Shown here: in pieces, positions 1 to 64,000 of the stretch | Numbering within the stretch: position 1 is the first letter of the stretch | Layout: every line of letters starts with the position of its first letter | NCBI GenBank assembly: GCA_937859595.1 | Contig: CALMAH010000015.1 | Span: 186,001 to 250,000, forward strand | Length of the DNA stretch: 64,000 bases | Reading direction: 5' to 3' | Source of the DNA: an uncultured Acidobacteriota bacterium | Lineage (GTDB): Bacteria > Acidobacteriota > Blastocatellia > Pyrinomonadales > Pyrinomonadaceae | Notes under the pieces: model-generated | The model's database searches: none | The model's input: only the letters and a program-made list of their open reading frames with translations | What the model was told of the DNA's origin: nothing | Position numbers and translations under genes: made by a program

Positions 1-1
1 C

Positions 2-253
2 TTGGCGGCTTATGTTCTGACGAAGTTTGAGCAGGAGCGGAGTGAGATCTACATTTACGACCTTGCCGTGCAAGAAGAATATCGCCGTCGCGGTATCGCC
101 ACCGGTCTAATAAACAAGCTTCGCGAGGTCGCCCGCGAGATCGGTGCATGGGTCATTTACGTTCAGGCTGACCATAGCGACGAACCGGCCATCAAGCTTT
201 ATGAATCGCTCGGCATCCGCGAAGACGTGCTCCATTTTGATATTAAACCCTGA
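2..253 (+). CDS. AAC(3)-I-like GNAT acetyltransferase, 5'-truncated by the window edge
   Basis: This is the C-terminal half (about 83 residues) of a GNAT-fold N-acetyltransferase; the true start lies upstream of base 1. The acetyl-CoA-binding motif A is visible as [12 protein letters not shown] (R/Q-x-x-G-x-A). The stretches '[13 protein letters not shown]', '[18 protein letters not shown]' and '[12 protein letters not shown]' closely resemble what I recall of aminoglycoside 3-N-acetyltransferases of the AAC(3)-I group (gentamicin/fortimicin acetylation). Activity on aminoglycosides is inference from that resemblance; many chromosomal homologues have other or unknown substrates. It ends 27 bases before the next gene and probably heads the same transcript. 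Confidence 0.85.
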
Positions 254-280
254 GCAACCGGCTAGAATGGAGATGAATTC

Positions 281-520
281 ATGAGTTTCATCCAGCGAAT
301 AGTTAAGACTATTCTTCCGCGAAATTGGGGCGAGTCGATCGAAACTGAATCCCGTGAATGGATGATCTCCTGTCCTTGCGGATACAGCAGGTCTGTATGG
401 GAGATTGGCGGCATTCGTTGGAAAGCAAAGGGCGTGAGAACTGTTTTGATGATGTGCCAACGGTGCCGCGAGCGGACGATGCATAAGATCTCCAGAGATG
501 GGACGGGTGAAGTTCAATGA
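281..520 (+). CDS. Small hypothetical protein with CPC and CxxC motifs
   Basis: A 79-residue basic protein that I do not recognise. It has a CPC pair near residue 31 and a CxxC pair (CQRC) near residue 59, a spacing compatible with a small zinc ribbon, though only sequence pattern supports this. The start codon is ATG and the stop overlaps the next start in an ATGA junction (517-520), so translation is probably coupled to the downstream GNAT gene. No signal peptide or membrane segment is visible. Confidence 0.65.
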   Translation: MSFIQRIVKTILPRNWGESIETESREWMISCPCGYSRSVWEIGGIRWKAKGVRTVLMMCQRCRERTMHKISRDGTGEVQ

Positions 521-981
521 GCGCGTATGAGTTCAATTTTAGACCTTACGTCAGCGAGAACCTCGAAGATGTGGTCGCCATTTTCCGCACGAACATCCCG
601 AAATATTTCGTCCCGGCCGAAGAGCAGGAACTCCGCGAATATCTTACCGATCACCCTGAGGACTATTATCTACTCGAATCGGGCGGTGAGATCGTTGCGG
701 CAGGCGGGATCGCGTTAAACTCGGATAACACCGTATCGCTCTGTTGGGGAATGGTCCGCAACGACCTCATCGGAACCGGCATTGGTAAAAGATTGACAGA
801 GTTCAGGCTTGCAAAAGCTCGCGAACGATTCGGCCCGGTTCCGGTAAAGATAAGCACTTCACAACACACCAGCGGTTTCTACGAAAAGCTTGGTTTCCAG
901 ATGGGGGAATTGACCCCAAATGGTTTCGGGCCGGGATTGGATAGATGTAATATGGTGCTTACAACTGAAAGGGCATTATGA
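517..981 (+). CDS. GNAT family N-acetyltransferase
   Basis: A 154-residue protein, full length for a single-domain GNAT enzyme. Motif A is seen as 'NDLIGTGIGKRLTEFRLAKA' at about residues 86-105 (the G-x-G-I-G pyrophosphate loop), followed by the typical C-terminal 'TSGFYEKLGF' strand-helix element. It would transfer an acetyl group from acetyl-CoA to an amine; the substrate cannot be told. Both ends overlap neighbours by 4 bases (ATGA at 517 and 978), which places it in the middle of a translationally coupled operon with the CPC/CxxC protein and the TPR protein. Confidence 0.88.
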   Translation: MSAYEFNFRPYVSENLEDVVAIFRTNIPKYFVPAEEQELREYLTDHPEDYYLLESGGEIVAAGGIALNSDNTVSLCWGMVRNDLIGTGIGKRLTEFRLAKARERFGPVPVKISTSQHTSGFYEKLGFQMGELTPNGFGPGLDRCNMVLTTERAL

Positions 982-1664
982 AACTGAGATCAAATAAAGC
1001 CAAGTTCCTCGTGCTAGCGTTTTCGTTAGCCGCTTTATGTTTGCATGCGTTCGGGCAAGAGATCCGGGATCAAAAGGAGGCAGAACGCATATATCGGCTG
1101 TCTCTAGAGCAGAGCAAATACAATAGATTGTACTTCGACGAAGCAGACCGGTGTCGAAAACTCAACAGCGAACAGAAGTATGACGAGGCGATAGTCGTCT
1201 GCAAGAGATCGATAGTCTATGCCGAAAAATTGCCTGCCAGCCGAGTGCTTGAAAGACAAGCAGGATATATCCAGATCGGGATAGCCTACCTTCGAAAGAG
1301 AAAGCCAAACGAAGCGTTGGAGTACTTCGAGAAAGGTTTTGTGGTCGGAGAATCGCTTCTCGATGAAACTGATGTCGAGACTGGGGAGATCTACTTTCTC
1401 ATAGGGCAAGCACACCACATCGATAAGAATATTGAACGAGCGAGTGAGTTCTATGATAAGGCCGAGACGTCAGTCCGAGCGGCATTTGACGAAATGGGCG
1501 AAGATGGAGATGAGTTTAGGGCACGCTATCCGAAGATCGTCTGGTATATTCTTGAGGCTCACTTGATGCTGTTCGAAGAAATAGAAGAGCACGAAAGGGC
1601 AGAGGCGATCCGGAAGCGTACTCGCGAATTTGAGATCGCGTTTCGAAAATACTTAGATCACTAA
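978..1664 (+). CDS. Exported TPR-containing protein
   Basis: A 228-residue protein with an N-terminal signal peptide (basic start MKLRSNKAK, hydrophobic core, probable cleavage after AFG-Q near residue 27). The rest is helical with TPR-like pairs, for example around residues 88-115 ('YIQIGIAYLRKRKPNEALEY') and 130-160. Such proteins act as protein-protein scaffolds in the envelope; the partner is unknown. It overlaps the upstream GNAT gene by 4 bases and stops only 6 bases before hmgA. Confidence 0.75.
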   Translation: MKLRSNKAKFLVLAFSLAALCLHAFGQEIRDQKEAERIYRLSLEQSKYNRLYFDEADRCRKLNSEQKYDEAIVVCKRSIVYAEKLPASRVLERQAGYIQIGIAYLRKRKPNEALEYFEKGFVVGESLLDETDVETGEIYFLIGQAHHIDKNIERASEFYDKAETSVRAAFDEMGEDGDEFRARYPKIVWYILEAHLMLFEEIEEHERAEAIRKRTREFEIAFRKYLDH

Positions 1665-1670
1665 AACCAA

Positions 1671-2960
1671 ATGGATCTGAAATATCAACCAGGATTTGGA
1701 AATGAGTTTGCGACGGAGGCGGTGGCGGGCGCCTTGCCCATCGGGCAAAACTCGCCGCAGCGTGCACCGCTGGGGTTATATGCCGAGCAGCTTTCAGGGA
1801 CGGCGTTTACGATGCCCCGCGTCCATAACAAGCGGACGTGGACATACCGCATCCGCCCGTCGGTGATGCACCGTCCGTTTGAGCGGATCGAGAACCGCGG
1901 ATGGGCAAGCCGCTTTGATGAGATCGACATAACGCCAAATCAACTTCGATGGGATCCACTGCCCCTTCCGGAGGAACCGGTGGACTTCATCGACGGCATA
2001 GTGACCATTGCGGGTAACGGCGATCTATTTGCTCAGGCTGGCATCGCCGTCCACATCTATGCCTGCAACAAAGGCATGGGCGACCGTTATTTCTATAACG
2101 CCGACGGCGAGATGATCATCGTTCCTGAACTCGGTCGCCTCGGAATCCTCACCGAACTCGGCGCGATCCAAGCCGGGCCCGGCGAGATCTGCGTTATCCC
2201 GCGTGGCCTTCGCTTCCGAGTCGAGATCGCCGATTCTGCAGCCCGCGGTTATATTTGCGAGAATTACGGCGCGCAGTTTCGGCTTCCGGATCTTGGCCCC
2301 ATAGGAGCCAACGGCCTTGCCAATCCGCGCGATTTCGAAACACCTGTCGCATGGTACGAAGACGTTGAGGGTAAGTTTGAACAGGTCGCGAAATTTGGCG
2401 GGAATCTATGGTCGTGCGCGATCGACCATTCCCCGCTCGATGTCGTTGCCTGGCACGGCAACTATGCTCCGTATAAATACGACCTTCGCCGTTTTAACAC
2501 CATCGGCTCCATCTCATTCGATCATCCGGATCCGTCGATCTTTACGGTGCTCACTTCGCCGTCCGGCGAGGCCGGCGTGGCTAATTGCGACTTCGTCATC
2601 TTTCCGGACCGCTGGCTTGTGATGGAAAACACGTTCCGTCCGCCGTGGTATCATCGGAACACAATGAGCGAGTACATGGGTCTGATCTACGGACAATATG
2701 ATGCCAAGGAAGAAGGCTTCGTCCCAGGCGGCGGTTCGCTGCATAACCAGATGTCCGCCCACGGCCCGGACCTTGACGCTTTTGAAAAGGCCTCGAATGC
2801 CGATCTCAAGCCACAAAAGCTCGAGGGCACGATGGCGTTCATGTTCGAGTCGCGCTATATCATCCGCCCGACGCGATTCGCCGTGGAATGCCCACAGCTT
2901 CAGTCGGACTACTACACCGTTTGGCAGGGTTTAAGAAAATACTTTAAGGTTGATAAATAA
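1671..2960 (+). CDS. hmgA: Homogentisate 1,2-dioxygenase
   Basis: A 429-residue protein, the usual length for this enzyme, which opens the aromatic ring of homogentisate to maleylacetoacetate in tyrosine/phenylalanine catabolism using Fe(II) and O2. The iron-binding pattern is present: '[14 protein letters not shown]' gives the His and the Glu six residues later, and '[12 protein letters not shown]' supplies the third ligand His. The N-terminal '[13 protein letters not shown]' is also family-typical. It is followed after 3 bases by an OsmC-family gene. No other genes of the tyrosine pathway (hpd, maiA, fahA) lie in the window. Confidence 0.97.
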
Positions 2961-2963
2961 ACT

Positions 2964-3398
2964 ATGAGCATAAAACGATCAGCAGAAGCAAAATGGAGCG
3001 GTAGCATTACCGAGGGCAAGGGGAGCGTAAAGCTTGAGAGCGGTGCATTTGAGGGGCCGTATTCGTTCAACGCGCGGTTTGGCGATGACACCACGATGAC
3101 GAACCCCGAAGAATTGATCGCGGCGGCACACGCCGGGTGTTTCACGATGGCTTTTTCAGGTTTTCTCGGCCGTGCCGGCTTTGAGGCGACGAGCATCGAG
3201 ACCAAGGCAGTCGTCCACGTTGAAAAGGAAGAGGCCGGGTTCTCGATCCCGCGCATCGATCTGATCACCGAGGCAGTCGTGCCGAATATTACCAACGACG
3301 AATTCCAAACGGTAGCGAGCGACGCAAAGGAAAAATGCCCGGTCTCGCGTGTCCTTGCCGGTGCCGAGATCACGCTCGACGCTACGCTAAAAGATTAA
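2964..3398 (+). CDS. OsmC/Ohr-family peroxiredoxin
   Basis: A 144-residue protein of the OsmC fold, which reduces organic hydroperoxides with a pair of cysteines. Both reactive cysteines are visible, in 'AHAGCFTMAF' (about residue 53) and 'AKEKCPVSRVL' (about residue 122). The N-terminal 'AEAKWSGSITEGKGSVKLESG' and the length are typical of the OsmC (rather than Ohr) branch. It starts 3 bases after hmgA and is probably the last gene of that operon; a role in protecting against peroxides is inference from the family. Confidence 0.92.
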   Translation: MSIKRSAEAKWSGSITEGKGSVKLESGAFEGPYSFNARFGDDTTMTNPEELIAAAHAGCFTMAFSGFLGRAGFEATSIETKAVVHVEKEEAGFSIPRIDLITEAVVPNITNDEFQTVASDAKEKCPVSRVLAGAEITLDATLKD

Positions 3399-3698
3399 CC
3401 TGGGGAGTTTTCCGCAGGCCCAGACTCCTTTGGAAACACGACCGTCCCGGCGAATATCTGGGTCGGAGCGTTTCCTGCGCTCGGTAAACTCTAGACCGTC
3501 GGGGTCAGGTCAATGTATCCAGATCACGCATTAGAAGGAATTGCGTTGATCTGTTCAGCTTCTTCTTTGCGTTCTTCGTAGATCAACAGGAGAACGCGTT
3601 TTCATATAAGGTCGCAAGGAACGCATCGCTAGAATATAAAGAATGAAAATTCCTATCACGGAATTCGGGATAAAGGCCGTAGCGTCCTCATTCAATGA
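3399..3698. other. Intergenic region without a convincing gene
   Basis: About 300 bases between the OsmC gene and the SLC13 transporter. Reading on in frame past the OsmC stop gives 31 open codons ending at TAG 3492-3494 whose composition looks protein-like, but there is no start codon and I recognise no family. An inverted repeat with 8-base arms (3545-3552 and 3580-3587) is present with a 27-base spacer. No clear terminator or promoter was found. Confidence 0.5.
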
Positions 3699-5357
3699 AT
3701 GCAGCCTGTAGACGAAAAGGAGAGTCCCTCGCCACAGCGGATGATTCAGATCGCCGGCCTGATCGCGGGGCCGATGGTCGCCGTAGTTGTATATCTGCTG
3801 CTTCCGGAAAGTTATCGCGGCATTGCGGGCGATGAGATCGCTTTCACCCATGCGGGCCGGGCCACTCTTGCCGTAATGGCATGGATGGCAACGTGGTGGC
3901 TCTCTGAAGCGATAGACATTTCCGCCACTGCCCTGCTCCCCATTGCCGTATTCCCTCTGCTCGGAATTCTTCCAATTGGCCGAACGACCGCACCATATGG
4001 TTCGGAGTTCATTTTTCTGTTTCTCGGCGGATTCATCCTCGCCCTTTCGATGCAGCGATGGCAGCTGGATCGCCGCATTGCACTTTTGACCCTCCGTTTT
4101 GTCGGTGGCAAGCCCGCCAACGTCATCGGCGGCTTCATGCTCATTACTGCCATTCTGAGCATGTGGGTCTCGAACACCGCCACCGCCGCGATGATGCTGC
4201 CGATAGGACTTTCGGTAATCGCTCTTGTTTTCAAACAGTTATCCGACGGTGTCGCGGAAGAAGTGGACGTCGCGAACGCCCGTGATCATCGCGGCAAGAA
4301 TTTCGCGTTGTCGCTGATGCTTGGTATTGCTTACGCCGCGTCTATCGGCGGAATAGCCTCGATCATCGGCTCTCCGCCAAACGTTATTCTCGTCGGATTT
4401 CTCTCCCGGGAATTCGGCGTCGAGATCGGCTTCGCACAGTGGATGTTATTCGGCGTACCGTTCGCCGCTGTATTTCTCGTGATAGCCTGGGCGATGATCA
4501 CATGGGTGCTTTACCCGTTCGAAATTGATCAGATCAGCGGCGGCCGGGAACTCTTCCGACGCCAACTTAGGGCACTGGGTTCGATGAAACGCGGCGAGTG
4601 GATAACGATGGTCGTTTTCTTCTGCACTGCGGCCTTGTGGATAACTCGTCCTTTGCTCGCCGGAATATCGTTCGGTTCCGGCGATAACGTATGGCAACCC
4701 TTTGCCGGACTTTCGGATGCCGGGATCGTCATCTTTGCCGCCATCGCTCTTTTCGTGATACCGGTCAGCATGTCCCCGTCGCCCAAGTCGCAGACGGCGA
4801 CCAAGCGCAGATGGCATCGCCCGTTCTCAGAACCGATCTTCCGACGATTGGGCACGATCACTTTCACTATGAACTGGGAAACCGCAATGAAACTGCCTTG
4901 GGGCATTCTCATTCTATTCGGCGGCGGGCTGAGCCTTGCAGCGGCAGTGCAGGCAAATGGGGTAGCCGAGTTTTTCGGTGCCCAGGCGGCGGCGCTTAAG
5001 GGGGTTCCGCCCATTGTACTTGTACTGGCGGTGGCCACCGGTGTGATCTTCCTTACCGAACTGACAAGCAACACGGCGACAACGGCAACCCTGGTTCCTG
5101 TTCTCGCAGGCCTGGCTCCGGGTGTCGGTGTTTCCCCCGAGATGCTTATCTTTCCCGCGACCATCGCCGCAAGCTGTGCTTTCATGATGCCGGTCGCGAC
5201 CCCGCCGAACGCGATCGTTTTCGGTTCAGGCCATATAACCGTCGAGCAGATGGCAAAAGCCGGTTTCTGGCTAAACCTGATCGGCATCGCTCTAGTCACT
5301 TTGGTGCTCTATTTTGTCGTAATACCGTTGATCGGAACTTCAATGTCGTCCGGATAG
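3699..5357 (+). CDS. SLC13 (DASS) family sodium/anion symporter
   Basis: A 552-residue polytopic membrane protein of the divalent anion:sodium symporter family, which imports dicarboxylates, sulfate or similar anions. The two diagnostic SNT motifs are visible, 'VSNTATAAMMLP' in the first half and 'TSNTATTATLVP' in the second, each paired later with a PPN hairpin ('GSPPNVILVG', 'ATPPNAIVFG'), as expected for the inverted repeat of this fold. The start is uncertain: ATG 3699 has no clear ribosome binding site; ATG 3741, just before the first membrane segment, has AAGGAG upstream but 18 bases away. The gene stands alone with gaps on both sides. Substrate is not predictable here. Confidence 0.92.
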   Translation: MQPVDEKESPSPQRMIQIAGLIAGPMVAVVVYLLLPESYRGIAGDEIAFTHAGRATLAVMAWMATWWLSEAIDISATALLPIAVFPLLGILPIGRTTAPYGSEFIFLFLGGFILALSMQRWQLDRRIALLTLRFVGGKPANVIGGFMLITAILSMWVSNTATAAMMLPIGLSVIALVFKQLSDGVAEEVDVANARDHRGKNFALSLMLGIAYAASIGGIASIIGSPPNVILVGFLSREFGVEIGFAQWMLFGVPFAAVFLVIAWAMITWVLYPFEIDQISGGRELFRRQLRALGSMKRGEWITMVVFFCTAALWITRPLLAGISFGSGDNVWQPFAGLSDAGIVIFAAIALFVIPVSMSPSPKSQTATKRRWHRPFSEPIFRRLGTITFTMNWETAMKLPWGILILFGGGLSLAAAVQANGVAEFFGAQAAALKGVPPIVLVLAVATGVIFLTELTSNTATTATLVPVLAGLAPGVGVSPEMLIFPATIAASCAFMMPVATPPNAIVFGSGHITVEQMAKAGFWLNLIGIALVTLVLYFVVIPLIGTSMSSG

Positions 5358-5589
5358 GAAACGCTTTCAACTTACCGGAAATACCCGTTGTCTTTCGAAC
5401 CCGTCGCACCCGCAAGACCCGAGCCCGCTACACTAGCGAGTTCCCTAGGCCAATTAGGCGGTCTTTTTGCCTTTCAGGCGAAAGTTCGGCTAGAGGGATT
5501 ATTATAGAGACTATCCGTGAAAAGACTGCTATAGTGGTCGTCTAAAGTTCATTCTTTTACATCCGGTCCTTCTCAGCGAGGTGAATCAA

Positions 5590-7119
5590 ATGCGTTATTT
5601 GCTTATCGGTTCGGTTCTTTTGCTTGCGATCTTGTCTGCTGTCGATGCCAAAGCACAACATCAGCATGATCGTTCTGGCGGGCAGTCGACAGGGCCTGTC
5701 GATCTGGGCGAGATCAACTTTCCCACATCGGGTTCACCAGCCGCTCAAAAGCATTTTATCGAGGGGGTTCTGTTGCTCCACAGTTTCGAGTTCGGCCGGG
5801 CCCGCAGGGCATTTCAGGCGGCTTCTAGCGTGGCACCCGATTTTGCAATGGCTTATTGGGGTGAGGCAATGACGCACGACCATCGTATCTGGGGAGAACA
5901 GGATCAGAAGGCGGGGTTGGCAGCCTTGGCGAGACTCGCACCTACGCCGGCCGAACGCCGTGCCAAGGCCCCGACGCTTCGCGAAAAGATGTATCTCGAC
6001 GCCGTAGAGGCACTTTATGGTGATTCCGACGATCCGGAGGTGATCGCGAAGGCTTATTCTAAGGCTATGGAAGCTCTGACGAAGCAGTTTCCGGAAGACT
6101 TGGAGGCCCGGGCATTTTACTCGCTCTCATTGCTTGGACTTACGGGCACGACCCGCAACACCGAGAACTATATGCGGGCCGCGGCGGTTGCTGAAGAGAT
6201 CTATGAGAAAAACCCACGCCATCCGGGTGCTCTCCATTACCTTATCCATGCCTACGACGACCCCGTCCACGCGCCGCTTGGCCTTAGGGCCGCTCGAGTT
6301 TATGGCACAGTCGCTAAAGGCGCGTCGCACGCGCAGCATATGCCGTCGCACATCTTTTTCGCGTTGGGAATGTGGGAAGATTCCATCAAGGCGAACACAG
6401 ATTCGATGAAGACCGCACGAGACGCAGGTCAAGGTGGTTATCATCCGCTGCACTGGCTTCAGCACGCCTATTTGCAGGTCGGGCGGGTGTCAGATGCGTC
6501 AAAACTGGTCTCGATCGTAGAAGAAGACATAAAGACGACACCCTCGGCCTACGCCAGAACGCATCTCGCAATGGCGAGGGCTACATTCTTGGTCGAGGCC
6601 GGTCCTGATGCGCCGGCAACGATGATGCAGACGGTCGATGGTTCAGGGGTCGCTTCACAAGTTGTGTTCGCCAATCACGACCTTGCCATCGGGCTAGAAC
6701 ACCTCCGCCGTAACGAAGTGCGATCCGCAGGCCAGATGCTTGAGGCGATCCGTCAAAAAGCCGATTCGATGCGGCAGGCACGGACAAGCGCGATCGCAGC
6801 TAGTCGATATTCCCAGGTTTCGCAGGCCGACATCGACACGATCTCCGTGATCGAAAAAATGCTCGCTGCCGCGCTCGAGTTCGCTTCCGGCGAGCGCGAC
6901 AACGGAGTGCGAAATATGAAATCTGCCGCCGAGGCTGAGGATCGACTGGTTTTCGAATATGGTCCGCCCGCGATCGTTAAACCGGCATGGGAGGCCGTTG
7001 GCGAGATGCTGTTAGCTCTGGGTCGAAAGGAGGAGGCGTCGAACGCATTTCGTAACGCCCTTAAACGATACCCGAATCGACGTCTTTCGAACGAAGGGCT
7101 GAGTAGGGCCGCCCCGTGA
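5590..7119 (+). CDS. Exported TPR-repeat protein
   Basis: About 509 residues with a signal peptide (hydrophobic core LLIGSVLLLAILSAV, cleavage near AKA-Q) followed by a His-rich tail (QHQHD) and then helical TPR-like repeats over the whole length, for example 'SFEFGRARRAFQAASSVAPD', 'NPRHPGALHYLIHAYDDP' and a C-terminal 'GRKEEASNAFRNALKRYP'. I chose ATG 5590 because GAGGTGA (5578-5584) lies 5 bases upstream; a GTG at 5581 overlaps that site. It resembles large hypothetical periplasmic TPR proteins seen next to multicopper or metal genes elsewhere, but no such neighbour is here and the function is unknown. Confidence 0.85.
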   Translation: MRYLLIGSVLLLAILSAVDAKAQHQHDRSGGQSTGPVDLGEINFPTSGSPAAQKHFIEGVLLLHSFEFGRARRAFQAASSVAPDFAMAYWGEAMTHDHRIWGEQDQKAGLAALARLAPTPAERRAKAPTLREKMYLDAVEALYGDSDDPEVIAKAYSKAMEALTKQFPEDLEARAFYSLSLLGLTGTTRNTENYMRAAAVAEEIYEKNPRHPGALHYLIHAYDDPVHAPLGLRAARVYGTVAKGASHAQHMPSHIFFALGMWEDSIKANTDSMKTARDAGQGGYHPLHWLQHAYLQVGRVSDASKLVSIVEEDIKTTPSAYARTHLAMARATFLVEAGPDAPATMMQTVDGSGVASQVVFANHDLAIGLEHLRRNEVRSAGQMLEAIRQKADSMRQARTSAIAASRYSQVSQADIDTISVIEKMLAAALEFASGERDNGVRNMKSAAEAEDRLVFEYGPPAIVKPAWEAVGEMLLALGRKEEASNAFRNALKRYPNRRLSNEGLSRAAP

Positions 7120-7204
7120 TGGTATTCTGCGGTTTTGGAGCACGCCTTGTCGATCTCGGAAGACTCTACAGTGCGGCTTCCTGGTTTCTTGAAATGACCT
7201 AAAA

Positions 7205-7220
7205 AAGTAGAGCTCTACTT
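7205..7220. promoter_or_regulatory. Perfect 16-bp palindrome, possible operator
   Basis: AAGTAGAGCTCTACTT reads identically on both strands. It lies 75 bases upstream of the M20-type hydrolase gene in a 175-base gap. A dimeric regulator site is a reasonable guess, but no matching regulator is known and no promoter hexamers could be assigned with confidence. Confidence 0.4.
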
Positions 7221-7294
7221 AGAGATCATATACAAGAGGCTGGTTTGCGAGAGTATATTTTTTCGACCAATCATCCACTTGAGGTATTAGTTCT

Positions 7295-8887
7295 ATGATC
7301 ATATCGCGCCCTAGCTGGAGATCTCGTCTGCCAGTTGCAGTTCTTTTTGTCTTTTCGCTTCTGATTTTTCACATTTCGGCGTTCCCTCAAGGTGTCACCC
7401 ATCGGCCTGTTTTTCCACAGACCGTGACCGAGAGTTTCGACCCCGCATCGATACCCGCTTTTCGAGGTGAGCATCGCAAGGCTTATGCCTACATCGATGG
7501 CAATCGTCAGAGGCACATTGAGAAGCTTCGCCGATGGGTTCGTCAGCGCTCGATCAGCGCGCAGAATGACGGTGTTCAGGAGATGGCCCGGATGCTTCGT
7601 GACGACCTTACGGCGCTTGGTTTCAAGGAGGCAGAGATTGTTCCGACCAGCGGCCATCCCGGCGTTTGGGGCTATTACGACGCAGGAGCCGAAAAGACGC
7701 TTGCGGTCTACATGATGTACGACGTACAGCCGATCGAACCCGAAGGCTGGCGCGTCCCCGCTTTTGACGGCGCAATTGTAGATCATCCGCTCGGGCGCGT
7801 ATTGATGGCACGAGGTGCTACGAATCAGAAGGGCCCGCAGCGGGCTTTCCTGAATGCGGTCGAGGCGATCATTAAGAGCGGCGAGGGGATGCCGGTTAAC
7901 CTTATGGTGCTTGCCGAAGGTGAAGAAGAACTTGGTTCGCCGCACTACCCAGAACTGATCGAGAAATTCAAAGACCGGCTAAAGACCGCTGATGGCGTTC
8001 TTTTCCCGATGAACGGCCAGGGGGCCGACGGAAATGTCGGGATGTCTCTCGGGGTAAAGGGTATCGTATATTTCGAACTAGAAGCTCGCGGCGGCCCACA
8101 CGGCGGACCTAAAACCGCCGAGATACACGGTTCCGGAAAGACACTGGTTGATTCTCCGGTCTGGCGATTGACTCAGGCTCTTGCTTCCTTGACGTCTCCC
8201 GATGGAAACCTGATCGTAGTGCCAGGGTATTACGATTCGATACGCAAGCCAACTGACGAAGAGGAACGGCTGGTTAACGGAATGCTGCCATCATGGGCCG
8301 CTCGCGAAGGGCTAATGCGGCAAGGGATGGGTGTAGATCGGTGGGTTGACGGACTTTCGGGGCGCGATTCGATAATGCGGCATCTCTTCGACACGACATT
8401 GAACATCAATGGCATGTGGAGCGGCTACACCGGCCCGGGAGTGAAAACGATCCTGCCTCATATCGCAACTGCAAAGGTTGACTCGAGACTGGTTCCAAAT
8501 CAGACGCCGGATGAAGCGTTGAGACTTATTCGCGAACATTTGGACAGAAACGGGTTTGAAGACATCGTGCTGAGAAAGCTAGCTGGGTACCCCCCTGCGC
8601 AGACCTCGGTCGATGCGCCGTTGGTTCGCGCTGCGATTGGCACCTATAAGAAGTACGGGCTGACGCCAAGCGTCTCGCCGAGACTGGCCGGCAGCGCACC
8701 ATATTATGTGTTTACCGAAACACTAGGCCTGCCAATGGTCCCCGGGGGACTTGGGCACGGCTCCGGGGCACACGCACCGAACGAATACATGGTGATCGAA
8801 CCCAAGGCCGGTTCGAAGGTCGCGGGACTTGCCGACATCGAAAAGTTCTATGTCGATATGTTGTTTGCACTATCGGCTGCAAAGTGA
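7295..8887 (+). CDS. Exported M20-family metallohydrolase with altered metal site
   Basis: A 530-residue protein with a signal peptide (residues 1-33) and the M20 dipeptidase/deacylase fold. Landmarks are 'MMYDVQP' (140-146), 'ARGATNQKGP' (172-181), 'AEGEEELGS' (207-215) and 'GHGSGAHAPNEY' near the C-terminus. In standard M20 peptidases these read GHxDVQP, RGxxDDKGP, EGEEExGS and a C-terminal His. Here the first His ligand is Met141 and the bridging Asp is Asn177, while the catalytic Asp143, the Glu pair and the last His remain. Activity is therefore uncertain: it may bind one metal, use another substrate, or be inactive. It is followed after 6 bases by a VOC gene. Confidence 0.88.
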   Translation: MIISRPSWRSRLPVAVLFVFSLLIFHISAFPQGVTHRPVFPQTVTESFDPASIPAFRGEHRKAYAYIDGNRQRHIEKLRRWVRQRSISAQNDGVQEMARMLRDDLTALGFKEAEIVPTSGHPGVWGYYDAGAEKTLAVYMMYDVQPIEPEGWRVPAFDGAIVDHPLGRVLMARGATNQKGPQRAFLNAVEAIIKSGEGMPVNLMVLAEGEEELGSPHYPELIEKFKDRLKTADGVLFPMNGQGADGNVGMSLGVKGIVYFELEARGGPHGGPKTAEIHGSGKTLVDSPVWRLTQALASLTSPDGNLIVVPGYYDSIRKPTDEEERLVNGMLPSWAAREGLMRQGMGVDRWVDGLSGRDSIMRHLFDTTLNINGMWSGYTGPGVKTILPHIATAKVDSRLVPNQTPDEALRLIREHLDRNGFEDIVLRKLAGYPPAQTSVDAPLVRAAIGTYKKYGLTPSVSPRLAGSAPYYVFTETLGLPMVPGGLGHGSGAHAPNEYMVIEPKAGSKVAGLADIEKFYVDMLFALSAAK

Positions 8888-8893
8888 CGGCGT

Positions 8894-9292
8894 ATGGGAA
8901 TCGAGATCAATAGTCTTTGCCCACTTATCCAGGTTTTCAGTATGAGGAGATCGCTTGCTTTTTACCGCGACACTCTTGGGTTCGAAGTTCGCATGGACTC
9001 GGGCGGCGGTGATGATGCGAGCTGGGTCTGGATCGCCCGCGACGGCATCAACCTGATGCTCAACGACCAGTATGAACCGGGCCATGTCCCGCCTGAGTGC
9101 CCGCCCGAACGAGTCAAATGGCATAAAGATACCTGCCTTTATTTTGAATGCCCAGATCCCGATGCCGCCTACGAGTTCCTTCGCTCGAAAGGCATAAAGC
9201 TCGATCCTCCTAAAGACGCCCCGTACGGAATGCGGCAGCTTTACCTGGAAGATCCTGACGGGTATAACATCTGCTTTCAACGGCCTGTTTGA
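8894..9292 (+). CDS. VOC (glyoxalase/bleomycin-resistance) family protein
   Basis: A 132-residue protein with the two beta-alpha-beta-beta-beta modules of the vicinal oxygen chelate fold. 'SLAFYRDTLGFEV' is the usual first-module helix and 'LYLEDPDGYNICF' carries the usual C-terminal Glu metal-ligand region. VOC proteins include glyoxalase I, ring-cleavage dioxygenases and antibiotic-binding proteins; the exact reaction cannot be assigned. It sits 6 bases after the M20 gene and 4 bases before another VOC gene, so the three probably form one transcript. Confidence 0.88.
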   Translation: MGIEINSLCPLIQVFSMRRSLAFYRDTLGFEVRMDSGGGDDASWVWIARDGINLMLNDQYEPGHVPPECPPERVKWHKDTCLYFECPDPDAAYEFLRSKGIKLDPPKDAPYGMRQLYLEDPDGYNICFQRPV

Positions 9293-9296
9293 GGTT

Positions 9297-9677
9297 ATGA
9301 GTATGAAACGAAAGATAGTACACACGCGGCACGTATTGGCGGTTAAGGACCTGGCGGTCTCGGCGGCTTACTTCAAGGAAAAACTGGGATTTGACCTCGA
9401 TTTTACTGTACCCGGATGGGAATTTCTCTCATTCGGCGACTTCAAAGTGATGCTCGGCGAATGCAGAGACGCACTTTGGGCACATGAGACCGGCGACCAC
9501 TCTTACTTCGCTCACGTCCTGGTGGAAAATGTCGACGATGTGTTTGATGAGTTTCGTTCCCGGGGCGCCCGTTTCACCCAACAACCGCCCTCCGACAAAC
9601 CATGGGGCATTCGCGAGTTCGGTGTCGTCACCCCCGACGGGCATCGCATTACCTTCGGAAAAGTGATCGCTAGTTAG
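9297..9677 (+). CDS. VOC family protein
   Basis: A 126-residue VOC-fold protein related to, but clearly different from, its upstream neighbour. The N-terminal 'TRHVLAVKDLAVSAAYFKEK' and the C-terminal 'REFGVVTPDGHRITFG' are family-typical. It resembles the bleomycin-resistance/dioxygenase branch by length and motif order; substrate unknown. Its stop codon abuts directly the stop of the convergent yebC gene (9677/9678). Confidence 0.86.
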   Translation: MSMKRKIVHTRHVLAVKDLAVSAAYFKEKLGFDLDFTVPGWEFLSFGDFKVMLGECRDALWAHETGDHSYFAHVLVENVDDVFDEFRSRGARFTQQPPSDKPWGIREFGVVTPDGHRITFGKVIAS

Positions 9678-10418
9678 TTACTCCATCTCGCTCTCGTCTA
9701 TATCAAAATTCGCATAGACCTTTTGGACGTCGTCGTTATCGTCGAGGGAGTCGTAAAGCTTCATCATTTGCTTGGCGTCGCCGCCCTCGAGTTTGATGTA
9801 GTTTTGAGGGATCATTGAGACCTCGGCGGCTTGCGGCTCGATGCCCGCCGCTTTTACCGCATCATTAACGGCTTCAAAATTATCCGGAGCGGTAAATATC
9901 TCGTATACGTCGCCGTCATCTTTCATATCTTCCGCACCGGCTTCGATGGCGATCTCAAAAAGTTCGTCCTCGCTCTTGGCTACCTTGTCCACAACGATGT
10001 ACCCCTTCTTATCAAACATCCAAGCAACGGACCCAGCCTCGCCAAGATTCCCGCCGTTCTTTGAGAAGATGTGGCGCAGCTCTGCCACAGTTCGATTTCG
10101 ATTGTCCGTCATCGTTTCGATCAAAACAGCAACGCCATTAGGGCCATAGCCCTCGTAGGTGATCTCGTCATACGCCACGCCCTCCAATTCGCCGGTGCCG
10201 CGTTTGATAGCCCGGTCGATGGTATCGTTGGGCATATTCTGCGCCTTGGCGTCGGAGACAGCCTTTCTGAGCCGAGCGTTCGCATCGACATCACCGCTGC
10301 CGCCGGTCCGAGCCGCGACGGTGATCTCCTTTATAAGCTTCGTAAAGATCTTTCCGCGCTTTGCGTCTAATGCGCCCTTTTTGTGCTTTATTGTGTGCCA
10401 CTTGCTGTGTCCTGACAT
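9678..10418 (-). CDS. yebC: YebC/PmpR (TACO1) family protein
   Basis: A 246-residue protein, the standard length of the family. The N-terminus '[20 protein letters not shown]' and the acidic central region with '[13 protein letters not shown]' are diagnostic. Members were first described as DNA-binding regulators (often next to ruvC); more recent work links them to translation through difficult proline stretches. No ruvC gene lies beside it here. It converges with zero spacing on the VOC gene. Confidence 0.96.
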
Positions 10419-10608
10419 CGAAACAACCTCAAAGAATAGTAAAAGACAGCATCCTACGGCGGGACCGCCCGATACTTGTCCGCTGAAACTACCGAAAATG
10501 AGAATATATCACGCCGTTTTTTGATCGGAAAACCTCGATAAAAGATTCACATTTTGTTGAGAGATCCTTTACGGCGATTTCACCCCTCCGGAGTTAAATC
10601 ATAAATGT

Positions 10609-10854
10609 ATGAGAAGAAACACGACCGTTATCGTCATATGCGGGCTTTCGGTACTGGCAGACGCCATAGCCTTTCTGCAGACCTTGGGAATGAGGGGTGA
10701 ACTCAGCTGGGGCTTTCTTTCCGCCGCAATGTTTGCAGAGATCACGCTTGCTATGCTGCTCGTCTGGCTCGGGATCGCGCTGTTTCGGAAAACCTATCGT
10801 CGCCAGAAAAAACCCGTCAGCGGCCGAGGGCGTCTAGCAGTTGCCGGGCCGTGA
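10609..10854 (+). CDS. Small membrane protein, unknown
   Basis: An 81-residue protein with two hydrophobic segments (about residues 6-24 and 34-58) and a basic tail. I do not recognise a family. Its 3' end overlaps the convergent yggU gene by 38 bases, which may mean that the last residues are spurious or that the two genes really overlap tail to tail. It has a 190-base upstream gap to yebC, enough for a promoter. Support comes only from the coherent membrane pattern. Confidence 0.5.
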
Positions 10855-11101
10855 GGCCGTAAACGCGTATCGTCTTGGTCCGCGAGGCGGTACCTGATAT
10901 CAGGCCGACATCCGAGCGCGCGACGCCGAGTTTCTTGGCGAGAAACTTCACAAGCTCTTCATTGGCCGCTCCATCCACCGGCGGTGAGGCCACTCTTACC
11001 TTCACCGCCCCGCCTATCTCTCCTGCAATTTCCGTCTTCGAGGCCCTCGGCACGACACGTACCGAAAACTCGACATTTCCCTTGGTTTCTTTGATCTCCA
11101 C
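10817..11101 (-). CDS. yggU: DUF167 / YggU family protein
   Basis: A 94-residue protein of the DUF167 family, with the typical '[11 protein letters not shown]' early motif and the '[20 protein letters not shown]' signature. Its biochemical role is unknown. It is the last gene of a yggS-yggT-yggU series on this strand, a conserved bacterial cluster, with gaps of 37 and 21 bases between the members. Confidence 0.93.
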
Positions 11102-11138
11102 AGATGGTTGAGGTTAATCGCACGTTAGACCGTGGCCC

Positions 11139-11729
11139 TTATCGCACAAAGACGTTCATTACGATAGCCTGCAGAATGAGAATAACTATCAAAACGATCA
11201 TCGCAGAGACGTCAAACATCCCAACGGTCGGTATCCGTTTCTGAACGGGGATCATAATCGGGTCGGTCACTTTTCTGGCAAAGGCGAAAAAGGAATTTGA
11301 AGATGAGACGAACCACTGAGAAACAACACGCACCACGATCAGAATTATCAAGAGGCTCAAAAGCCCGTAAAGAACAAATCCGACGGTTGCGTTGACATTT
11401 CCCGCTGAGACAGAATCCGACAGTCCGTCTATAACAAAAAAAGCGTTGCTGATGATCTGACTGGTGAAATAGGTCAATACAAGCGAGACAAAAATGACCA
11501 GCAGCGGAGCCAGTCTGACATCTACGCGAAATCCCGCAAGAAAACGGGCAGCGGGATAGACCCAGCGTTCCGTGGACTTTCTGATCTTGAACCCGAAACG
11601 CCCAACGGCCCCGAACGGATTGGGGTCCGCATAATTAAAAGCAAGGCGAAGCAGCAAGAAAACCAAAAGGACAAAAAAAGCACCCCACAACACCAGCCTT
11701 AAGATAGGATAAACCGTTTCTGACAGCAT
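11139..11729 (-). CDS. yggT: YggT family membrane protein
   Basis: A 196-residue integral membrane protein with about four transmembrane helices (near residues 8-30, 72-96, 115-140 and 173-194). The 'SFFAFARKVTDPIMIPVQKRIP' stretch after the third helix is the conserved YggT element. YggT proteins have been linked to osmotic tolerance and to positioning of envelope or division machinery, but the mechanism is not settled. It lies between yggS and yggU. Confidence 0.9.
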   Translation of the reverse strand: MLSETVYPILRLVLWGAFFVLLVFLLLRLAFNYADPNPFGAVGRFGFKIRKSTERWVYPAARFLAGFRVDVRLAPLLVIFVSLVLTYFTSQIISNAFFVIDGLSDSVSAGNVNATVGFVLYGLLSLLIILIVVRVVSQWFVSSSNSFFAFARKVTDPIMIPVQKRIPTVGMFDVSAMIVLIVILILQAIVMNVFVR

Positions 11730-11750
11730 ATTTACGAGTCTGGGAGCACT

Positions 11751-12449
11751 CTATTTCCTTTTGCCGAAGATCTCGGTGCCGATACGAACGATCGTGGCAC
11801 CTTCCTCGATGGCAACCTCAAAATCGTGGCTCATGCCCATCGAAAGATGACCATAGCCGCCGAAAAAAGCCCGCTCAGCAGCAAGACGGTCGCGGATGTC
11901 GCGAAGCCGAATGAAATAAGAGCGTGTTCCTTCCGGATCTTCCACAAAAGGCGGTAACACCATCAATCCCTCGAAGCGCACGCGTTCACAACGTTTAAGC
12001 GCCTCGACCACCAATTGCAGTTGCGTTTCCGGAACGCCAGATTTAGATGCCTCGCCGGCAAGGTCAACCTGTACCAGAACGGGCAAGGCCCTGCGTCCCT
12101 CCTCAACACAGATCCGCTCAAGCCGATGAACAAGTTCGGGCGAATCGATGGAGTGGATAGCGTCGAAAAGCTGTACGGCGCGCCTCGCCTTGTTCTTTTG
12201 CAGATGGCCAACAAGGTGCCACGATGCCGCCGGACGGCCGATCGCGGCTATCTTCTCTTCCGCTTCCTGAACCTTGTTCTCACCGAGTGCGATAACGCGG
12301 GCCTCGAGGGCCTTTTTCATAATTCTCGGGCCGTGACCTTTTGTAACGGCGACAAGTGTTATCTCTGCGGGGTCCCTCCCGACGCGCTTTGCTGCCAAAG
12401 TGATGCGTCTGCGGACCTGCTTGATGTTCTCCTTTATGTCGATGGGCAC
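11751..12449 (-). CDS. yggS: YggS/PLPBP family pyridoxal phosphate homeostasis protein
   Basis: A 232-residue alanine-racemase-fold protein that binds pyridoxal 5'-phosphate without known enzymatic activity and helps keep PLP and amino-acid pools balanced. The PLP lysine is in 'TLVAVTKGHGP' (about residue 36) and 'WHLVGHLQKNKARRAV' and 'GLMVLPPF' are the standard motifs. The start is GTG (12449-12447); the encoded PIDIKENI is a normal N-terminus for the family. First gene of the yggS-yggT-yggU series, just upstream of the oppositely oriented tRNA-Leu. Confidence 0.95.
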   Translation of the reverse strand: MPIDIKENIKQVRRRITLAAKRVGRDPAEITLVAVTKGHGPRIMKKALEARVIALGENKVQEAEEKIAAIGRPAASWHLVGHLQKNKARRAVQLFDAIHSIDSPELVHRLERICVEEGRRALPVLVQVDLAGEASKSGVPETQLQLVVEALKRCERVRFEGLMVLPPFVEDPEGTRSYFIRLRDIRDRLAAERAFFGGYGHLSMGMSHDFEVAIEEGATIVRIGTEIFGKRK

Positions 12450-12482
12450 TACTCAAGAATATAGCAAATCCGGCCACCAATC

Positions 12483-12511
12483 TTGAATTTCGCAGGGTGA
12501 ATTAGTATTCT
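12483..12511 (+). promoter_or_regulatory. Sigma-70-type promoter of tRNA-Leu
   Basis: TTGAAT (12483-12488) and TATTCT (12506-12511) are separated by exactly 17 bases and end 15 bases before the tRNA. Match to the vegetative consensus is by eye. Confidence 0.65.
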
Positions 12512-12526
12512 CATTGTTCGCCCCGT

Positions 12527-12613
12527 GCGGACGTGGCGGAACTGGTAGACGCGCAGGTCTCAGAAGCCTGTTCCCGCAAGGGAGTGGAAGTTCGATTCTT
12601 CTCGTCCGCACCA
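12527..12613 (+). tRNA. tRNA-Leu (anticodon CAG)
   Basis: An 87-base class II tRNA including an encoded CCA end. The acceptor stem GCGGACG pairs with CGTCCGC, the discriminator is A, the anticodon loop CTCAGAA gives anticodon CAG (codon CUG), and the variable arm is long (CCC..GGG stem) as expected for leucine. The T arm carries GTTCGATTC. Confidence 0.96.
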
Positions 12614-12622
12614 AACAGATTA

Positions 12623-12697
12623 AAAACCCGCATGCTAGAAGATTCACGAATTGCGATCTGTATTTGTGAATTTCAAGTTGACTGCGGGTTTTCTTTT
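12623..12697 (+). terminator. Long terminator-like hairpin downstream of tRNA-Leu
   Basis: AAAACCCGCA (12623-12632) pairs perfectly with TGCGGGTTTT (12683-12692), followed by CTTTT. The 50-base loop contains a second stem (ATTCAC with GTGAAT). It can end the tRNA transcript, but the loop is much longer than in a usual intrinsic terminator, so a small structured RNA is also possible. Confidence 0.6.
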
Positions 12698-12748
12698 CCC
12701 GAGGATCGCCCCGACAGGTTAAGCTAATACGGTTCGAATTGGCAGCGG

Positions 12749-13237
12749 CTAATCCACAGCCTTTCTAAAACATGTTTCGCTGCCATTCTCCGAGAGACAG
12801 AGCAACTCGGCTCCGTATTCGTCTGTTCTTATCTCGAAATCGAGCGACTTTTTCACCGGCACTTTTGTCTGCTGCCGATTCCCGCCTTTGGCACATGAAT
12901 TGGTGCTTTTCCAAAGATCGCGGGACGGGCTAAGCTGTATCTCGGAACCGACAACGGTGTATCTTCCTGTTATCTGATTGAACAGAGTTGTCGTGCAGTT
13001 ATACATTGTGGACTGCATATATCCGGTGAATTCGTAGTTGCCATTAGAAAGGAAGCGGTAGGTAAAGACGCTTCCGCGGCCAGGGGTTGTCGAACCTGTA
13101 ACGCGGTCCTTATACTGGACAGAACCCACGCTCCCGTTCTTCCATTCGCCGACAACCGGGTCTGACTGTGCGAACACCGCCCCGGCCAGCAGAATACTCA
13201 AAAATGATAGCGTTACGACCTTTGCTGCATAATTCAT
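12749..13237 (-). CDS. Secreted hypothetical protein, lipocalin-like pattern
   Basis: A 162-residue protein with a clear signal peptide (MNYAAKVVTLSFLSILLAG, cleavage near VFA-Q). The mature part begins 'DPVVGEWKNGS' and alternates short beta strands ('YRFLSNGNYEFTGYM', 'GRYTVVGSEIQLSPS'), a pattern common in small lipocalin-like secreted proteins. Four cysteines may form disulfides. I recognise no specific family. It is divergent from gdh with a 170-base gap. Confidence 0.72.
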   Translation of the reverse strand: MNYAAKVVTLSFLSILLAGAVFAQSDPVVGEWKNGSVGSVQYKDRVTGSTTPGRGSVFTYRFLSNGNYEFTGYMQSTMYNCTTTLFNQITGRYTVVGSEIQLSPSRDLWKSTNSCAKGGNRQQTKVPVKKSLDFEIRTDEYGAELLCLSENGSETCFRKAVD

Positions 13238-13407
13238 ATCAAAGTCTCTCCATACAAAATGATCTCGTGAGATATCCTCTCTCCGACATAGAAACGCGTA
13301 AACGAAAGAGTAGGCAGATCACGCAATGGGGTATCATTCGCAAATGGCCGTGGAATTGTGGTTTAATACCGTTCCGAAACCGATAGAAAAACGAAGGAGT
13401 CCAGTAA

Positions 13408-14826
13408 ATGAGTTCCGATGAACAAGGCAAGAGCTTTCTTGCAAGCGTCGACCACTATTTCAACAAGGCCGCAGCACTGACCGATCATCCCGCGGGGCTG
13501 CTAAATCAGATCAGGGTCTGCAACAGTCTCTATGCGTTCCGGTTCCCGATAAGGACCGACGATGGCTATGAGGTGATAAAGGCCTGGCGTGCGCAGCACA
13601 GCCATCACAAGCTTCCCGTAAAGGGCGGGATCAGATATTCGGAAGATGCGAATGAAGCGGAGGTGATCGCTCTAGCGTCGCTGATGACATACAAGTGTGC
13701 CATCGTTGACGTCCCGTTCGGCGGAGCAAAGGGCGCCATAAAGGTGAATGCAAAAAACTACTCGGACGAGCAACTGCAACGGATAACCCGCCGATATACT
13801 GCCGAGTTGATAAAAAAGAATTTCATAGGCCCCGCGCTGGATGTGCCCGCGCCCGACTATGGTACGGGAGCACGCGAGATGGCGTGGATCGCCGACACGT
13901 ATCTTGCCTTTCATCCTGAACAGATAGACGCCCTCGGGTGTGTAACCGGGAAATCGGTGGGGCAGGGCGGCATACGCGGAAGGAAAGAGGCCACCGGCCT
14001 AGGCGTCTTTTATGGGACAAGGGAACTTTGTGACAACGCGGAGGACATGGCCATGATCGGCCTGGATCGCGGCATAGAGGGGAAGAAGTTCGTGGTCCAG
14101 GGGCTTGGCAACGTGGGCTATCACGCGGCAAAGTTCTTTACCGAGAGCGGAGCGAAATTGATCGGCGTGTCTGAATATGAAGGTGCGATCTACTCGCCGG
14201 ATGGCATAGACCTCAATAAGCTGATGGACCACCGAAAGGAAACGGGTTCGATATTGGATCTTCCCGGAGCTGTCAACTTGCCCAGCCGTGATGCGGGACT
14301 CGAGCTTGAATGTGACATCCTGATACCGGCCGCTTTAGAAAATCAAATAACAGACAAGAACGCTCCGCAGATAAAAGCAAAGATAGTTGTCGAGGCCGCT
14401 AACGGGCCGGTTACCGCGGCGGCCGAACCGATACTTCAACAGAAGGGCATAATTGTTCTTCCGGACGTCTACATCAATGCAGGCGGCGTGACCGTTTCTT
14501 ATTTCGAATGGCTGAAAAACCTGTCGAGGGTCCGATTCGGTCGGATCGGCAAGCGGTTTGAGCAGGCAGCCTTTGATCGGATATTGAATCTCGTTGAAAA
14601 AGAGACGGGCAGGACGCTTACCGCGGAGGAACGGAGCATGGCGGCGAGGGGCGCGGACGAGACTGACCTGGTCTATTCAGGACTGGAAGAGACGATGATC
14701 GACGCACTAAACCAGATCCGCGAGCTTTCAAAAAGCCGTGGAATAGAGGATCTTCGGACCGCGGCCTTCCTGAACGCCATAGACAAGGTGGCAGTCAGCT
14801 ATATGGAGTTGGGAATTTTCCCCTAG
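13408..14826 (+). CDS. gdhA: Glu/Leu/Phe/Val dehydrogenase (probable glutamate dehydrogenase)
   Basis: A 472-residue amino-acid dehydrogenase that interconverts L-glutamate with 2-oxoglutarate and ammonia using NAD(P). The substrate-binding part shows '[15 protein letters not shown]' and the catalytic lysine region '[12 protein letters not shown]' (about residues 106-117); the nucleotide-binding fold shows '[16 protein letters not shown]' at about residues 231-246. A good ribosome binding site (GAAGGAG, 8-9 bases upstream) fixes the ATG. The length is slightly above the usual 410-450 of the hexameric family. Its stop is 10 bases from the convergent phosphomannomutase gene. Confidence 0.94.
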
Positions 14827-14835
14827 CGGCGGCGG

Positions 14836-16203
14836 TCAAACGGCAGGCGGGGTCGATCCGATCATCTCGGCCACCTTTGCCTCGACATTTTGCCGGATAG
14901 TAGTGAGGTTTTCCTCAGAATCGGCCTCGAAACGGAGGACGAGCATCGCCTGTGTATTTGAAGCACGAACGAGGCCCCAGCCATTCTCGAAAAGGATCCT
15001 TGCGCCGTCGATGGTGATGACCTCGTGCTCGCGAGAATATTCATCGGAAATGCGCCTGACCACTTCAAATTTGGTCTCGTCCGGACATTCGATGCGGATC
15101 TCAGGCGTAGAGAAAGACGGCGGCAGATCTGCCAGCATCTCCGATAGTGGCTTATCGGCCCGTGACAGCATTTCCATGACCCTGGCGCCGGCATAGGCCG
15201 CATCGTCAAAGCCAAAAAAGCGATCGGCGAAAAAGACGTGGCCGCTCATCTCGCCCGCCAGCGCGGCATCGGTCTCCTTCATCTTTGCCTTGATAAGCGA
15301 ATGGCCGGCCTTCCACATTATCGGATTGCCGCCCTTCTGCATTATGTCGTCAAAAAGCCGCTGAGAACACTTTACCTCAGCGATGATAGTGGAACCTGGC
15401 TTTTCGAGAAGCACTGCACGAGAGAGAAGCACCATCAACTCATCTCCCCAAAGAATGCGGCCCTTTTCATCTACGACGCCTATACGATCCGCGTCGCCGT
15501 CAAATGCGATGCCGAGATCGGCTTCGAATTCGACGACCGAGCGGACAAGGTCTGCCATGTTCTCCTCGACGGTCGGATCCGGGTGATGATTTGGGAAGGT
15601 AGAGTCGGGCTTTGAGTATAGCTCGATAAGGTCGATACCGAGAACCTGATATATCGGCACGGCCGTCACGGCGCCCATCCCGTTACCGCTGTCGATGACC
15701 ACCTTTAGTTTGCGGTCGCCCATTTTGATGTTTGACACGACATCCAGGCAATATGCGTTCAGATGATTCTCTTCGGAAATGCTGCCGGTACCCTCCGCAA
15801 ATTTGCCCGCGTCGGCTATCTCGCGTATTTCCTGGATCTGCGAACCAAAGAGCGTAGCCTTGCCGAGACAGATCTTGAAGCCGTTATGGTCAGGAGGATT
15901 GTGGGAACCGGTGATCATCAGGCCGCCATCGACATCTTTGGTGTAAACCGCATGGTAGAGCATCGGCGTAGGCACCATACCGATCGATAGCACGTCGCAT
16001 CCCGAGGCATTCAGCCCGGCGGCCATCAGATCGCGAAATCGAGTGGAGCTTTCGCGGGCGTCATAACCGATCACGAGCCTCGTTGCCGAATTATTGACAA
16101 AAAATGTGCCGATCGCGCGTGCAAGCTTACTTACGGTCACGTCCGTAAGATGTTCGCCCACGATGCCGCGAATATCATATTCCCTGAAGATGTTTGGATT
16201 CAT
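14836..16203 (-). CDS. Phosphomannomutase/phosphoglucomutase
   Basis: About 455 residues of the alpha-D-phosphohexomutase family, which moves phosphate between C6 and C1 of mannose or glucose to feed nucleotide-sugar and exopolysaccharide synthesis. The phosphoserine loop 'MITGSHNPPDHNGFK', the metal loop 'FDGDADRIGVVDEKG' and the sugar loop 'GEMSGHVFF' are all present. I chose ATG 16203 because the family begins 'NIFREYDIRGIVG'; an upstream GTG at 16248 would add 15 unrelated residues. AlgC/ManB-type dual specificity is inferred from the overall motif set. Confidence 0.94.
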   Translation of the reverse strand: MNPNIFREYDIRGIVGEHLTDVTVSKLARAIGTFFVNNSATRLVIGYDARESSTRFRDLMAAGLNASGCDVLSIGMVPTPMLYHAVYTKDVDGGLMITGSHNPPDHNGFKICLGKATLFGSQIQEIREIADAGKFAEGTGSISEENHLNAYCLDVVSNIKMGDRKLKVVIDSGNGMGAVTAVPIYQVLGIDLIELYSKPDSTFPNHHPDPTVEENMADLVRSVVEFEADLGIAFDGDADRIGVVDEKGRILWGDELMVLLSRAVLLEKPGSTIIAEVKCSQRLFDDIMQKGGNPIMWKAGHSLIKAKMKETDAALAGEMSGHVFFADRFFGFDDAAYAGARVMEMLSRADKPLSEMLADLPPSFSTPEIRIECPDETKFEVVRRISDEYSREHEVITIDGARILFENGWGLVRASNTQAMLVLRFEADSEENLTTIRQNVEAKVAEMIGSTPPAV

Positions 16204-16280
16204 TGTGATTATGTCCTGCTGACAAGCTGCTAAGCCGTTAGATCTCACCGCGTCTTCTCGGCTGAAATGCCGTAATTTGA

Positions 16281-16336
16281 TATACTCAAGCGTTTGATGC
16301 CGGACAACATCCTAAACCGGGCCGGCATCTTATTTT
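16281..16336 (+). promoter_or_regulatory. Leader with TATACT box and terminator-like hairpin upstream of VWA gene
   Basis: A TATACT hexamer (16281-16286) is followed by GATGCCGG (16296-16303), an 18-base loop, CCGGCATC (16322-16329) and TTATTTT. This is the form of an intrinsic terminator, pointing into the VWA gene that starts 32 bases later. It may act as an attenuator or end a very short RNA. No good -35 box is visible. Confidence 0.45.
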
Positions 16337-16367
16337 CCGACTCTCGTTTCATGATACCAACTGTTAT

Positions 16368-17345
16368 ATGAAGTTGAAATTCAGAATAGCTTTGTTGTTT
16401 GTTGTGGGCTGGTCCATCGTGGTCGGGGGCGAAACCGCAGCACAGGTGCCCACCGCGACCCCGCCCGAGCCTGCCGATGCCGTTAGGACGTTTGAGGTAA
16501 GGCTGCCGGTTACGGTAACACATCGAAGAGATCTCGTTTCCGGTTTGCAGCGGGGTGATTTTGCGGTCTTTGAGGATGGCGTACAGCAAGAGATCACTTT
16601 TTTCAGCGACGAGAAGACGAATCCGCCCGTTTTCGTGGGTGTACTAATGGACACTTCTGCTTCAACTGTTGGGAAACTTGGGTTTTCCAAGGAAGCAGCC
16701 AGAAACTTCCTTTACACGGTGGTCCAACTCCGAAAAGATCAGGCCGCCTTCATGACGTTTGACCATGAAGTAGTCCTGCATCAGGATTTCACGGACCGTC
16801 TGGATCGGCTTGACCGTTCCGTTACCGGAATAAACAGGACCGGTTCTCACACATCGCTTTACGATGCGATCTGGCAATTTGCGGATGAGAAGCTCAGAAA
16901 CGCTCCTGGCCGGCGAGTGATAGTGCTGATAACGGACGGCGATGACACATTTAGCCGGGCAACTTTGGCGGACGCCATAGATATAGCTCAGCGAACAGAG
17001 ACCACGATCTTTGGCATATCGACCAAAGCGGGGTTTCTGGGCACTGTGCCGGGGGTACAGGCGGGGACTGTAAGAAACCGGGCTGACCGTGACCTCGAAC
17101 GGCTGTGTGAGGCGACGGGAGGGCAGGCATTCTATTCGGGCGATATGCTTGAACTTGAGAGGTCCTTTAAGCGGATATCCGATGAGCTAAGGACGCAGTA
17201 CATAATCACCTACCGGCCGGCTAATCAGGAGTATGACGGCCGTGAAAGAAAGGTAGAGGTGAGGTTTACGGATCCTTCAAGGTTCAGGAATCACACGATA
17301 AGGACAAAGACCAGCTATCGGGCGATCAGGGACAGCCTGCGATAA
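16368..17345 (+). CDS. VWA domain-containing secreted protein (acidobacterial VWFA-related)
   Basis: A 325-residue protein with a signal peptide (to about residue 26) and one von Willebrand factor A domain from about residue 85. The metal-ion-dependent adhesion site is intact: DTSAS at the first strand ('GVLMDTSASTVGKL') and 'VLITDGDDTFSR'. The N-terminal 'VRLPVTVTHRRDLVSGLQRGDFAVFEDGVQQEIT' region is the part that marks the VWFA-related family common in Acidobacteriota. Likely an envelope protein that binds other proteins or matrix. It precedes a paralogue by 36 bases. Confidence 0.9.
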   Translation: MKLKFRIALLFVVGWSIVVGGETAAQVPTATPPEPADAVRTFEVRLPVTVTHRRDLVSGLQRGDFAVFEDGVQQEITFFSDEKTNPPVFVGVLMDTSASTVGKLGFSKEAARNFLYTVVQLRKDQAAFMTFDHEVVLHQDFTDRLDRLDRSVTGINRTGSHTSLYDAIWQFADEKLRNAPGRRVIVLITDGDDTFSRATLADAIDIAQRTETTIFGISTKAGFLGTVPGVQAGTVRNRADRDLERLCEATGGQAFYSGDMLELERSFKRISDELRTQYIITYRPANQEYDGRERKVEVRFTDPSRFRNHTIRTKTSYRAIRDSLR

Positions 17346-17381
17346 GAAAAGGTTCGGACGACCTGTGCCAAAGAGGGATAT

Positions 17382-18461
17382 ATGCGAAGCAGAAGTTACA
17401 TTTGGGGCATCTCTGCGGCGGCGTTGCTGCTGACGCTTAGCCTTATCGGCGTTGAGTTCGCGGGAGGAACGAGGGCTTATCTTCAATCAGCAGAACCGAC
17501 ACCTACGCCTCCGATCGAGGAAGAAGATGAGGTAGTTAAGATCGATACCGAGGCGGTAAACGTGCTCTTTACAGCACAAGACCGCAACCGGCGGCTGGTC
17601 CTGACGCTGGAACAATCGGACATCGAGGTGGTGGAGAACGGGCGAGTGCAGGAGATTACCGCCTTTGCAAAACAGGTGGATCTTCCACTGAGCCTCGCGA
17701 TCCTTATCGACACGAGCGTATCTCAGGAGCGGACATTGCCAGTAGAAAAGGCCGCGGCGATCACATTTCTTGATACGGTGGTGCGGCCGGACCGCGACGA
17801 GGTGGCCGTGGTCTCATTTACCGGCACCGCGACACTCGAACAGGGGATGACGAGCAATCTAACGAGGCTGAGGCGTGCGATAGACCGTGTTCAGTTTGTT
17901 CCGCCCTCCGGTTATGTCGGAGGAGGGGTCGTGGTCGGCGGTGGAATACCGGGAACACCGTCGATCTCGCGGGACCAACAAATGATGGCGGGATCGACCG
18001 CGATCTGGGATGCGATCTGGGTGACCTCTGAAGAGATACTCGGACCGACCGCGGAACGAACGAGGCGGGCAATAATTCTGCTTTCGGACGGCGACAACAC
18101 CTCAGGCCGCAAGAAGCTGGAAGACGCCGTAAATGCAGCCCAGAAGGCGGAGGCGGTGATCTATTCGATCGGCATCGGCGACAATTTCATCTCCGGTGTG
18201 GACAAAGGGGCGCTTACACGCATCTCTGAGCGCACCGGCGGGAGGGCCTATTTTCCAAGGGACGAGGGAGAATTGCGTGCGGCATTTAGCCAAATACAGG
18301 AAGAGATGCGCTCGCAATACCTGGTCGCTTATGAACCGCTTGACCAGGCCCGGGACGGTTCGTACCGGACCATCGAGATCAGGATCGTGAATCCCGAACT
18401 GCAAAAGCAGAAGATCGAGCTAACACACAGACGGGGTTATTTTGCAAAGACCTCCCAATAG
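17382..18461 (+). CDS. VWA domain-containing secreted protein, paralogue
   Basis: A 359-residue paralogue of the preceding gene. It has a hydrophobic export signal (about residues 5-28), an acidic and proline-rich linker ('PTPTPPIEEEDE'), the same 'TLEQSDIEVVENGRVQEITAF' region, and a VWA domain with intact DTSVS and 'ILLSDGDNTSGRKK'. A Gly/Val-rich insert near residues 175-195 ('GGGVVVGGGIPG') is absent from the first copy. The C-terminal 'YEPLDQARDGSYRTIEIRI' matches the family's closing strand. Close spacing suggests co-transcription. Confidence 0.9.
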   Translation: MRSRSYIWGISAAALLLTLSLIGVEFAGGTRAYLQSAEPTPTPPIEEEDEVVKIDTEAVNVLFTAQDRNRRLVLTLEQSDIEVVENGRVQEITAFAKQVDLPLSLAILIDTSVSQERTLPVEKAAAITFLDTVVRPDRDEVAVVSFTGTATLEQGMTSNLTRLRRAIDRVQFVPPSGYVGGGVVVGGGIPGTPSISRDQQMMAGSTAIWDAIWVTSEEILGPTAERTRRAIILLSDGDNTSGRKKLEDAVNAAQKAEAVIYSIGIGDNFISGVDKGALTRISERTGGRAYFPRDEGELRAAFSQIQEEMRSQYLVAYEPLDQARDGSYRTIEIRIVNPELQKQKIELTHRRGYFAKTSQ

Positions 18462-18479
18462 ATCCTTAACATCAACTTT

Positions 18480-18854
18480 TTAGCTTGATGAGGGAGTGTT
18501 CAGCCACCACTGATTGCCCCATTTATCGACGAACCCGGCTGCCCGGCCATACCCGCGGTCGCCGGGTGTCTGGTTTCCGGTCGCTCCATTGTCTACGGCC
18601 TTCGCAAAAAGCCCGTCAACATCATCGACAACTACGAACATTCCGCAAGGAAACGGCTGCCAATCCCCGCCGCATTCTCCAAACATTATCGTGCCGCCAT
18701 TGATGCTGTACTCTGCGTGCATCAGTACGCCATCTTCGGTTGGGATCCTAAGCTTTTCTTCTGCTCCAAAGACCGTTTTTATGAACGAGATGAAGCCCTC
18801 GGTATCTTTCAAGACCATGTAAGGCATCACGGGTGAATAGTGTTCCGGTGTCAT
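18480..18854 (-). CDS. VOC family protein (PhnB/YdhR-like)
   Basis: A 124-residue VOC-fold protein beginning 'SPVMPYMVLKDTEGFISFIKTVFGAEE', the pattern of the PhnB-like branch annotated as glyoxalase/bleomycin resistance. The C-terminal 'GRAAGFVDKWGNQWWLNT' is also typical. Its start overlaps the stop of the upstream NTF2-like gene by 4 bases, so the two are translationally coupled. Function is not known more exactly. Confidence 0.87.
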   Translation of the reverse strand: MTPEHYSPVMPYMVLKDTEGFISFIKTVFGAEEKLRIPTEDGVLMHAEYSINGGTIMFGECGGDWQPFPCGMFVVVDDVDGLFAKAVDNGATGNQTPGDRGYGRAAGFVDKWGNQWWLNTPSSS

Positions 18855-19267
18855 TTATTCTCCTCCCTTCTCATCGCTTCCCATTCCTTGTTCACGGATG
18901 TTATATGGCTCAATACGCACACCCATTTTCCGTTACGCTTAACAAAAACGTCTGAGGTCCATTCGTCTTGGTCATATCGCTTGCCTGCAAAGTGCGCCGT
19001 GTTGACGATCCTGGCAACATAAACGGCCGCTTCGCCATACACTTGAACGGTCGCGCTACCCACTTTTTCAAACGAACTGTGGGTCAACTGCCCGGACCGG
19101 ACAAACGAAAGAAAATGTTCCTTTGTCGAGACCCCTCGCTCAGAGACCATTATCCATTCATCAGCCATAAAGCTGCCTATCTCATCTGCATCGTTGGCAA
19201 CCATTGCCTTGGCCCACGCCTCGTTGGCTCCAAGCAATTCCTGCACGGTATTTTCTTCTTGTTTCAT
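18851..19267 (-). CDS. NTF2-like (DUF4440/SnoaL-type) protein
   Basis: A 138-residue protein with a single NTF2-like cone fold pattern: N-terminal helix 'ELLGANEAWAKAMVANDADE', then 'FMADEWIMVSERGV' and the closing strands 'YDQDEWTSDVFVKRNGKWVCV'. Such proteins bind small molecules or catalyse simple isomerisations; DUF4440 members are often regulators or stress-associated proteins of unknown substrate. It is coupled with the downstream VOC gene through a 4-base overlap. Confidence 0.85.
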   Translation of the reverse strand: MKQEENTVQELLGANEAWAKAMVANDADEIGSFMADEWIMVSERGVSTKEHFLSFVRSGQLTHSSFEKVGSATVQVYGEAAVYVARIVNTAHFAGKRYDQDEWTSDVFVKRNGKWVCVLSHITSVNKEWEAMRREENK

Positions 19268-19351
19268 ACAAATTGTTCTCTCAAGGAGTTTCGGGAGTTT
19301 AAGGCATTATAGGAAAGAGAGCTCTGAGAGTCTTGGAAGATCGCGACATCG

Positions 19352-20161
19352 CTACACATCAAGATATTGGGTACCCTCTGCGCTGCCCAGGAAGTATTGC
19401 TTTGGCGTGTATCCAGAGAATCTGCGAAAGTCATTGGTGAAATGAGACTGATCGTAATAGCCGCATTCGTAGGCTATCGACGCGAGGTCGGTGAAGCCTG
19501 AGACCTTGAACTGCGTTGCCGCCTGAAACCTTATCACCCGCGAATAAAGCTTTGGGCTAAGTCCCGCGACTTCCTTGAAACGCCTTTCGAACTGTCGCCG
19601 TGAAAGAGAAAAGTCCCGCGAGATCGATGAGATATCGACGTCTCCTTTTGCATCCATTACTTTTCTGACTGCATGATGAATAGGTAAAATATCCCAAGTG
19701 CTCGAGTCGAGTTTTCCTAGAAGGAAACGGATGGCGATCCCTACCCGTTCTTCACTGTCCTTCGCCAGCGCGATCTTTTCCTCAAGCAGCGCTGCCTCGA
19801 CGCCAAACACATCCCTAAGGTCGGGTGAAATGTCAGTCAACTCGCTTGCAGGCATTGAAAACAGCTTTGGGATCGCAAACGGAAAAAGATAAACTCCAAA
19901 GATGCCAAAACTCTCTCTGCCCACAAAGCGTCTATATACCGTAGATTGAGCCTGTATATTCCCGCGCGTTGATGCGGATGTCTCACCTTCTGCACTTAAT
20001 TCAGAAAAGGCCCCGCGATAATGGAAGACCATTTCAACGGAGCCATCGGCAACTGTTCTGTGGACAAACTCCTCTCCGCGCCCAACGTTTCCCTCAAGTG
20101 CCCAAAAGAAGCGTACATAGGGCGCTAATCTGACGGGTGGAGGAAACACGCGATAGATCAT
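19352..20161 (-). CDS. AraC family transcriptional regulator
   Basis: A 269-residue regulator. The C-terminal third holds the paired helix-turn-helix of AraC/XylS proteins: 'ISSISRDFSLSRRQFERRF' and 'LASIAYECGYYDQSHFTNDF', then 'RRFSGYTPKQYF'. The N-terminal part ('FPPPVRLAPYVRFFWALEGN') fits the DUF6597-type sensing domain common in these regulators. It may control the coupled NTF2/VOC genes just downstream (84-base gap), which is inference from position only. Confidence 0.93.
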   Translation of the reverse strand: MIYRVFPPPVRLAPYVRFFWALEGNVGRGEEFVHRTVADGSVEMVFHYRGAFSELSAEGETSASTRGNIQAQSTVYRRFVGRESFGIFGVYLFPFAIPKLFSMPASELTDISPDLRDVFGVEAALLEEKIALAKDSEERVGIAIRFLLGKLDSSTWDILPIHHAVRKVMDAKGDVDISSISRDFSLSRRQFERRFKEVAGLSPKLYSRVIRFQAATQFKVSGFTDLASIAYECGYYDQSHFTNDFRRFSGYTPKQYFLGSAEGTQYLDV

Positions 20162-20168
20162 AACAGGT

Positions 20169-21287
20169 TCAATCGACCCAGCCCCACGGTGCCGGCGGCG
20201 GAGCCACTTCTTTTTTCAGGTCGAACTTGACGGAAAAGAGACGGCCACGTCCCAAACGACGAAGGTTATAGATATAGTGCTCGCCCGGCACGAGCTCTAT
20301 CCACCAGATGTTTGCCGCGGCGGTTGGAGCATCGCCCGGCGGCAGGTCCACCACACGAAGAGTCTCCTGGTCTGCCGGGAAGAATTGCCTGATCGCCTCG
20401 CCGGTGTTATTCGACCATCCTCCGTACATCGTTACGCGGTCGGGCGAACCGTCCTCGTGCCGATGGTCGTGTTTTAGCTGCAGCCGGTCGCCCTTTCGTG
20501 TCAGCACCCACGTTCGCGATCGGTCTTCACCGACAAAGAAAGGTATCCGGATCCTATCCTCTTCACACGACCGCACGTGCATCACCATACGCTTGCCTGC
20601 AAAGTCGGGACTATTCGAAGTGTCTGCCTCCACAACCCCCTCAAAGGCTTTTCCGCAGAGAGTTCGGAGTCGGCTCCAGAAAGTATCCAGGCCGGAATCG
20701 GCCCAGCCCCACGGTGCCGGCGGCGGCTCGATCTCAGTTTTGAGGTCAAACCTTACGCTTATCCTCTGATCTGATTCGACCCGTCGCACGCTGTATGTAT
20801 AGTGCTCGCCGGGCGTAAGTTCGATCCACCAAACATTCGTTCCGGCACGCGGCAGGTTTTTCACAGTCTCTGCGTCGGCCGGGAACATCTGCCGGTTCGC
20901 CATCCCGGGGCTGGTCGTCCAGCCGCCGTACATCGTCACCGTATCCGGCGAGCCGTCATCGTTCCGATGGTCGTGCCGCAGCTCTATCCGGTCGCCCTTC
21001 TTTGTGAGGATCCAGGTTCGTGAAAGATCGTCGCCGATCACGAACGGTATCTTAATGCGATCCGACTCACATTGTCGGACATGCATCTTCAACTCTCTGC
21101 CCCTAAAGGTCGTGTCGTTTTCCGGAGCAAAGAGGACTTCGCCCGCAAATGCCTTGCCGCACAGAGCGTTGAGGTTTTTCCAAAAAATATCTGTAGGTGA
21201 CGCATCATCCTGTGCGGCGGCCGCGAATGGAAAACAAAGAATGGCCGCCATCGCGACGGCCACTGGCAAGTTAGAGCGATTCTTCAT
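20169..21287 (-). CDS. Secreted protein built of two copies of an unrecognised domain
   Basis: About 372 residues. A signal peptide (LPVAVAMAAILCFPFAAAA-Q) is followed by two tandem copies, each about 165-175 residues and strongly alike. Each copy runs: 'FW..L..LCGKAF', 'M.MHVR.CE.DRI.IPF', 'SRTW.LT.KGDR..L.HDHR', 'GSPD.VTMYGGW', 'FPAD.ET', 'WWIEL.PGEHY.Y..RR', 'PPPAPWGW'. Two cysteines per copy are conserved. Many His/Asp/Trp residues suggest a ligand or metal site, but I know no named family. ATG 21287 is preferred over 21347 because it starts the signal peptide directly. The gene is 7 bases upstream of the AraC gene. Confidence 0.82.
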   Translation of the reverse strand: MKNRSNLPVAVAMAAILCFPFAAAAQDDASPTDIFWKNLNALCGKAFAGEVLFAPENDTTFRGRELKMHVRQCESDRIKIPFVIGDDLSRTWILTKKGDRIELRHDHRNDDGSPDTVTMYGGWTTSPGMANRQMFPADAETVKNLPRAGTNVWWIELTPGEHYTYSVRRVESDQRISVRFDLKTEIEPPPAPWGWADSGLDTFWSRLRTLCGKAFEGVVEADTSNSPDFAGKRMVMHVRSCEEDRIRIPFFVGEDRSRTWVLTRKGDRLQLKHDHRHEDGSPDRVTMYGGWSNNTGEAIRQFFPADQETLRVVDLPPGDAPTAAANIWWIELVPGEHYIYNLRRLGRGRLFSVKFDLKKEVAPPPAPWGWVD

Positions 21288-21360
21288 CTTTGTCTTGGTG
21301 AAATTGGCGAACCTTGCTGCATTTTCGCCGTAGGCCAACCGATTCAAACGGCCTTCGGCG

Positions 21361-21882
21361 CTAGTAATCCAAAAGTCTGACTTCAGATACTTTACCGTTT
21401 TTGATGCGGATTAGCCAGATTACTGTATATTCGGAGTCGTCGAGGTTCTTGAACAGCTCCTTCTTCGTGAGCAGATTTGCCAAGCCCGGTATCGAGTTTG
21501 AGTGCCCTGCAACTATAAATCGTTTTGTTCGGCTCTGCATTATCTCTTCTATAAGCTTTTGCGGTTCGCGCGGGTTGTAGAGCTTGACCTCCTTCTGCCG
21601 TTTCCGGGCGAACGGAGCCAGAGTCTCCCGTGTACGGATGAAATTTGTCGAATAAAACCCTCCCGGCCGATATCGCCCGACAACGCGAGCAAGTCGCTCG
21701 GAGCGCTGCTTTCCGGCTTCTGAGAGGCCGGGGTCGTTGGACTCGTCGTCAGCCTTTTCGGCATGGCGGACAAGAATGATCAACTTATCCTGGGCACGAG
21801 TCGGTTCCGCGAAAAAGAAAAACAGAAAGGCGGCCGTGAGAATTGCGAAGACTATCGGTATCGGCAGATGGTAGCGATGCAT
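21361..21882 (-). CDS. Histidine phosphatase superfamily protein, exported or membrane-anchored
   Basis: A 173-residue protein of the phosphoglycerate-mutase-like/SixA group. The catalytic phosphohistidine is in 'IILVRHAEKADD' and the second His in 'RFIVAGHSNSIPG'. An N-terminal hydrophobic segment (about residues 8-28) followed by 'TRAQ' indicates export, with the phosphatase in the periplasm. It is short compared with cytoplasmic mutases, like other minimal SixA-type proteins. Substrate unknown. Confidence 0.9.
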   Translation of the reverse strand: MHRYHLPIPIVFAILTAAFLFFFFAEPTRAQDKLIILVRHAEKADDESNDPGLSEAGKQRSERLARVVGRYRPGGFYSTNFIRTRETLAPFARKRQKEVKLYNPREPQKLIEEIMQSRTKRFIVAGHSNSIPGLANLLTKKELFKNLDDSEYTVIWLIRIKNGKVSEVRLLDY

Positions 21883-21967
21883 GAAAAAGATGTTAGCAAA
21901 AAGCCGTCCTCAATGTCTTTTTGCGGCGCTTCCTGCTTTGAATCGACCGCTAACGGACGAGACGGGA

Positions 21968-22426
21968 TCAATTGTGTACAAGGAATTCGGGCGTGACGAT
22001 GGTCGGGTTAAAAAAGCCGGCCGTGGTGTTAAAAAGCCGGAGCCGAGCCTGTTTTCGAACATTGGCGATATGGGCGAAATGCCAAGTGGCCAGATAGTCT
22101 ATCTTGTGAAAAGCGGTAAGCGCCACGTGGAGCGCATCTGCCAGAAACTTTCGGTGGAAGATGCCCCTGGAGATATACCCCTCTGCCAGAATTGCGGCCT
22201 CCTCGGTGAGTTCGAGTCGCCGCATGGGCTTTATCAGATTGAGGTAGCCCGATCGGTGCGGTTCTGTTAGGCGTTCCAGTTCACGCTGTACCAGTATCGA
22301 AGTGAAGATGTCGTATTCGGCAAGTTCGTGTTCGAACCACCTTATGGTCAGATCGCGCCGAAAGGGGTCGTCATTGTCCAGATAGGCGCCAATGACAGAT
22401 GTTTCGAGGTAAATGCTAGTTTTCAT
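21968..22426 (-). CDS. PIN domain protein (VapC-like), no antitoxin visible
   Basis: A 152-residue PIN-fold protein, the fold of VapC ribonuclease toxins. The N-terminal 'SIYLETSVIGAYLD' carries the first acidic residue (Glu in place of the more usual Asp), a second acidic cluster is around residues 45-52, and 'FLADALHVALTAF' carries the conserved Asp. VapC toxins are normally encoded next to a small DNA-binding antitoxin. Here the upstream gene is a large exported protease-like protein (21 bases away) and I find no small reading frame downstream before the next gene. It may be a solitary PIN protein. Confidence 0.85.
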   Translation of the reverse strand: MKTSIYLETSVIGAYLDNDDPFRRDLTIRWFEHELAEYDIFTSILVQRELERLTEPHRSGYLNLIKPMRRLELTEEAAILAEGYISRGIFHRKFLADALHVALTAFHKIDYLATWHFAHIANVRKQARLRLFNTTAGFFNPTIVTPEFLVHN

Positions 22427-22447
22427 CGAAAAGGATCCAGAACAGAC

Positions 22448-24028
22448 CTAGCGATCGCTGCCGATTGGTACAAACGCGACCTTTGAGTTCTTGAAATCGA
22501 AAGTCATCCGATAGTTGCGAAGGAAATTGCCTCCGAGTATTCCTGCCTGTTCAAAACCAGCAGCCTCATTGATCGTACCCAGATCGAGCGCGATCGCAGT
22601 GATGCTGGGGCGGGAGTGGCGACCCACACTTATGCTCGGCAAGAGGTAGGATGGAACATCGTCCGTGATGCCCGCAGCACCGATGACACGCATACGCTGG
22701 TCACGGATGAACGGGCTGACCGAATCGAGGCTCGCAACTTCACCCGATATCACGGAGATGCTAGCTCCGGTGTCAACGATAAAGTTGAGCGGATTCTCAA
22801 CACCTTCAAGTTGCACCTCACCGCTTAGGAATCCGCTTGAGGTCAATCGGAGCGGAACGCCGTTCTCAAACCGCACTTCTTCCGCCATTCGGGAATCCTT
22901 GTGGGTAAGTGTGAAAGTAAGGTCGCCATAATCGACCGTCGCCAGGAATTTAGAGATGAGCGCCAGCCCGATGTAGCCGTCGATCTTTACCGCAGATTCG
23001 CCATGAAATTCACGAATGTAAACCGGCACATTGTTCATTGTCAGATCACCAATACCGACCCGTTCGAGAAATCCGTAAACGATCTCGAAACGGCCGTCGC
23101 CCCCGACAGCCCTTGCGTGTCCGCCCCGAGAGATAGGACGAACTCGAAGCCGCTCAGCGGTCTGGTCAGAGATAACGGAGATCCCGGAACCAGTATCGAG
23201 AACGAATCTGAGCGGTTCTCGGTGTCGATTTACCCTAACCTCGATGATCGGCCTATTCCCGACCAATTCAAATGGCACTGTCACGGTGTCCGGGCCGCGA
23301 GGGACATAGAGCCCACGCCTACTGCCAAGGTATCGAAGAAAACTGACAAGCGCCCTGATGCGTGCACGCCTTTCGTCGTCAGAATCGCGCGATACGGAGA
23401 GAAATCGGTTATAGGCCTCTGCTGCTTCCTTGTATTGCTCGGCCCTAGCCGATATCTGCGCAAGCGAAAAGATGTAGTCGGGATTATTGGGGTCGTGGAA
23501 AACGGCCTCGCGCATATTCCTCAGACTCTCATCGATGCTGTTCTCGTAAAACTCAAGAAGGCCAAAACCTGACCAGGCCATCGCTTCCCGGCGATTAAGT
23601 TGTATCGATGCGAAAAAGACCTGTCGCGCCTCAGGAAATCTCCCCGCGGCAAGTAGTGAAGAGCCAAGCACGGCCAGTGCACGCGAATTATTCGGTTCGG
23701 CCTCGGCGACCTCAAAGCTAATGTCATACGCTTCGACAATTCGGCGTTGCTTTAAAAGCGCGTGCGCGAGCATGAGCCTGATCGAGCTTTCTTCGGGATG
23801 GACAACGGCCGCATCACGCAGAAGATCTTCGGCGTCACGGAATTGACCCGAACGGACGAGGCGTTCGGCCTGGCGCACAACGCGACGCGGGTCTTCCGAG
23901 GGGGTGCTGGAGGGTTCGGTGGCAAACACCGGCACTCCGGCAAAGACCAGAGCGATAAGTAAAACTGACCAGCGCTTTAAGCGTACGGGAGCCGGCATGC
24001 GGTTGATACTCGGGTTAAAACTTCTCAT
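22448..24028 (-). CDS. Exported TPR protein with two retropepsin-like aspartyl protease domains
   Basis: A 526-residue protein. After a signal segment (about residues 17-36) come TPR-type repeats (about 45-235), then two aspartyl-protease-like domains with catalytic motifs 'FVLDTGSGISVIS' (Asp278) and 'FIVDTGASISVIS' (Asp419). Each half ends with a similar 'G..G...L..F...DF' element. Retropepsins need two DTG halves, so one chain could form the whole active site, as in pepsin. The start is secure: AAGGAGG lies 7 bases upstream of the ATG. Substrate and cleavage activity are unproven. Confidence 0.9.
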   Translation of the reverse strand: MRSFNPSINRMPAPVRLKRWSVLLIALVFAGVPVFATEPSSTPSEDPRRVVRQAERLVRSGQFRDAEDLLRDAAVVHPEESSIRLMLAHALLKQRRIVEAYDISFEVAEAEPNNSRALAVLGSSLLAAGRFPEARQVFFASIQLNRREAMAWSGFGLLEFYENSIDESLRNMREAVFHDPNNPDYIFSLAQISARAEQYKEAAEAYNRFLSVSRDSDDERRARIRALVSFLRYLGSRRGLYVPRGPDTVTVPFELVGNRPIIEVRVNRHREPLRFVLDTGSGISVISDQTAERLRVRPISRGGHARAVGGDGRFEIVYGFLERVGIGDLTMNNVPVYIREFHGESAVKIDGYIGLALISKFLATVDYGDLTFTLTHKDSRMAEEVRFENGVPLRLTSSGFLSGEVQLEGVENPLNFIVDTGASISVISGEVASLDSVSPFIRDQRMRVIGAAGITDDVPSYLLPSISVGRHSRPSITAIALDLGTINEAAGFEQAGILGGNFLRNYRMTFDFKNSKVAFVPIGSDR

Positions 24029-24067
24029 TTCCGAACCTCCTTTTGAGCCTATACGCTGTCAATTTTT

Positions 24068-24730
24068 TCACTTGAGGATCTCGCCGGTCTTCATTGACCA
24101 AAGTACAAGATCCATCTCATCGGGGTCTATACCGAGCCTTTGAGAGAGCCCCTTTAGGATCGCTTCCACCTCCAGATACCGCGCGCGGTTCTTTGGAGGG
24201 TCGCCATTTCTGATCAGGCCAAGCTCGGCAAGGCAGTTCAGGACATGTTTATCGAGAATTGCATAGCCGCGAAAGCCAATGTTCCGGAGAAAATGGCTGG
24301 CTTCCTTGTAGCCGAGCCCCTTTATACGTTTCTCCCTGGCCAACCAGTCGCGCCGCTCCAGCGGGCAATCGAATGAGAACAGGCGGTCGCGAAGGCGAAA
24401 CCCATATTCGCGCTCCAGAAACTCCCTCGATAAAACGATATAACGCGAACGAGCGTTGGGATAGCGATGGACGCCCGTAAGGGCATTTGCCAGGCTGCGC
24501 TGCGAGCCGGTCATCAACAGCGGCCGGACCGCTTCGATCGAGCGGAGGCCCATCCGAGCCGAACAGCCTCCGGTAAAGAAGCAAAAGACCATTTCTTCCC
24601 AGACATCACGGTCTGTCCCGTTCAGCTTGATCTGTTCGAATTCGTTGAGCCGGGACGTTATCTCGGCTAGCCGGGTCGCGTGTGCAGCTCTTATGTTTTC
24701 AAGCGTAAGAGATGGTCTATGTCTAGTCAC
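24068..24730 (-). CDS. N-glycosylase/DNA lyase, Ogg2-type 8-oxoguanine DNA glycosylase
   Basis: About 220 residues from a GTG start (24730-24728). The enzyme excises 8-oxoguanine and cuts the DNA backbone. The helix-hairpin-helix 'RIKGLGYKEASHFLRNIGF' carries the catalytic lysine (Lys142) and 'YAILDKHVL' the catalytic Asp (Asp160), 18 residues apart as in Ogg2 proteins. This family was first described in archaea. An in-frame frame opens further upstream to 24910 and would add about 60 residues with a signal-like hydrophobic stretch; I reject that extension because Ogg2 proteins are about 200-220 residues and act on DNA in the cytoplasm. Divergent from dacB. Confidence 0.85.
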   Translation of the reverse strand: MTRHRPSLTLENIRAAHATRLAEITSRLNEFEQIKLNGTDRDVWEEMVFCFFTGGCSARMGLRSIEAVRPLLMTGSQRSLANALTGVHRYPNARSRYIVLSREFLEREYGFRLRDRLFSFDCPLERRDWLAREKRIKGLGYKEASHFLRNIGFRGYAILDKHVLNCLAELGLIRNGDPPKNRARYLEVEAILKGLSQRLGIDPDEMDLVLWSMKTGEILK

Positions 24731-25030
24731 AGAACGGGTAACCCTGATTTTATGCCTCGAAACCGGAAGTGTCAATGTTTTTGTTTTTTGGGAACCGCCA
24801 AAAGCAGGTCGGCGTACGTCATATAAGTATGTCGTATCGTTGCCATAAGAAATGCTAAAACATATGAGCATCGCGAAAACGGAATATAACATCCTAACTG
24901 CGGCCTGCAACTGTTCTGGGCGAAAAGTGTTTAAAGGAGTTGAAATAGAGGACGGTTGTTGTGCTATGATTGTGAATACGTCGCTGATCGCGGCCCGCGG
25001 TACTACCCGCTACCCTATAATTTCCTTTCA
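24731..25030. other. Divergent intergenic region between ogg2 and dacB
   Basis: About 300 bases with no supported gene. A TATAAT hexamer (25015-25020) lies just 10 bases before the chosen dacB start, too close for a normal promoter unless the transcript is nearly leaderless. AAAGGAG near 24931 resembles a ribosome binding site but no good start follows. Nothing else was recognised. Confidence 0.4.
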
Positions 25031-26464
25031 ATGATTCAAAGCAGTAACAAAAAGTCATATTGGCTCGGCCTTTTCGTCTTCGTTTTCTTTGGCGGGCTTG
25101 TTCTGGCCCAGGAGAATGGGGGCCCGCGGCCGATGCTTCAAGAGATCCGTGTTGTAAAGGACGATCCCTATCCGAATCCGACGGCAGGCCCTACCCCTCT
25201 TGTTCGACGTACCAGCCGTTCACTGCCGCGAAATCCAGATATCGTAACAGGGACGGCCATTTCCGCAAACCCGATACGGACATCGATCCCAATGCTTGCC
25301 GAGACGGCGATCCCGGGCACATCGGGCATTATTGTCGAATCGCTTGAAGGCAATATCGTTGTGGAGAGTGGGTCGCATATCCCGCTGAATCCGGCATCGA
25401 ACGTCAAGACCGCAACAAGCTATGCGGTTCTAAAAGCGTTTGGTCCAAATCATCGATTTTCTACTAATATCTGGACCGACGGCGTTTACGATGCCGGAAC
25501 CGCGAGCATAAACGGAAATCTCTATGTTTCCGGCCTGGATCCGGTGTTTTCGTTTGAGGACGCCGTAAGGATAGCGAACGAACTCAACCGAATAGGCATT
25601 AGGGTTATACATGGCGACCTTATCGTAACGGACAATTTTACGATGAACTATGCGGCCTCGCCGGTGAGATCTTCCCAAACGCTTTTTACTACGCTCGACG
25701 CTTCGCGGCGATCACCGGCAGCGACTCGTGCATGGGGAGCGTACAGGATAAATTCGGGACTCTTCAACCAACTCAATGAGGTGCCGGGGATCACATTCAC
25801 GGGTTCCGTTTATGTGCAGCCGCTTCCGAGCGAGCTCCGCCTGCTCTTCTCACATGAATCTGCCCCAATGCGTGACATTGTAAAGGTGATGATGAGCTAT
25901 TCGAACAATTTTCTTTCGGAAAGGCTCGGTGACACGGTGGGTGGCCCATACGCGATAGCCCGCGTAGTTCAGCAGGACACGGGTTCTACCCCGATGGAGT
26001 TTTCGTTGCAGACCGCAAGCGGTCTCGGGATAAACCGCGTTACCGCGGCAGCGATGATGCGTCTGCTTCGTGTGTTCCGCTCGCAACTCAGCGGATGGGA
26101 CATGACATTTGCGGATGTTATGCCGGTGGCGGGAATGGATGCGGGCACGCTTGAGGGACGGTTCGCGACCGATTTCTCGCGAGGGAGTGTGGTCGGCAAG
26201 ACGGGTACACTTGCCCGAACCGATTCCGGCGTCAGCACTCTTGCAGGCGAGATCAGCACCCGAGAAGGAACTTTTCTCTTTGTGATTTTCAATCAACGGG
26301 GTGCGGTCGCACGCTTCAGGAGCTTTCAGAACAACTACGTATCCTTGATCCAGGGCCAGTTCGGCGGGGCGTCGCCGGTTCGCTATGCACCGCAGTCGCT
26401 CGACTCGAGGCTTGCCCGAACCCGGATATCTTATCCGGACGGCCGTCCGCGAATAAGTGAATAA
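25031..26464 (+). CDS. dacB: D-alanyl-D-alanine carboxypeptidase/endopeptidase (PBP4, S13 family)
   Basis: About 477 residues. A signal peptide (hydrophobic WLGLFVFVFFGGLVLA) leads to the S13 penicillin-binding fold that trims peptidoglycan side chains in the periplasm. The catalytic triad motifs are visible: SNVK (Ser123-Lys126), SNN (Ser291-Asn293) and KTG (Lys390). ATG 25031 was chosen because it opens the signal peptide; a TTG 75 bases upstream has a weak site but gives an odd N-terminus. A strong terminator follows 27 bases after the stop. Confidence 0.92.
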   Translation: MIQSSNKKSYWLGLFVFVFFGGLVLAQENGGPRPMLQEIRVVKDDPYPNPTAGPTPLVRRTSRSLPRNPDIVTGTAISANPIRTSIPMLAETAIPGTSGIIVESLEGNIVVESGSHIPLNPASNVKTATSYAVLKAFGPNHRFSTNIWTDGVYDAGTASINGNLYVSGLDPVFSFEDAVRIANELNRIGIRVIHGDLIVTDNFTMNYAASPVRSSQTLFTTLDASRRSPAATRAWGAYRINSGLFNQLNEVPGITFTGSVYVQPLPSELRLLFSHESAPMRDIVKVMMSYSNNFLSERLGDTVGGPYAIARVVQQDTGSTPMEFSLQTASGLGINRVTAAAMMRLLRVFRSQLSGWDMTFADVMPVAGMDAGTLEGRFATDFSRGSVVGKTGTLARTDSGVSTLAGEISTREGTFLFVIFNQRGAVARFRSFQNNYVSLIQGQFGGASPVRYAPQSLDSRLARTRISYPDGRPRISE

Positions 26465-26490
26465 AAGGGTCGAGAAACAAGATCATTTTC

Positions 26491-26522
26491 AGGGAAGCGA
26501 CGAGAACGCTTCCCTATTTTTT
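26491..26522 (+). terminator. Intrinsic terminator after dacB
   Basis: AGGGAAGCG and CGCTTCCCT form a perfect 9-bp stem around the 7-base loop ACGAGAA, followed by A and six T (26517-26522). It separates dacB from murJ. Confidence 0.9.
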
Positions 26523-26574
26523 CGCTTGTTCAAACGTGCGGTATAGTGCAAACTGCTAGGTTTGGAGCGGCCAG

Positions 26575-28323
26575 ATGAACTCGAGCGAACGCGAGCCAGT
26601 AGAAAGCGAGACACCGGAACAACTCGGTGACCCGACGGCACCACAGGACTCCGTTGCCCCGGAAGAAGCGCCACAGCGGAGCGTCGCCCGATCGGCAAGC
26701 ATCGTTTCAATTGCGGTGATGTTCTCACGGGTGCTCGGGCTGGTCCGTGAGACAGTGTTTGCGCGGTTCTTCGGCGCCGGATTTCTCTACGACGCCTTCG
26801 TCGTCGCTTTCAAGATCCCCAACATACTCCGCGACCTTTTTGCCGAGGGTGCCCTCTCCGCTGCCTTTGTAAAGGTCTTTACCGACTATCAGGTCAGGAA
26901 GAGCGAGATCGAGGCATGGCGGCTGGCAGCACTGATCTTCAACGTGCTGGCAGTGGTGATGAGCGTTATCACCATCATCGGCATCCTGCTCGCTCCCTAT
27001 ATCGTGCCGCTGCTTGCCAGAGGATTTCCGCCTGAAAAGGCCGCACTTGCCGTCACGCTTACACAGATAATGTTCCCGTTCATCCTGCTGGTAGCTCTGG
27101 CTGCACTGGCGATGGGCGTTCTAAACACAAAGGGCAAGTTCGGCATACCGGCATCCGCCTCTACGGCATTTAACATCGCATCGATCATCTTTGGGCTTGG
27201 GTTCGCATATTGGCTAAGCGGCGGGAGTTGGGAGATGTCGTTCGACAAGAACGCGCTACCGAGCGAGGCGGCGCAGTGGGCGATAACGGGCATGGCTATA
27301 GGTACGCTAATAGGCGGCGGAGCACAGCTACTGATACAGGTGCCCTCGCTATACAAGGTCGGGTTCAGGTTCTCGCCGATACTGAGTTTTGTAGATCCCG
27401 GCGTAAAGCGCGTGATGCGGCTGATGGGGCCGGCGATAATCGGTACTTCAGCAGTGCAGGTAAAGGTATTGGTGGATGTCTTTGTCGTGTCAGGAATCGA
27501 GGGCGGGCAATCGTGGCTGAGTTTTGCATTTCGGTTCATGCAGTTCCCTATCGGCGTTTTTGGGGTTGCGATCGGGACAGCCGCAATACCGGCACTTTCG
27601 CGGCTGGCCTCGGAAGAGAACATCGCAAAGTTTCGAACAACCCTCTCAGATGCGATGAAGCTGGTCTTTCTGCTCACGGTCCCGGCGGCATGCGGGCTCG
27701 TGGTGCTTGGGACGCCGATAATCAGCCTGATCTATGAAGGTGGGCGGTTTACGTCGTTCGATACGAACATGACCGCATGGGCGCTGGCCGCTTATTCGAT
27801 CGGGCTTGCGGGATATGCGGCGATAAAGGTGCTTTCGCCATCGTTCTACGCGCTGGACGACGCAAAGACGCCGATGTATGTCAGCATCGCATCGGTACTC
27901 GTGCATGCTCCGGCAAGCTTTGGGCTGATGTATCTGTTGTCAGGCGTAGGCGTCACTCCCGAACGGCCAAACGGCTTTGGCCATGTTGGTGTAGCTCTGG
28001 CGACATCGACCGTCGCGTTGGTAAACTTTTTTGCGTTGACACTGCTGATGCGTCGAAAGATCGGCAGGCTGAACGGCCGGGATATCGCCGGTTCATTCGT
28101 AAAGATCGTGCTTGCCGCTGCGGTAATGTCCGCTGTGTGTTATTTCGGCTATCATTACCTCGCCGGATATTTTCCGGTAAAGAGCTTTTTCGTCCGTCTT
28201 ATTGAGGCATTTGTCCCGATCGGTCTCGGCGGCCTTACATTTCTTGTGATGGCAAAGCTGCTCAAGGTTGGCGAGATCGAGCAGGTAGTAAACGCCGTAA
28301 GGCGAAAACTTGCTAGCCGATAA
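26575..28323 (+). CDS. murJ: Lipid II flippase MurJ
   Basis: A 582-residue membrane protein of the MOP superfamily that moves lipid II across the inner membrane for peptidoglycan synthesis. The hydrophilic first 40 residues are rich in Glu/Pro, unusual in length for MurJ. The core begins 'SIVSIAVMFSRVLGLVRETVFARFFG' with the key arginines, followed by about 14 membrane segments, and the internal 'GAGFLYDAFVVAFKIPNILRDLFAEGALSAAFV' block is diagnostic. It is followed after 6 bases by the gamma carbonic anhydrase gene. Confidence 0.96.
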   Translation: MNSSEREPVESETPEQLGDPTAPQDSVAPEEAPQRSVARSASIVSIAVMFSRVLGLVRETVFARFFGAGFLYDAFVVAFKIPNILRDLFAEGALSAAFVKVFTDYQVRKSEIEAWRLAALIFNVLAVVMSVITIIGILLAPYIVPLLARGFPPEKAALAVTLTQIMFPFILLVALAALAMGVLNTKGKFGIPASASTAFNIASIIFGLGFAYWLSGGSWEMSFDKNALPSEAAQWAITGMAIGTLIGGGAQLLIQVPSLYKVGFRFSPILSFVDPGVKRVMRLMGPAIIGTSAVQVKVLVDVFVVSGIEGGQSWLSFAFRFMQFPIGVFGVAIGTAAIPALSRLASEENIAKFRTTLSDAMKLVFLLTVPAACGLVVLGTPIISLIYEGGRFTSFDTNMTAWALAAYSIGLAGYAAIKVLSPSFYALDDAKTPMYVSIASVLVHAPASFGLMYLLSGVGVTPERPNGFGHVGVALATSTVALVNFFALTLLMRRKIGRLNGRDIAGSFVKIVLAAAVMSAVCYFGYHYLAGYFPVKSFFVRLIEAFVPIGLGGLTFLVMAKLLKVGEIEQVVNAVRRKLASR

Positions 28324-28329
28324 TTTCTT

Positions 28330-28830
28330 ATGGTCAAGTCATTTAATGGCACTTTGCCGAGCATACACGAAACTGCATTCATCGCCGAAGATGCGATAGT
28401 GATCGGCGACGTCGAGATCGGCGAGGACGCCAGCATATGGTTCGGGTCTATCGTCCGCGGCGATGTGAACTATATCCGTATAGGTGCTCGGACTAACATA
28501 CAGGACGGCACGATCATACACGTCAGCCAAAAGACCCACCCAACGATACTTGAACACGAAATAACCGTAGGCCATCGTGTAACGCTCCACGGCTGTTATG
28601 TCGAGACCGGCTGCCTGATCGGCATAGGGGCGATATTGCTTGACGGCGTCCGCGTCGGGGCAAATTCGCTGGTAGCGGCGGGCAGTCTACTGACACCCGG
28701 GACCGAAATACCGCCCGGCTCGCTCGTAATGGGTTCGCCCGCAAAAGTAAAACGCCCGCTCACCGAAATGGAACTCGCCGACCTGCCTCGCTTCTGGCAA
28801 AACTACGTTGAACTAAAAAGACACTATTGA
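28330..28830 (+). CDS. Gamma-class carbonic anhydrase-like hexapeptide protein
   Basis: A 166-residue left-handed beta-helix protein with hexapeptide repeats ('AFIAEDAIVIGDVEIGEDASIWFGSIVRGD'). The zinc-binding histidines are present in 'TIIHVS' and 'VGHRVTLHGC'. It belongs to the YrdA/CaiE/gamma carbonic anhydrase group; some members hydrate CO2, others have acyl-carrier or unknown roles. It lies 6 bases after murJ and is probably co-transcribed. Confidence 0.93.
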   Translation: MVKSFNGTLPSIHETAFIAEDAIVIGDVEIGEDASIWFGSIVRGDVNYIRIGARTNIQDGTIIHVSQKTHPTILEHEITVGHRVTLHGCYVETGCLIGIGAILLDGVRVGANSLVAAGSLLTPGTEIPPGSLVMGSPAKVKRPLTEMELADLPRFWQNYVELKRHY

Positions 28831-28857
28831 ACCGCTGTGATAAGAAGGAAATTATTA

Positions 28858-28945
28858 GCCGCAGATAAACGCCAAGTCACGCTGATAAAAGATCGTTTTT
28901 TGATAAAGCTGTCCTGATCTGTGTTTATCCGCGTCGATCTGCGGC
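28858..28945. repeat. Long imperfect palindrome upstream of hisS
   Basis: GCCGCAGAT (28858-28866) pairs perfectly with ATCTGCGGC (28937-28945). Between them the two arms keep matching with gaps (for example AAACGC against GCGT and GATAAAAGATC against GATC..GTTTATC). A phrase TCTCTGCGTCTCTGCGG follows. This looks like a dispersed intergenic repeat rather than a hisS-specific signal. Confidence 0.6.
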
Positions 28946-28985
28946 CAATTTTTTTCTCTGCGTCTCTGCGGTAAACTATCTTCTT

Positions 28986-30281
28986 ATGTCAAAGACGAAC
29001 CCCGCCCGGGGAATGCGGGACTTTTTGCCCGCCGATGTCCGAAAGCGTGAATATGTGATCGGCATCATCAAAGAGGTTTACGAAAGCTACGGCTTCGAAC
29101 CGCTCGAAACCCCCGCGGTCGAAAACCTTGACACGCTGATGGGCAAATACGGCGAAGAAGGCAACCAGCTTATTTTTCGCATTCTGAAGCGCGGGGAGAA
29201 ATTACAGGAACTGCTTGAGACCGAAAGTCCGCAATCCGCAATCCGCAATCCGCAATTAGCGGATCTTGCCCTTCGCTACGACCTAACCGTGCCGCTTGCT
29301 CGCGTCGTAGCAAACAACAGGAACGAACTACCGAAATTCTTCAAACGCTACCAGATCCAACCCGTCTGGCGGGCAGACCGTCCCGCTCGTGGAAGGTTTA
29401 GGGAATTTTATCAGTGCGATGTTGATGCGATCGGTTCGACCTCAATGGTGGTGGAGGCAGAGATCATATCTGCGGCTTGCGATATTCTGACCAGGCTGGG
29501 ATTTGACGATTTCGTAGTAAGAATAAACCATCGGGAGCTTCTGTCGAAGATGGTTGCGGAGGCCGGGATCGAGGATGAGGCCGCTGCATTGGTCGCTCTG
29601 GATAAGCTCGATAAGATCGGTGCGGACGGTGTTCGTAACGAGCTTCTTGAGCGCGGGATCTCGGAGGCATCTGCCGAATCCTTTCTGACCGCGGTCAATG
29701 GCAGCGTTTCGAACGCCGACCTGGATATTATCTTGAGCATGTGTAAAGAGCTTCCCGTGAAGCTCGACCCGACACTCGCTCGCGGCCTTTCGTATTACAC
29801 CGGTACGATAATGGAAGTAAACGTCCCTGACCTCGCAGGAAGTCTGGGCGGCGGCGGGCGGTATGATGGTTTGATCGGGATGTTTGGCAAGGAGCAGATA
29901 CCGGCGTGCGGTTTTTCGTTAGGTCTTGAGCGGATCCTGGTCGTCATGGAAGAACGAGGGATGTTCCCGCCGGAGATCGCCGAATCGAGGCCCGCTGACG
30001 TAATGGTGACCATCTGGAGCGAGGAAACGATCGCCGAATCATTAAAACTCGCCGCAGAACTCCGCTCCGCCGGAATTCGCGTCACCGTCTATCCCGAACC
30101 CGACAAATTTGCCAAACAGATGAAATACGCCGACCAGATCCGCGTCCCCTACGTCTGCATACTCGGCGAAACCGAACTCGCCGAAGGCAAGGTAACACTC
30201 AAAAACATGAAAACCGGGGAGCAGGAGTTAGTTGACAGGCCGAGAGCAATAGAATTGATCAGAAGTTTAATCGACCGATGA
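28986..30281 (+). CDS. hisS: Histidyl-tRNA synthetase
   Basis: A 431-residue class II synthetase that charges tRNA-His. Motif 2 is 'FREFYQCDVDAIGS', the histidine-specific motif is 'LARGLSYYTGTIMEV' and motif 3 'GFSLGLERIL'; the C-terminal anticodon domain starts near residue 335. Residues 82-91 are encoded by four exact copies of a 7-base unit, adding a 'SPQSAIRNPQ' loop between motif 1 and the catalytic core. The stop overlaps the DUF1572 start by 4 bases. Confidence 0.96.
   Translation: MSKTNPARGMRDFLPADVRKREYVIGIIKEVYESYGFEPLETPAVENLDTLMGKYGEEGNQLIFRILKRGEKLQELLETESPQSAIRNPQLADLALRYDLTVPLARVVANNRNELPKFFKRYQIQPVWRADRPARGRFREFYQCDVDAIGSTSMVVEAEIISAACDILTRLGFDDFVVRINHRELLSKMVAEAGIEDEAAALVALDKLDKIGADGVRNELLERGISEASAESFLTAVNGSVSNADLDIILSMCKELPVKLDPTLARGLSYYTGTIMEVNVPDLAGSLGGGGRYDGLIGMFGKEQIPACGFSLGLERILVVMEERGMFPPEIAESRPADVMVTIWSEETIAESLKLAAELRSAGIRVTVYPEPDKFAKQMKYADQIRVPYVCILGETELAEGKVTLKNMKTGEQELVDRPRAIELIRSLIDR
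29229..29256 (+). repeat. Four tandem copies of CCGCAAT inside hisS
   Basis: 28 bases made of exactly four CCGCAAT units. Because 7 is not a multiple of 3 the same unit is read in all three frames (S-A-I-R-N-P-Q pattern). Total length of insertion keeps hisS open. Confidence 0.9.
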
Positions 30282-30880
30282 GCGATCTTGCTGAAATCTA
30301 TAAGAGGGATGCGTCAGATTCCTTTCTAGGCTATAAAAAGCTTGCCGAGCGTGCGTTGGAGCAGGTCTCGGATGAGGAATTTTTTTTGCAGATAGACGAC
30401 GAGTCGAATTCGCTTGCGGTCATAGTTAAGCACATTGCCGGAAATCAGCATTCTCGATGGCGCGACTTCTTGACGACCGACGGTGAAAAGGCGAGCCGCG
30501 ACCGCGACCAGGAATTTGAGATCACCGATGAGACGCGCGAGACGCTGATGGACTATTGGGAGACGGGATGGCAGACCCTCTTCGACGCGATCGAACCGCT
30601 CACGGAAGAAGACCTCGAAAAGACGGTAACCATCCGTGGCGAGCCCCACTCGGTGGTCGAGGCGATAAACCGCCAACTCACACATTACAGCTACCACATC
30701 GGCCAGATCGTTTTTCTGGCTAAGCATTTACGCTCAAGCGAGTGGAAAACCCTCAGCGTGCCGCGCGACCGGTCGGCGGAGTTCAATCAGTTTCTGTCCG
30801 ATAAACAGGCTGCGGGTACCGAGAAGACGGATCGACTCGGAGCACCGGAGGAGTTTGCCCGACTCAGCGAAAAAGGTTGA
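30278..30880 (+). CDS. DUF1572 (DinB-like) family protein
   Basis: A 200-residue protein of the DinB/YfiT-like four-helix bundle superfamily, DUF1572 branch. The probable metal-binding histidines are in 'IVKHIAGNQHSRWRDFLTTDGEK' and in 'QLTHYSYHIGQIVFLAKHL'. Related proteins include mycothiol- and bacillithiol-dependent enzymes, but most are of unknown reaction. It overlaps hisS by 4 bases (ATGA), so the two are translationally coupled. Confidence 0.9.
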   Translation: MSDLAEIYKRDASDSFLGYKKLAERALEQVSDEEFFLQIDDESNSLAVIVKHIAGNQHSRWRDFLTTDGEKASRDRDQEFEITDETRETLMDYWETGWQTLFDAIEPLTEEDLEKTVTIRGEPHSVVEAINRQLTHYSYHIGQIVFLAKHLRSSEWKTLSVPRDRSAEFNQFLSDKQAAGTEKTDRLGAPEEFARLSEKG

Positions 30881-30940
30881 CGATCAGCTAAGGTCCGGGA
30901 AATTCTGTTCAGGGTTTGGATGGGGAGAGGGCCGGCCTTA

Positions 30941-31291
30941 TTAACGAACCCGGACACGACGGATAACCTGTGTTCGCGTTCTGCCATTAGGCAGATGGGT
31001 AACGCGAATGGTTTCGCGATAGGTGCGGAACCAGCGGCGGACATACCGGGTTGTGACGTAAGAATAGGCCCGTCCGCGATTGCTGCGGCGGTCATACCTC
31101 CGGTTTCGTTGGTCACGACGGTCATATCTCCGATTTCGCTGGTCACGACGGTCATACCTTCCGCGACGCTGCTGCCCTTCCCAATACTGCTCTGCGGCGA
31201 CCGTGTTTGCTGCCGCAGCATTAGCGTTTGCTACGGGAACAAAAACGAACGCCAGTCCGAACATCAGGGTGATCAAAAGTGTCTTTTTCAT
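30941..31291 (-). CDS. Secreted Arg-rich repeat protein
   Basis: About 116 residues. The start ATG 31291 is fixed by AAGGAG 7 bases upstream and opens a clear signal peptide (KKTLLITLMFGLAFVFVPVANA). The mature part has two and a half copies of a 10-residue unit (YDRRDQRNRR) and a very basic C-terminus ('RRWFRTYRETIRVTHLPNGR', ending RRVRVR). The length of the repeat matches a 30-base DNA repeat. I know no family. Binding of polyanions such as nucleic acid, polyphosphate or lipopolysaccharide is only a guess from the charge. Confidence 0.75.
   Translation of the reverse strand: MKKTLLITLMFGLAFVFVPVANANAAAANTVAAEQYWEGQQRRGRYDRRDQRNRRYDRRDQRNRRYDRRSNRGRAYSYVTTRYVRRWFRTYRETIRVTHLPNGRTRTQVIRRVRVR
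31090..31160 (-). repeat. Two and a third copies of a 30-bp coding repeat
   Basis: Units 31090-31119 and 31120-31149 differ at only three positions, and a third copy is cut after about 10 bases. They encode the YDRRDQRNRR unit of the secreted protein. Confidence 0.85.
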
Positions 31292-31481
31292 AGCATTTCT
31301 CCTTAGATAAAGTAAGATCTGCATGACCAGACGGGGCGAGTCGCCGAAACGGCATTGCCGTCCGGCTTCCGGATATTCGTGTATCGTTAAGATACACACT
31401 CATGCTTTGCACCTAACTAAATGGGCAAGAAACGTGCCGAAGAAACAGCCGATGTGCTAATCTGATTGTTCGCCGCACCAT

Positions 31482-32654
31482 ATGAAAGGCATATCTATCT
31501 TAGGTTCTACGGGTTCTATTGGCTGCAGCACGCTCAGCGTGGTCGAACATTTGGGAGATGTTCGCGTGGTTGCAATGGCCGCGGGCCGAAACATGGCCAA
31601 ATTTGCTGAGCAAATCGCACAATTTAAACCCGATTTGGTGTCCTGCGATAATGAAGATTGCCGTGGAAGGCTCGCGGAGAAGTTGAAGCAGATCGGCGTT
31701 GCCCTGCCAGAGATCGTGCTGAATTCTGAAGGGCTAGAGGCGGTTGCGACCCATCCGGACGCCGAATCGGTGGTCTCGGCCACTGTCGGTGCGGTTGGTT
31801 TTTTGCCGACGCTGCGGGCCATCGAAGCCGGTAAACGCGTCGCGCTTGCCAACAAAGAAACGCTCGTGATGGCGGGCGAGTTGATGACGGCTGCGGCCGA
31901 GAAGAGCGGGGCCGAGATATTGCCAGTTGACAGCGAACACAATGCGATACATCAATGTTTGCGAGGCGAACATCGTTCGGAGGTACGGCGATTGATCCTG
32001 ACCGCATCGGGCGGACCATTTCGCACGAAAACCAAAGAGGAGATAGCCTGCGCGAGCCGGGAGGAAGCTCTTGCCCACCCTAACTGGAAAATGGGCGAAA
32101 AGATCACCGTCGATTCTGCCACTTTGATGAACAAGGGGCTGGAGGTGATAGAGGCGCAGTGGCTTTTCGGTTTTGGAGCAGATCAGATCTCCGTCGTGGT
32201 CCATCCCCAGTCGGTGGTTCATTCGATGGTTGAGATGGTGGACGGTTCGATCATTGCCCAGTTGGGAGTCACAGATATGAAACATCCGATCCAATACGCT
32301 CTGACCTATCCGGACCGAAGGCCAAACTGTCTCGAACCCTTGGATCTGGCGGCGCTTTCCTCGCTGACCTTTGAGGAGCCGGACCTGGAGCGTTTTCCGT
32401 GTCTCGGGCTTGCTTACGACGCCATGCGGACCGGGGGTACAATGCCCGCGGTGTTGAACGCCGCCAACGAAATTGCGGTGCAAGCCTTTCTTGACGGCAG
32501 AGCGGGCCTTGCGGATATCGCCGCAGTGAACAGGGCCGTGATGGATGAGCACGATGTGGAGCCGGCCAAGTCGCTAGAGGCTATACTTCGCGTGGATGAA
32601 TGGGCGCGGGCGCGCGCTATAATGAAGCTTGGCAGGCCGGCAGCCGCGATCTGA
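31482..32654 (+). CDS. dxr: 1-deoxy-D-xylulose 5-phosphate reductoisomerase
   Basis: A 390-residue enzyme for the second step of the MEP isoprenoid pathway: it rearranges and reduces DXP to MEP with NADPH. The N-terminal 'ILGSTGSIGCSTLSVV' nucleotide loop, 'ANKETLVMAGELM', 'PVDSEHNAIHQCL', 'TASGGPFR' and 'ITVDSATLMNKGLEVIEA' are all present and in order. It is the first of three genes (dxr-rseP-ispG) on this strand; the gap to rseP is 61 bases. Confidence 0.97.
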   Translation: MKGISILGSTGSIGCSTLSVVEHLGDVRVVAMAAGRNMAKFAEQIAQFKPDLVSCDNEDCRGRLAEKLKQIGVALPEIVLNSEGLEAVATHPDAESVVSATVGAVGFLPTLRAIEAGKRVALANKETLVMAGELMTAAAEKSGAEILPVDSEHNAIHQCLRGEHRSEVRRLILTASGGPFRTKTKEEIACASREEALAHPNWKMGEKITVDSATLMNKGLEVIEAQWLFGFGADQISVVVHPQSVVHSMVEMVDGSIIAQLGVTDMKHPIQYALTYPDRRPNCLEPLDLAALSSLTFEEPDLERFPCLGLAYDAMRTGGTMPAVLNAANEIAVQAFLDGRAGLADIAAVNRAVMDEHDVEPAKSLEAILRVDEWARARAIMKLGRPAAAI

Positions 32655-32715
32655 TTGCAACGCGGCGGCCCCGGATAGTTTCTAATGGCTTGCCGCTGAA
32701 ATAGGTGCTTTTTAT

Positions 32716-34080
32716 ATGCCAGATATTCTTTTAGTAGTACTCGCCGTGGTCTTCGTTCTCGGCGTTGCAATAAATATTCACGAATTTGGCCACTTTATCG
32801 TGGCAAAGATGTTCGGTATGCGTATCGAGGCTTATTCGTTCTTTGGCCTCGGGCCTCGTATTTGGGGATTTAAGCGTGGACATACTGACTATCGCATTTC
32901 GGCGATCCCGCTTGGTGCCTACGTCAAGCTTTATGGCGATGAGGCGACCGCATCGCTCGAAGGCGGCGAATCTGAGGGCGAAAGGGTCCCGGATGAAGAG
33001 CTATATGAGCTTCGACCACGATGGCAGAAATTCCTGGTCATGCTCGGCGGGCCGTTCATGAACATCGTACTTGCGCTTGCGATACCGTTTGCAGGGGCTT
33101 TGATGTATGGTGTGCCCGCTATGCCTGACCCGATCGTGGCATATGTCAGGCCGGGCGGAGCCGCAGAGCAGGCGGGTATAAAGGCCGGCGACAGGATCGT
33201 GGCTTTTGACGGTATAGAGAACCCGACCTGGAGAAAAATAGAGACAAGTTCGGCGATCTCCCCCGAAAAGCCGATCCAGGCCGTGGTGGAACGCAGCGGC
33301 GAACGCCTACCCATAACATTTGTTCCGGCTAAGGCCGAAAGAAAGGGACAGGCATTTGGCGATGTGGAGATGAGTCCGGAAACGGGTGTGCAGGAAGTTT
33401 ACGCCCGTAGTGTTATGCCGGACTCGCCGGCGATCAAGGCAGGTATGCAGGACGGCGACAAAATCCTCGCCGTGAACGGCGCGACGGTAAGGAACCTGCC
33501 GAATTTCATGAATCTGATCCGGGAAAGCAAAGGCGAGCCGGTGGAGATCCTGGTGGAGAGAAATGGCGAGCGGCTTACCCTTGCCGCAACACCGGAATTA
33601 TCGGAACAGGGACAACCTCGGATCGGCGTTGAACTCAGGGGGGCAAGTTCGTCGGCGCGAGAACCGGCTGGGCTGATCGATTCGGCTGGGTTTGCCGTTA
33701 ATACGAACTACGAGATCATCGCGCTTACGGGCCGGGTTTTCGGGCAACTCTTCTCCGGCGAGCGGGCAGTCAGGGACGCGGGCCTTGCCGGACCTGTCGG
33801 CATTGTCGGAATTATCGCGAATGTGGTTAGAGAAGACGGTTTTGCCGGGCTGTTTGCGATATTAGCCGTTATCAGCCTGAACCTGGGCATTTTTAATCTT
33901 TTGCCGATCCCGTTGCTCGACGGCGGACAGATAGTGGTTCTCGGTATCGAGAAGGTAATGTCCTGGTTTGGCAAGACGCTTTCGATGGCCATCAGAGAAA
34001 AGATACAGATAGCGGGATTGGCGATAATACTTTTGCTGATGGTCTTTGTGATGTATCTGGATATTTCTAGATTTTTCTAA
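32716..34080 (+). CDS. rseP: Site-2 RIP metalloprotease RseP
   Basis: A 454-residue membrane zinc protease that cuts transmembrane substrates such as anti-sigma factors. The first membrane helix carries 'NIHEFGHFIVAKM' (HExxH), and the third-ligand motif near the C-terminus is 'NLLPIPLLDGGQIV'. Two PDZ domains lie between: about residues 135-205 ('GGAAEQAGIKAGDRIVAFDG') and 220-300 ('DSPAIKAGMQDGDKILAVNG'). Position between dxr and ispG is a conserved arrangement. Confidence 0.95.
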   Translation: MPDILLVVLAVVFVLGVAINIHEFGHFIVAKMFGMRIEAYSFFGLGPRIWGFKRGHTDYRISAIPLGAYVKLYGDEATASLEGGESEGERVPDEELYELRPRWQKFLVMLGGPFMNIVLALAIPFAGALMYGVPAMPDPIVAYVRPGGAAEQAGIKAGDRIVAFDGIENPTWRKIETSSAISPEKPIQAVVERSGERLPITFVPAKAERKGQAFGDVEMSPETGVQEVYARSVMPDSPAIKAGMQDGDKILAVNGATVRNLPNFMNLIRESKGEPVEILVERNGERLTLAATPELSEQGQPRIGVELRGASSSAREPAGLIDSAGFAVNTNYEIIALTGRVFGQLFSGERAVRDAGLAGPVGIVGIIANVVREDGFAGLFAILAVISLNLGIFNLLPIPLLDGGQIVVLGIEKVMSWFGKTLSMAIREKIQIAGLAIILLLMVFVMYLDISRFF

Positions 34081-34105
34081 GGTAGATATCACACTGTTTG
34101 CTCAT

Positions 34106-35215
34106 ATGAAAAGGGTTTCCCGTTCAGTAAAGATAAGAGACATCCAGATAGGCGGAGGCGCGCCGGTCTCGGTCCAGTCAATGACGAAGACCGACACAAC
34201 GGATGTTGACGGCACCATCAAGCAGATCGAAGAGATGGTCGAGGCGGGATGCGAGATCGTCCGTATCGCCGTTCCGGACGACGATGCAGCGGCGGCTCTG
34301 AAGGAGATCAGAAAGCGCACTGAAGTGCCGCTGGTAGCGGACATTCATTTTCATTACAAACTCGCCCTAAAAGCTCTTGAAGCGGGCATCGACAAACTTC
34401 GCATAAACCCGGGCAACATCGGCCACATCGACCGGGTACGAGAGGTGGTGCGTGCTGCAGAGGCACAAAAGGTGCCTATTAGGATCGGTGTGAACGGGGG
34501 CTCGCTCGAGAAAGACCTGCTGAAAAAATATGGGACGGCGACGCCAGAGGCGATGGTCGAAAGCGGGATGCGGCACGTCCGTATACTCGAAGACCTCGGC
34601 TTCGGCAACATCATTATCTCGCTCAAGGCGTCGGACGTTAACCGCATGGTCGAGGCATATCGGCTGATGGCCTCGAAGGTCGATTACCCGCTTCACCTCG
34701 GCGTTACCGAAGCCGGCACGCCTTTCGGCGGCACGATAAAATCCGCCATCGGGCTCGGCATTTTGCTTCACGACGGCATAGGCGACACTATACGCGTCTC
34801 GCTTGCGGCAGAACCGCACGAAGAGGTGCGCGTAGGTTGGGAGATTCTCAAATCGCTCGAGCTTCGCAAACGCGGAGTGACAGTGGTCGCCTGCCCGACC
34901 TGCGGTCGGCTCGACATCGACAATTTCGTCGAGATCGTGACCGAGGTCGAACGCCGCCTTGCCCACGTCGAGGAACCGCTGCATCTTTCCATAATGGGCT
35001 GTGCCGTCAATGGCCCCGGCGAGGCCCACGACTCGCAGCTCGGCATCACCTTTGGCCGAAACGTAGGTATGATCTTCAAAGATGGCGTGCCGATGCGTCG
35101 TGTTGCCGGAGAAGACATTGTCGAAGAATTTGTAAAAGAGGTCGAACTCCTGCGAAAAGAAGGCGGTGTAGCGAAGTCGCTTCTTGACGAGAAACCACTG
35201 GTCCAGATCAGCTGA
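34106..35215 (+). CDS. ispG: 4-hydroxy-3-methylbut-2-enyl diphosphate synthase
   Basis: A 369-residue iron-sulfur enzyme that turns MEcPP into HMBPP in the MEP pathway, using flavodoxin or ferredoxin electrons. The N-terminal TIM-barrel part shows 'IGGGAPVSVQSMTKTDTTD' and 'VADIHFHYKLAL'; the C-terminal part holds the [4Fe-4S] cysteines in 'CPTCGR' and 'MGCAVNGPGEA'. Length and motifs match the two-domain bacterial form. It starts 25 bases after rseP. Confidence 0.97.
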   Translation: MKRVSRSVKIRDIQIGGGAPVSVQSMTKTDTTDVDGTIKQIEEMVEAGCEIVRIAVPDDDAAAALKEIRKRTEVPLVADIHFHYKLALKALEAGIDKLRINPGNIGHIDRVREVVRAAEAQKVPIRIGVNGGSLEKDLLKKYGTATPEAMVESGMRHVRILEDLGFGNIIISLKASDVNRMVEAYRLMASKVDYPLHLGVTEAGTPFGGTIKSAIGLGILLHDGIGDTIRVSLAAEPHEEVRVGWEILKSLELRKRGVTVVACPTCGRLDIDNFVEIVTEVERRLAHVEEPLHLSIMGCAVNGPGEAHDSQLGITFGRNVGMIFKDGVPMRRVAGEDIVEEFVKEVELLRKEGGVAKSLLDEKPLVQIS

Positions 35216-35267
35216 GGGTTAATTTTCCGACCTGAATTTGCGGGAAGAGAATAATTCTAGACAAGCT

Positions 35268-35705
35268 TCAAGGAAATAGCAGAGTAAACGGATAGGCAGG
35301 AATATTCCGCACGATCCCAAAGACCAATAGCAGCCCCAGAAATCCCCACACGGCCGGAAGTGAAAGCGTCCAACGAGGAAAAGCATATCCCCTCACCGCA
35401 ACCAGGAACATCGAGACGTAGAAAAATCCGAAAACAACGATGAAAACGGGTATCAGGGCGTTATATTCGAGCGACGTCACGATGTCGCCATGAAAGAGGG
35501 CATGGAACCCCCGCGTCAAGCCGCAGCCGGAGCAGGCAAAGCCGGTGGTGATGAACAACGGGCAGGCGGGCATGAAGCTGGCTCTGGCAGGATCGATGTA
35601 CCACACCAACCCAGCGCCGGCGGTCATGGCCGAAAAACCGGCGGCCGCTATCTTCCGCTCGAACGGAGATGCCGGTTTCTCCAATTTTTCCGGAGCTGGA
35701 TCCAT
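35268..35705 (-). CDS. DUF2752 membrane protein
   Basis: A 145-residue protein with three hydrophobic segments. The family motif is 'ACSGCGLTRGFHALFHGDI' (about residues 57-75), with the conserved Cys pair. DUF2752 proteins occur widely in Acidobacteria, Bacteroidetes and others, with unknown function. It starts 7 bases after the end of the TonB-family gene and is probably co-transcribed with it. Confidence 0.9.
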   Translation of the reverse strand: MDPAPEKLEKPASPFERKIAAAGFSAMTAGAGLVWYIDPARASFMPACPLFITTGFACSGCGLTRGFHALFHGDIVTSLEYNALIPVFIVVFGFFYVSMFLVAVRGYAFPRWTLSLPAVWGFLGLLLVFGIVRNIPAYPFTLLFP

Positions 35706-35712
35706 TATTCGA

Positions 35713-36747
35713 TTATAGCTGAAGGGTCCTTGAACGCTCCAATGCCGCCGTTAGCTCCGAACGCTTTTCTTCGGTGAGCGGCCGCACGGAGGCGTCGTCG
35801 ATCAGCTTTTGTATCCTGCTGACAACGGAGGAAGACGTGTCTGGATCCGCTGTTGCCAGCAAAAGCTGCAATTCCGCGATATTCGCGTCTATCTCGGCAC
35901 TACTTTCCAGCGCGGCCGAGAACCTACCGAGCGATCGTCCCAACTGAAAGACCCACAATTCTCGAGGCCTGTCCGCGATCGCCGATTCGATCTGGTCGCC
36001 GATCGATCTCAGCGATGCACGTGTTCCCTCGTTAAGCTGCCGGGCGGGGGCATTGAGCGCGGTGAAATCTCTGTCGCCAATAATCGTGAATCTATCTGTT
36101 GTGGGGATGGTGTCCCTGTTTGCGGGCTTCGGCGTTGGTTGCGGAACGGGGGCACTGCGTGCGGTGAAAGATCGGCGATCTTCTGCAAGGGCCTCTTCCT
36201 CAAGTCTTTCGAGCGCGGCCTTTTGCTCGGTCATTGCTTGGGGAAGGCGATTCGCGATCGACTGAAGGGACGCGCCGGGGCGGAGATTTCCCGAGACCTC
36301 GGGAAAGCCGAGGTCGAATGCGATCTGAAGCCAAGTTGAAGCGATGTTCGGGGAGGGTAAAACGAAATTATAGGTGATCACGCCGGTGACCTTTACGGGG
36401 GATCCGGCTAGAAATGTGGGTGCAAATCTTGCCTGACGGGCAGCCGCGACAGCCGTAGGACGCAATAACGGATGGCCTGAAACCGCTGATGCCGATACAA
36501 CCTCCCCATTCTCATCTATTAGTACCTGGACGGTTACCGGACCTTCCGCATTGACCGCCCTTGCCGCTGGCGGATAGGACGGCCGCGGGAGCGAAAGGGC
36601 CTTACCATTCAAGACTCCACCGGAAAGTGTTCGTTCTACAAGGTTCGGCGGGGGTATAGGTGGCGGAGGCGGAGGCGGTGTTTGGCCCATCAATGAAATG
36701 GATAACACTAACGGCGAAACGGCAAATATCAATATCCGATGTTTCAT
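35713..36747 (-). CDS. TonB-family protein with internal TonB_C domain
   Basis: A 344-residue exported protein. After a signal peptide (SPLVLSISLMGQ) and a Pro-rich segment ('PPPPPPIPPP') comes a TonB C-terminal-type domain at about residues 45-135 ('YPPAARAVNAEGPVTVQVLI', 'GHPLLRPTAVAAARQARFAP', 'VKVTGVITYNF'). The last 200 residues are helical and Gln/Arg-rich with no known domain. This is the reverse of the usual order, where TonB_C ends the protein, and there is no N-terminal membrane anchor beyond the signal. Confidence 0.85.
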   Translation of the reverse strand: MKHRILIFAVSPLVLSISLMGQTPPPPPPPIPPPNLVERTLSGGVLNGKALSLPRPSYPPAARAVNAEGPVTVQVLIDENGEVVSASAVSGHPLLRPTAVAAARQARFAPTFLAGSPVKVTGVITYNFVLPSPNIASTWLQIAFDLGFPEVSGNLRPGASLQSIANRLPQAMTEQKAALERLEEEALAEDRRSFTARSAPVPQPTPKPANRDTIPTTDRFTIIGDRDFTALNAPARQLNEGTRASLRSIGDQIESAIADRPRELWVFQLGRSLGRFSAALESSAEIDANIAELQLLLATADPDTSSSVVSRIQKLIDDASVRPLTEEKRSELTAALERSRTLQL

Positions 36748-36804
36748 AATTGTCTACCTCATGCCACACGACCCACGAAAGGTTTACCCGAAACAAAAGG
36801 CCGT

Positions 36805-37854
36805 CTAAGTCCCTGCAGCAGCCATTTTGACAAACAGCGCGTCCGTTGCCAGTTTACGGTTGACGTTGACCGCAAAATTTCTACGAAGCTCCTCAATTGC
36901 CTCGAGCCATCCTGCAAACATGGCAGCATCGGCACCGGCAGCGAGATCGGAAAGTCTTTCAATAATATCAAAGTTTGCAAGAGTCTCGACGTCGGATCCG
37001 TTTCTCAGCAGCCAAAGCTCACGTACAAGATCCTCCAAGATCTCCAGCAACCCTTCAAAACTGTCTCTGTTCTTGGCGTCGTTCATGCGCTCACCAAAGC
37101 GAAGCATTTCAGCGAGGTCTCCACGTAAGACCGCGCTTTCGAGCAATCCGAGCATCTCTTCGCGGCGCTGGCGGTGATCGCGGAGCTCGAGTTTCGAAGC
37201 ACGAGATATACTTCCCGCCGAAAGCCGGGCGCCGAGCCGTGCGTCCGCGACAGAAAAGGATCGCTTGTCAACTAGATATCGCTCGATCTGTGCGGCGTCA
37301 ACCGGTGCGAAACGCACCGTCTGGCATCGGGACCTGATCGTCTGCAAAAGTGCGTCAGGCCGCGAGGTAACGAGAATTATGTAAGACGTTCTAGCCGGCT
37401 CCTCGAGAGTTTTGAGCAGAGCGTTCGAGGCAGCATCGTTCATCCGGTCTGCGTTGTCGATCACGAAAACCCGCGAACGCCCTTCATATGGCATGAAGAA
37501 CGCCTCGCGTTCGAGACTGCGGATGGCATCAACAAGAACGCTTTGCTTGTAAGGTGCGAGCATACCTACATCCGGGTGCTCAGAGAAAAAAACGGAACGA
37601 AATTCATCGCGGGCCCGATCCGAAGGCTCGGGGATCTGGATATTTCCGATACGGGCACAGGTCGAACAGGTTCCGCATCCTTCGTCACCACTTGCTCCGT
37701 CGCACAGAAGCATTTTGGCGAGACCGAGCGCGAAAAGACGCTTTCCCACCCCTTCTGGGCCGGCGAACAGAAGCGAATTTGGGATTCTGCCTCGGGAGGC
37801 AAGAGTCCGGAGCCTGGCTTTCACCTGGCTGTTGCCGATCATATCGCGGAACAT
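36805..37854 (-). CDS. holB: DNA polymerase III subunit delta prime
   Basis: A 349-residue AAA+ clamp-loader subunit. Walker A is 'FAGPEGVGKRLFALGLAK', the zinc-binding Cys cluster 'CDGASGDEGCGTCSTCARI' (about residues 50-69) is complete, and 'VFVIDNADRMNDAASNALLKTLEEP' is the Walker B/sensor region. It functions with DnaX and HolA in loading the sliding clamp. No tmk gene, its common neighbour, is adjacent. Confidence 0.93.
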   Translation of the reverse strand: MFRDMIGNSQVKARLRTLASRGRIPNSLLFAGPEGVGKRLFALGLAKMLLCDGASGDEGCGTCSTCARIGNIQIPEPSDRARDEFRSVFFSEHPDVGMLAPYKQSVLVDAIRSLEREAFFMPYEGRSRVFVIDNADRMNDAASNALLKTLEEPARTSYIILVTSRPDALLQTIRSRCQTVRFAPVDAAQIERYLVDKRSFSVADARLGARLSAGSISRASKLELRDHRQRREEMLGLLESAVLRGDLAEMLRFGERMNDAKNRDSFEGLLEILEDLVRELWLLRNGSDVETLANFDIIERLSDLAAGADAAMFAGWLEAIEELRRNFAVNVNRKLATDALFVKMAAAGT

Positions 37855-38019
37855 TTTACGAGTTTACTTCCGATATGCTGGGGATGCAAAAAAATTTTCA
37901 CGTGGTGCCCGGCTGGAACAATTTTAAATGCGGCGGTGTCTAATTGCTAAGCCCGCTTCCTGCGGAAGCTAGGGTTTCACCATCGGATGGCACCGGAAAC
38001 GATCACGGAGGAAAAATTT

Positions 38020-38838
38020 ATGTTCGACAGATTGATCGAATCCGAATCACAGCATCCGGACCTGAACAAAAGGAGGCGTTATTTTATTCTATCAACCTTT
38101 TTGGTGGGAAGCCTGTTCCTCACCGCTGTGGTTGTCAGCCTATACGCAGCAGATTTCGATATCGGCTCACATGATCTCGATATGACGCGGCTAATGCTGC
38201 CGGTTTTGGCAGAGGCTCCGGAGCCTCTTCTCCAAGAGGAACAGACATCGCGGCCAGAAACCCGTACCGCTTCGGCCGATCGCGTAATCCGTACGGACCA
38301 CATTGCCCGAATGGAAGAGCATCAAAAGACGCCGTCCGGGATTTCAGTGGTGCAGAACCAATTCAAATCCCGTCCTGAGACCGATTATGACATCGGGCGG
38401 TTCGAGTTTGACCCCGTAGGGGCAACGCAGGGGCCACCCGCCGAAGGCCGCCCGATCGGCCGAGAGACCCGAGGCTCCGAACAGGGAACCGTGACCCGCC
38501 GCACAGATCCGGCAGAGCGGGAGAGCGAACCGCCGCCGCCCGTCGTAAAGAGACCGCCTCCGCAATCGAAAGGCGTTGTCAACGGCCACGCGATCCACCT
38601 GCCCAAACCGCCTTATCCCAGACCTGCCCAGATGGTAGGCGTCGAAGGCGACGTTCAGGTACAGGTGACGATCGATGAGACGGGAAAGGTAGTTTCCGCA
38701 CGAGCTATAAGCGGACATCCTCTGCTTCGCGGGGCCGCAGAAAATGCCGCGCGGAATGCCCGATTCAATCCGACAACGCTTTCTTTGCAGCCGGTAAAAG
38801 TTACGGGAGTGATAGTGTACAAATTCAAAAGAAACTAG
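38020..38838 (+). CDS. TonB-family energy transducer
   Basis: About 272 residues from ATG 38020, supported by CGGAGGA 7 bases upstream (an ATG at 37987 has no such site). One membrane anchor near residues 19-40 ('YFILSTFLVGSLFLTAVVV'), a long Pro/Glu/Arg-rich periplasmic linker (RPPPQ, PPPPVVKRP), and a TonB_C domain at the end ('YPRPAQMVGVEGDVQVQVTI', 'GHPLLRGAAENAARNARFNP', 'VKVTGVIVYKFK'). The order is canonical. It probably powers outer-membrane receptors; the ExbB/ExbD partners are not in the window. Confidence 0.88.
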   Translation: MFDRLIESESQHPDLNKRRRYFILSTFLVGSLFLTAVVVSLYAADFDIGSHDLDMTRLMLPVLAEAPEPLLQEEQTSRPETRTASADRVIRTDHIARMEEHQKTPSGISVVQNQFKSRPETDYDIGRFEFDPVGATQGPPAEGRPIGRETRGSEQGTVTRRTDPAERESEPPPPVVKRPPPQSKGVVNGHAIHLPKPPYPRPAQMVGVEGDVQVQVTIDETGKVVSARAISGHPLLRGAAENAARNARFNPTTLSLQPVKVTGVIVYKFKRN

Positions 38839-38939
38839 CACTGGCTACCAGACAACTAGGCACGAAGAAAATGCAAAGCGTGTCGTTGAAACGTTGGCCG
38901 AACCGTGATACACCATTGGAAGCACTTGGGAGGTAGATC

Positions 38940-39377
38940 ATGGTTCGGTCTTTTTTCGGTCGCAGCGGAAGTTCGGGCATAGCAGCCTTTTCCATCGTTC
39001 TCTTACTCGCGCTCGGCTGCAATATGCGGTCTGACGAGGAATGGACTCGCGTTCTGGGCAACAGGATGTTAACGAAAGCGAGCACTTCTGGCGCGATCAG
39101 CGACCGCGTAATGCTCTACTTTTGTCCAAACGGTGAGTATGCACGTGTCGTTGAGACCACAGGTTTCTCTGGCGGTGGAGCCGGTACGCTCTCGATGGCA
39201 GGAGAGAGTGTGGAACTTGGACGCTGGCAGGTCAATGGCGGGACGCTGATGCTTCGATCACAGGACGGAGAGCAAAGAGAATTTTCGCTGTTCTCCGGAA
39301 CGGATGAGAATGTAGTTCAGCTAAACGGGGACAATTATCTGCTCGGGACGCACGACGAATGCAGGCCGGGCTCATGA
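38940..39377 (+). CDS. Hypothetical lipoprotein
   Basis: A 145-residue protein with a type II signal peptide ending in the lipobox LALGC (Cys about residue 27), so it is likely lipid-anchored in the envelope. The mature part is predicted beta-rich ('DRVMLYFCPNGEYARVVETT', 'ESVELGRWQVNGGTLML'). A second region repeats the pattern of strand and turn seen in small lipocalin-like secreted proteins. Its 3' end overlaps the convergent DUF512 gene by 6 bases. Confidence 0.75.
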   Translation: MVRSFFGRSGSSGIAAFSIVLLLALGCNMRSDEEWTRVLGNRMLTKASTSGAISDRVMLYFCPNGEYARVVETTGFSGGGAGTLSMAGESVELGRWQVNGGTLMLRSQDGEQREFSLFSGTDENVVQLNGDNYLLGTHDECRPGS

Positions 39378-40829
39378 CAATAACCGACCGCGAAGAAACG
39401 AGAAAAGGTCGTCCAAAACGATCGGCACAGGAAACCGCCGCTCTAATTCCTCAAACGACATTCCGTCGATCAGGACCGGTTCGTCGGATTTGATCGCCTG
39501 CGGCGGAATAAGCACAAATTCGCCCTCTACCTCGTTTATCACATTGATGAAGTCGCGCCCGGAAAGCAAACCTGCCACGGCGACGTCCCCGCCAAAATAG
39601 GTATTCGGAACAGAAACGACCCGTAGACGTGTTCCTCGCAGTCCATTTAATTTGTCGATCTCGCCGCGAAGGACCGGAGCAAACATTTCGCCGGTTAGAA
39701 TGGTACCATCCAATTCGCGGCCGCCGACGGCAGCGCCGGCTGTTGCATAATTCTGAAGCGACGACACGGGAACACGAGCTTCAGGCCGGGTCCGAGCGTT
39801 CGTGAAAAAATTCTTTGCGATGTTGACTGCTTCCGTACGGGCACTTTCTTTCGTGCTCAATTCGGCGAGAAGCGATTCAAAGCTGTTTACAAAGCTCCTA
39901 ACCATCCCGACTCCGTCCTCGATCTGAGGGTAATTGCCGTAATGACGGCGGGACGGTATCTCAGCCCCGGCTTTTAGATAGATCTCGTCGCCGAGAAACG
40001 CAAAGGTGGTACCCAGCGATCTTCGAAACTCTTTCTGAAGCTTCTCGACCTGACGAATCGTTCGGCGGCAAAATTCCGGTGTAACACGTTTCAGCCGGTC
40101 GTCTGTGTTGTAACGCGTCAGAGCGACGGGCACGATCGCGACGGAGACCACGCGGGGGAAATGCGCCGCCATGTCGCGAAGTGTCTTTTCGAGTATCGCC
40201 CCGTCGTTTATCTCGGGACAGAGGACCACCTGAGCGTGGATCTCGATCCCGGCTTCAAGCAAGCGACCCATCTTTTCGGAAATGTCCGCCCTTTTTTCAT
40301 CGACACCAAGCAAATAGGCTCGTGTCTTAAGGTCGGTTGCGTGGACCGAAACATATTGAGGCGAGAGCCGCTGTTCGATAACGCGAGACATTTCGTCCTC
40401 GGTTATGGATGAAAGCGTTGTGTAGTTGCCATAAAGAAATGAGAGCCGGATATCTTCGTCGCGGATAAAAAGCGATGGCCGCGCGTCCTCCGGATTTCCC
40501 TTGCAAAAACAGAAAAGACATTCATTGGCACATTGCCGAGGCACGATCTGTTCGAACATCAGCCCGAGGTCCTCGCCCTCGTCCCGGTCGAATTCGATCT
40601 CGACCGTCTCGCCTCCCGGCTTTTTGACCTGAAATGTGAGTTCAGTCTCACCGGAGGTCTGAAATCGAAAATCCAGATAATCGCGTACGGACCGGCCGTT
40701 GACCCTAACTATGCGGTCTGCGGGGTGCAGTTCAAGCTCTTCGCCGAGACTGCCGGGCGTCACTTCTGTAATGATCACGCCCGGTCGGCGAAGCTGTGTC
40801 ACAGCCGGAGTTACGGCAAACTCGTACAT
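39372..40829 (-). CDS. DUF512 family radical SAM/PDZ-like protein
   Basis: About 485 residues. An N-terminal PDZ-like domain ('VIITEVTPGSLGEELELHPADRIVRVNG') is followed by the DUF512 radical-SAM-like core with the Cys cluster 'CANECLFCFC'. The family has unknown function and is often found near the GTPase gene der. I chose ATG 40829 over an upstream in-frame GTG, which lies inside the palindromic repeat. The gene may be co-transcribed with ald, 93 bases upstream. Confidence 0.9.
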   Translation of the reverse strand: MYEFAVTPAVTQLRRPGVIITEVTPGSLGEELELHPADRIVRVNGRSVRDYLDFRFQTSGETELTFQVKKPGGETVEIEFDRDEGEDLGLMFEQIVPRQCANECLFCFCKGNPEDARPSLFIRDEDIRLSFLYGNYTTLSSITEDEMSRVIEQRLSPQYVSVHATDLKTRAYLLGVDEKRADISEKMGRLLEAGIEIHAQVVLCPEINDGAILEKTLRDMAAHFPRVVSVAIVPVALTRYNTDDRLKRVTPEFCRRTIRQVEKLQKEFRRSLGTTFAFLGDEIYLKAGAEIPSRRHYGNYPQIEDGVGMVRSFVNSFESLLAELSTKESARTEAVNIAKNFFTNARTRPEARVPVSSLQNYATAGAAVGGRELDGTILTGEMFAPVLRGEIDKLNGLRGTRLRVVSVPNTYFGGDVAVAGLLSGRDFINVINEVEGEFVLIPPQAIKSDEPVLIDGMSFEELERRFPVPIVLDDLFSFLRGRLLS

Positions 40830-40839
40830 AAAAAACTTA

Positions 40840-40905
40840 GCCACGAATTACACGGATCGCACGAATAAAAGCAGAGCAATTCGTGTTATTCGTGTAATTC
40901 GCGGC
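40840..40905. repeat. 27-bp-arm imperfect palindrome between ald and DUF512
   Basis: Two 27-base arms (40840-40866 and 40879-40905) with a 12-base loop are complementary except at about 4-5 positions; each arm repeats the element CACGAAT/ATTCGTG twice. It lies 10 bases upstream of the DUF512 start codon and is different from the palindrome at 28858-28945. Confidence 0.8.
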
Positions 40906-40922
40906 AACAAACAAGACCACGA

Positions 40923-42056
40923 TCAGGCCGCCGCAGCCTTGAGGTCCACCAACGACTCAAGCGGCGTGTACTCGATATTCTGCGATGTGGCGACCGCCTC
41001 GTAGGTACACTTGCCGGCGTAGGTGTTTACACCTTCCCGCAGCCCCTTGTCGTCCTTGATCGCCTTTTCAAAGCCCTTGTTCGCTAGCGCAAGTGCAAAC
41101 GGAAGCGTCGCATTTGTGAGGGCAAACGTCGATGTCCTCGGGACCGCGCCCGGCATATTTGCCACACAATAGTGGAGAACACCTTCCTCGTAGTAGGTAG
41201 GGTTCGAATGGGTCGTTGCCCGAGTGGTCTCGAAACATCCGCCCTGGTCAACCGCAACGTCAACCAATACTGCCCCGTGCGGGATAAGATGAAGCATATC
41301 GCGAGTAACGAGCTTCGGAGCGGCCGCACCAACAACCAAAACAGCGCCGATCACGAGATCGGCATGCGAGATCGCCTCGGCGATCGCGAACTGGCTGGAT
41401 GCGAGCGTCTGGACCTTTGAAAGAAAGATATCGTCAAGTTGGCGAAGCCTGTCCAGATTGCGGTCGATGATAGTGACCTTTGCGCCAAGGCCGACGGCCA
41501 TTTTTGCGGCTTCGGTTCCGACGACGCCACCGCCGATGATCACGACGTTTGCAGCAGGAACACCCGGAACGCCGCCGAGCAAAATGCCACGGCCGCCGTT
41601 CATCTTCTCCAAAAACGTCGCACCGACCTGGACGGACATACGGCCGGCAACCTCAGACATCGGCGTCAAAAGCGGCAGACGGCCGTGATGGTCGGTGATG
41701 GTCTCATAGGCGACGCCGGTCACTTTTCTCTCCATCAACTGCTTGGTGAGCTCAAGCTCCGGAGCAAGATGGAGATAGGTAAAGAGAAGCTGATCTTCCC
41801 GCATCCGCGGATACTCCGGCGCGATGGGCTCTTTGACCTTAACTATCATGTCGCCCTGGCCCCACACGTCGTCCGCGGTTTCGAGTATCTCTCCTCCGGC
41901 GGAGACGTATTGCTCGTCCGAAAAGCCGGACCCTTCGCCAGCGGTCTTCTGCACGAAAACCGTGTGTCCAGCCTCAACAAGAGTATGAACCCCGGCCGGT
42001 GTTAACCCCACACGATACTCGTTATCCTTGATTTCCTTCGGTAATCCGATCTTCAT
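40923..42056 (-). CDS. ald: Alanine dehydrogenase
   Basis: A 377-residue NAD-dependent enzyme that interconverts L-alanine with pyruvate and ammonia. The N-terminus '[20 protein letters not shown]' with the substrate Arg and Lys, 'MIVKVKEPI', and the NAD fold '[22 protein letters not shown]' are diagnostic. A good ribosome binding site (GGAGAAA) precedes the ATG. It is about the standard length (about 370). Confidence 0.97.
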
Positions 42057-42174
42057 CCAATTTTCTCCAATGAACTGATTAATATTGACAAAAATTTATG
42101 TATAGCCGCAAACCAATAAAATACCATTATGATAGTGGGAAAACAATCAATTGACTGACGATTTCCCGAGCCAT

Positions 42175-43965
42175 TTACTGGGCCAGATCGAATGACCAGA
42201 TCATTGGTATCATAATGGTGGCCAGTATCCAGAACATCAAATTTAATGGAGACCCCACCTTTACAAAATCGATAAATTTGTATTGGCCGGGGCCGTAGAT
42301 CATGGTGTTGGTTTGATACCCGACCGGGGTCATAAAGCTCGCCGATGCGGCAAACGTGATAGCCATCAGGAAAGGCGTTGCGTCAACGCCGAGTGTTTGT
42401 GCCGTCGCGATGGCTATTGGAGCCAGCAGCGCGGCCGTCGCGTTGTTCGACATCGTTTCCGTCAAGATCGACGTAAGCAGATAAAACGCTGAAACCAAAG
42501 CGATCGGGCCGAATACCTGCAAGTATTTCAGCATATTCGACGAAAGTACTCCGGCCGCTCCGGACTGATCAAGAGCAACGCCCAACGAAAGTACGCCAGC
42601 CAGAAGAAATATTATCTTCCACTCTATCGCCTGGTAGGCTTCTTCGACCGATATACAACCCGTAAGAATGAGAGCAATTGCACCCAAAATGGCCGTGACC
42701 ACGATCGGGGCCAGATTCATCGTTGCGGCAACGACCACGCCCGCGACGATCGCGATCGCAAATATCGCCTTATTACGCCGATACTCGGTCGCCTCCATTT
42801 CCGACGTGATAATAAAATCACCGCTGCGTTTGAAAGTATTAAGGCGGTCAAGCTTCACTTCGACGAGCAACACATCGCCCGCATTGAGAACCGTATCAGA
42901 GAGCTTTTCCCTAAGCAGCTTGCCCCGCTGGCGAATGGCGAGGACCGTGGCACCGTACTTTTCACGAAAGAACGACTTCTGAAGTGTACTTCTAACAAGA
43001 TCGGAACTCGGGTCAATTACAGCCTCTAATAGCCGAAAATCACCCGAAGACAGGGTTTCGTCTCCCCATTTTGTCTGCGGCTTGAACTGAACGCCTTCCT
43101 GCTCTTGCAGAGATCGGATCTTCTCGATGTCGCAACGGATGAGCAACACGTCGTCGCCTTTAAGCACATCATTGGGTGATGGCAGATTTATGCTGCGATC
43201 GCCACGCTGGATCTTTAGGATCGAGATATCAAGATCGTGAACCAGCGGGGCATCTTTGATCTTCTTACCAACGGAAGTTGACTCAGGCAGCAGAACGACC
43301 TCTGTAAGATATTCACTGAGAGCAAACTCTTCGACCAGGTCGCCGCCGCCGCGCCTTTCGGGGATCAGCCTAATGCCGACCACCACCAAATAGACGGAAC
43401 CGATAGCGAACATCATTAGTCCGAGAGGCGTGAACTCAAACATCGTGAACGGTCGCAATCCGTTCTGCTCGGCAATTGAGCTGACGAGAATGTTCGTAGA
43501 GGTGCCGATAAGCGTACAAACACCCCCGAACATTGATGCGAACGAAACAGGCATTAGGATCTTTGACGCGCTAATGCCGTTTTCGCGGGCGACCCCAAGA
43601 AGTATAGGCAGGAAGATGGCAATGACCGGCGTGTTGTTTATAAAGGCCGAGAGCACGCCGACGACTATCATCACGGTGATGATCCCTATCCAAAATCCGC
43701 TCTTGAATACGCGACCGACAAAATTGCCCAAGAAGCTGACCGCACCGGTCTTAAACAAACCGGCGCTAAGGATGAACATAGCGCCGACCGTAAGCGTCGC
43801 AGCGTTGCTGAATCCTGCGAGGCCCTGATCTGGAGAAATGATACCGCTTAAAAGAAGCAACCCCATCACGAGGAGTGCGACCATGTCAACGCGGAGTTTT
43901 TCCGTGACGAAAAGAAAAACGGCGAGTGCGAGGACGGCAAGGACTATGGCAATTTCGTATGTCAT
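42175..43965 (-). CDS. SLC13-family permease with two TrkA-C domains
   Basis: A 596-residue ion/anion transporter. Two membrane halves flank a soluble middle with two TrkA C-terminal (RCK_C) domains at about residues 210-370 ('KIKDAPLVHDLDISILKIQRG', 'GATVLAIRQRGKLL'). The membrane motifs 'FINNTPVIAIFLPI' and 'TMSNNATAALLAPIAI' match the ArsB/NhaD-related SLC13 group with the TrkA insert. TrkA-C domains usually sense small ligands and gate transport. Substrate unknown; divergent from pirin. Confidence 0.92.
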   Translation of the reverse strand: MTYEIAIVLAVLALAVFLFVTEKLRVDMVALLVMGLLLLSGIISPDQGLAGFSNAATLTVGAMFILSAGLFKTGAVSFLGNFVGRVFKSGFWIGIITVMIVVGVLSAFINNTPVIAIFLPILLGVARENGISASKILMPVSFASMFGGVCTLIGTSTNILVSSIAEQNGLRPFTMFEFTPLGLMMFAIGSVYLVVVGIRLIPERRGGGDLVEEFALSEYLTEVVLLPESTSVGKKIKDAPLVHDLDISILKIQRGDRSINLPSPNDVLKGDDVLLIRCDIEKIRSLQEQEGVQFKPQTKWGDETLSSGDFRLLEAVIDPSSDLVRSTLQKSFFREKYGATVLAIRQRGKLLREKLSDTVLNAGDVLLVEVKLDRLNTFKRSGDFIITSEMEATEYRRNKAIFAIAIVAGVVVAATMNLAPIVVTAILGAIALILTGCISVEEAYQAIEWKIIFLLAGVLSLGVALDQSGAAGVLSSNMLKYLQVFGPIALVSAFYLLTSILTETMSNNATAALLAPIAIATAQTLGVDATPFLMAITFAASASFMTPVGYQTNTMIYGPGQYKFIDFVKVGSPLNLMFWILATIMIPMIWSFDLAQ

Positions 43966-44104
43966 AGTGGGTGCGATGCTGCCATGCCGGGAAATAAGTG
44001 CCGGCTGAGGTCAATTGGAACAATCGGTGTTAGTTGTTATCTTTTGAACAATGAAATTATAGGTTGCGTGCGGGAAATCCACAATAGCGATCCGGGGGTT
44101 AGCG

Positions 44105-44992
44105 ATGATCGAGAACATAATTCCGGCAAGGACGGCAAGCATTGGAGCATTTGATGTAAGACGTGTTCTGCCCTTTCGCGAGAGACGGATGGTGGGGCCC
44201 TTTATCTTTGTTGACGATTTCGGGCCGGCAGAGATAGTCAGCGGACGTTCAATGGACGTACTTCCGCATCCGCACATCGGGCTGGCAACGGTAACCTACC
44301 TTTTCAGCGGCCGGATGACGCACCGAGACAGTATTGGCAGTGTGCAAGTCATCGAACCCGGCGACGTGAACTGGATGATCGCGGGCCGCGGGATCGCACA
44401 CTCCGAACGCACGTCTGACGCCGGCAACGAACCGGGCGAAGAGCTTTTCGGGCTGCAGACATGGGTGGCGCTGCCCGCAAAGGACGAGGAGTGCGAGCCC
44501 GACTTCAGCCATACGGGGCGGGACGAACTGCCTGAGACGGAAATAGAAGGCACCAGGTTCCGTCTGATACTCGGCAGCGGTTTCGGAATTGAATCGCCCG
44601 TAACGACGCTCGGCGAGCCCTTTTACGCTGAGTGCAGTCAAGAGGCGGGGAGCCGGTTTGTTATCCCAACGTACATTGAAGAGCGTTCCGTCTATCCCAT
44701 CCGCGGCCGGTTGCAGATAGACGGCACTGAGATCACGCCGGGCACGATGGCCGTATTCAAGAACGGTTCGGAAGCCCTGATTACCGCCGCCGAAGACACC
44801 ACGTATATGATCATTGGAGGAACCGCATTAGCAGAAAAGCGGCACATCTGGTGGAATTTCGTCGCCAGCCGCCGCGAACTCATCGAGGAAGCCAAACTCC
44901 GCTGGCATCGTAACGAGTTTCCCGCGATACCGAACGAGGGAGGACGGATCGAGCTTCCCAAGGGAAGTTTTCCAACGCCACCCCCGCTCTGA
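44105..44992 (+). CDS. Pirin family protein
   Basis: A 295-residue bicupin. The pirin N-terminal cupin shows 'DFGPAEIVSGRSMDVLPHPHIGLATVTYLFSG' with the metal-binding His pair and 'GDVNWMIAGRGIAHSERT'; the C-terminal cupin ends in the usual 'GGTALAEKRHIWWNFVAS'. Pirins oxidise flavonoids such as quercetin or act as regulators; the role here is unknown. Gap of 140 bases to the divergent SLC13 gene. Confidence 0.93.
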   Translation: MIENIIPARTASIGAFDVRRVLPFRERRMVGPFIFVDDFGPAEIVSGRSMDVLPHPHIGLATVTYLFSGRMTHRDSIGSVQVIEPGDVNWMIAGRGIAHSERTSDAGNEPGEELFGLQTWVALPAKDEECEPDFSHTGRDELPETEIEGTRFRLILGSGFGIESPVTTLGEPFYAECSQEAGSRFVIPTYIEERSVYPIRGRLQIDGTEITPGTMAVFKNGSEALITAAEDTTYMIIGGTALAEKRHIWWNFVASRRELIEEAKLRWHRNEFPAIPNEGGRIELPKGSFPTPPPL

Positions 44993-45109
44993 ACTGCCTA
45001 GGAATTAGAGAATGCTTATCAGCGAGATCCGGCAGCACTTTGCGAAATTCGAAGGCCTTTCCCGGGCCATTCGAAAAAAAATTGAAAACTTGACACACAT
45101 GTTGATAGG

Positions 45110-45670
45110 TCACGTCTCACTACCGTCACGTCTTTGTTCCGTTTGATCTTTCCTGTCGCGAAGTATAAATGCGCTGATAAATGTCACAATGATGCCGACC
45201 GGCAAAAGTGTTGCGACCGAGAATACGAACGTCAGCAAAGGTGTTTCGCTGATAGTGCGAATCATTGAGAGTTGTCTCTTGATGCCGTCGATAGCTTCTT
45301 GTGTTGCCGGCTGTTCCAACTCTCCTACCAGATGCTCGGTAAACTTCTGGTAGTAAAACTCCCTAAAATCCGGATTCCATATCTGATAAGCCTGATAGCC
45401 TGCTGAATGAATGGCCGAAGCAACGAGCGTGATCATCAGACCGATCTGAACCGCTTTCCAGAACGAAACCCGCCCACCTCCCTTTCGGTCTCTGTAGGAT
45501 CGGATCCCGAAAAAGATCATCGACAACGCTATGAGCATTCCGGCATACCCAAAGGTCGTTGTCTGGCCGAGCGAGATGTGGCCGTTGAAGCAAAGTGAGA
45601 ATATCAGCCAGCCAAAGGCTGCTAAGGCGAGACCGGCAAGAGTTCCGAAAAATAAGATTGGTTTTAGCAT
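45110..45670 (-). CDS. DUF4199 membrane protein
   Basis: A 186-residue protein with four hydrophobic segments (about residues 4-26, 38-57, 70-92 and 145-170) and a conserved amphipathic middle ('FREFYYQKFTEHLVGELEQP'). The layout and the 'SFWKAVQIGLMITLVAS' segment fit DUF4199, whose function is unknown. It sits 101 bases downstream of the LuxR-type regulator on the same strand. Confidence 0.88.
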   Translation of the reverse strand: MLKPILFFGTLAGLALAAFGWLIFSLCFNGHISLGQTTTFGYAGMLIALSMIFFGIRSYRDRKGGGRVSFWKAVQIGLMITLVASAIHSAGYQAYQIWNPDFREFYYQKFTEHLVGELEQPATQEAIDGIKRQLSMIRTISETPLLTFVFSVATLLPVGIIVTFISAFILRDRKDQTEQRRDGSET

Positions 45671-45771
45671 GATCCTCCTGACTTACAGGCCAAATATAAC
45701 CCTAAGCCAAAGGAAAATGCATCGGCCAAAAGTATGAATTTGCAGGAAAAGGGGGAAATCCGACGAAAGCG

Positions 45772-46197
45772 CTAGCGGATCAACCTGAGTTCCTTGGCGA
45801 TCTGGACAGCTTGGGTCCGGCGACGTGCGTCGAGTTTCGAGAAAATATTCGAGGTGTGGGTCTTAACCGTACTTGTCGAGACGAACAGCCTCTCAGCTAT
45901 CTCCCTGTTCGACAAGCCTTCAGCGATAAGTTCAAGAACTTCGTGTTCACGTTTGCTTATGCCAAGTCCTTTGAGGGCAGACGGTTCGAGGTTCGGCGCA
46001 TCCTCCCCATTCTTGTGCCGGGCCGCTGCGGCTAGCTTGAAGCCGGCCCATAGACCCAGCGCGGCAAACCCGAGAGCTACTGCCCCTATAAACATTTCAA
46101 GAGGTAAATTTCTAACGAAATAGCTGTACTCGAGGTATTTGAGCAGACCGAACAGTACTGCCAGTGTCGCACCATAAATGAGTACCGGTCTTTTCAT
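45772..46197 (-). CDS. Membrane-tethered LuxR-type regulator
   Basis: A 141-residue protein with two N-terminal hydrophobic segments (about residues 6-21 and 35-58) followed by a LuxR/FixJ-type helix-turn-helix at about residues 73-138 ('LGISKREHEVLELIAEGLSNREIAERLFVSTSTVKTHT'). It has no receiver or ligand-binding domain, so the DNA-binding domain appears anchored to the inner membrane. Regulation may come through proteolysis or a membrane partner. Its neighbour, DUF4199, is such a candidate. Confidence 0.88.
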   Translation of the reverse strand: MKRPVLIYGATLAVLFGLLKYLEYSYFVRNLPLEMFIGAVALGFAALGLWAGFKLAAAARHKNGEDAPNLEPSALKGLGISKREHEVLELIAEGLSNREIAERLFVSTSTVKTHTSNIFSKLDARRRTQAVQIAKELRLIR

Positions 46198-46261
46198 CTG
46201 GGCCGTTTGGAAATAATTCTGGCCGCCCTTGATCTATCGGAGCGGCCAAAACGTTCTATGA

Positions 46262-46352
46262 TGGCGGAGACGACAGGATTCGAACCTGTGGTACCCTTTT
46301 GGAGTACAACGGTTTAGCAAACCGCCGCTTTCAGCCACTCAGCCACGTCTCC
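46262..46352 (-). tRNA. tRNA-Ser (anticodon GCT)
   Basis: A 91-base class II tRNA with encoded CCA. Acceptor stem GGAGACG pairs with CGTCTCC, discriminator G, anticodon loop TTGCTAA gives GCT (codons AGC/AGU), and a long variable arm (GTACTCC..GGGTAC) marks serine. Confidence 0.97.
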
Positions 46353-46378
46353 GCATGGGTGCCGAAATGCAAGTCTCA

Positions 46379-46406
46379 ATTCTAGCCTACGGGCAAACTT
46401 TGTCAA
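46379..46406 (-). promoter_or_regulatory. Sigma-70-type promoter of tRNA-Ser
   Basis: On the minus strand, TTGACA (46406-46401) is followed by a 16-base spacer and TAGAAT (46384-46379). The tRNA begins 27 bases beyond. The -35 is a perfect consensus match. Confidence 0.75.
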
Positions 46407-46579
46407 GCTTTACGCATCCTACGTTGCGGACTTTACTGTATTCAGTGCTTGACACATAGAGAAAATGCCTTGAAAATAACAGGGTTATCGTAGTCGGTTA
46501 AGGTATCCCCCTTCCGGCTGAGTTTCGTTTGCGTGAGTATTCGCAAATTTGTCCTTTCGGGTCCGGAGACCAACGTCGG

Positions 46580-48304
46580 ATGAAAGTTTCCGAAAACATC
46601 AAAATAGCCATTTCGTCGGTCGTTATGACCGCTTTGGTTGCCACGCTTTTCGCTACCATTCCGGGCCAAGTTCGTGCCGAAAGCGGTGCGGGTTCCGGAA
46701 TGAACATCGGCATCCTGCGAGGCATCGTCCGCGATGTTGAGGGTTCGCCGATCCCGGATGCCACTGTCGCGATCTTTCGTGTCGGTACATCAAAACTGCT
46801 TCAACAGGTGCGGTCGAATAAGGAAGGCCGATACCTGCTTAGGATGATCCCCGGCACCTACAGTGTTCTTGCGGTGGCACAGGGCTTTAATCCGGTTACA
46901 CTTCCGGAAGTTGCGATAGGGCGGTCTGGGCCGCTTGACCATGGATTCAGGTTGGAGCGGGCCGGGAGCGGCAATACGTTGCCAGAACGCAGGTCGGACC
47001 GCAATAATGTGAAGTGGGTACGCCGCGCAGCCACAATAAGCCGCACGATCTATCAAAACCGGGAAGGCGATCAGCTGGAAACAGCCTCAACCGCAGAACA
47101 ACACGAACCCGGTCAGAGATCCGGGCCGGGCCAATCGGTGGCCGAGACCTATGTTGCATCGTCCGATCAAGGTGTTTTTTCCGGCATTAACTACGCTACA
47201 AGAGTAGATATAAGCAACAAGACCGATCTGATAATCGCTGCGCAAACGGGGGTCGGCAAAGGCGCGCCTCAGCGACTCGAAGCATACATCAGCCACCTTG
47301 CATCACCGAACCACACGCTGCGACTCAATACCTCGGTTGGGCTTTTGGGGACGATCAGATCCGAGGGGAACGAAAGCGGGCTCGGACAGGTGACGTTCCA
47401 GGCAACCGACGAATGGCGTGTCCGCGAGGGCGTGATACTCGTCCTCGGGGCTGATGTTTCAAAATTTGTAGGGGCGGGAAGTGACGTTTTTGTCGCTCCC
47501 AGGCTGGGCTTTCAGATGGATGCTGGGCCAAAGACAAGGTTCCGCGCCGCCTTCACACCCGGCACGGATGACCGGACATGGGGGCGTGAGATCGAGCTTG
47601 AAGGCGCTCAGGTAATGTTTCGTGAACCGGTCGCGGTCAACGACGTCGTTGTTGAAGAAGGGCGTCCTCGGCTTAACCGGAGCCAAAGGTTCGAATTCGG
47701 CCTTGAACGCGTCCTCGACAATCGCTCCAGCATCGAGGCCAACGTATTTTTCGACACTACCCTGAATCGCGGGGTCGGCATACAGGCTTTCGCGTTTGAC
47801 GGTTCGGCCTCGCCTGCCTTGTCAGAATTTACGGGAAATCAGGCTGGTGACGCCACGGGTATCAGGGTGGTTTATTCGCGGCGGATATCCGGTAGGATGA
47901 CCGCCTCGGGAGGCTACAGTTTTGGCACCGGGCAAAGCCTTTCAGCGGAGGGTGTTACAAATCCGGGTGAATTGTTCAGGAGCGATGTATTTCACACCTT
48001 GTACGGGCAGTTCGATGCCGACCTGGGTACGGGCACGACGGTAAGAACGGTTTTCAGGCTTTCTCCGCAGGCCACAGTTTTTGCGATCGATCCATTTCGG
48101 GGACGGCTGGCGATCTATGACCCGAGTCTGAGTATTCTCGTTACACAAAGCCTTCCCACGATGGGATTACCGTTCCAGGCCGAGGCCGTGATGGACGCCA
48201 GAAACCTACTCGACTTTCATGCAGGAGCGATCAGCGAAGCAGGTTCGTTGAGGCTGAATGGCCAGCGAAGGACGCTAAGAGGCGGAATTCTGGTGCGATT
48301 TTAG
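46580..48304 (+). CDS. Carboxypeptidase-regulatory domain plus outer-membrane beta-barrel (TonB-receptor-like)
   Basis: About 574 residues from ATG 46580. Signal peptide, then a carboxypeptidase-regulatory-like (SusC/CarboxypepD_reg) domain ('GILRGIVRDVEGSPIPDATVAIF', about residues 42-125), a polar linker, and about 400 residues of alternating beta strands ending in aromatic Phe ('GILVRF'), as barrel proteins do. I see no plug domain, so it is not a standard TonB-dependent receptor. A strong terminator follows the gene. Confidence 0.82.
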   Translation: MKVSENIKIAISSVVMTALVATLFATIPGQVRAESGAGSGMNIGILRGIVRDVEGSPIPDATVAIFRVGTSKLLQQVRSNKEGRYLLRMIPGTYSVLAVAQGFNPVTLPEVAIGRSGPLDHGFRLERAGSGNTLPERRSDRNNVKWVRRAATISRTIYQNREGDQLETASTAEQHEPGQRSGPGQSVAETYVASSDQGVFSGINYATRVDISNKTDLIIAAQTGVGKGAPQRLEAYISHLASPNHTLRLNTSVGLLGTIRSEGNESGLGQVTFQATDEWRVREGVILVLGADVSKFVGAGSDVFVAPRLGFQMDAGPKTRFRAAFTPGTDDRTWGREIELEGAQVMFREPVAVNDVVVEEGRPRLNRSQRFEFGLERVLDNRSSIEANVFFDTTLNRGVGIQAFAFDGSASPALSEFTGNQAGDATGIRVVYSRRISGRMTASGGYSFGTGQSLSAEGVTNPGELFRSDVFHTLYGQFDADLGTGTTVRTVFRLSPQATVFAIDPFRGRLAIYDPSLSILVTQSLPTMGLPFQAEAVMDARNLLDFHAGAISEAGSLRLNGQRRTLRGGILVRF

Positions 48305-48332
48305 TCCCAAATAGGCACTTTGACCTTGTAAA

Positions 48333-48373
48333 GATGAGCCGCCGGCCGACAAGCCCCGGCGGCATCTTTTTTT
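48333..48373 (+). terminator. Intrinsic terminator after the barrel gene
   Basis: GCCGCCGG and CCGGCGGC form a perfect 8-bp stem (flanked by GATGA and ATC) followed by seven T (48367-48373). It isolates the barrel gene from the histidine kinase. Confidence 0.92.
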
Positions 48374-48549
48374 CCAAATTCTTGGATGTTAGAACAAAAA
48401 ACTGAATCCGCGCCACCTGTTCAGCGTGAAATATTCCGTTAAAACGGGCAATTTGACCGTTTACGGGGTCGATTTCGCCGCGTATGGCGAGTTGGCAGGA
48501 TGGAACGCTGTTTGCGTTATTTTTTCAAAGGGAAAAGTGTGTTCACTCG

Positions 48550-51510
48550 ATGATAGGTAAGGTTCTCTCAGGTTGGAGCCTGATCTGGCTCGTAATAACG
48601 GTGCTGCTGGTTGCAGGCGGCGCGTTGAACCTTGCCCAGCGGGTCACCCAGGAAATGCCGCCGACCGACGGGATCCTTTGGGTACAGCGGGAAGAAGGCA
48701 TTTACGCCAAGATCGTCGTTGAGGGATTGGCCGGTGAACGAGCGGGGGTCTCCAAGGGCGACAGGCTGATCGCCATCGGCCTAAATGGCAAGAGAAGCGA
48801 CGAGGTAGTTTCGATCGCAGATATACCGATGTATCTGCACGAAGCGGGTGTCGGCGGAAAACTTTCGTACCTCATCGAAAAACGGGGATATGCCTTTGAG
48901 AACAATCGGTACATCGCCGAACTGCGTTCGATCGACCCGGTGCAGCGATGGCCGGCCTCTGTTGTTTTCCTGACCTTTGTCGGGTTTGTTTGGCTTGGGG
49001 TGGGCTTTTTCGTTCTTTTCAAACAGGGAAGCCGTTCGCCATTTGTGCTCCATTTTGCGACGGTGTGCCTGGCCGCGTTCGTTTTTCACGTTTATAGCTC
49101 GCTGGGTACCGAGCAGGACCTCGACCTCGTGGTCGGGATGATCGACCAGCTCGCATTTGTCTTGTTCGTCCCCCTTTTCCTGCATTTCTGTCTTAGATAT
49201 CCGGTTCGAAGCGAGGTGTTTGACAGCGCTCGCTGGAAGACCGCGGCGATCTATGTTCCGGCGGTCTTGCTGGCCGCGACGCTGTTCATCATAACTCTGC
49301 TGCCATTTGCGCTTTCGGAAACTGCGGGCATTGCCTTTCTGCAATTTTTGGCAGCTAACGGCGCCTACCCGTTTCTTAACTCCATCTCGCTTTATCATTT
49401 TGCGGGCGGCATCTCATTGGGTGCCACCATCTTGATCTGGCGTTTTCTGACGAGTTCTCAACCGTTGGTCCGCGCCCGTCTGAAATGGGCGATGTGGGGA
49501 ACGCTGATCTCCGTCCTTCCGATCCTTGCCTTCCGGGTAACCGGCCGTTTCATCTATCTTCCTGAAGACACCTTGACCACTGCGATCACCACGCTTCCGC
49601 TGGCCCTCATCCCGCTCAGCTTTGGCCACTCGGTCGTGCGATACCGCCTAATGGACGTCGATATCGTGGTCCGCCGGGCTCTGGTCTATGCGATGACGAC
49701 CATCGCCATTGCAATGATGATCGGCGTGGTAGCGCTGGGGCTGGTTTTCCTCGCGGTCGGAAAGGACCTCTCGAGAACTGAAATTACCCTGAGAGCGATA
49801 ATAGCGATCTTCGCGATGGCGGCTATCGTTCTGCTTAGCGAGCCGCTCAAGCACTTTCTTCAGGAACGGGCGAACAGATTTTTCTACGGCGAGAAATATG
49901 ATCTTAGACAGGGGCTGCTGGATTTCGGCCGGACTTTGTCCGCAACCACCGCCCTGGATCCGCTGATGGACGCGCTCACCGACCGGCTGCAAAAGGTGCT
50001 GGATGTTGAGAAGATCGCGGTGATGATGGAGGATGCGCGAGCGCCCGGTTCTTATCGCGTCGCGAGGGCCGTTGGGCTTAGCGAGGACTTCCAGGTGCCG
50101 GCGGATTTCAAGCAAATGATCCGGCAGAAATCGGCCGCTACCGGCGTTGTCCGTGCAGACCAGTTCGATCTAAATGAAGGCGACGCCAGAAACGGTGCCA
50201 CGAACGGCAACGGCCGGCATCCGCGTCCGCAGGAACTTCATTACTTCGTACCGTGTGTTGTCCGCAGCAAGATGGTCGCTGTGATCGGGCTGGGACGCGC
50301 GAGCGATGGTTCGCTTCTGTCTTCCGAGGACCTGGAAATTTTGAAGACCCTGTCGGGCTATATCGCGGTTGCCATAGAGAACAGCCGACTTTATCAGGAA
50401 CAGCAGCTGCATACCGAAGAGCTGGCGCTGCTCAAAGAGTTCAACGAATCTATAGTCGAATCGGTTAATGTCGGCCTGCTCGCGGTGGACGAGGACGGAC
50501 GCATCACTCGCTGCAACACAACGTTCGAAGAGCTGATGGGACTCTCGCGTGACGAGGCCGTCGGCAAGTGTGTGGAAGAGATATTTGACGACGCGTTTGC
50601 CGCAAATCTGCAGAGCATACTAGGCCGCTCAAGCTGGCAGCTTACTGAGATCCGCAATGCATATAAGTTGCGGGCATTTGACGCGAAGGGAACGCCGCTG
50701 ATATTGAACGTCGCTCTTGCACCGCTGCGGTCTGTTTCGAGTGAGCAAACCGGAGCGATCGTGGTCCTTGAGAATGTTACTTCTAGGGTCAAGCTGGAAG
50801 AGTCGCTGCAGCAGAGCGAAAAGCTATCCAGCATCGGATTGCTTGCCGCCGGTGTCGCCCATGAGGTGAACACGCCGCTTACGGGGGTATCCAGCTACAC
50901 GCAGATGCTGCTTGGAATGGTGCCGGAGACCGACCCGAAACACGCTCTGTTGCAGAAAATGCAGCGGCAGACCGAACGGGCAAGCAATATAGTCGGTAAT
51001 CTTCTCAATTTTTCGCGGACAGGCACCGCTGTCGAATGGAGCGACATTGATGTCAACAAACTGCTTGACGACACACTTCAACTGCTTGAACCGCAACTCC
51101 GCAGGTCTAACGTTGATATCTTGAAGGACTACAACCCGTCGCCGCCGCGTGTTGACGGCAATGGCGGAAAGCTGCAGCAGGTGTTCACCAACCTGATCCT
51201 TAACGCTCGAGACGCACTCTTCGGCGGTGGGACGATCACGCTGCGGACGAGGGTTGTAGATGGCGAGGTCATAATCGAAGTGGAAGACGATGGTGCCGGT
51301 ATCGCACAGGAAGACCTGAAGCGCATCTTCGATCCGTTCTTTACGACCAAGGGCGTCGGCAACGGAACCGGGCTTGGGCTCGCGGTGACCTACGGCATTG
51401 TGCAGGAACATTCCGGAACCATCGAGGCCCGGAGTGAAACCGGAAAGGGTGCCACATTTGTGATCAAGTTCCCCGAAGCTGGGAAGCAGCGTCAGCGAAA
51501 AGCCGGTTAG
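48550..51510 (+). CDS. Large hybrid-sensor histidine kinase: PDZ, 7TM-like, GAF, PAS, HisKA, HATPase
   Basis: About 986 residues. Order: N-terminal membrane helix (about 7-26), PDZ-like domain (about 40-110, 'EGLAGERAGVSKGDRLIAIG'), a block of about seven to eight membrane helices (about 125-395), a GAF-like domain (about 450-590), PAS ('VESVNVGLLAVDEDGRITRC', 640-700), the phosphoacceptor His771 in 'GVAHEVNTPLTG', and an HATPase with N box 'NLILNARDAL', 'DDGAGI' and 'GTGLGLAV'. Catalytic motifs are intact. No response regulator is adjacent. An ATG at 48484 would add 22 residues. Confidence 0.9.
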   Translation: MIGKVLSGWSLIWLVITVLLVAGGALNLAQRVTQEMPPTDGILWVQREEGIYAKIVVEGLAGERAGVSKGDRLIAIGLNGKRSDEVVSIADIPMYLHEAGVGGKLSYLIEKRGYAFENNRYIAELRSIDPVQRWPASVVFLTFVGFVWLGVGFFVLFKQGSRSPFVLHFATVCLAAFVFHVYSSLGTEQDLDLVVGMIDQLAFVLFVPLFLHFCLRYPVRSEVFDSARWKTAAIYVPAVLLAATLFIITLLPFALSETAGIAFLQFLAANGAYPFLNSISLYHFAGGISLGATILIWRFLTSSQPLVRARLKWAMWGTLISVLPILAFRVTGRFIYLPEDTLTTAITTLPLALIPLSFGHSVVRYRLMDVDIVVRRALVYAMTTIAIAMMIGVVALGLVFLAVGKDLSRTEITLRAIIAIFAMAAIVLLSEPLKHFLQERANRFFYGEKYDLRQGLLDFGRTLSATTALDPLMDALTDRLQKVLDVEKIAVMMEDARAPGSYRVARAVGLSEDFQVPADFKQMIRQKSAATGVVRADQFDLNEGDARNGATNGNGRHPRPQELHYFVPCVVRSKMVAVIGLGRASDGSLLSSEDLEILKTLSGYIAVAIENSRLYQEQQLHTEELALLKEFNESIVESVNVGLLAVDEDGRITRCNTTFEELMGLSRDEAVGKCVEEIFDDAFAANLQSILGRSSWQLTEIRNAYKLRAFDAKGTPLILNVALAPLRSVSSEQTGAIVVLENVTSRVKLEESLQQSEKLSSIGLLAAGVAHEVNTPLTGVSSYTQMLLGMVPETDPKHALLQKMQRQTERASNIVGNLLNFSRTGTAVEWSDIDVNKLLDDTLQLLEPQLRRSNVDILKDYNPSPPRVDGNGGKLQQVFTNLILNARDALFGGGTITLRTRVVDGEVIIEVEDDGAGIAQEDLKRIFDPFFTTKGVGNGTGLGLAVTYGIVQEHSGTIEARSETGKGATFVIKFPEAGKQRQRKAG

Positions 51511-52763
51511 ACACCCGCCTCGAGCGCTTTGTCTTCCGACAACAGTCTCAAAGCAAACAGTGAAGTTAAAAGTGCGACGAACATGATCGCTGCCGCGGTC
51601 CAGAATGTTCGTGTTATCGTATTGTCGTCAAGCGAGTTCGCGGCGTTATTTAAAAGAATGCCGCCGATCATCGGCCCGATGGCACGTGCAAGACTTGCTC
51701 CGGACTGCAGTATGCCGAGAGCACTGCCCTGTTCGTGTTCTTCGGATATCTTTGATACGAGGCTTGTCAGCGAAGGCGATGCCATCGCATTCCCTATCGA
51801 GAGTATCGCGCAGGCTGCAAGAAGTCCGAGCAGGCCCCCTGACGCCGGACCGAGGTAGGGCATCCAAAAGAGCGCAACCGCCATCATCAAACACCCCACG
51901 GCCATCAGCCGTGCCTCCCCGAAACGGTCGGCAAAAAGATTAAAAAGAACTCCCTGTCCGATGATCGCGATCAGCCCGACATAGGCGAAAAGATAGCCGT
52001 TCTGTTCCGCGTTATAGCCGTATCTGTGTGCGGTAAACAGCACAAAGGCGTAGGTCATTATCGAAAAGGCCGTTACCAACAGAAAGTAAAGCAGATTAAG
52101 CGTACCGACTACGGGCCTGCGCAATGAGGCCACCAGGTCGAGCAGGCGGTTACGCCCTGCGGACATCCCCGGTTTTGCGCCCTTTTTGATCGATTCGGGC
52201 AAGAAGAAATAAACGGCAGCCGCATTTACCAGCGAAAGGCCTGCGGCGAAATAGAATGGGATGTGGATGCCGTATTTGCTGAGAATTCCGGCAATTGCCG
52301 GCCCAAGAATAAAGCCCAATCCGAACATCGCGCCAAAGAGCCCCATGCCCTTGGCGCGGTCTTCGCGGGAGGTGACATCAGCGATGTAGGCCTGCGCGGT
52401 CGAGATATTCGCCCCGGTTATGCCGCCGATAATTCGTCCCAAAAAGACGAGAAGCAGCGTTTCGGCAAAACCGATCAGGAAATATCCAAATGCCGAACCG
52501 ATGATGCTGACAAGGAGGATCGGCCGGCGTCCATAATGGTCCGAGATGCGTCCAAGGATCGGCGCAAAAAAGAATTGCATCCACGAATAGACGGCAAACA
52601 GCAAACCGATCTGAAAGGGCGTCGCGTTGAACGGAGGGGTGTTCGCATAGAACGGAAGTATCGGGATGACCATGCCGAAGCCGACCAGATCGAGAAAGAC
52701 CGTGGCATACACCGTGATAAGCGGTGCGGTAAAGAAACGTTTCTTTTGGCCGCTCTCTGTCAT
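51507..52763 (-). CDS. MFS transporter, TetA/multidrug type
   Basis: A 418-residue 12-helix major facilitator. Motif A between helices 2 and 3 is 'GRISDHYGRRPILLVSIIGS' and the helix-5 motif region is 'GITGANISTAQAYIADVT', both typical of the drug:H+ antiporter (TetA-like) group. It could export drugs or metabolites, substrate unknown. Its stop overlaps the end of the convergent kinase gene by 4 bases. Confidence 0.93.
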   Translation of the reverse strand: MTESGQKKRFFTAPLITVYATVFLDLVGFGMVIPILPFYANTPPFNATPFQIGLLFAVYSWMQFFFAPILGRISDHYGRRPILLVSIIGSAFGYFLIGFAETLLLVFLGRIIGGITGANISTAQAYIADVTSREDRAKGMGLFGAMFGLGFILGPAIAGILSKYGIHIPFYFAAGLSLVNAAAVYFFLPESIKKGAKPGMSAGRNRLLDLVASLRRPVVGTLNLLYFLLVTAFSIMTYAFVLFTAHRYGYNAEQNGYLFAYVGLIAIIGQGVLFNLFADRFGEARLMAVGCLMMAVALFWMPYLGPASGGLLGLLAACAILSIGNAMASPSLTSLVSKISEEHEQGSALGILQSGASLARAIGPMIGGILLNNAANSLDDNTITRTFWTAAAIMFVALLTSLFALRLLSEDKALEAGV

Positions 52764-52885
52764 CGCATGTCTTTGTCCCGCTCGTTCACATCGGAAAGAG
52801 CCGAAGTTGAAAGTTTAGCAAATAGGCTAATCATAGTAGAATGAGGATATTCGTCGCCGCCGTTCTCAAACATGGAAATTGAAAT

Positions 52886-54748
52886 ATGAGGAAATTCGTC
52901 TCGCGTCTGTCTATACTGCTAGTGATCTTTTCGTTTGGACTTATGTTCCAGGAAACCAAAGCCTCAAGTCGAAAGTCAGCGGGCAAATCAAAAAAGGCCA
53001 GCGTAGCAAGAGCCGCTTTACCCGACATCGGCTATACCGTGTCGATGACGCGGCCCTGGACCCATCTGCTTGAGGTAGAGATGCGCGTCAGATGGGAGCA
53101 GATGCCGGCACAACTTGAGCTCAAGATGCCGGTTTGGACGCCCGGCAGCTATCTGATCCGAGAATATGCGCGCCACGTTCAGGACCTCTCTGCCGCGAAT
53201 GCCTCCGGCACCGGTCTCAAGTGGGAGAAGATCAATAAGAATACATGGCAGATCATTCCGGGTGCCGCCAAAGAGGTGGTTGTGCGGTACAAAGTTTACG
53301 CGAACGAGCTTACGGTACGCACCAATGAGCTCAACAGCGAACACGCATTTTGGAACAATTCGGCCCTGCTCCTCTTCCCTGCCGGCCAGCTTGCGGCTCC
53401 ATCCACCGTAAGGGTCATCCCCTATGGAAACTGGAAGGTCGCGACGGGGCTGAGACCGGTCCCGGGACAGACGAACACATTTCGAGCAGAAAATTTCGAC
53501 ATACTGTACGATTCGCCTTTCCAGGTAAGTGATTTCAAGGAAAAAACATTTACGGTGGCTGGAAAACCCCATCGAATAGTCGTAACCGGCGAGGGCAACT
53601 ACGACCTTGACCAGATGGCGATCGACACGGCAAAGATCGGCGAGGAAGCGATCAAGATCTTTGGCGAGCTGCCGACCGAAGACTATCTGATCATCCTCAA
53701 TCTTCGGGGACGCGGGGGCCTTGAGCATCTCAATTCTACCGCATTACAATGGGGGCGTTTCAATTTCCGGCCCCGCTCGCAGTACATCGCGTTCCTAAAT
53801 CTGGTCGCTCACGAATATTTCCATTTGTGGAATGTAAAGCGCATCCGCCCGGACGTGCTGGGCCCATTCGATTACGAGAACGAAAATTACACCAAACTGC
53901 TTTGGGTCGCTGAAGGGACCACGGCCTATTATGAAGGGATATTGTTGCAGCGTGCCGGATTGGTAACTGACAAAGAGGTGCTCGACTCAAGAGCCACACT
54001 CATTGAGCAATTACAGGCACGGCCCGGCCGACACCAGACTAGTCTTGAGGAGGCCAGCCTGGATGCCTGGGTCAAGTTCTATCGCCAGGACCAGAACGCG
54101 ATCAACAACCAGATCTCCTATTATGACAAGGGCGAGATCGTCAATATGATGCTCGACATTACGATCAGGACCTTCTCGGACGGGGTACGTTCGCTGGATG
54201 ATGTAATGAGATACCTCTATGAGGAGTTTTACAAGAAGGACAGGAACTTTTCGCCCGAGGACTTTAAGGCGGCTTGCGAAAAGGCGGCGGGGCGGAGCCT
54301 GGACGATTTCTTCAGCAAGTATGTTAGCGGTCGTGCCGAGATCGATTACAACTCGATAGTAGGCGGTATCGGGCTGCGATTGGTCGCCACCCAGCCGGGG
54401 GCTGACCGAGCCTACCTTGGCGCCGACCTGGCAGAAGCGGAAGGCCGTTTGACCGTCAGGGCGGTTCCTGCAGGCTCGCCGGCCTTTGAACAGGGGCTCA
54501 ATTTTAACGACCAAATCTTGGCGATCGACGGATACCGTGCGACGAATGCGTTCCTCCAGTCGTATATTGGACAAAAGCGGCCGGGAGACACGGTAAAGCT
54601 GACCGTTTTCAGGTTTGACCGGCTACTGGACCTTGAGATAAAGCTGGGCCGGAACGAAAGGGCAACCTATGCGTTTCAGCCGCTGGCGAATGCGACCGAG
54701 GTACAGAAACGGCTTTACAGGGAATATTTTGGAGTTGAATTAAATTAA
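52886..54748 (+). CDS. M61 family metallopeptidase (glycyl aminopeptidase-like)
   Basis: A 620-residue exported zinc peptidase. Signal peptide (about 1-27), N-terminal beta domain with 'MPVWTPGSYLIREYARHVQDL', the gluzincin active site 'HEYFHLWNVKR' (His309, Glu310, His313) and the downstream Glu in 'WVAEGTTAYYE', then a C-terminal PDZ domain at about residues 515-600 ('GSPAFEQGLNFNDQILAIDG'). This is the usual M61 architecture. It is followed 21 bases later by the beta-propeller lipoprotein. Confidence 0.95.
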   Translation: MRKFVSRLSILLVIFSFGLMFQETKASSRKSAGKSKKASVARAALPDIGYTVSMTRPWTHLLEVEMRVRWEQMPAQLELKMPVWTPGSYLIREYARHVQDLSAANASGTGLKWEKINKNTWQIIPGAAKEVVVRYKVYANELTVRTNELNSEHAFWNNSALLLFPAGQLAAPSTVRVIPYGNWKVATGLRPVPGQTNTFRAENFDILYDSPFQVSDFKEKTFTVAGKPHRIVVTGEGNYDLDQMAIDTAKIGEEAIKIFGELPTEDYLIILNLRGRGGLEHLNSTALQWGRFNFRPRSQYIAFLNLVAHEYFHLWNVKRIRPDVLGPFDYENENYTKLLWVAEGTTAYYEGILLQRAGLVTDKEVLDSRATLIEQLQARPGRHQTSLEEASLDAWVKFYRQDQNAINNQISYYDKGEIVNMMLDITIRTFSDGVRSLDDVMRYLYEEFYKKDRNFSPEDFKAACEKAAGRSLDDFFSKYVSGRAEIDYNSIVGGIGLRLVATQPGADRAYLGADLAEAEGRLTVRAVPAGSPAFEQGLNFNDQILAIDGYRATNAFLQSYIGQKRPGDTVKLTVFRFDRLLDLEIKLGRNERATYAFQPLANATEVQKRLYREYFGVELN

Positions 54749-54769
54749 CTGCCGGCCAACTGTCCGGCC

Positions 54770-56074
54770 GTGCCCACAAGGATGTTCAGATCAACTTTGT
54801 TTTTCCTTCTTTCGGCGACAGCCTTCACGTCGGCATGTGATCGGCCCGCTGCCGAACCGACTCTTGGCGGGCCGACCTCGCTTGCCGAGGTTGCGGCCGT
54901 ACGGCTCAGCTACCGTTATGAGGCGGACGTTCCTCCGCCGGAGATTGCAGCACCCCAAATCGAAGAAACGAACGCCGCCATAGCCGCCGATTTCCGGGAG
55001 AACAGGGCGGATGAACTGCTAGACCGGACGCTGACGTCGCCGGACAACCGGCGTGTGCTCGCGATCTATCATCACATAGATGATCTGTCGGCGGAGTTTC
55101 GTCTCGACATGTACTCGCCTGACGGTAAACTGATCCGAAAGATAACAGCGGACAACATGGCGGTCCACTTTCCGGATACCATTGTGTGGTCGCCCGATTC
55201 GGCTAATCTGGCTTTTGTTGCAATGATCCGTGGTGCGCAGGGTGAAAGGCCGGAGCGCCTGCAGGATACAGATGCCAATGAACCAAAGCCGACCCCAACT
55301 GTCTCGCCGCAAGAAGAGGACAAAGATGACGGCCGGCCCGTCGTCGAGGGAGAGACGCCTGCGAACGTGGAGCCCGTAGAACCGCCTGAGGCTGGATCTA
55401 CACCTCCGCCACCCACGGGGGTTCTCGCATTCAGGACCGAACAGCTTTACCTTACCGATGCCGATGGCGGAACTCTTAGGCCGCTGACCCAAAACGAGGG
55501 GCTAATATATTTCTATTACAAATGGGCTCCGGACAGTTCTGCTCTGCTTGCTTTGGCGGCAACTGCCCGCGAATGGCAGTTCCTAGAGGACCAGGCAGAA
55601 AATGCAGGTGAGATTTTCATTCCGCGGGGCCGTCCGCGAATAGTAGAAAAGAATGGCAGGGAGCGACGGCTGGACGATGGGCTAACCTCTGTTAGGCCGG
55701 TGTGGTCGCCCGATTCGACAAAGATCGCGGCGTCGTTTGATCATCAAATACGCATTTACGATGCCGACGGAAGCCCCCCGACCCAGGCTGCGGTGCCCTT
55801 GAGAAACCAGATGTTGTTATCGTCGCAGGCTTACGAACGGCAGCAGGCTGATACCCTTGGTAACGTCGCTCCGGATAATACAGAACCCGGGTCGGCCTCG
55901 ACATTGCCGGATCCAAGGAGTCTTGTCTCATTTAATCCGATCGTTGCACTTGAATGGGCGACAAACGACGCCATATATTTCCAGACCGCATTCGTAAAAA
56001 GGATGGTACAAGAGGCCGACAGCGTGATCAGCTTTGCCCGCTGGCACCGCATTCTGCTATCGCCGCAGGGATAA
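54770..56074 (+). CDS. TolB-like beta-propeller (PD40) lipoprotein
   Basis: A 434-residue protein with a lipobox (SACD near residue 26) and several PD40/WD-like repeats ('VWSPDSANLAFVAM', 'KWAPDSSALLALAAT', 'VWSPDSTKIAASF'), interrupted by an acidic proline-rich insert (about residues 165-220, 'PTVSPQEEDKDD'). Start is GTG 54770 or ATG 54782; both give the same signal. These proteins usually form the scaffolds of envelope complexes; role here unknown. It is probably in an operon with M61 and the downstream DinB gene. Confidence 0.8.
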   Translation: MPTRMFRSTLFFLLSATAFTSACDRPAAEPTLGGPTSLAEVAAVRLSYRYEADVPPPEIAAPQIEETNAAIAADFRENRADELLDRTLTSPDNRRVLAIYHHIDDLSAEFRLDMYSPDGKLIRKITADNMAVHFPDTIVWSPDSANLAFVAMIRGAQGERPERLQDTDANEPKPTPTVSPQEEDKDDGRPVVEGETPANVEPVEPPEAGSTPPPPTGVLAFRTEQLYLTDADGGTLRPLTQNEGLIYFYYKWAPDSSALLALAATAREWQFLEDQAENAGEIFIPRGRPRIVEKNGRERRLDDGLTSVRPVWSPDSTKIAASFDHQIRIYDADGSPPTQAAVPLRNQMLLSSQAYERQQADTLGNVAPDNTEPGSASTLPDPRSLVSFNPIVALEWATNDAIYFQTAFVKRMVQEADSVISFARWHRILLSPQG

Positions 56075-56094
56075 CAGGAGGAGAACGACCAGCA

Positions 56095-56652
56095 ATGAAA
56101 TTTGAGACCATCGAAGATGTTTACGAGACGAACGACCGGGTCAGACAGAAACTTAAGGAACTGCTGAGCGAAACATCGGACGAACAATGTTATCAAAGGC
56201 CGGAAGAAGGTAAATGGTCTATCGCAGAGATCGTGGAACACCTTCAGATGGTCGAACACAGCATGGTCCGGATCTGTGCGAAACTGCTAAAAAAGGCGAA
56301 AGCCAACGGCAACCTAAACGACGGCAATGTCACGTTCTCCAGGATCTTCACCGAGCGCGGCGATGAGATCGCCCGGATGAAGGTCGAGGCCCCGGAGTTT
56401 GTACGCCCGGGCGGGCAAAAGAGCGTCGCGGAATCGCTGTCGGCGATGGACGAAGCCCGGGAAATGGGCAGAGAATTAAAGGAATTGTTCGAACGATATA
56501 ACGGTAACATCTACAAATTTCGCCACCCGTACTTTGGTGAGCTTTCCGCGATTGAGTGGCTGGGTCTGATCGGCTCACATGAGATGCGTCATATCAGGCA
56601 GATCAAGAATATTCTCAAGGCGGCCGGGGCCGGTGCGACTTCATCCCGATAG
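56095..56652 (+). CDS. DinB superfamily protein
   Basis: About 185 residues from ATG 56095, which has GGAGGAG about 9 bases upstream; an open frame further upstream overlaps the preceding gene and is rejected. The DinB bundle is recognisable from 'GKWSIAEIVEHLQMVEHSM' and the C-terminal 'GLIGSHEMRHIRQIKNIL' with the metal-type histidines. Family members include thiol-dependent transferases, function here unknown. Confidence 0.87.
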   Translation: MKFETIEDVYETNDRVRQKLKELLSETSDEQCYQRPEEGKWSIAEIVEHLQMVEHSMVRICAKLLKKAKANGNLNDGNVTFSRIFTERGDEIARMKVEAPEFVRPGGQKSVAESLSAMDEAREMGRELKELFERYNGNIYKFRHPYFGELSAIEWLGLIGSHEMRHIRQIKNILKAAGAGATSSR

Positions 56653-56746
56653 GACAGGCCAATGTCGGCCATGTTCGAATTGCCATAAGCCACAATTTTC
56701 GCTACCATAAGCAATTCTTACCGGCACTTCACGGAGCCTGTGTTCT

Positions 56747-58024
<1,278 letters not shown>

Positions 58025-58048
58025 TCTCTCTCATATCCCCATTATTGA

Positions 58049-58066
58049 ACAACCGTCTTCGGTTGT
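58049..58066 (+). terminator. Short hairpin between murA and HIT gene
   Basis: ACAACCG, loop TCTT, CGGTTGT is a perfect 7-bp stem. It is not followed by a T run, so it is a weak terminator or a processing/attenuation element. Confidence 0.4.
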
Positions 58067-58087
58067 GGTTAAATCTAAGTATTGGAA

Positions 58088-58438
58088 ATGAACGAAAAGG
58101 ACTGTTTGTTCTGCAAGATCATTGCGGGTGAGATACCATCTTCGCGGATTCATGAAGATGATCAGTGTGTCGCGTTCAATGATATTTCGCCGCAGGCCCC
58201 GACACACATTCTCGTTGTGCCGAAGTTGCATTTCGACTCGCTCGACGCGGCCGAAAAGGAACATCAGGGCACGCTCGGCCATCTTCTCTTGACAGCGGCT
58301 GACATCGCAAGACAAAAGGGATTTTCCGAGGACGGATATCGGGTAGTCATAAACACGAATGCCGACGGCGGACAGACGGTCTTTCATCTCCATGTGCACC
58401 TGTTGGGCGGTCGAACGTTCGTTTTTCCTCCTGGCTAA
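58088..58438 (+). CDS. HIT family (HinT-like) nucleotide-binding protein
   Basis: About 116 residues. The histidine triad is 'VFHLHVHLLGGR' (HxHxH), with 'CLFCKIIAGEIPSSRIHEDD' at the N-terminus as in HinT. Proteins of this class hydrolyse aminoacyl- or lysyl-AMP. ATG 58088 starts the protein at the usual point; TTG 58082 is an unlikely alternative. It lies between murA and the TPR lipoprotein. Confidence 0.94.
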   Translation: MNEKDCLFCKIIAGEIPSSRIHEDDQCVAFNDISPQAPTHILVVPKLHFDSLDAAEKEHQGTLGHLLLTAADIARQKGFSEDGYRVVINTNADGGQTVFHLHVHLLGGRTFVFPPG

Positions 58439-58464
58439 AAACCGGAAAGGTTAAGAGTTCTGCA

Positions 58465-59334
58465 ATGACGCATTTTTGGGGTAGTTTTTTGGTCGTGCTT
58501 TTTGCCTGCTGTCTGGCGGGATGTTCGTGGTTGGGATCCGGTGGGACGAACGACAATGCAAACACTCAGGAACAGGCGCAGACCGAGCTAAGTGACCCAT
58601 CAGCCACTCTTGAGGAAGGAATACGGCTGCTGGAAAACGGCGAAACAGAAGCAGCGATCGAGATTTTGAACAGGGCGGTTGAACTGGACCCGGATCTTGC
58701 CGACGCATATTTCCAGTTGGGCATCGCCTATTCGCTTATCGAATTTCGCGACCAGCTCGCCGCGGTAGAGAGCGTTGAACCTATCACCGAAAATACCGAT
58801 GAGAAGAGTTCACCTAAAGACAAGAAGTCTAATTCCCAGATCGCATTTGAGAAAGCAGTCGACGCATACAAGAAACGAACTGATGCTAACAAGGAAGACC
58901 ACGTCGCTTTTTTCAACCTCGGGCGTTCTTACGCGAAGTTGGATCAGGACGTAAGTGCGGCCAATGCACTTCGACAAGCAGTCCGGCTAAATCCGGAGGA
59001 TACAGATTACCAGACCGAACTTGGTTCGATCTTGATAAAACTCGCCCGATATCAGGAAGCTGTCGCGGCACTGAATAAGGCGCTTGAGCTGGATCCAGAG
59101 AATCTGATGGCCGAAGACCTGCTGGAAAAGGCAGAGGCAGGCCGAAAACGAGTAAGTTTCACGGTCCTTCCGAAGGACCCCTCCAAGCCGGATGAGGCGG
59201 ACGATAACACCAATACGTCCCCCACGCCGACGGATCCCGCGATCAAAACGGATAAGCCGCCCCCGCCGCCCCCTCCACCGGCAAAACCAAAGCCTCAACC
59301 TACGAACTCGCCGGCAAATAAGCCAAAGCCCTAG
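58465..59334 (+). CDS. TPR lipoprotein with Pro-rich tail
   Basis: A 289-residue protein with a lipobox (LAGC, Cys near residue 20), TPR units at about 50-95 ('EAAIEILNRAVELDPDLADA'), 145-180 and 185-215 ('EAVAALNKALELDPENL'), and a low-complexity C-terminus of Pro, Thr and Lys (PPPPPPPPAKPKPQPT). It is likely anchored in the envelope as an assembly partner. The stop codon lies inside the hairpin at 59333-59355. Confidence 0.85.
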   Translation: MTHFWGSFLVVLFACCLAGCSWLGSGGTNDNANTQEQAQTELSDPSATLEEGIRLLENGETEAAIEILNRAVELDPDLADAYFQLGIAYSLIEFRDQLAAVESVEPITENTDEKSSPKDKKSNSQIAFEKAVDAYKKRTDANKEDHVAFFNLGRSYAKLDQDVSAANALRQAVRLNPEDTDYQTELGSILIKLARYQEAVAALNKALELDPENLMAEDLLEKAEAGRKRVSFTVLPKDPSKPDEADDNTNTSPTPTDPAIKTDKPPPPPPPPAKPKPQPTNSPANKPKP

Positions 59335-59355
59335 TGTGTTTCCTATCAACACACT
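59333..59355 (+). promoter_or_regulatory. Perfect hairpin overlapping a stop codon, upstream of the sigma-54 activator gene
   Basis: AGTGTGTT (59333-59340), loop TCCTATC, AACACACT (59348-59355) form a perfect 8-bp stem followed by TTGTCCC. It overlaps the TAG stop of the TPR lipoprotein. Weak terminator, or a regulatory element for the next gene. Confidence 0.5.
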
Positions 59356-59433
59356 TTGTCCCAGGTGTGTATCAACTTGACATTCGTCAGCAGATTCGGG
59401 AGATTAGCCATTGCAGCTCCCTCGGCACTATTT

Positions 59434-61551
59434 ATGGCTCTTACCAAGATCGAGATCGAATCACCCCAGGAACTCTCGCTGGAACGAAAAGTTAAGATGC
59501 ATGAGGCCAGAGAGGCCATAATCGAGCGTCTAGCAAGGGATCTGCCGGCAAGCATCGACCTCGAACGGTTCCTGAATGTGGTCGTTTCCGAGCTTGGCCG
59601 AATGCTGCAGGCCGACCGATGCGATGTTTTGCAGCTTGTAGAGGGCAAGGAGCTGCGGATCAGCCACGAATGGCGTCGTGACGATCGGATACCATCGAGC
59701 CAGGGTACGGTGATCCCGATCGATGCGAAGCGGCTGTCGGAGCAATTCGACATCTCAAAGCCGATCACGATCAACGACACCTCGAAAACGAAGGATCCAA
59801 CGCTCAAGTTTTTCACAAAAGCTCTGGAAACACGCTCGCTGCTGATAATTCCAATAACTTTAAGTGGGAACGTGATCGGCTTGCTCGGCCTGCACGACAC
59901 GTCGAAGCCGAGGGAATGGCTGGACGAGGAGATACAGTTTCTAGAATCGATCGCCCAGCAGCTCGCCATCGGCTATCAATACACCCGGCTTTATGTCGCA
60001 CAGGAACAGGAGACACGCCGGACCAACGCACTTCTCGAAATAGCGAACACGTTGAATTCGCACTCGGATTTCAATGAGGTCTCGGCCAGCGCGCTGGAAC
60101 GGGCCATCGGGTTGGTAGGCGCGTCTTACGGTGCCCTCGGCGTGATCGACCCGACCGGCGAAAGGATATCCCTGGCAGCGTTTAAAGCGGCCGAAGGCGT
60201 AACGCCCGGAAGGGTCCTGAAGATGGTGGAAACGTACGGGAAATCATTGAAAATAGATACTTTCCCGGCGGTTGCAGACCTTATCCGTGATGGCAAAACG
60301 AAGCCTTTGACCGATTCGGAGCTGCCCTTGGCGATCCGGCTGATCTTTAACAAGACACTCGGCGGAAAGGCAGCCCTGCTTGCTCCGGTTAGGGTCGGCG
60401 GGGCGACCTTCGGGCTGCTCGGCTTTGTGTGGGGCAAACCGGTTGCGTTTGAAGAACACGATATTGCCCTAGTCGAAGGTATTGCCGACCAGATCGGGAC
60501 GGCGTTGGAGCGGGATCAACTTTCGGCCGAGGTGATGCGGCTCAAGAGCGAACTCTATCAGCGGCAAAGCGAGATCATCGGCCAGGCGCCGGCCATAGGC
60601 AGGGCGATCGAGCTGGCTCTAAATGTCGCAGATACGAACACGACCGTGCTTGTGCAGGGCGAATCCGGCACAGGAAAGGAGCTGTTAGCGAACCTGATCC
60701 ACTTTAACTCCGGCCGAGGTTCGATGCCCTATGTAAAGATCAATTGCGGTGCAATACCCGAAACTCTATTGGAATCAGAGCTTTTCGGCCACGAAAAAGG
60801 TTCCTTTACGGATGCCCATTCGCGGCGGAAAGGCCGTTTTGAAGAGGCTGACGGCGGGACGCTATTTCTGGACGAGATAGGCGAGATGTCGATGCAGGCA
60901 CAGGTAAAGCTGCTCCGCGTGCTGCAGGATGGCGAGTTCACGCGGGTCGGTGGTAAGGCGGTGATAAAGACGGATGTCCGGGTGATCGCCGCAAGCAATA
61001 TCGATCTGGAATTGGCATCACGCGAAGGTCGGTTTCGCAGTGACCTCTACTACCGGCTTTCAGTATTTCCGATAACACTGCCGCCTCTTCGCGAAAGGAT
61101 AGAAGACATACATCCGCTGGTGTTTCATTTTCTGGAGCGTTACAAAGAGAAGACGGGCCGGTTCATCTCGGGCATATCGAAAGAGGCCTTGCGAGCTCTT
61201 GTGAACTACGAATGGCCGGGGAACGTGCGGGAACTGGAGAACGCTATCGAACGAGCGGTGATCATCGCGTCCGGGCGTCAGATAGAATTGGACGACCTGC
61301 CGGAAGCCATTAGCAAGAAAGCGTTGGAGGCATACGCCCTTGCACGCCAGGAGCGTGCACGTGCGGCGGCCGAAGGAAATTCGATCGGACTAGAGATCGA
61401 GCTGCCTGCTGCAATGGAAGAGATCGAAAAACAGGTGATCGAGGCAACGCTGGACTACACGGAGGGCGACAAATCGCGCGCGGCCAAGCTGCTGAATATC
61501 GGTCGGAAAACGCTATATCGCAAGTTGGGTCACCTCGATGGCGAAAACTAG
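59434..61551 (+). CDS. Sigma-54-dependent activator with two GAF domains
   Basis: About 705 residues from ATG 59434 (a TTG at 59356 would add 26 residues). Two GAF-like sensory domains (about 35-180 and 190-360) replace the usual receiver. The AAA+ domain has Walker A 'GESGTGKELLANLI', the sigma-54 loop 'GSFTDA' (residue 456; consensus GAFTGA), Walker B 'LFLDEIGEM' and 'WPGNVRELENAIERAV'. A Fis-type helix-turn-helix ends it ('RAAKLLNIGRKTLYRKL'). It would activate RpoN promoters in response to a small ligand, unknown. Confidence 0.92.
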   Translation: MALTKIEIESPQELSLERKVKMHEAREAIIERLARDLPASIDLERFLNVVVSELGRMLQADRCDVLQLVEGKELRISHEWRRDDRIPSSQGTVIPIDAKRLSEQFDISKPITINDTSKTKDPTLKFFTKALETRSLLIIPITLSGNVIGLLGLHDTSKPREWLDEEIQFLESIAQQLAIGYQYTRLYVAQEQETRRTNALLEIANTLNSHSDFNEVSASALERAIGLVGASYGALGVIDPTGERISLAAFKAAEGVTPGRVLKMVETYGKSLKIDTFPAVADLIRDGKTKPLTDSELPLAIRLIFNKTLGGKAALLAPVRVGGATFGLLGFVWGKPVAFEEHDIALVEGIADQIGTALERDQLSAEVMRLKSELYQRQSEIIGQAPAIGRAIELALNVADTNTTVLVQGESGTGKELLANLIHFNSGRGSMPYVKINCGAIPETLLESELFGHEKGSFTDAHSRRKGRFEEADGGTLFLDEIGEMSMQAQVKLLRVLQDGEFTRVGGKAVIKTDVRVIAASNIDLELASREGRFRSDLYYRLSVFPITLPPLRERIEDIHPLVFHFLERYKEKTGRFISGISKEALRALVNYEWPGNVRELENAIERAVIIASGRQIELDDLPEAISKKALEAYALARQERARAAAEGNSIGLEIELPAAMEEIEKQVIEATLDYTEGDKSRAAKLLNIGRKTLYRKLGHLDGEN

Positions 61552-61571
61552 CCGCCGGAACCATCCGACAC

Positions 61572-61604
61572 TAAAAATAAAGGCGGCACCCCGCGGCACC
61601 GCCT
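61572..61604 (-). terminator. Intrinsic terminator for the Spy-like gene
   Basis: Read on the minus strand, AGGCGGTGCC and GGTGCCGCCT pair over 10 bp with two G-T wobbles and a 4-base loop GCGG, followed by TTATTTTT. Works only in the minus direction because the wobbles become mismatches on the other strand. Confidence 0.85.
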
Positions 61605-61639
61605 GTCAAGTGTGGAGGACAACTTTATATTGCTATTAG

Positions 61640-62212
61640 CTAGTTTTCGACAGGTTTCTCTCCCGACTGCCTTCGCTGTTGCCATTGCTGGCGTCGTTCC
61701 ATCATTTGCTGCCTTCGCTGTTCCATCCGTTCCTGCATCACTTTACGTCGGTCCTCCAGCGTCTGCTTCTGTTCGGGTGTGAGAACGGCCTCGATCTGCG
61801 CCCTCACATTTTCAGCTTTCGCACGCTGTATCTCGCGAATGGCCTTGGCCCTCTCCTGTTGAGCTTCTGTGAGAGTGCCCATGCGGCGGGACTGCATTAT
61901 CGAACGCATCTCTTCTCTAAGACCTTCGTCGGGCCGATTCGCCTCGCGTATCGCATTTATCTGTACCTTTTGAGCATCGGTCAGATCTATACCGCGAAGT
62001 CCAAGGCCACCGTGGCGACGCAATACTCCGCCACGAAAGCCCCGAAGTCCACGTCCGAACCCGCCCCTCTGCATCCCCTTGCCGGCGGGCCTTTCTGCTC
62101 TTTTTTCCGCTTTGTCGCCACGCTCGGTCGTCTGCGCGGAGCCGGTAACTGCGAATGTGCCTGCCAGAAACGCAGCAGCACTAAACGTTATGATCTTTTT
62201 CATGTATGACAT
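61640..62212 (-). CDS. Spy/CpxP-like periplasmic chaperone
   Basis: About 190 residues from ATG 62212, which has AGAGGT about 6 bases upstream; the longer frame to 62305 starts with TTG and disrupts the signal peptide. After the signal (FSAAAFLAGTFAVTGSA) comes a Gly/Arg-rich linker, 'RRHGGLGLRGIDLTDAQKVQINAIREANRP', a second LTxxQ motif ('GTLTEAQQERAKAIRE') and a third ('AVLTPEQKQTLEDRR'). LTxxQ repeats mark Spy/CpxP proteins, which bind misfolded proteins or metals. The C-terminus is Gln/Arg-rich. Confidence 0.85.
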   Translation of the reverse strand: MSYMKKIITFSAAAFLAGTFAVTGSAQTTERGDKAEKRAERPAGKGMQRGGFGRGLRGFRGGVLRRHGGLGLRGIDLTDAQKVQINAIREANRPDEGLREEMRSIMQSRRMGTLTEAQQERAKAIREIQRAKAENVRAQIEAVLTPEQKQTLEDRRKVMQERMEQRRQQMMERRQQWQQRRQSGEKPVEN

Positions 62213-62362
62213 CGTTTTACCTCTTGAAATTTTGGTCTTTTCGGCATTCGCCAATATAAATTTGACGACTGAACTGCAGAAATAGCCGATTTTTATTGTA
62301 AACAAATGTAAACCGCAACCCGGCGGAAACCGGATGCTGTTCTTGTTCGAATTGTCTTTTGA

Positions 62363-62374
62363 CCTGTTAACAGG
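62363..62374. promoter_or_regulatory. 12-bp palindrome upstream of dxs
   Basis: CCTGTTAACAGG is a perfect palindrome in the dxs-spy intergenic region. It could be an operator; no regulator is known for it. Confidence 0.3.
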
Positions 62375-62417
62375 CTAAAATGCGAACTTCCGGCGTTTTC
62401 CGCGCCCAGCCCAAGAC

Positions 62418-64000
62418 ATGAGATTTTTATCAGAGATCAACTCTCCGGCAGACCTTCGTCAACTAAAGGTAGAGGACCTACAGGAAGTTGCCGACGAGGT
62501 CCGGCAGTTCATTATCGACACGTGCTCGCGAGTGGGCGGGCATACGGGAGCGTCGCTTGGAGCGGTCGAGCTGGCCGTAGCGATGCACTATGTTTTCGAT
62601 ACGCCGAGCGACCGCCTGGTTTGGGACGTGGGACACCAGGCTTATGCCCACAAGATACTGACCGGGCGGCGTGATCAGCTCCACACCATAAAGCAATACG
62701 ACGGCCTTTCGGGTTTTCTGCGACGGGAGGAATCGGAATATGACACTTTTGGTGCCGGTCATGCTTCGACCTCGCTGTCTGCCGCGCTCGGTATGGCCAT
62801 AGCCCGTGACCGAAAGGGAGCAGACTTTCATGTCTGCGCGCTGATCGGAGATTCTTCGCTTGCGGGCGGCATGGCGATGGAGGCCATCAACCAGGCCGGG
62901 CACCTGAAATCGCGGCTGATCGTGCTGTTGAACGACAATGAGATGTCGATAGCCCCGGCGGTCGGCGCTCTGAGCCGATATCTGAACCGGATCAAGGAGG
63001 CGCAGAGCTATCACCACCTGAAGGAAGAAATAGGCGACGCCCTCGAAAGCGTGCCCGGGATCGGCGGAACACTTCGCTGGGCGGCGAAATCGTTCAAAGA
63101 TGCCATTGCTGCCGCCGTGCTTCCCGGCGCCCTGGTCAACGAACTTGGCTTTAAGTACATCGGTTATGTTGACGGCCATAATGTCCCGATGCTTGTAAGG
63201 GCATTAGAGGAAGCGAAGAAGGTCGACGACGGGCCAGTGATCGTACACGCACTGACCGTAAAGGGCAAAGGGTTTCCGAATCCTGAAAAGAACTATTACG
63301 CCTATCATGCGACCGGGCCGTTTGACCCCAAGACAGGGCTGCCGTTCAAATCCGGCTCCGCATCGGTGCCGACCTACACCTCGGTGTTCGGCTCGGTGAT
63401 GTGCGAATTGATGGAGCGGGACCCAGCTATAACGGCCGTTACCGCCGCTATGCCCGACGGGACTGGGATCGACAAGGTTCTAGAGAAATTCCCCGAACGT
63501 GCGTTCGACGTTGGCATTGCGGAACAGCATGCGGTGACCTTCTGCGCCGGTATGGCCTGCGAGGGGCTAAAGCCGGTCGCGGCGATCTACTCTACCTTTC
63601 TCCAGCGCGGATTCGATCAGTTGATCCATGATGTTTGTCTTCAGAGCCTGAACGTAACATTCGCAATGGATCGCGCGGGCATCGTCGGAGCGGACGGCCC
63701 GACGCACCACGGCCTGTTGGACATTGCTTATCTGCGCGGGTATCCGCACATTGTTCTGATGGCTCCGAAAGATGAAGCTGAACTTCGCGATATGGTCCTG
63801 ACCGCGATAGAACATCCCGGCCCGGCCGCGATTAGATATCCAAGGGGAAACGGACTTGGTGTGGACATCTCGACGGAACCGAAGACCTTGGAGATCGGAC
63901 GGGCGGAGGTTCTCCGCGAAGGTGAAGATATTGCGATAATCGCACTCGGCAGCATGGTCGATCCGGCGATGGGTGCGTCGCAGAAGCTGGAGACCGCAGG
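62418..64000 (+). CDS. dxs: 1-deoxy-D-xylulose-5-phosphate synthase, 3' end cut by window
   Basis: About 527 residues are visible of a usual 620-640. The enzyme condenses pyruvate and glyceraldehyde 3-phosphate to DXP with thiamine diphosphate, the first step of the MEP pathway. Seen: 'VWDVGHQAYAHKILTGR', 'GAGHASTSLSAALGMA', 'IVLLNDNEMSIAPAVGALS', catalytic Glu in 'VGIAEQHAVTF', 'GADGPTHHGLLD'. The ThDP-binding GDG motif is changed to 'IGDSSLAGGMA' (Asp145 kept, Gly146 replaced by Ser). It is separate from dxr-rseP-ispG but belongs to the same pathway. ATG 62418; a CCTGTTAACAGG palindrome lies 43 bases upstream. Confidence 0.95.
   Translation, partial: MRFLSEINSPADLRQLKVEDLQEVADEVRQFIIDTCSRVGGHTGASLGAVELAVAMHYVFDTPSDRLVWDVGHQAYAHKILTGRRDQLHTIKQYDGLSGFLRREESEYDTFGAGHASTSLSAALGMAIARDRKGADFHVCALIGDSSLAGGMAMEAINQAGHLKSRLIVLLNDNEMSIAPAVGALSRYLNRIKEAQSYHHLKEEIGDALESVPGIGGTLRWAAKSFKDAIAAAVLPGALVNELGFKYIGYVDGHNVPMLVRALEEAKKVDDGPVIVHALTVKGKGFPNPEKNYYAYHATGPFDPKTGLPFKSGSASVPTYTSVFGSVMCELMERDPAITAVTAAMPDGTGIDKVLEKFPERAFDVGIAEQHAVTFCAGMACEGLKPVAAIYSTFLQRGFDQLIHDVCLQSLNVTFAMDRAGIVGADGPTHHGLLDIAYLRGYPHIVLMAPKDEAELRDMVLTAIEHPGPAAIRYPRGNGLGVDISTEPKTLEIGRAEVLREGEDIAIIALGSMVDPAMGASQKLETA

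Follow-up and report, generated by a model that had tools for sequence, protein, structure and literature searches.

The window, a stretch of 64,000 nucleotides from an uncultured Acidobacteriota bacterium, encodes a protein of two similar domains, and the question was what these domains are, when they were duplicated and what they may bind or convert. Family residue numbers (His77, Tyr144 and others) are given as domain positions in the C copy throughout. The gene and its parts are located as follows.

20169..21287, minus strand: coding sequence of the two-domain exported protein, 372 amino acids, ATG at 21287
21210..21287, minus strand: putative signal peptide MKNRSNLPVAVAMAAILCFPFAAAAQ, assigned by eye from the sequence
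20700..21203, minus strand: N-terminal domain copy, diverged, with RHDHRNDDG
20172..20699, minus strand: C-terminal domain copy, canonical, with KHDHRHEDG; AlphaFold pLDDT 93
20964..20975, minus strand: HDHR motif of the N copy, protein residues 105-108
20460..20471, minus strand: HDHR motif of the C copy, protein residues 273-276, equal to domain positions 77-80
21159..21161, minus strand: Cys43 of the N copy, first of a near-invariant Cys pair, from sequence and alignment
21069..21071, minus strand: Cys73 of the N copy, second of the Cys pair, from sequence and alignment
20655..20657, minus strand: Cys211 of the C copy, first of the Cys pair, domain position 15
20565..20567, minus strand: Cys241 of the C copy, second of the Cys pair, domain position 45

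The leader, read from the translation, is hydrophobic and ends in ...FPFAAAAQ; judged by eye, it bears out the claim of the earlier note that the protein is exported. All sequence blocks named there (LCGKAF, MHVR.CE.DRI, SRTW.LT, HDHR..DGSPD.VTMYGGW, WWIEL.PGEHY and PPPAPWGW) were found in both halves, and both carry the Cys pair, HDHR, YGG, Trp132 and Tyr144 and are predicted to form a barrel. BLASTP aligned the N half with the C half far beyond chance (98 of 174 residues identical, 215 bits, E-value of 8e-77), which confirmed two copies of one domain. At 56% identity these copies are not near-identical, as had been stated. The recent duplication proposed along with it had to be given up as well: comparison of the codons of both halves yielded a pS of 0.71, a saturated dS of about 2.2 and a dN of 0.35, and the tree placed the split of the halves before the species divergence.

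Two domains within a single frame were seen in just two distinct genes, that of the window and a gene from another genome of the genus (G012). Their N copies differed with a dN of 0.19 and a dS of 1.47, their C copies with a dN of 0.13 and a dS of 1.94, and dN/dS was well under 1 wherever dS was finite. A tree of 38 domains joined the two N copies (support 100/100) and placed the two C copies with a single-copy gene of the genus (support 99/96), with the N-half and C-half lineages parting before the split of the two species in the genus. Since the halves cluster with their counterparts in the second tandem gene, and the C halves also with the single-copy gene, the duplication is old. Saturated dS together with a dN/dS well below 1 further indicates an old N copy that evolves under purifying selection.

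In both N copies Arg replaces Lys76, Leu occupies position 60 and Asn or Lys replaces His81. The N copy of the window (Lys76 to Arg, His81 to Asn) has kept the His-Asp-His-Arg core. The best reading of these sequences is that the tandem form represents a drifted N-terminal copy added to a canonical C-terminal copy. The C copy has retained the family consensus, while the older N copy has drifted around the putative site. With its HDHR core retained, the N copy is probably folded and ligand-competent with an altered specificity.

No named family was known for the domain, and this held. Searched separately, the two halves showed no match in Pfam-A, NCBIfam, PHROGs and PADLOC, and profile searches with 55 family members gave no credible Pfam or NCBIfam match. 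Single-member matches to Pfam (best E-value of 0.0017) and NCBIfam (best E-value of 0.003) were discarded as scattered, inconsistent between members or below cut-off, as was Pab87_oct for a window half (Pfam E-value of 0.077, below cut-off). PDB sequence searches returned no match or chance-level ones (best E-value of 0.76). The motif HDHRHEDG was not found in the open-licence PMC text searched, and no paper about the family was among those listed there under the topics nitrobindin, calycin and lipocalin.

The family is nevertheless large. A scan of 84,980 species genomes gave at least 594 candidate stretches, of which at least 572 were confirmed by tblastn and the best 80 were kept. Single-copy homologues, which the earlier note had proposed to look for, turned out to be the rule: the relatives are nearly all single-domain proteins, mostly of about 190 amino acids, with a signal peptide or lipobox. 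They occur in Acidobacteriota, Bacteroidota, Pseudomonadota, Planctomycetota, Ignavibacteriota, Balneolota and a Desulfobulbaceae MAG; the closest named relative among the best 80 kept is a Pyrinomonadaceae MAG (75% to the C copy). Counting genomes with a match to alignment A1 at an E-value of 0.001 or below, 14 of 60 close relatives were positive, all within the genus (14/37 inside, 0/23 outside). At the same cutoff the window's own phylum had 15 positive genomes among 247. For the phylum that includes Flavobacterium petrolei the count was 32 of 296, for the phylum of Wenzhouxiangella 31 of 349 and for the phylum of a Phycisphaeraceae MAG 4 of 149. No match was found among 50,697 phage records, none was confirmed in viral contigs, and only 2 of 72,556 plasmid records matched, both called non-mobilizable; on these searches a mobile origin was rejected.

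A lipobox-like motif lies upstream of 41 of 160 domains and another hydrophobic stretch upstream of 116; the three domains with neither signal include two second copies in tandem genes. By computation, the window protein was shown to belong, as a tandem form, to an unnamed and widespread family of small exported beta-barrels, soluble or lipid-anchored. In one uncultured Acidobacteria MAG (L003, 1592-2983) a single frame of 464 amino acids encodes a TPR-repeat region followed by the domain, a possible fusion as read from this one MAG contig. Among loci L135-L142, genome G505 holds five and G465 four divergent paralogues, most with lipobox-like leaders, and two paralogues lie about 1 kb apart at L135. 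In Stenotrophomonas sp. ATCM1_4 (L011, 4689-6284) two family genes with one domain each lie side by side. One is canonical; the second carries HYQW for HDHR, has lost His79 and forms a long branch in the tree. One Saprospiraceae MAG protein (L007) bears a His-rich leader, HSDHHDHEGHD, just before the domain, the only case among 160 examined.

The neighbourhood of the window gene includes two further genes of note.

19352..20161, minus strand: AraC-type regulator with HTH_18 and DUF6597, starting 7 bp downstream of the stop codon
21361..21882, minus strand: exported SixA-like histidine phosphatase (PF00300), the upstream neighbour

The adjacency to an AraC regulator had been noticed before and was confirmed at a distance of 7 bp; a DUF4440 protein and a glyoxalase-fold protein also lie downstream. 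AraC genes stand beside a family gene at 5 loci in 3 distinct genomes, all in the window's group. As only three genomes of this group have the pairing, it says little on the general function of the domain. The SixA-like phosphatase was found near a family gene at 19 loci (16 without three re-fetched duplicates), all in the window's own group, where it adjoins single-copy relatives too. Farther upstream, at 22448-24028 on the minus strand, the window encodes a TPR protein with a hydrophobic leader and two retropepsin-like aspartyl protease stretches (Asp_protease_2 twice). No neighbour recurred across phyla, distant loci being compared by BLAST clustering only. A conserved operon partner was rejected, with recurring neighbours confined to related groups.

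Prediction of the structure of one half and comparison with solved folds, as suggested earlier, gave a confident barrel. The AlphaFold2 model of the single domain (55 sequences) reached a pLDDT of 93.0 and a pTM of 0.89, with an N-terminal helix and about 10 strands. Each domain is predicted to be a calycin-like barrel of about 10 strands with a short N-terminal helix. The full-length model contains two barrels (pLDDT 80.7, pTM 0.53) in an unsure domain arrangement; against nitrobindin they scored Z values of 11.8 (residues 201-358) and 11.4 (residues 36-183). Foldseek returned only weak matches (best E-value of 4.4e-3, none at 0.001 or below). VIA-align of the single-domain model placed OlmO (Z 11.4), nitrobindins (about 11), OssO (10.9), Rv2717c (10.7) and THAP4 (10.3) nearest. 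The spirocyclases OlmO and OssO are lipocalin-like enzymes and show that catalysis is possible in a barrel of this kind. The best fold match is OlmO (7sfn; 134 residues, 3.1 Å, 11% identity); however, PDB searches revealed no sequence similarity, and the likeness is at the level of the whole fold only.

Conservation was determined for 161 distinct domains with an effective number of about 66. Gly21, Cys45, His77, Gly93, Phe107, Trp132 and Tyr144 are invariant. Cys15, Tyr92 and Gly94 are each found in 160 domains, His79 in 159, Arg62 in 157, Asp78 in 155, Arg80 and Asp83 in 154 each, and Gln105, Asn130 and Arg148 in 150 each. His41 (144/161) and His81 (129/161) are well conserved too, though several subfamilies lack one or the other; this could point to a metal site elsewhere in the domain. 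One subfamily of four rows has His-Ala or His-Gly for Ser61-Arg62 and keeps His77-x-His79. The earlier note had taken the conserved residues as a sign of a specific ligand or a metal site. The conservation of His, Trp and Cys does point to a specific site. As both Cys residues are near-invariant in an exported protein, the pair is better read as a Cys15-Cys45 disulfide than as ligands, which we infer from the sequences.

This invariant disulfide would tie Cys15 at the end of the helix to Cys45 on the second strand. A pocket was deduced from strand alternation. Positions 73 and 75 are hydrophobic, and His77 and His79 continue the same face; hydrophobic positions 134 and 136 flank Asn130 and Trp132, and 142 and 146 flank Tyr144 and Arg148. 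His77 and His79, which share one face of strand 5, would accordingly line a polar pocket together with Tyr144, Trp132, Asn130 and Arg148 of strands 8 and 9. The pocket may bind one specific small polar ligand, or perform one reaction, in the periplasm. The alternation of strand 4 is ambiguous, with Val65 and Leu66 both hydrophobic. Hairpin counting speaks against the pocket, as it places the hydrophobic face of strand 3 opposite to that of strand 5 unless strand 4 bulges.

Three known kinds of barrel protein offer other explanations. A periplasmic buffer for zinc or copper in the manner of ZinT would hold the metal by His77, His79 and a third His before passing it on. His-x-His is present in 159 to 161 of the 161 domains, and His41 (144/161) and His81 (129/161) are candidates for the third ligand. 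ZinT/YodA (PF09223) likewise combines a His-based site with a periplasmic lipocalin-like barrel, PMC7858048 describing a three-nitrogen zinc site in such domains. The His-rich leader of the Saprospiraceae relative would fit a buffer too, but it is found in just 1 of 160, and His41 or His81 is absent from several subfamilies. The window halves and the 55 members gave no Pfam match to ZinT, hhalign against 9 ZinT sequences gave a probability of 0.2% (reversed control 0.6%), no ZinT structure stood among the fold matches listed for the single-domain and full-length models, and among the neighbours that recur we noticed neither a metal transporter nor a gene of the Zur type. We consider a metal buffer unlikely. 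Still more doubtful is a binder of haem or another tetrapyrrole, handling NO or peroxynitrite like nitrobindin, with the iron ligand shifted to His77 or His79. Nitrobindin is among the nearest solved folds, the Riemerella haemophore is also in the fold matches (Z 9.9), haem could be held by His and the conserved aromatics, and His-x-His would suit a haem site as well. The family shares the barrel of about 10 strands with nitrobindin/THAP4 (PF08768) in the predicted model (VIA-align Z 10.3-11.8 over 129-137 residues at 3.0-3.6 Å); it differs in being exported and in its near-invariant Cys pair. In nitrobindin the proximal His for the haem iron sits on the last strand; His158 is named in the titles of mutants among the nitrobindin fold matches, and F.HtD is conserved in a set of 31 bacterial nitrobindin-family sequences. 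Such a last-strand His is absent here, at most 6 of 161 rows having His in any column from 149 to 166. PF08768 was not matched by hmmscan in the window halves or the 55 members, and the hhalign probability of 0.8% against the 31 sequences was not clearly over the reversed control (0.2%). The recurring neighbours include no haem-uptake genes, and the deduced pocket looks polar rather than greasy.

The least probable of these explanations, with only a slight chance in our estimate, is that the protein carries a hydrophobic ligand (fatty acid, retinoid-like or isoprenoid), as lipocalins and fatty-acid-binding proteins do. The barrel fold agrees with it, and many fatty-acid and retinoid binders were matched; their Z scores of 8.4-8.8, however, lie below those of nitrobindin and OlmO, and the invariant residues on the presumed buried face are largely polar or aromatic. 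Calycins (lipocalins, fatty-acid-binding proteins, avidins) resemble the family in the antiparallel calyx barrel of the predicted model. Their signature, as outlined in PMC2954199, is a first-strand Trp stacked on Arg or Lys of the last strand. This Trp is missing from the sequence columns of strand 1 (0 of 161 rows with Trp at positions 14-27). DUF1579 (PF07617), chosen for comparison by its size and occurrence, is likewise small and frequent in this phylum (26 of 60 genomes); it was rejected at an hhalign probability of 0.2%, near the reversed control. Homology by profile-profile comparison was rejected for nitrobindin, ZinT and DUF1579 alike, with probabilities of at most about 1%, near the reversed controls.

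We give even chances to a new extracytoplasmic barrel family with a conserved putative His/Tyr/Arg cavity for one small ligand or reaction. Within it, we lean slightly towards a small-molecule enzyme over a carrier, since the same polar residues are conserved from phylum to phylum, no partner gene follows the family and the enzyme OlmO gives the best fold match. A bolder version is put forward tentatively, as a possibility that we would not bet on: a new periplasmic enzyme or cofactor protein of several Gram-negative phyla, a disulfide-bridged barrel with a His-x-His and Tyr/Arg active site unlike those of nitrobindins, lipocalins and ZinT, whose duplicates specialise, as in the window tandem and the Stenotrophomonas pair with one His79 loss. 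The tandem gene allows a canonical copy and a drifted one to be compared directly within one natural protein. With hundreds of members in several phyla, near-invariant polar residues, a confident fold and no entry in Pfam, NCBIfam or PDB by sequence, the family is a good target, and solving one structure or running one ligand screen would give an annotation to a secreted protein that is common in environmental bacteria.
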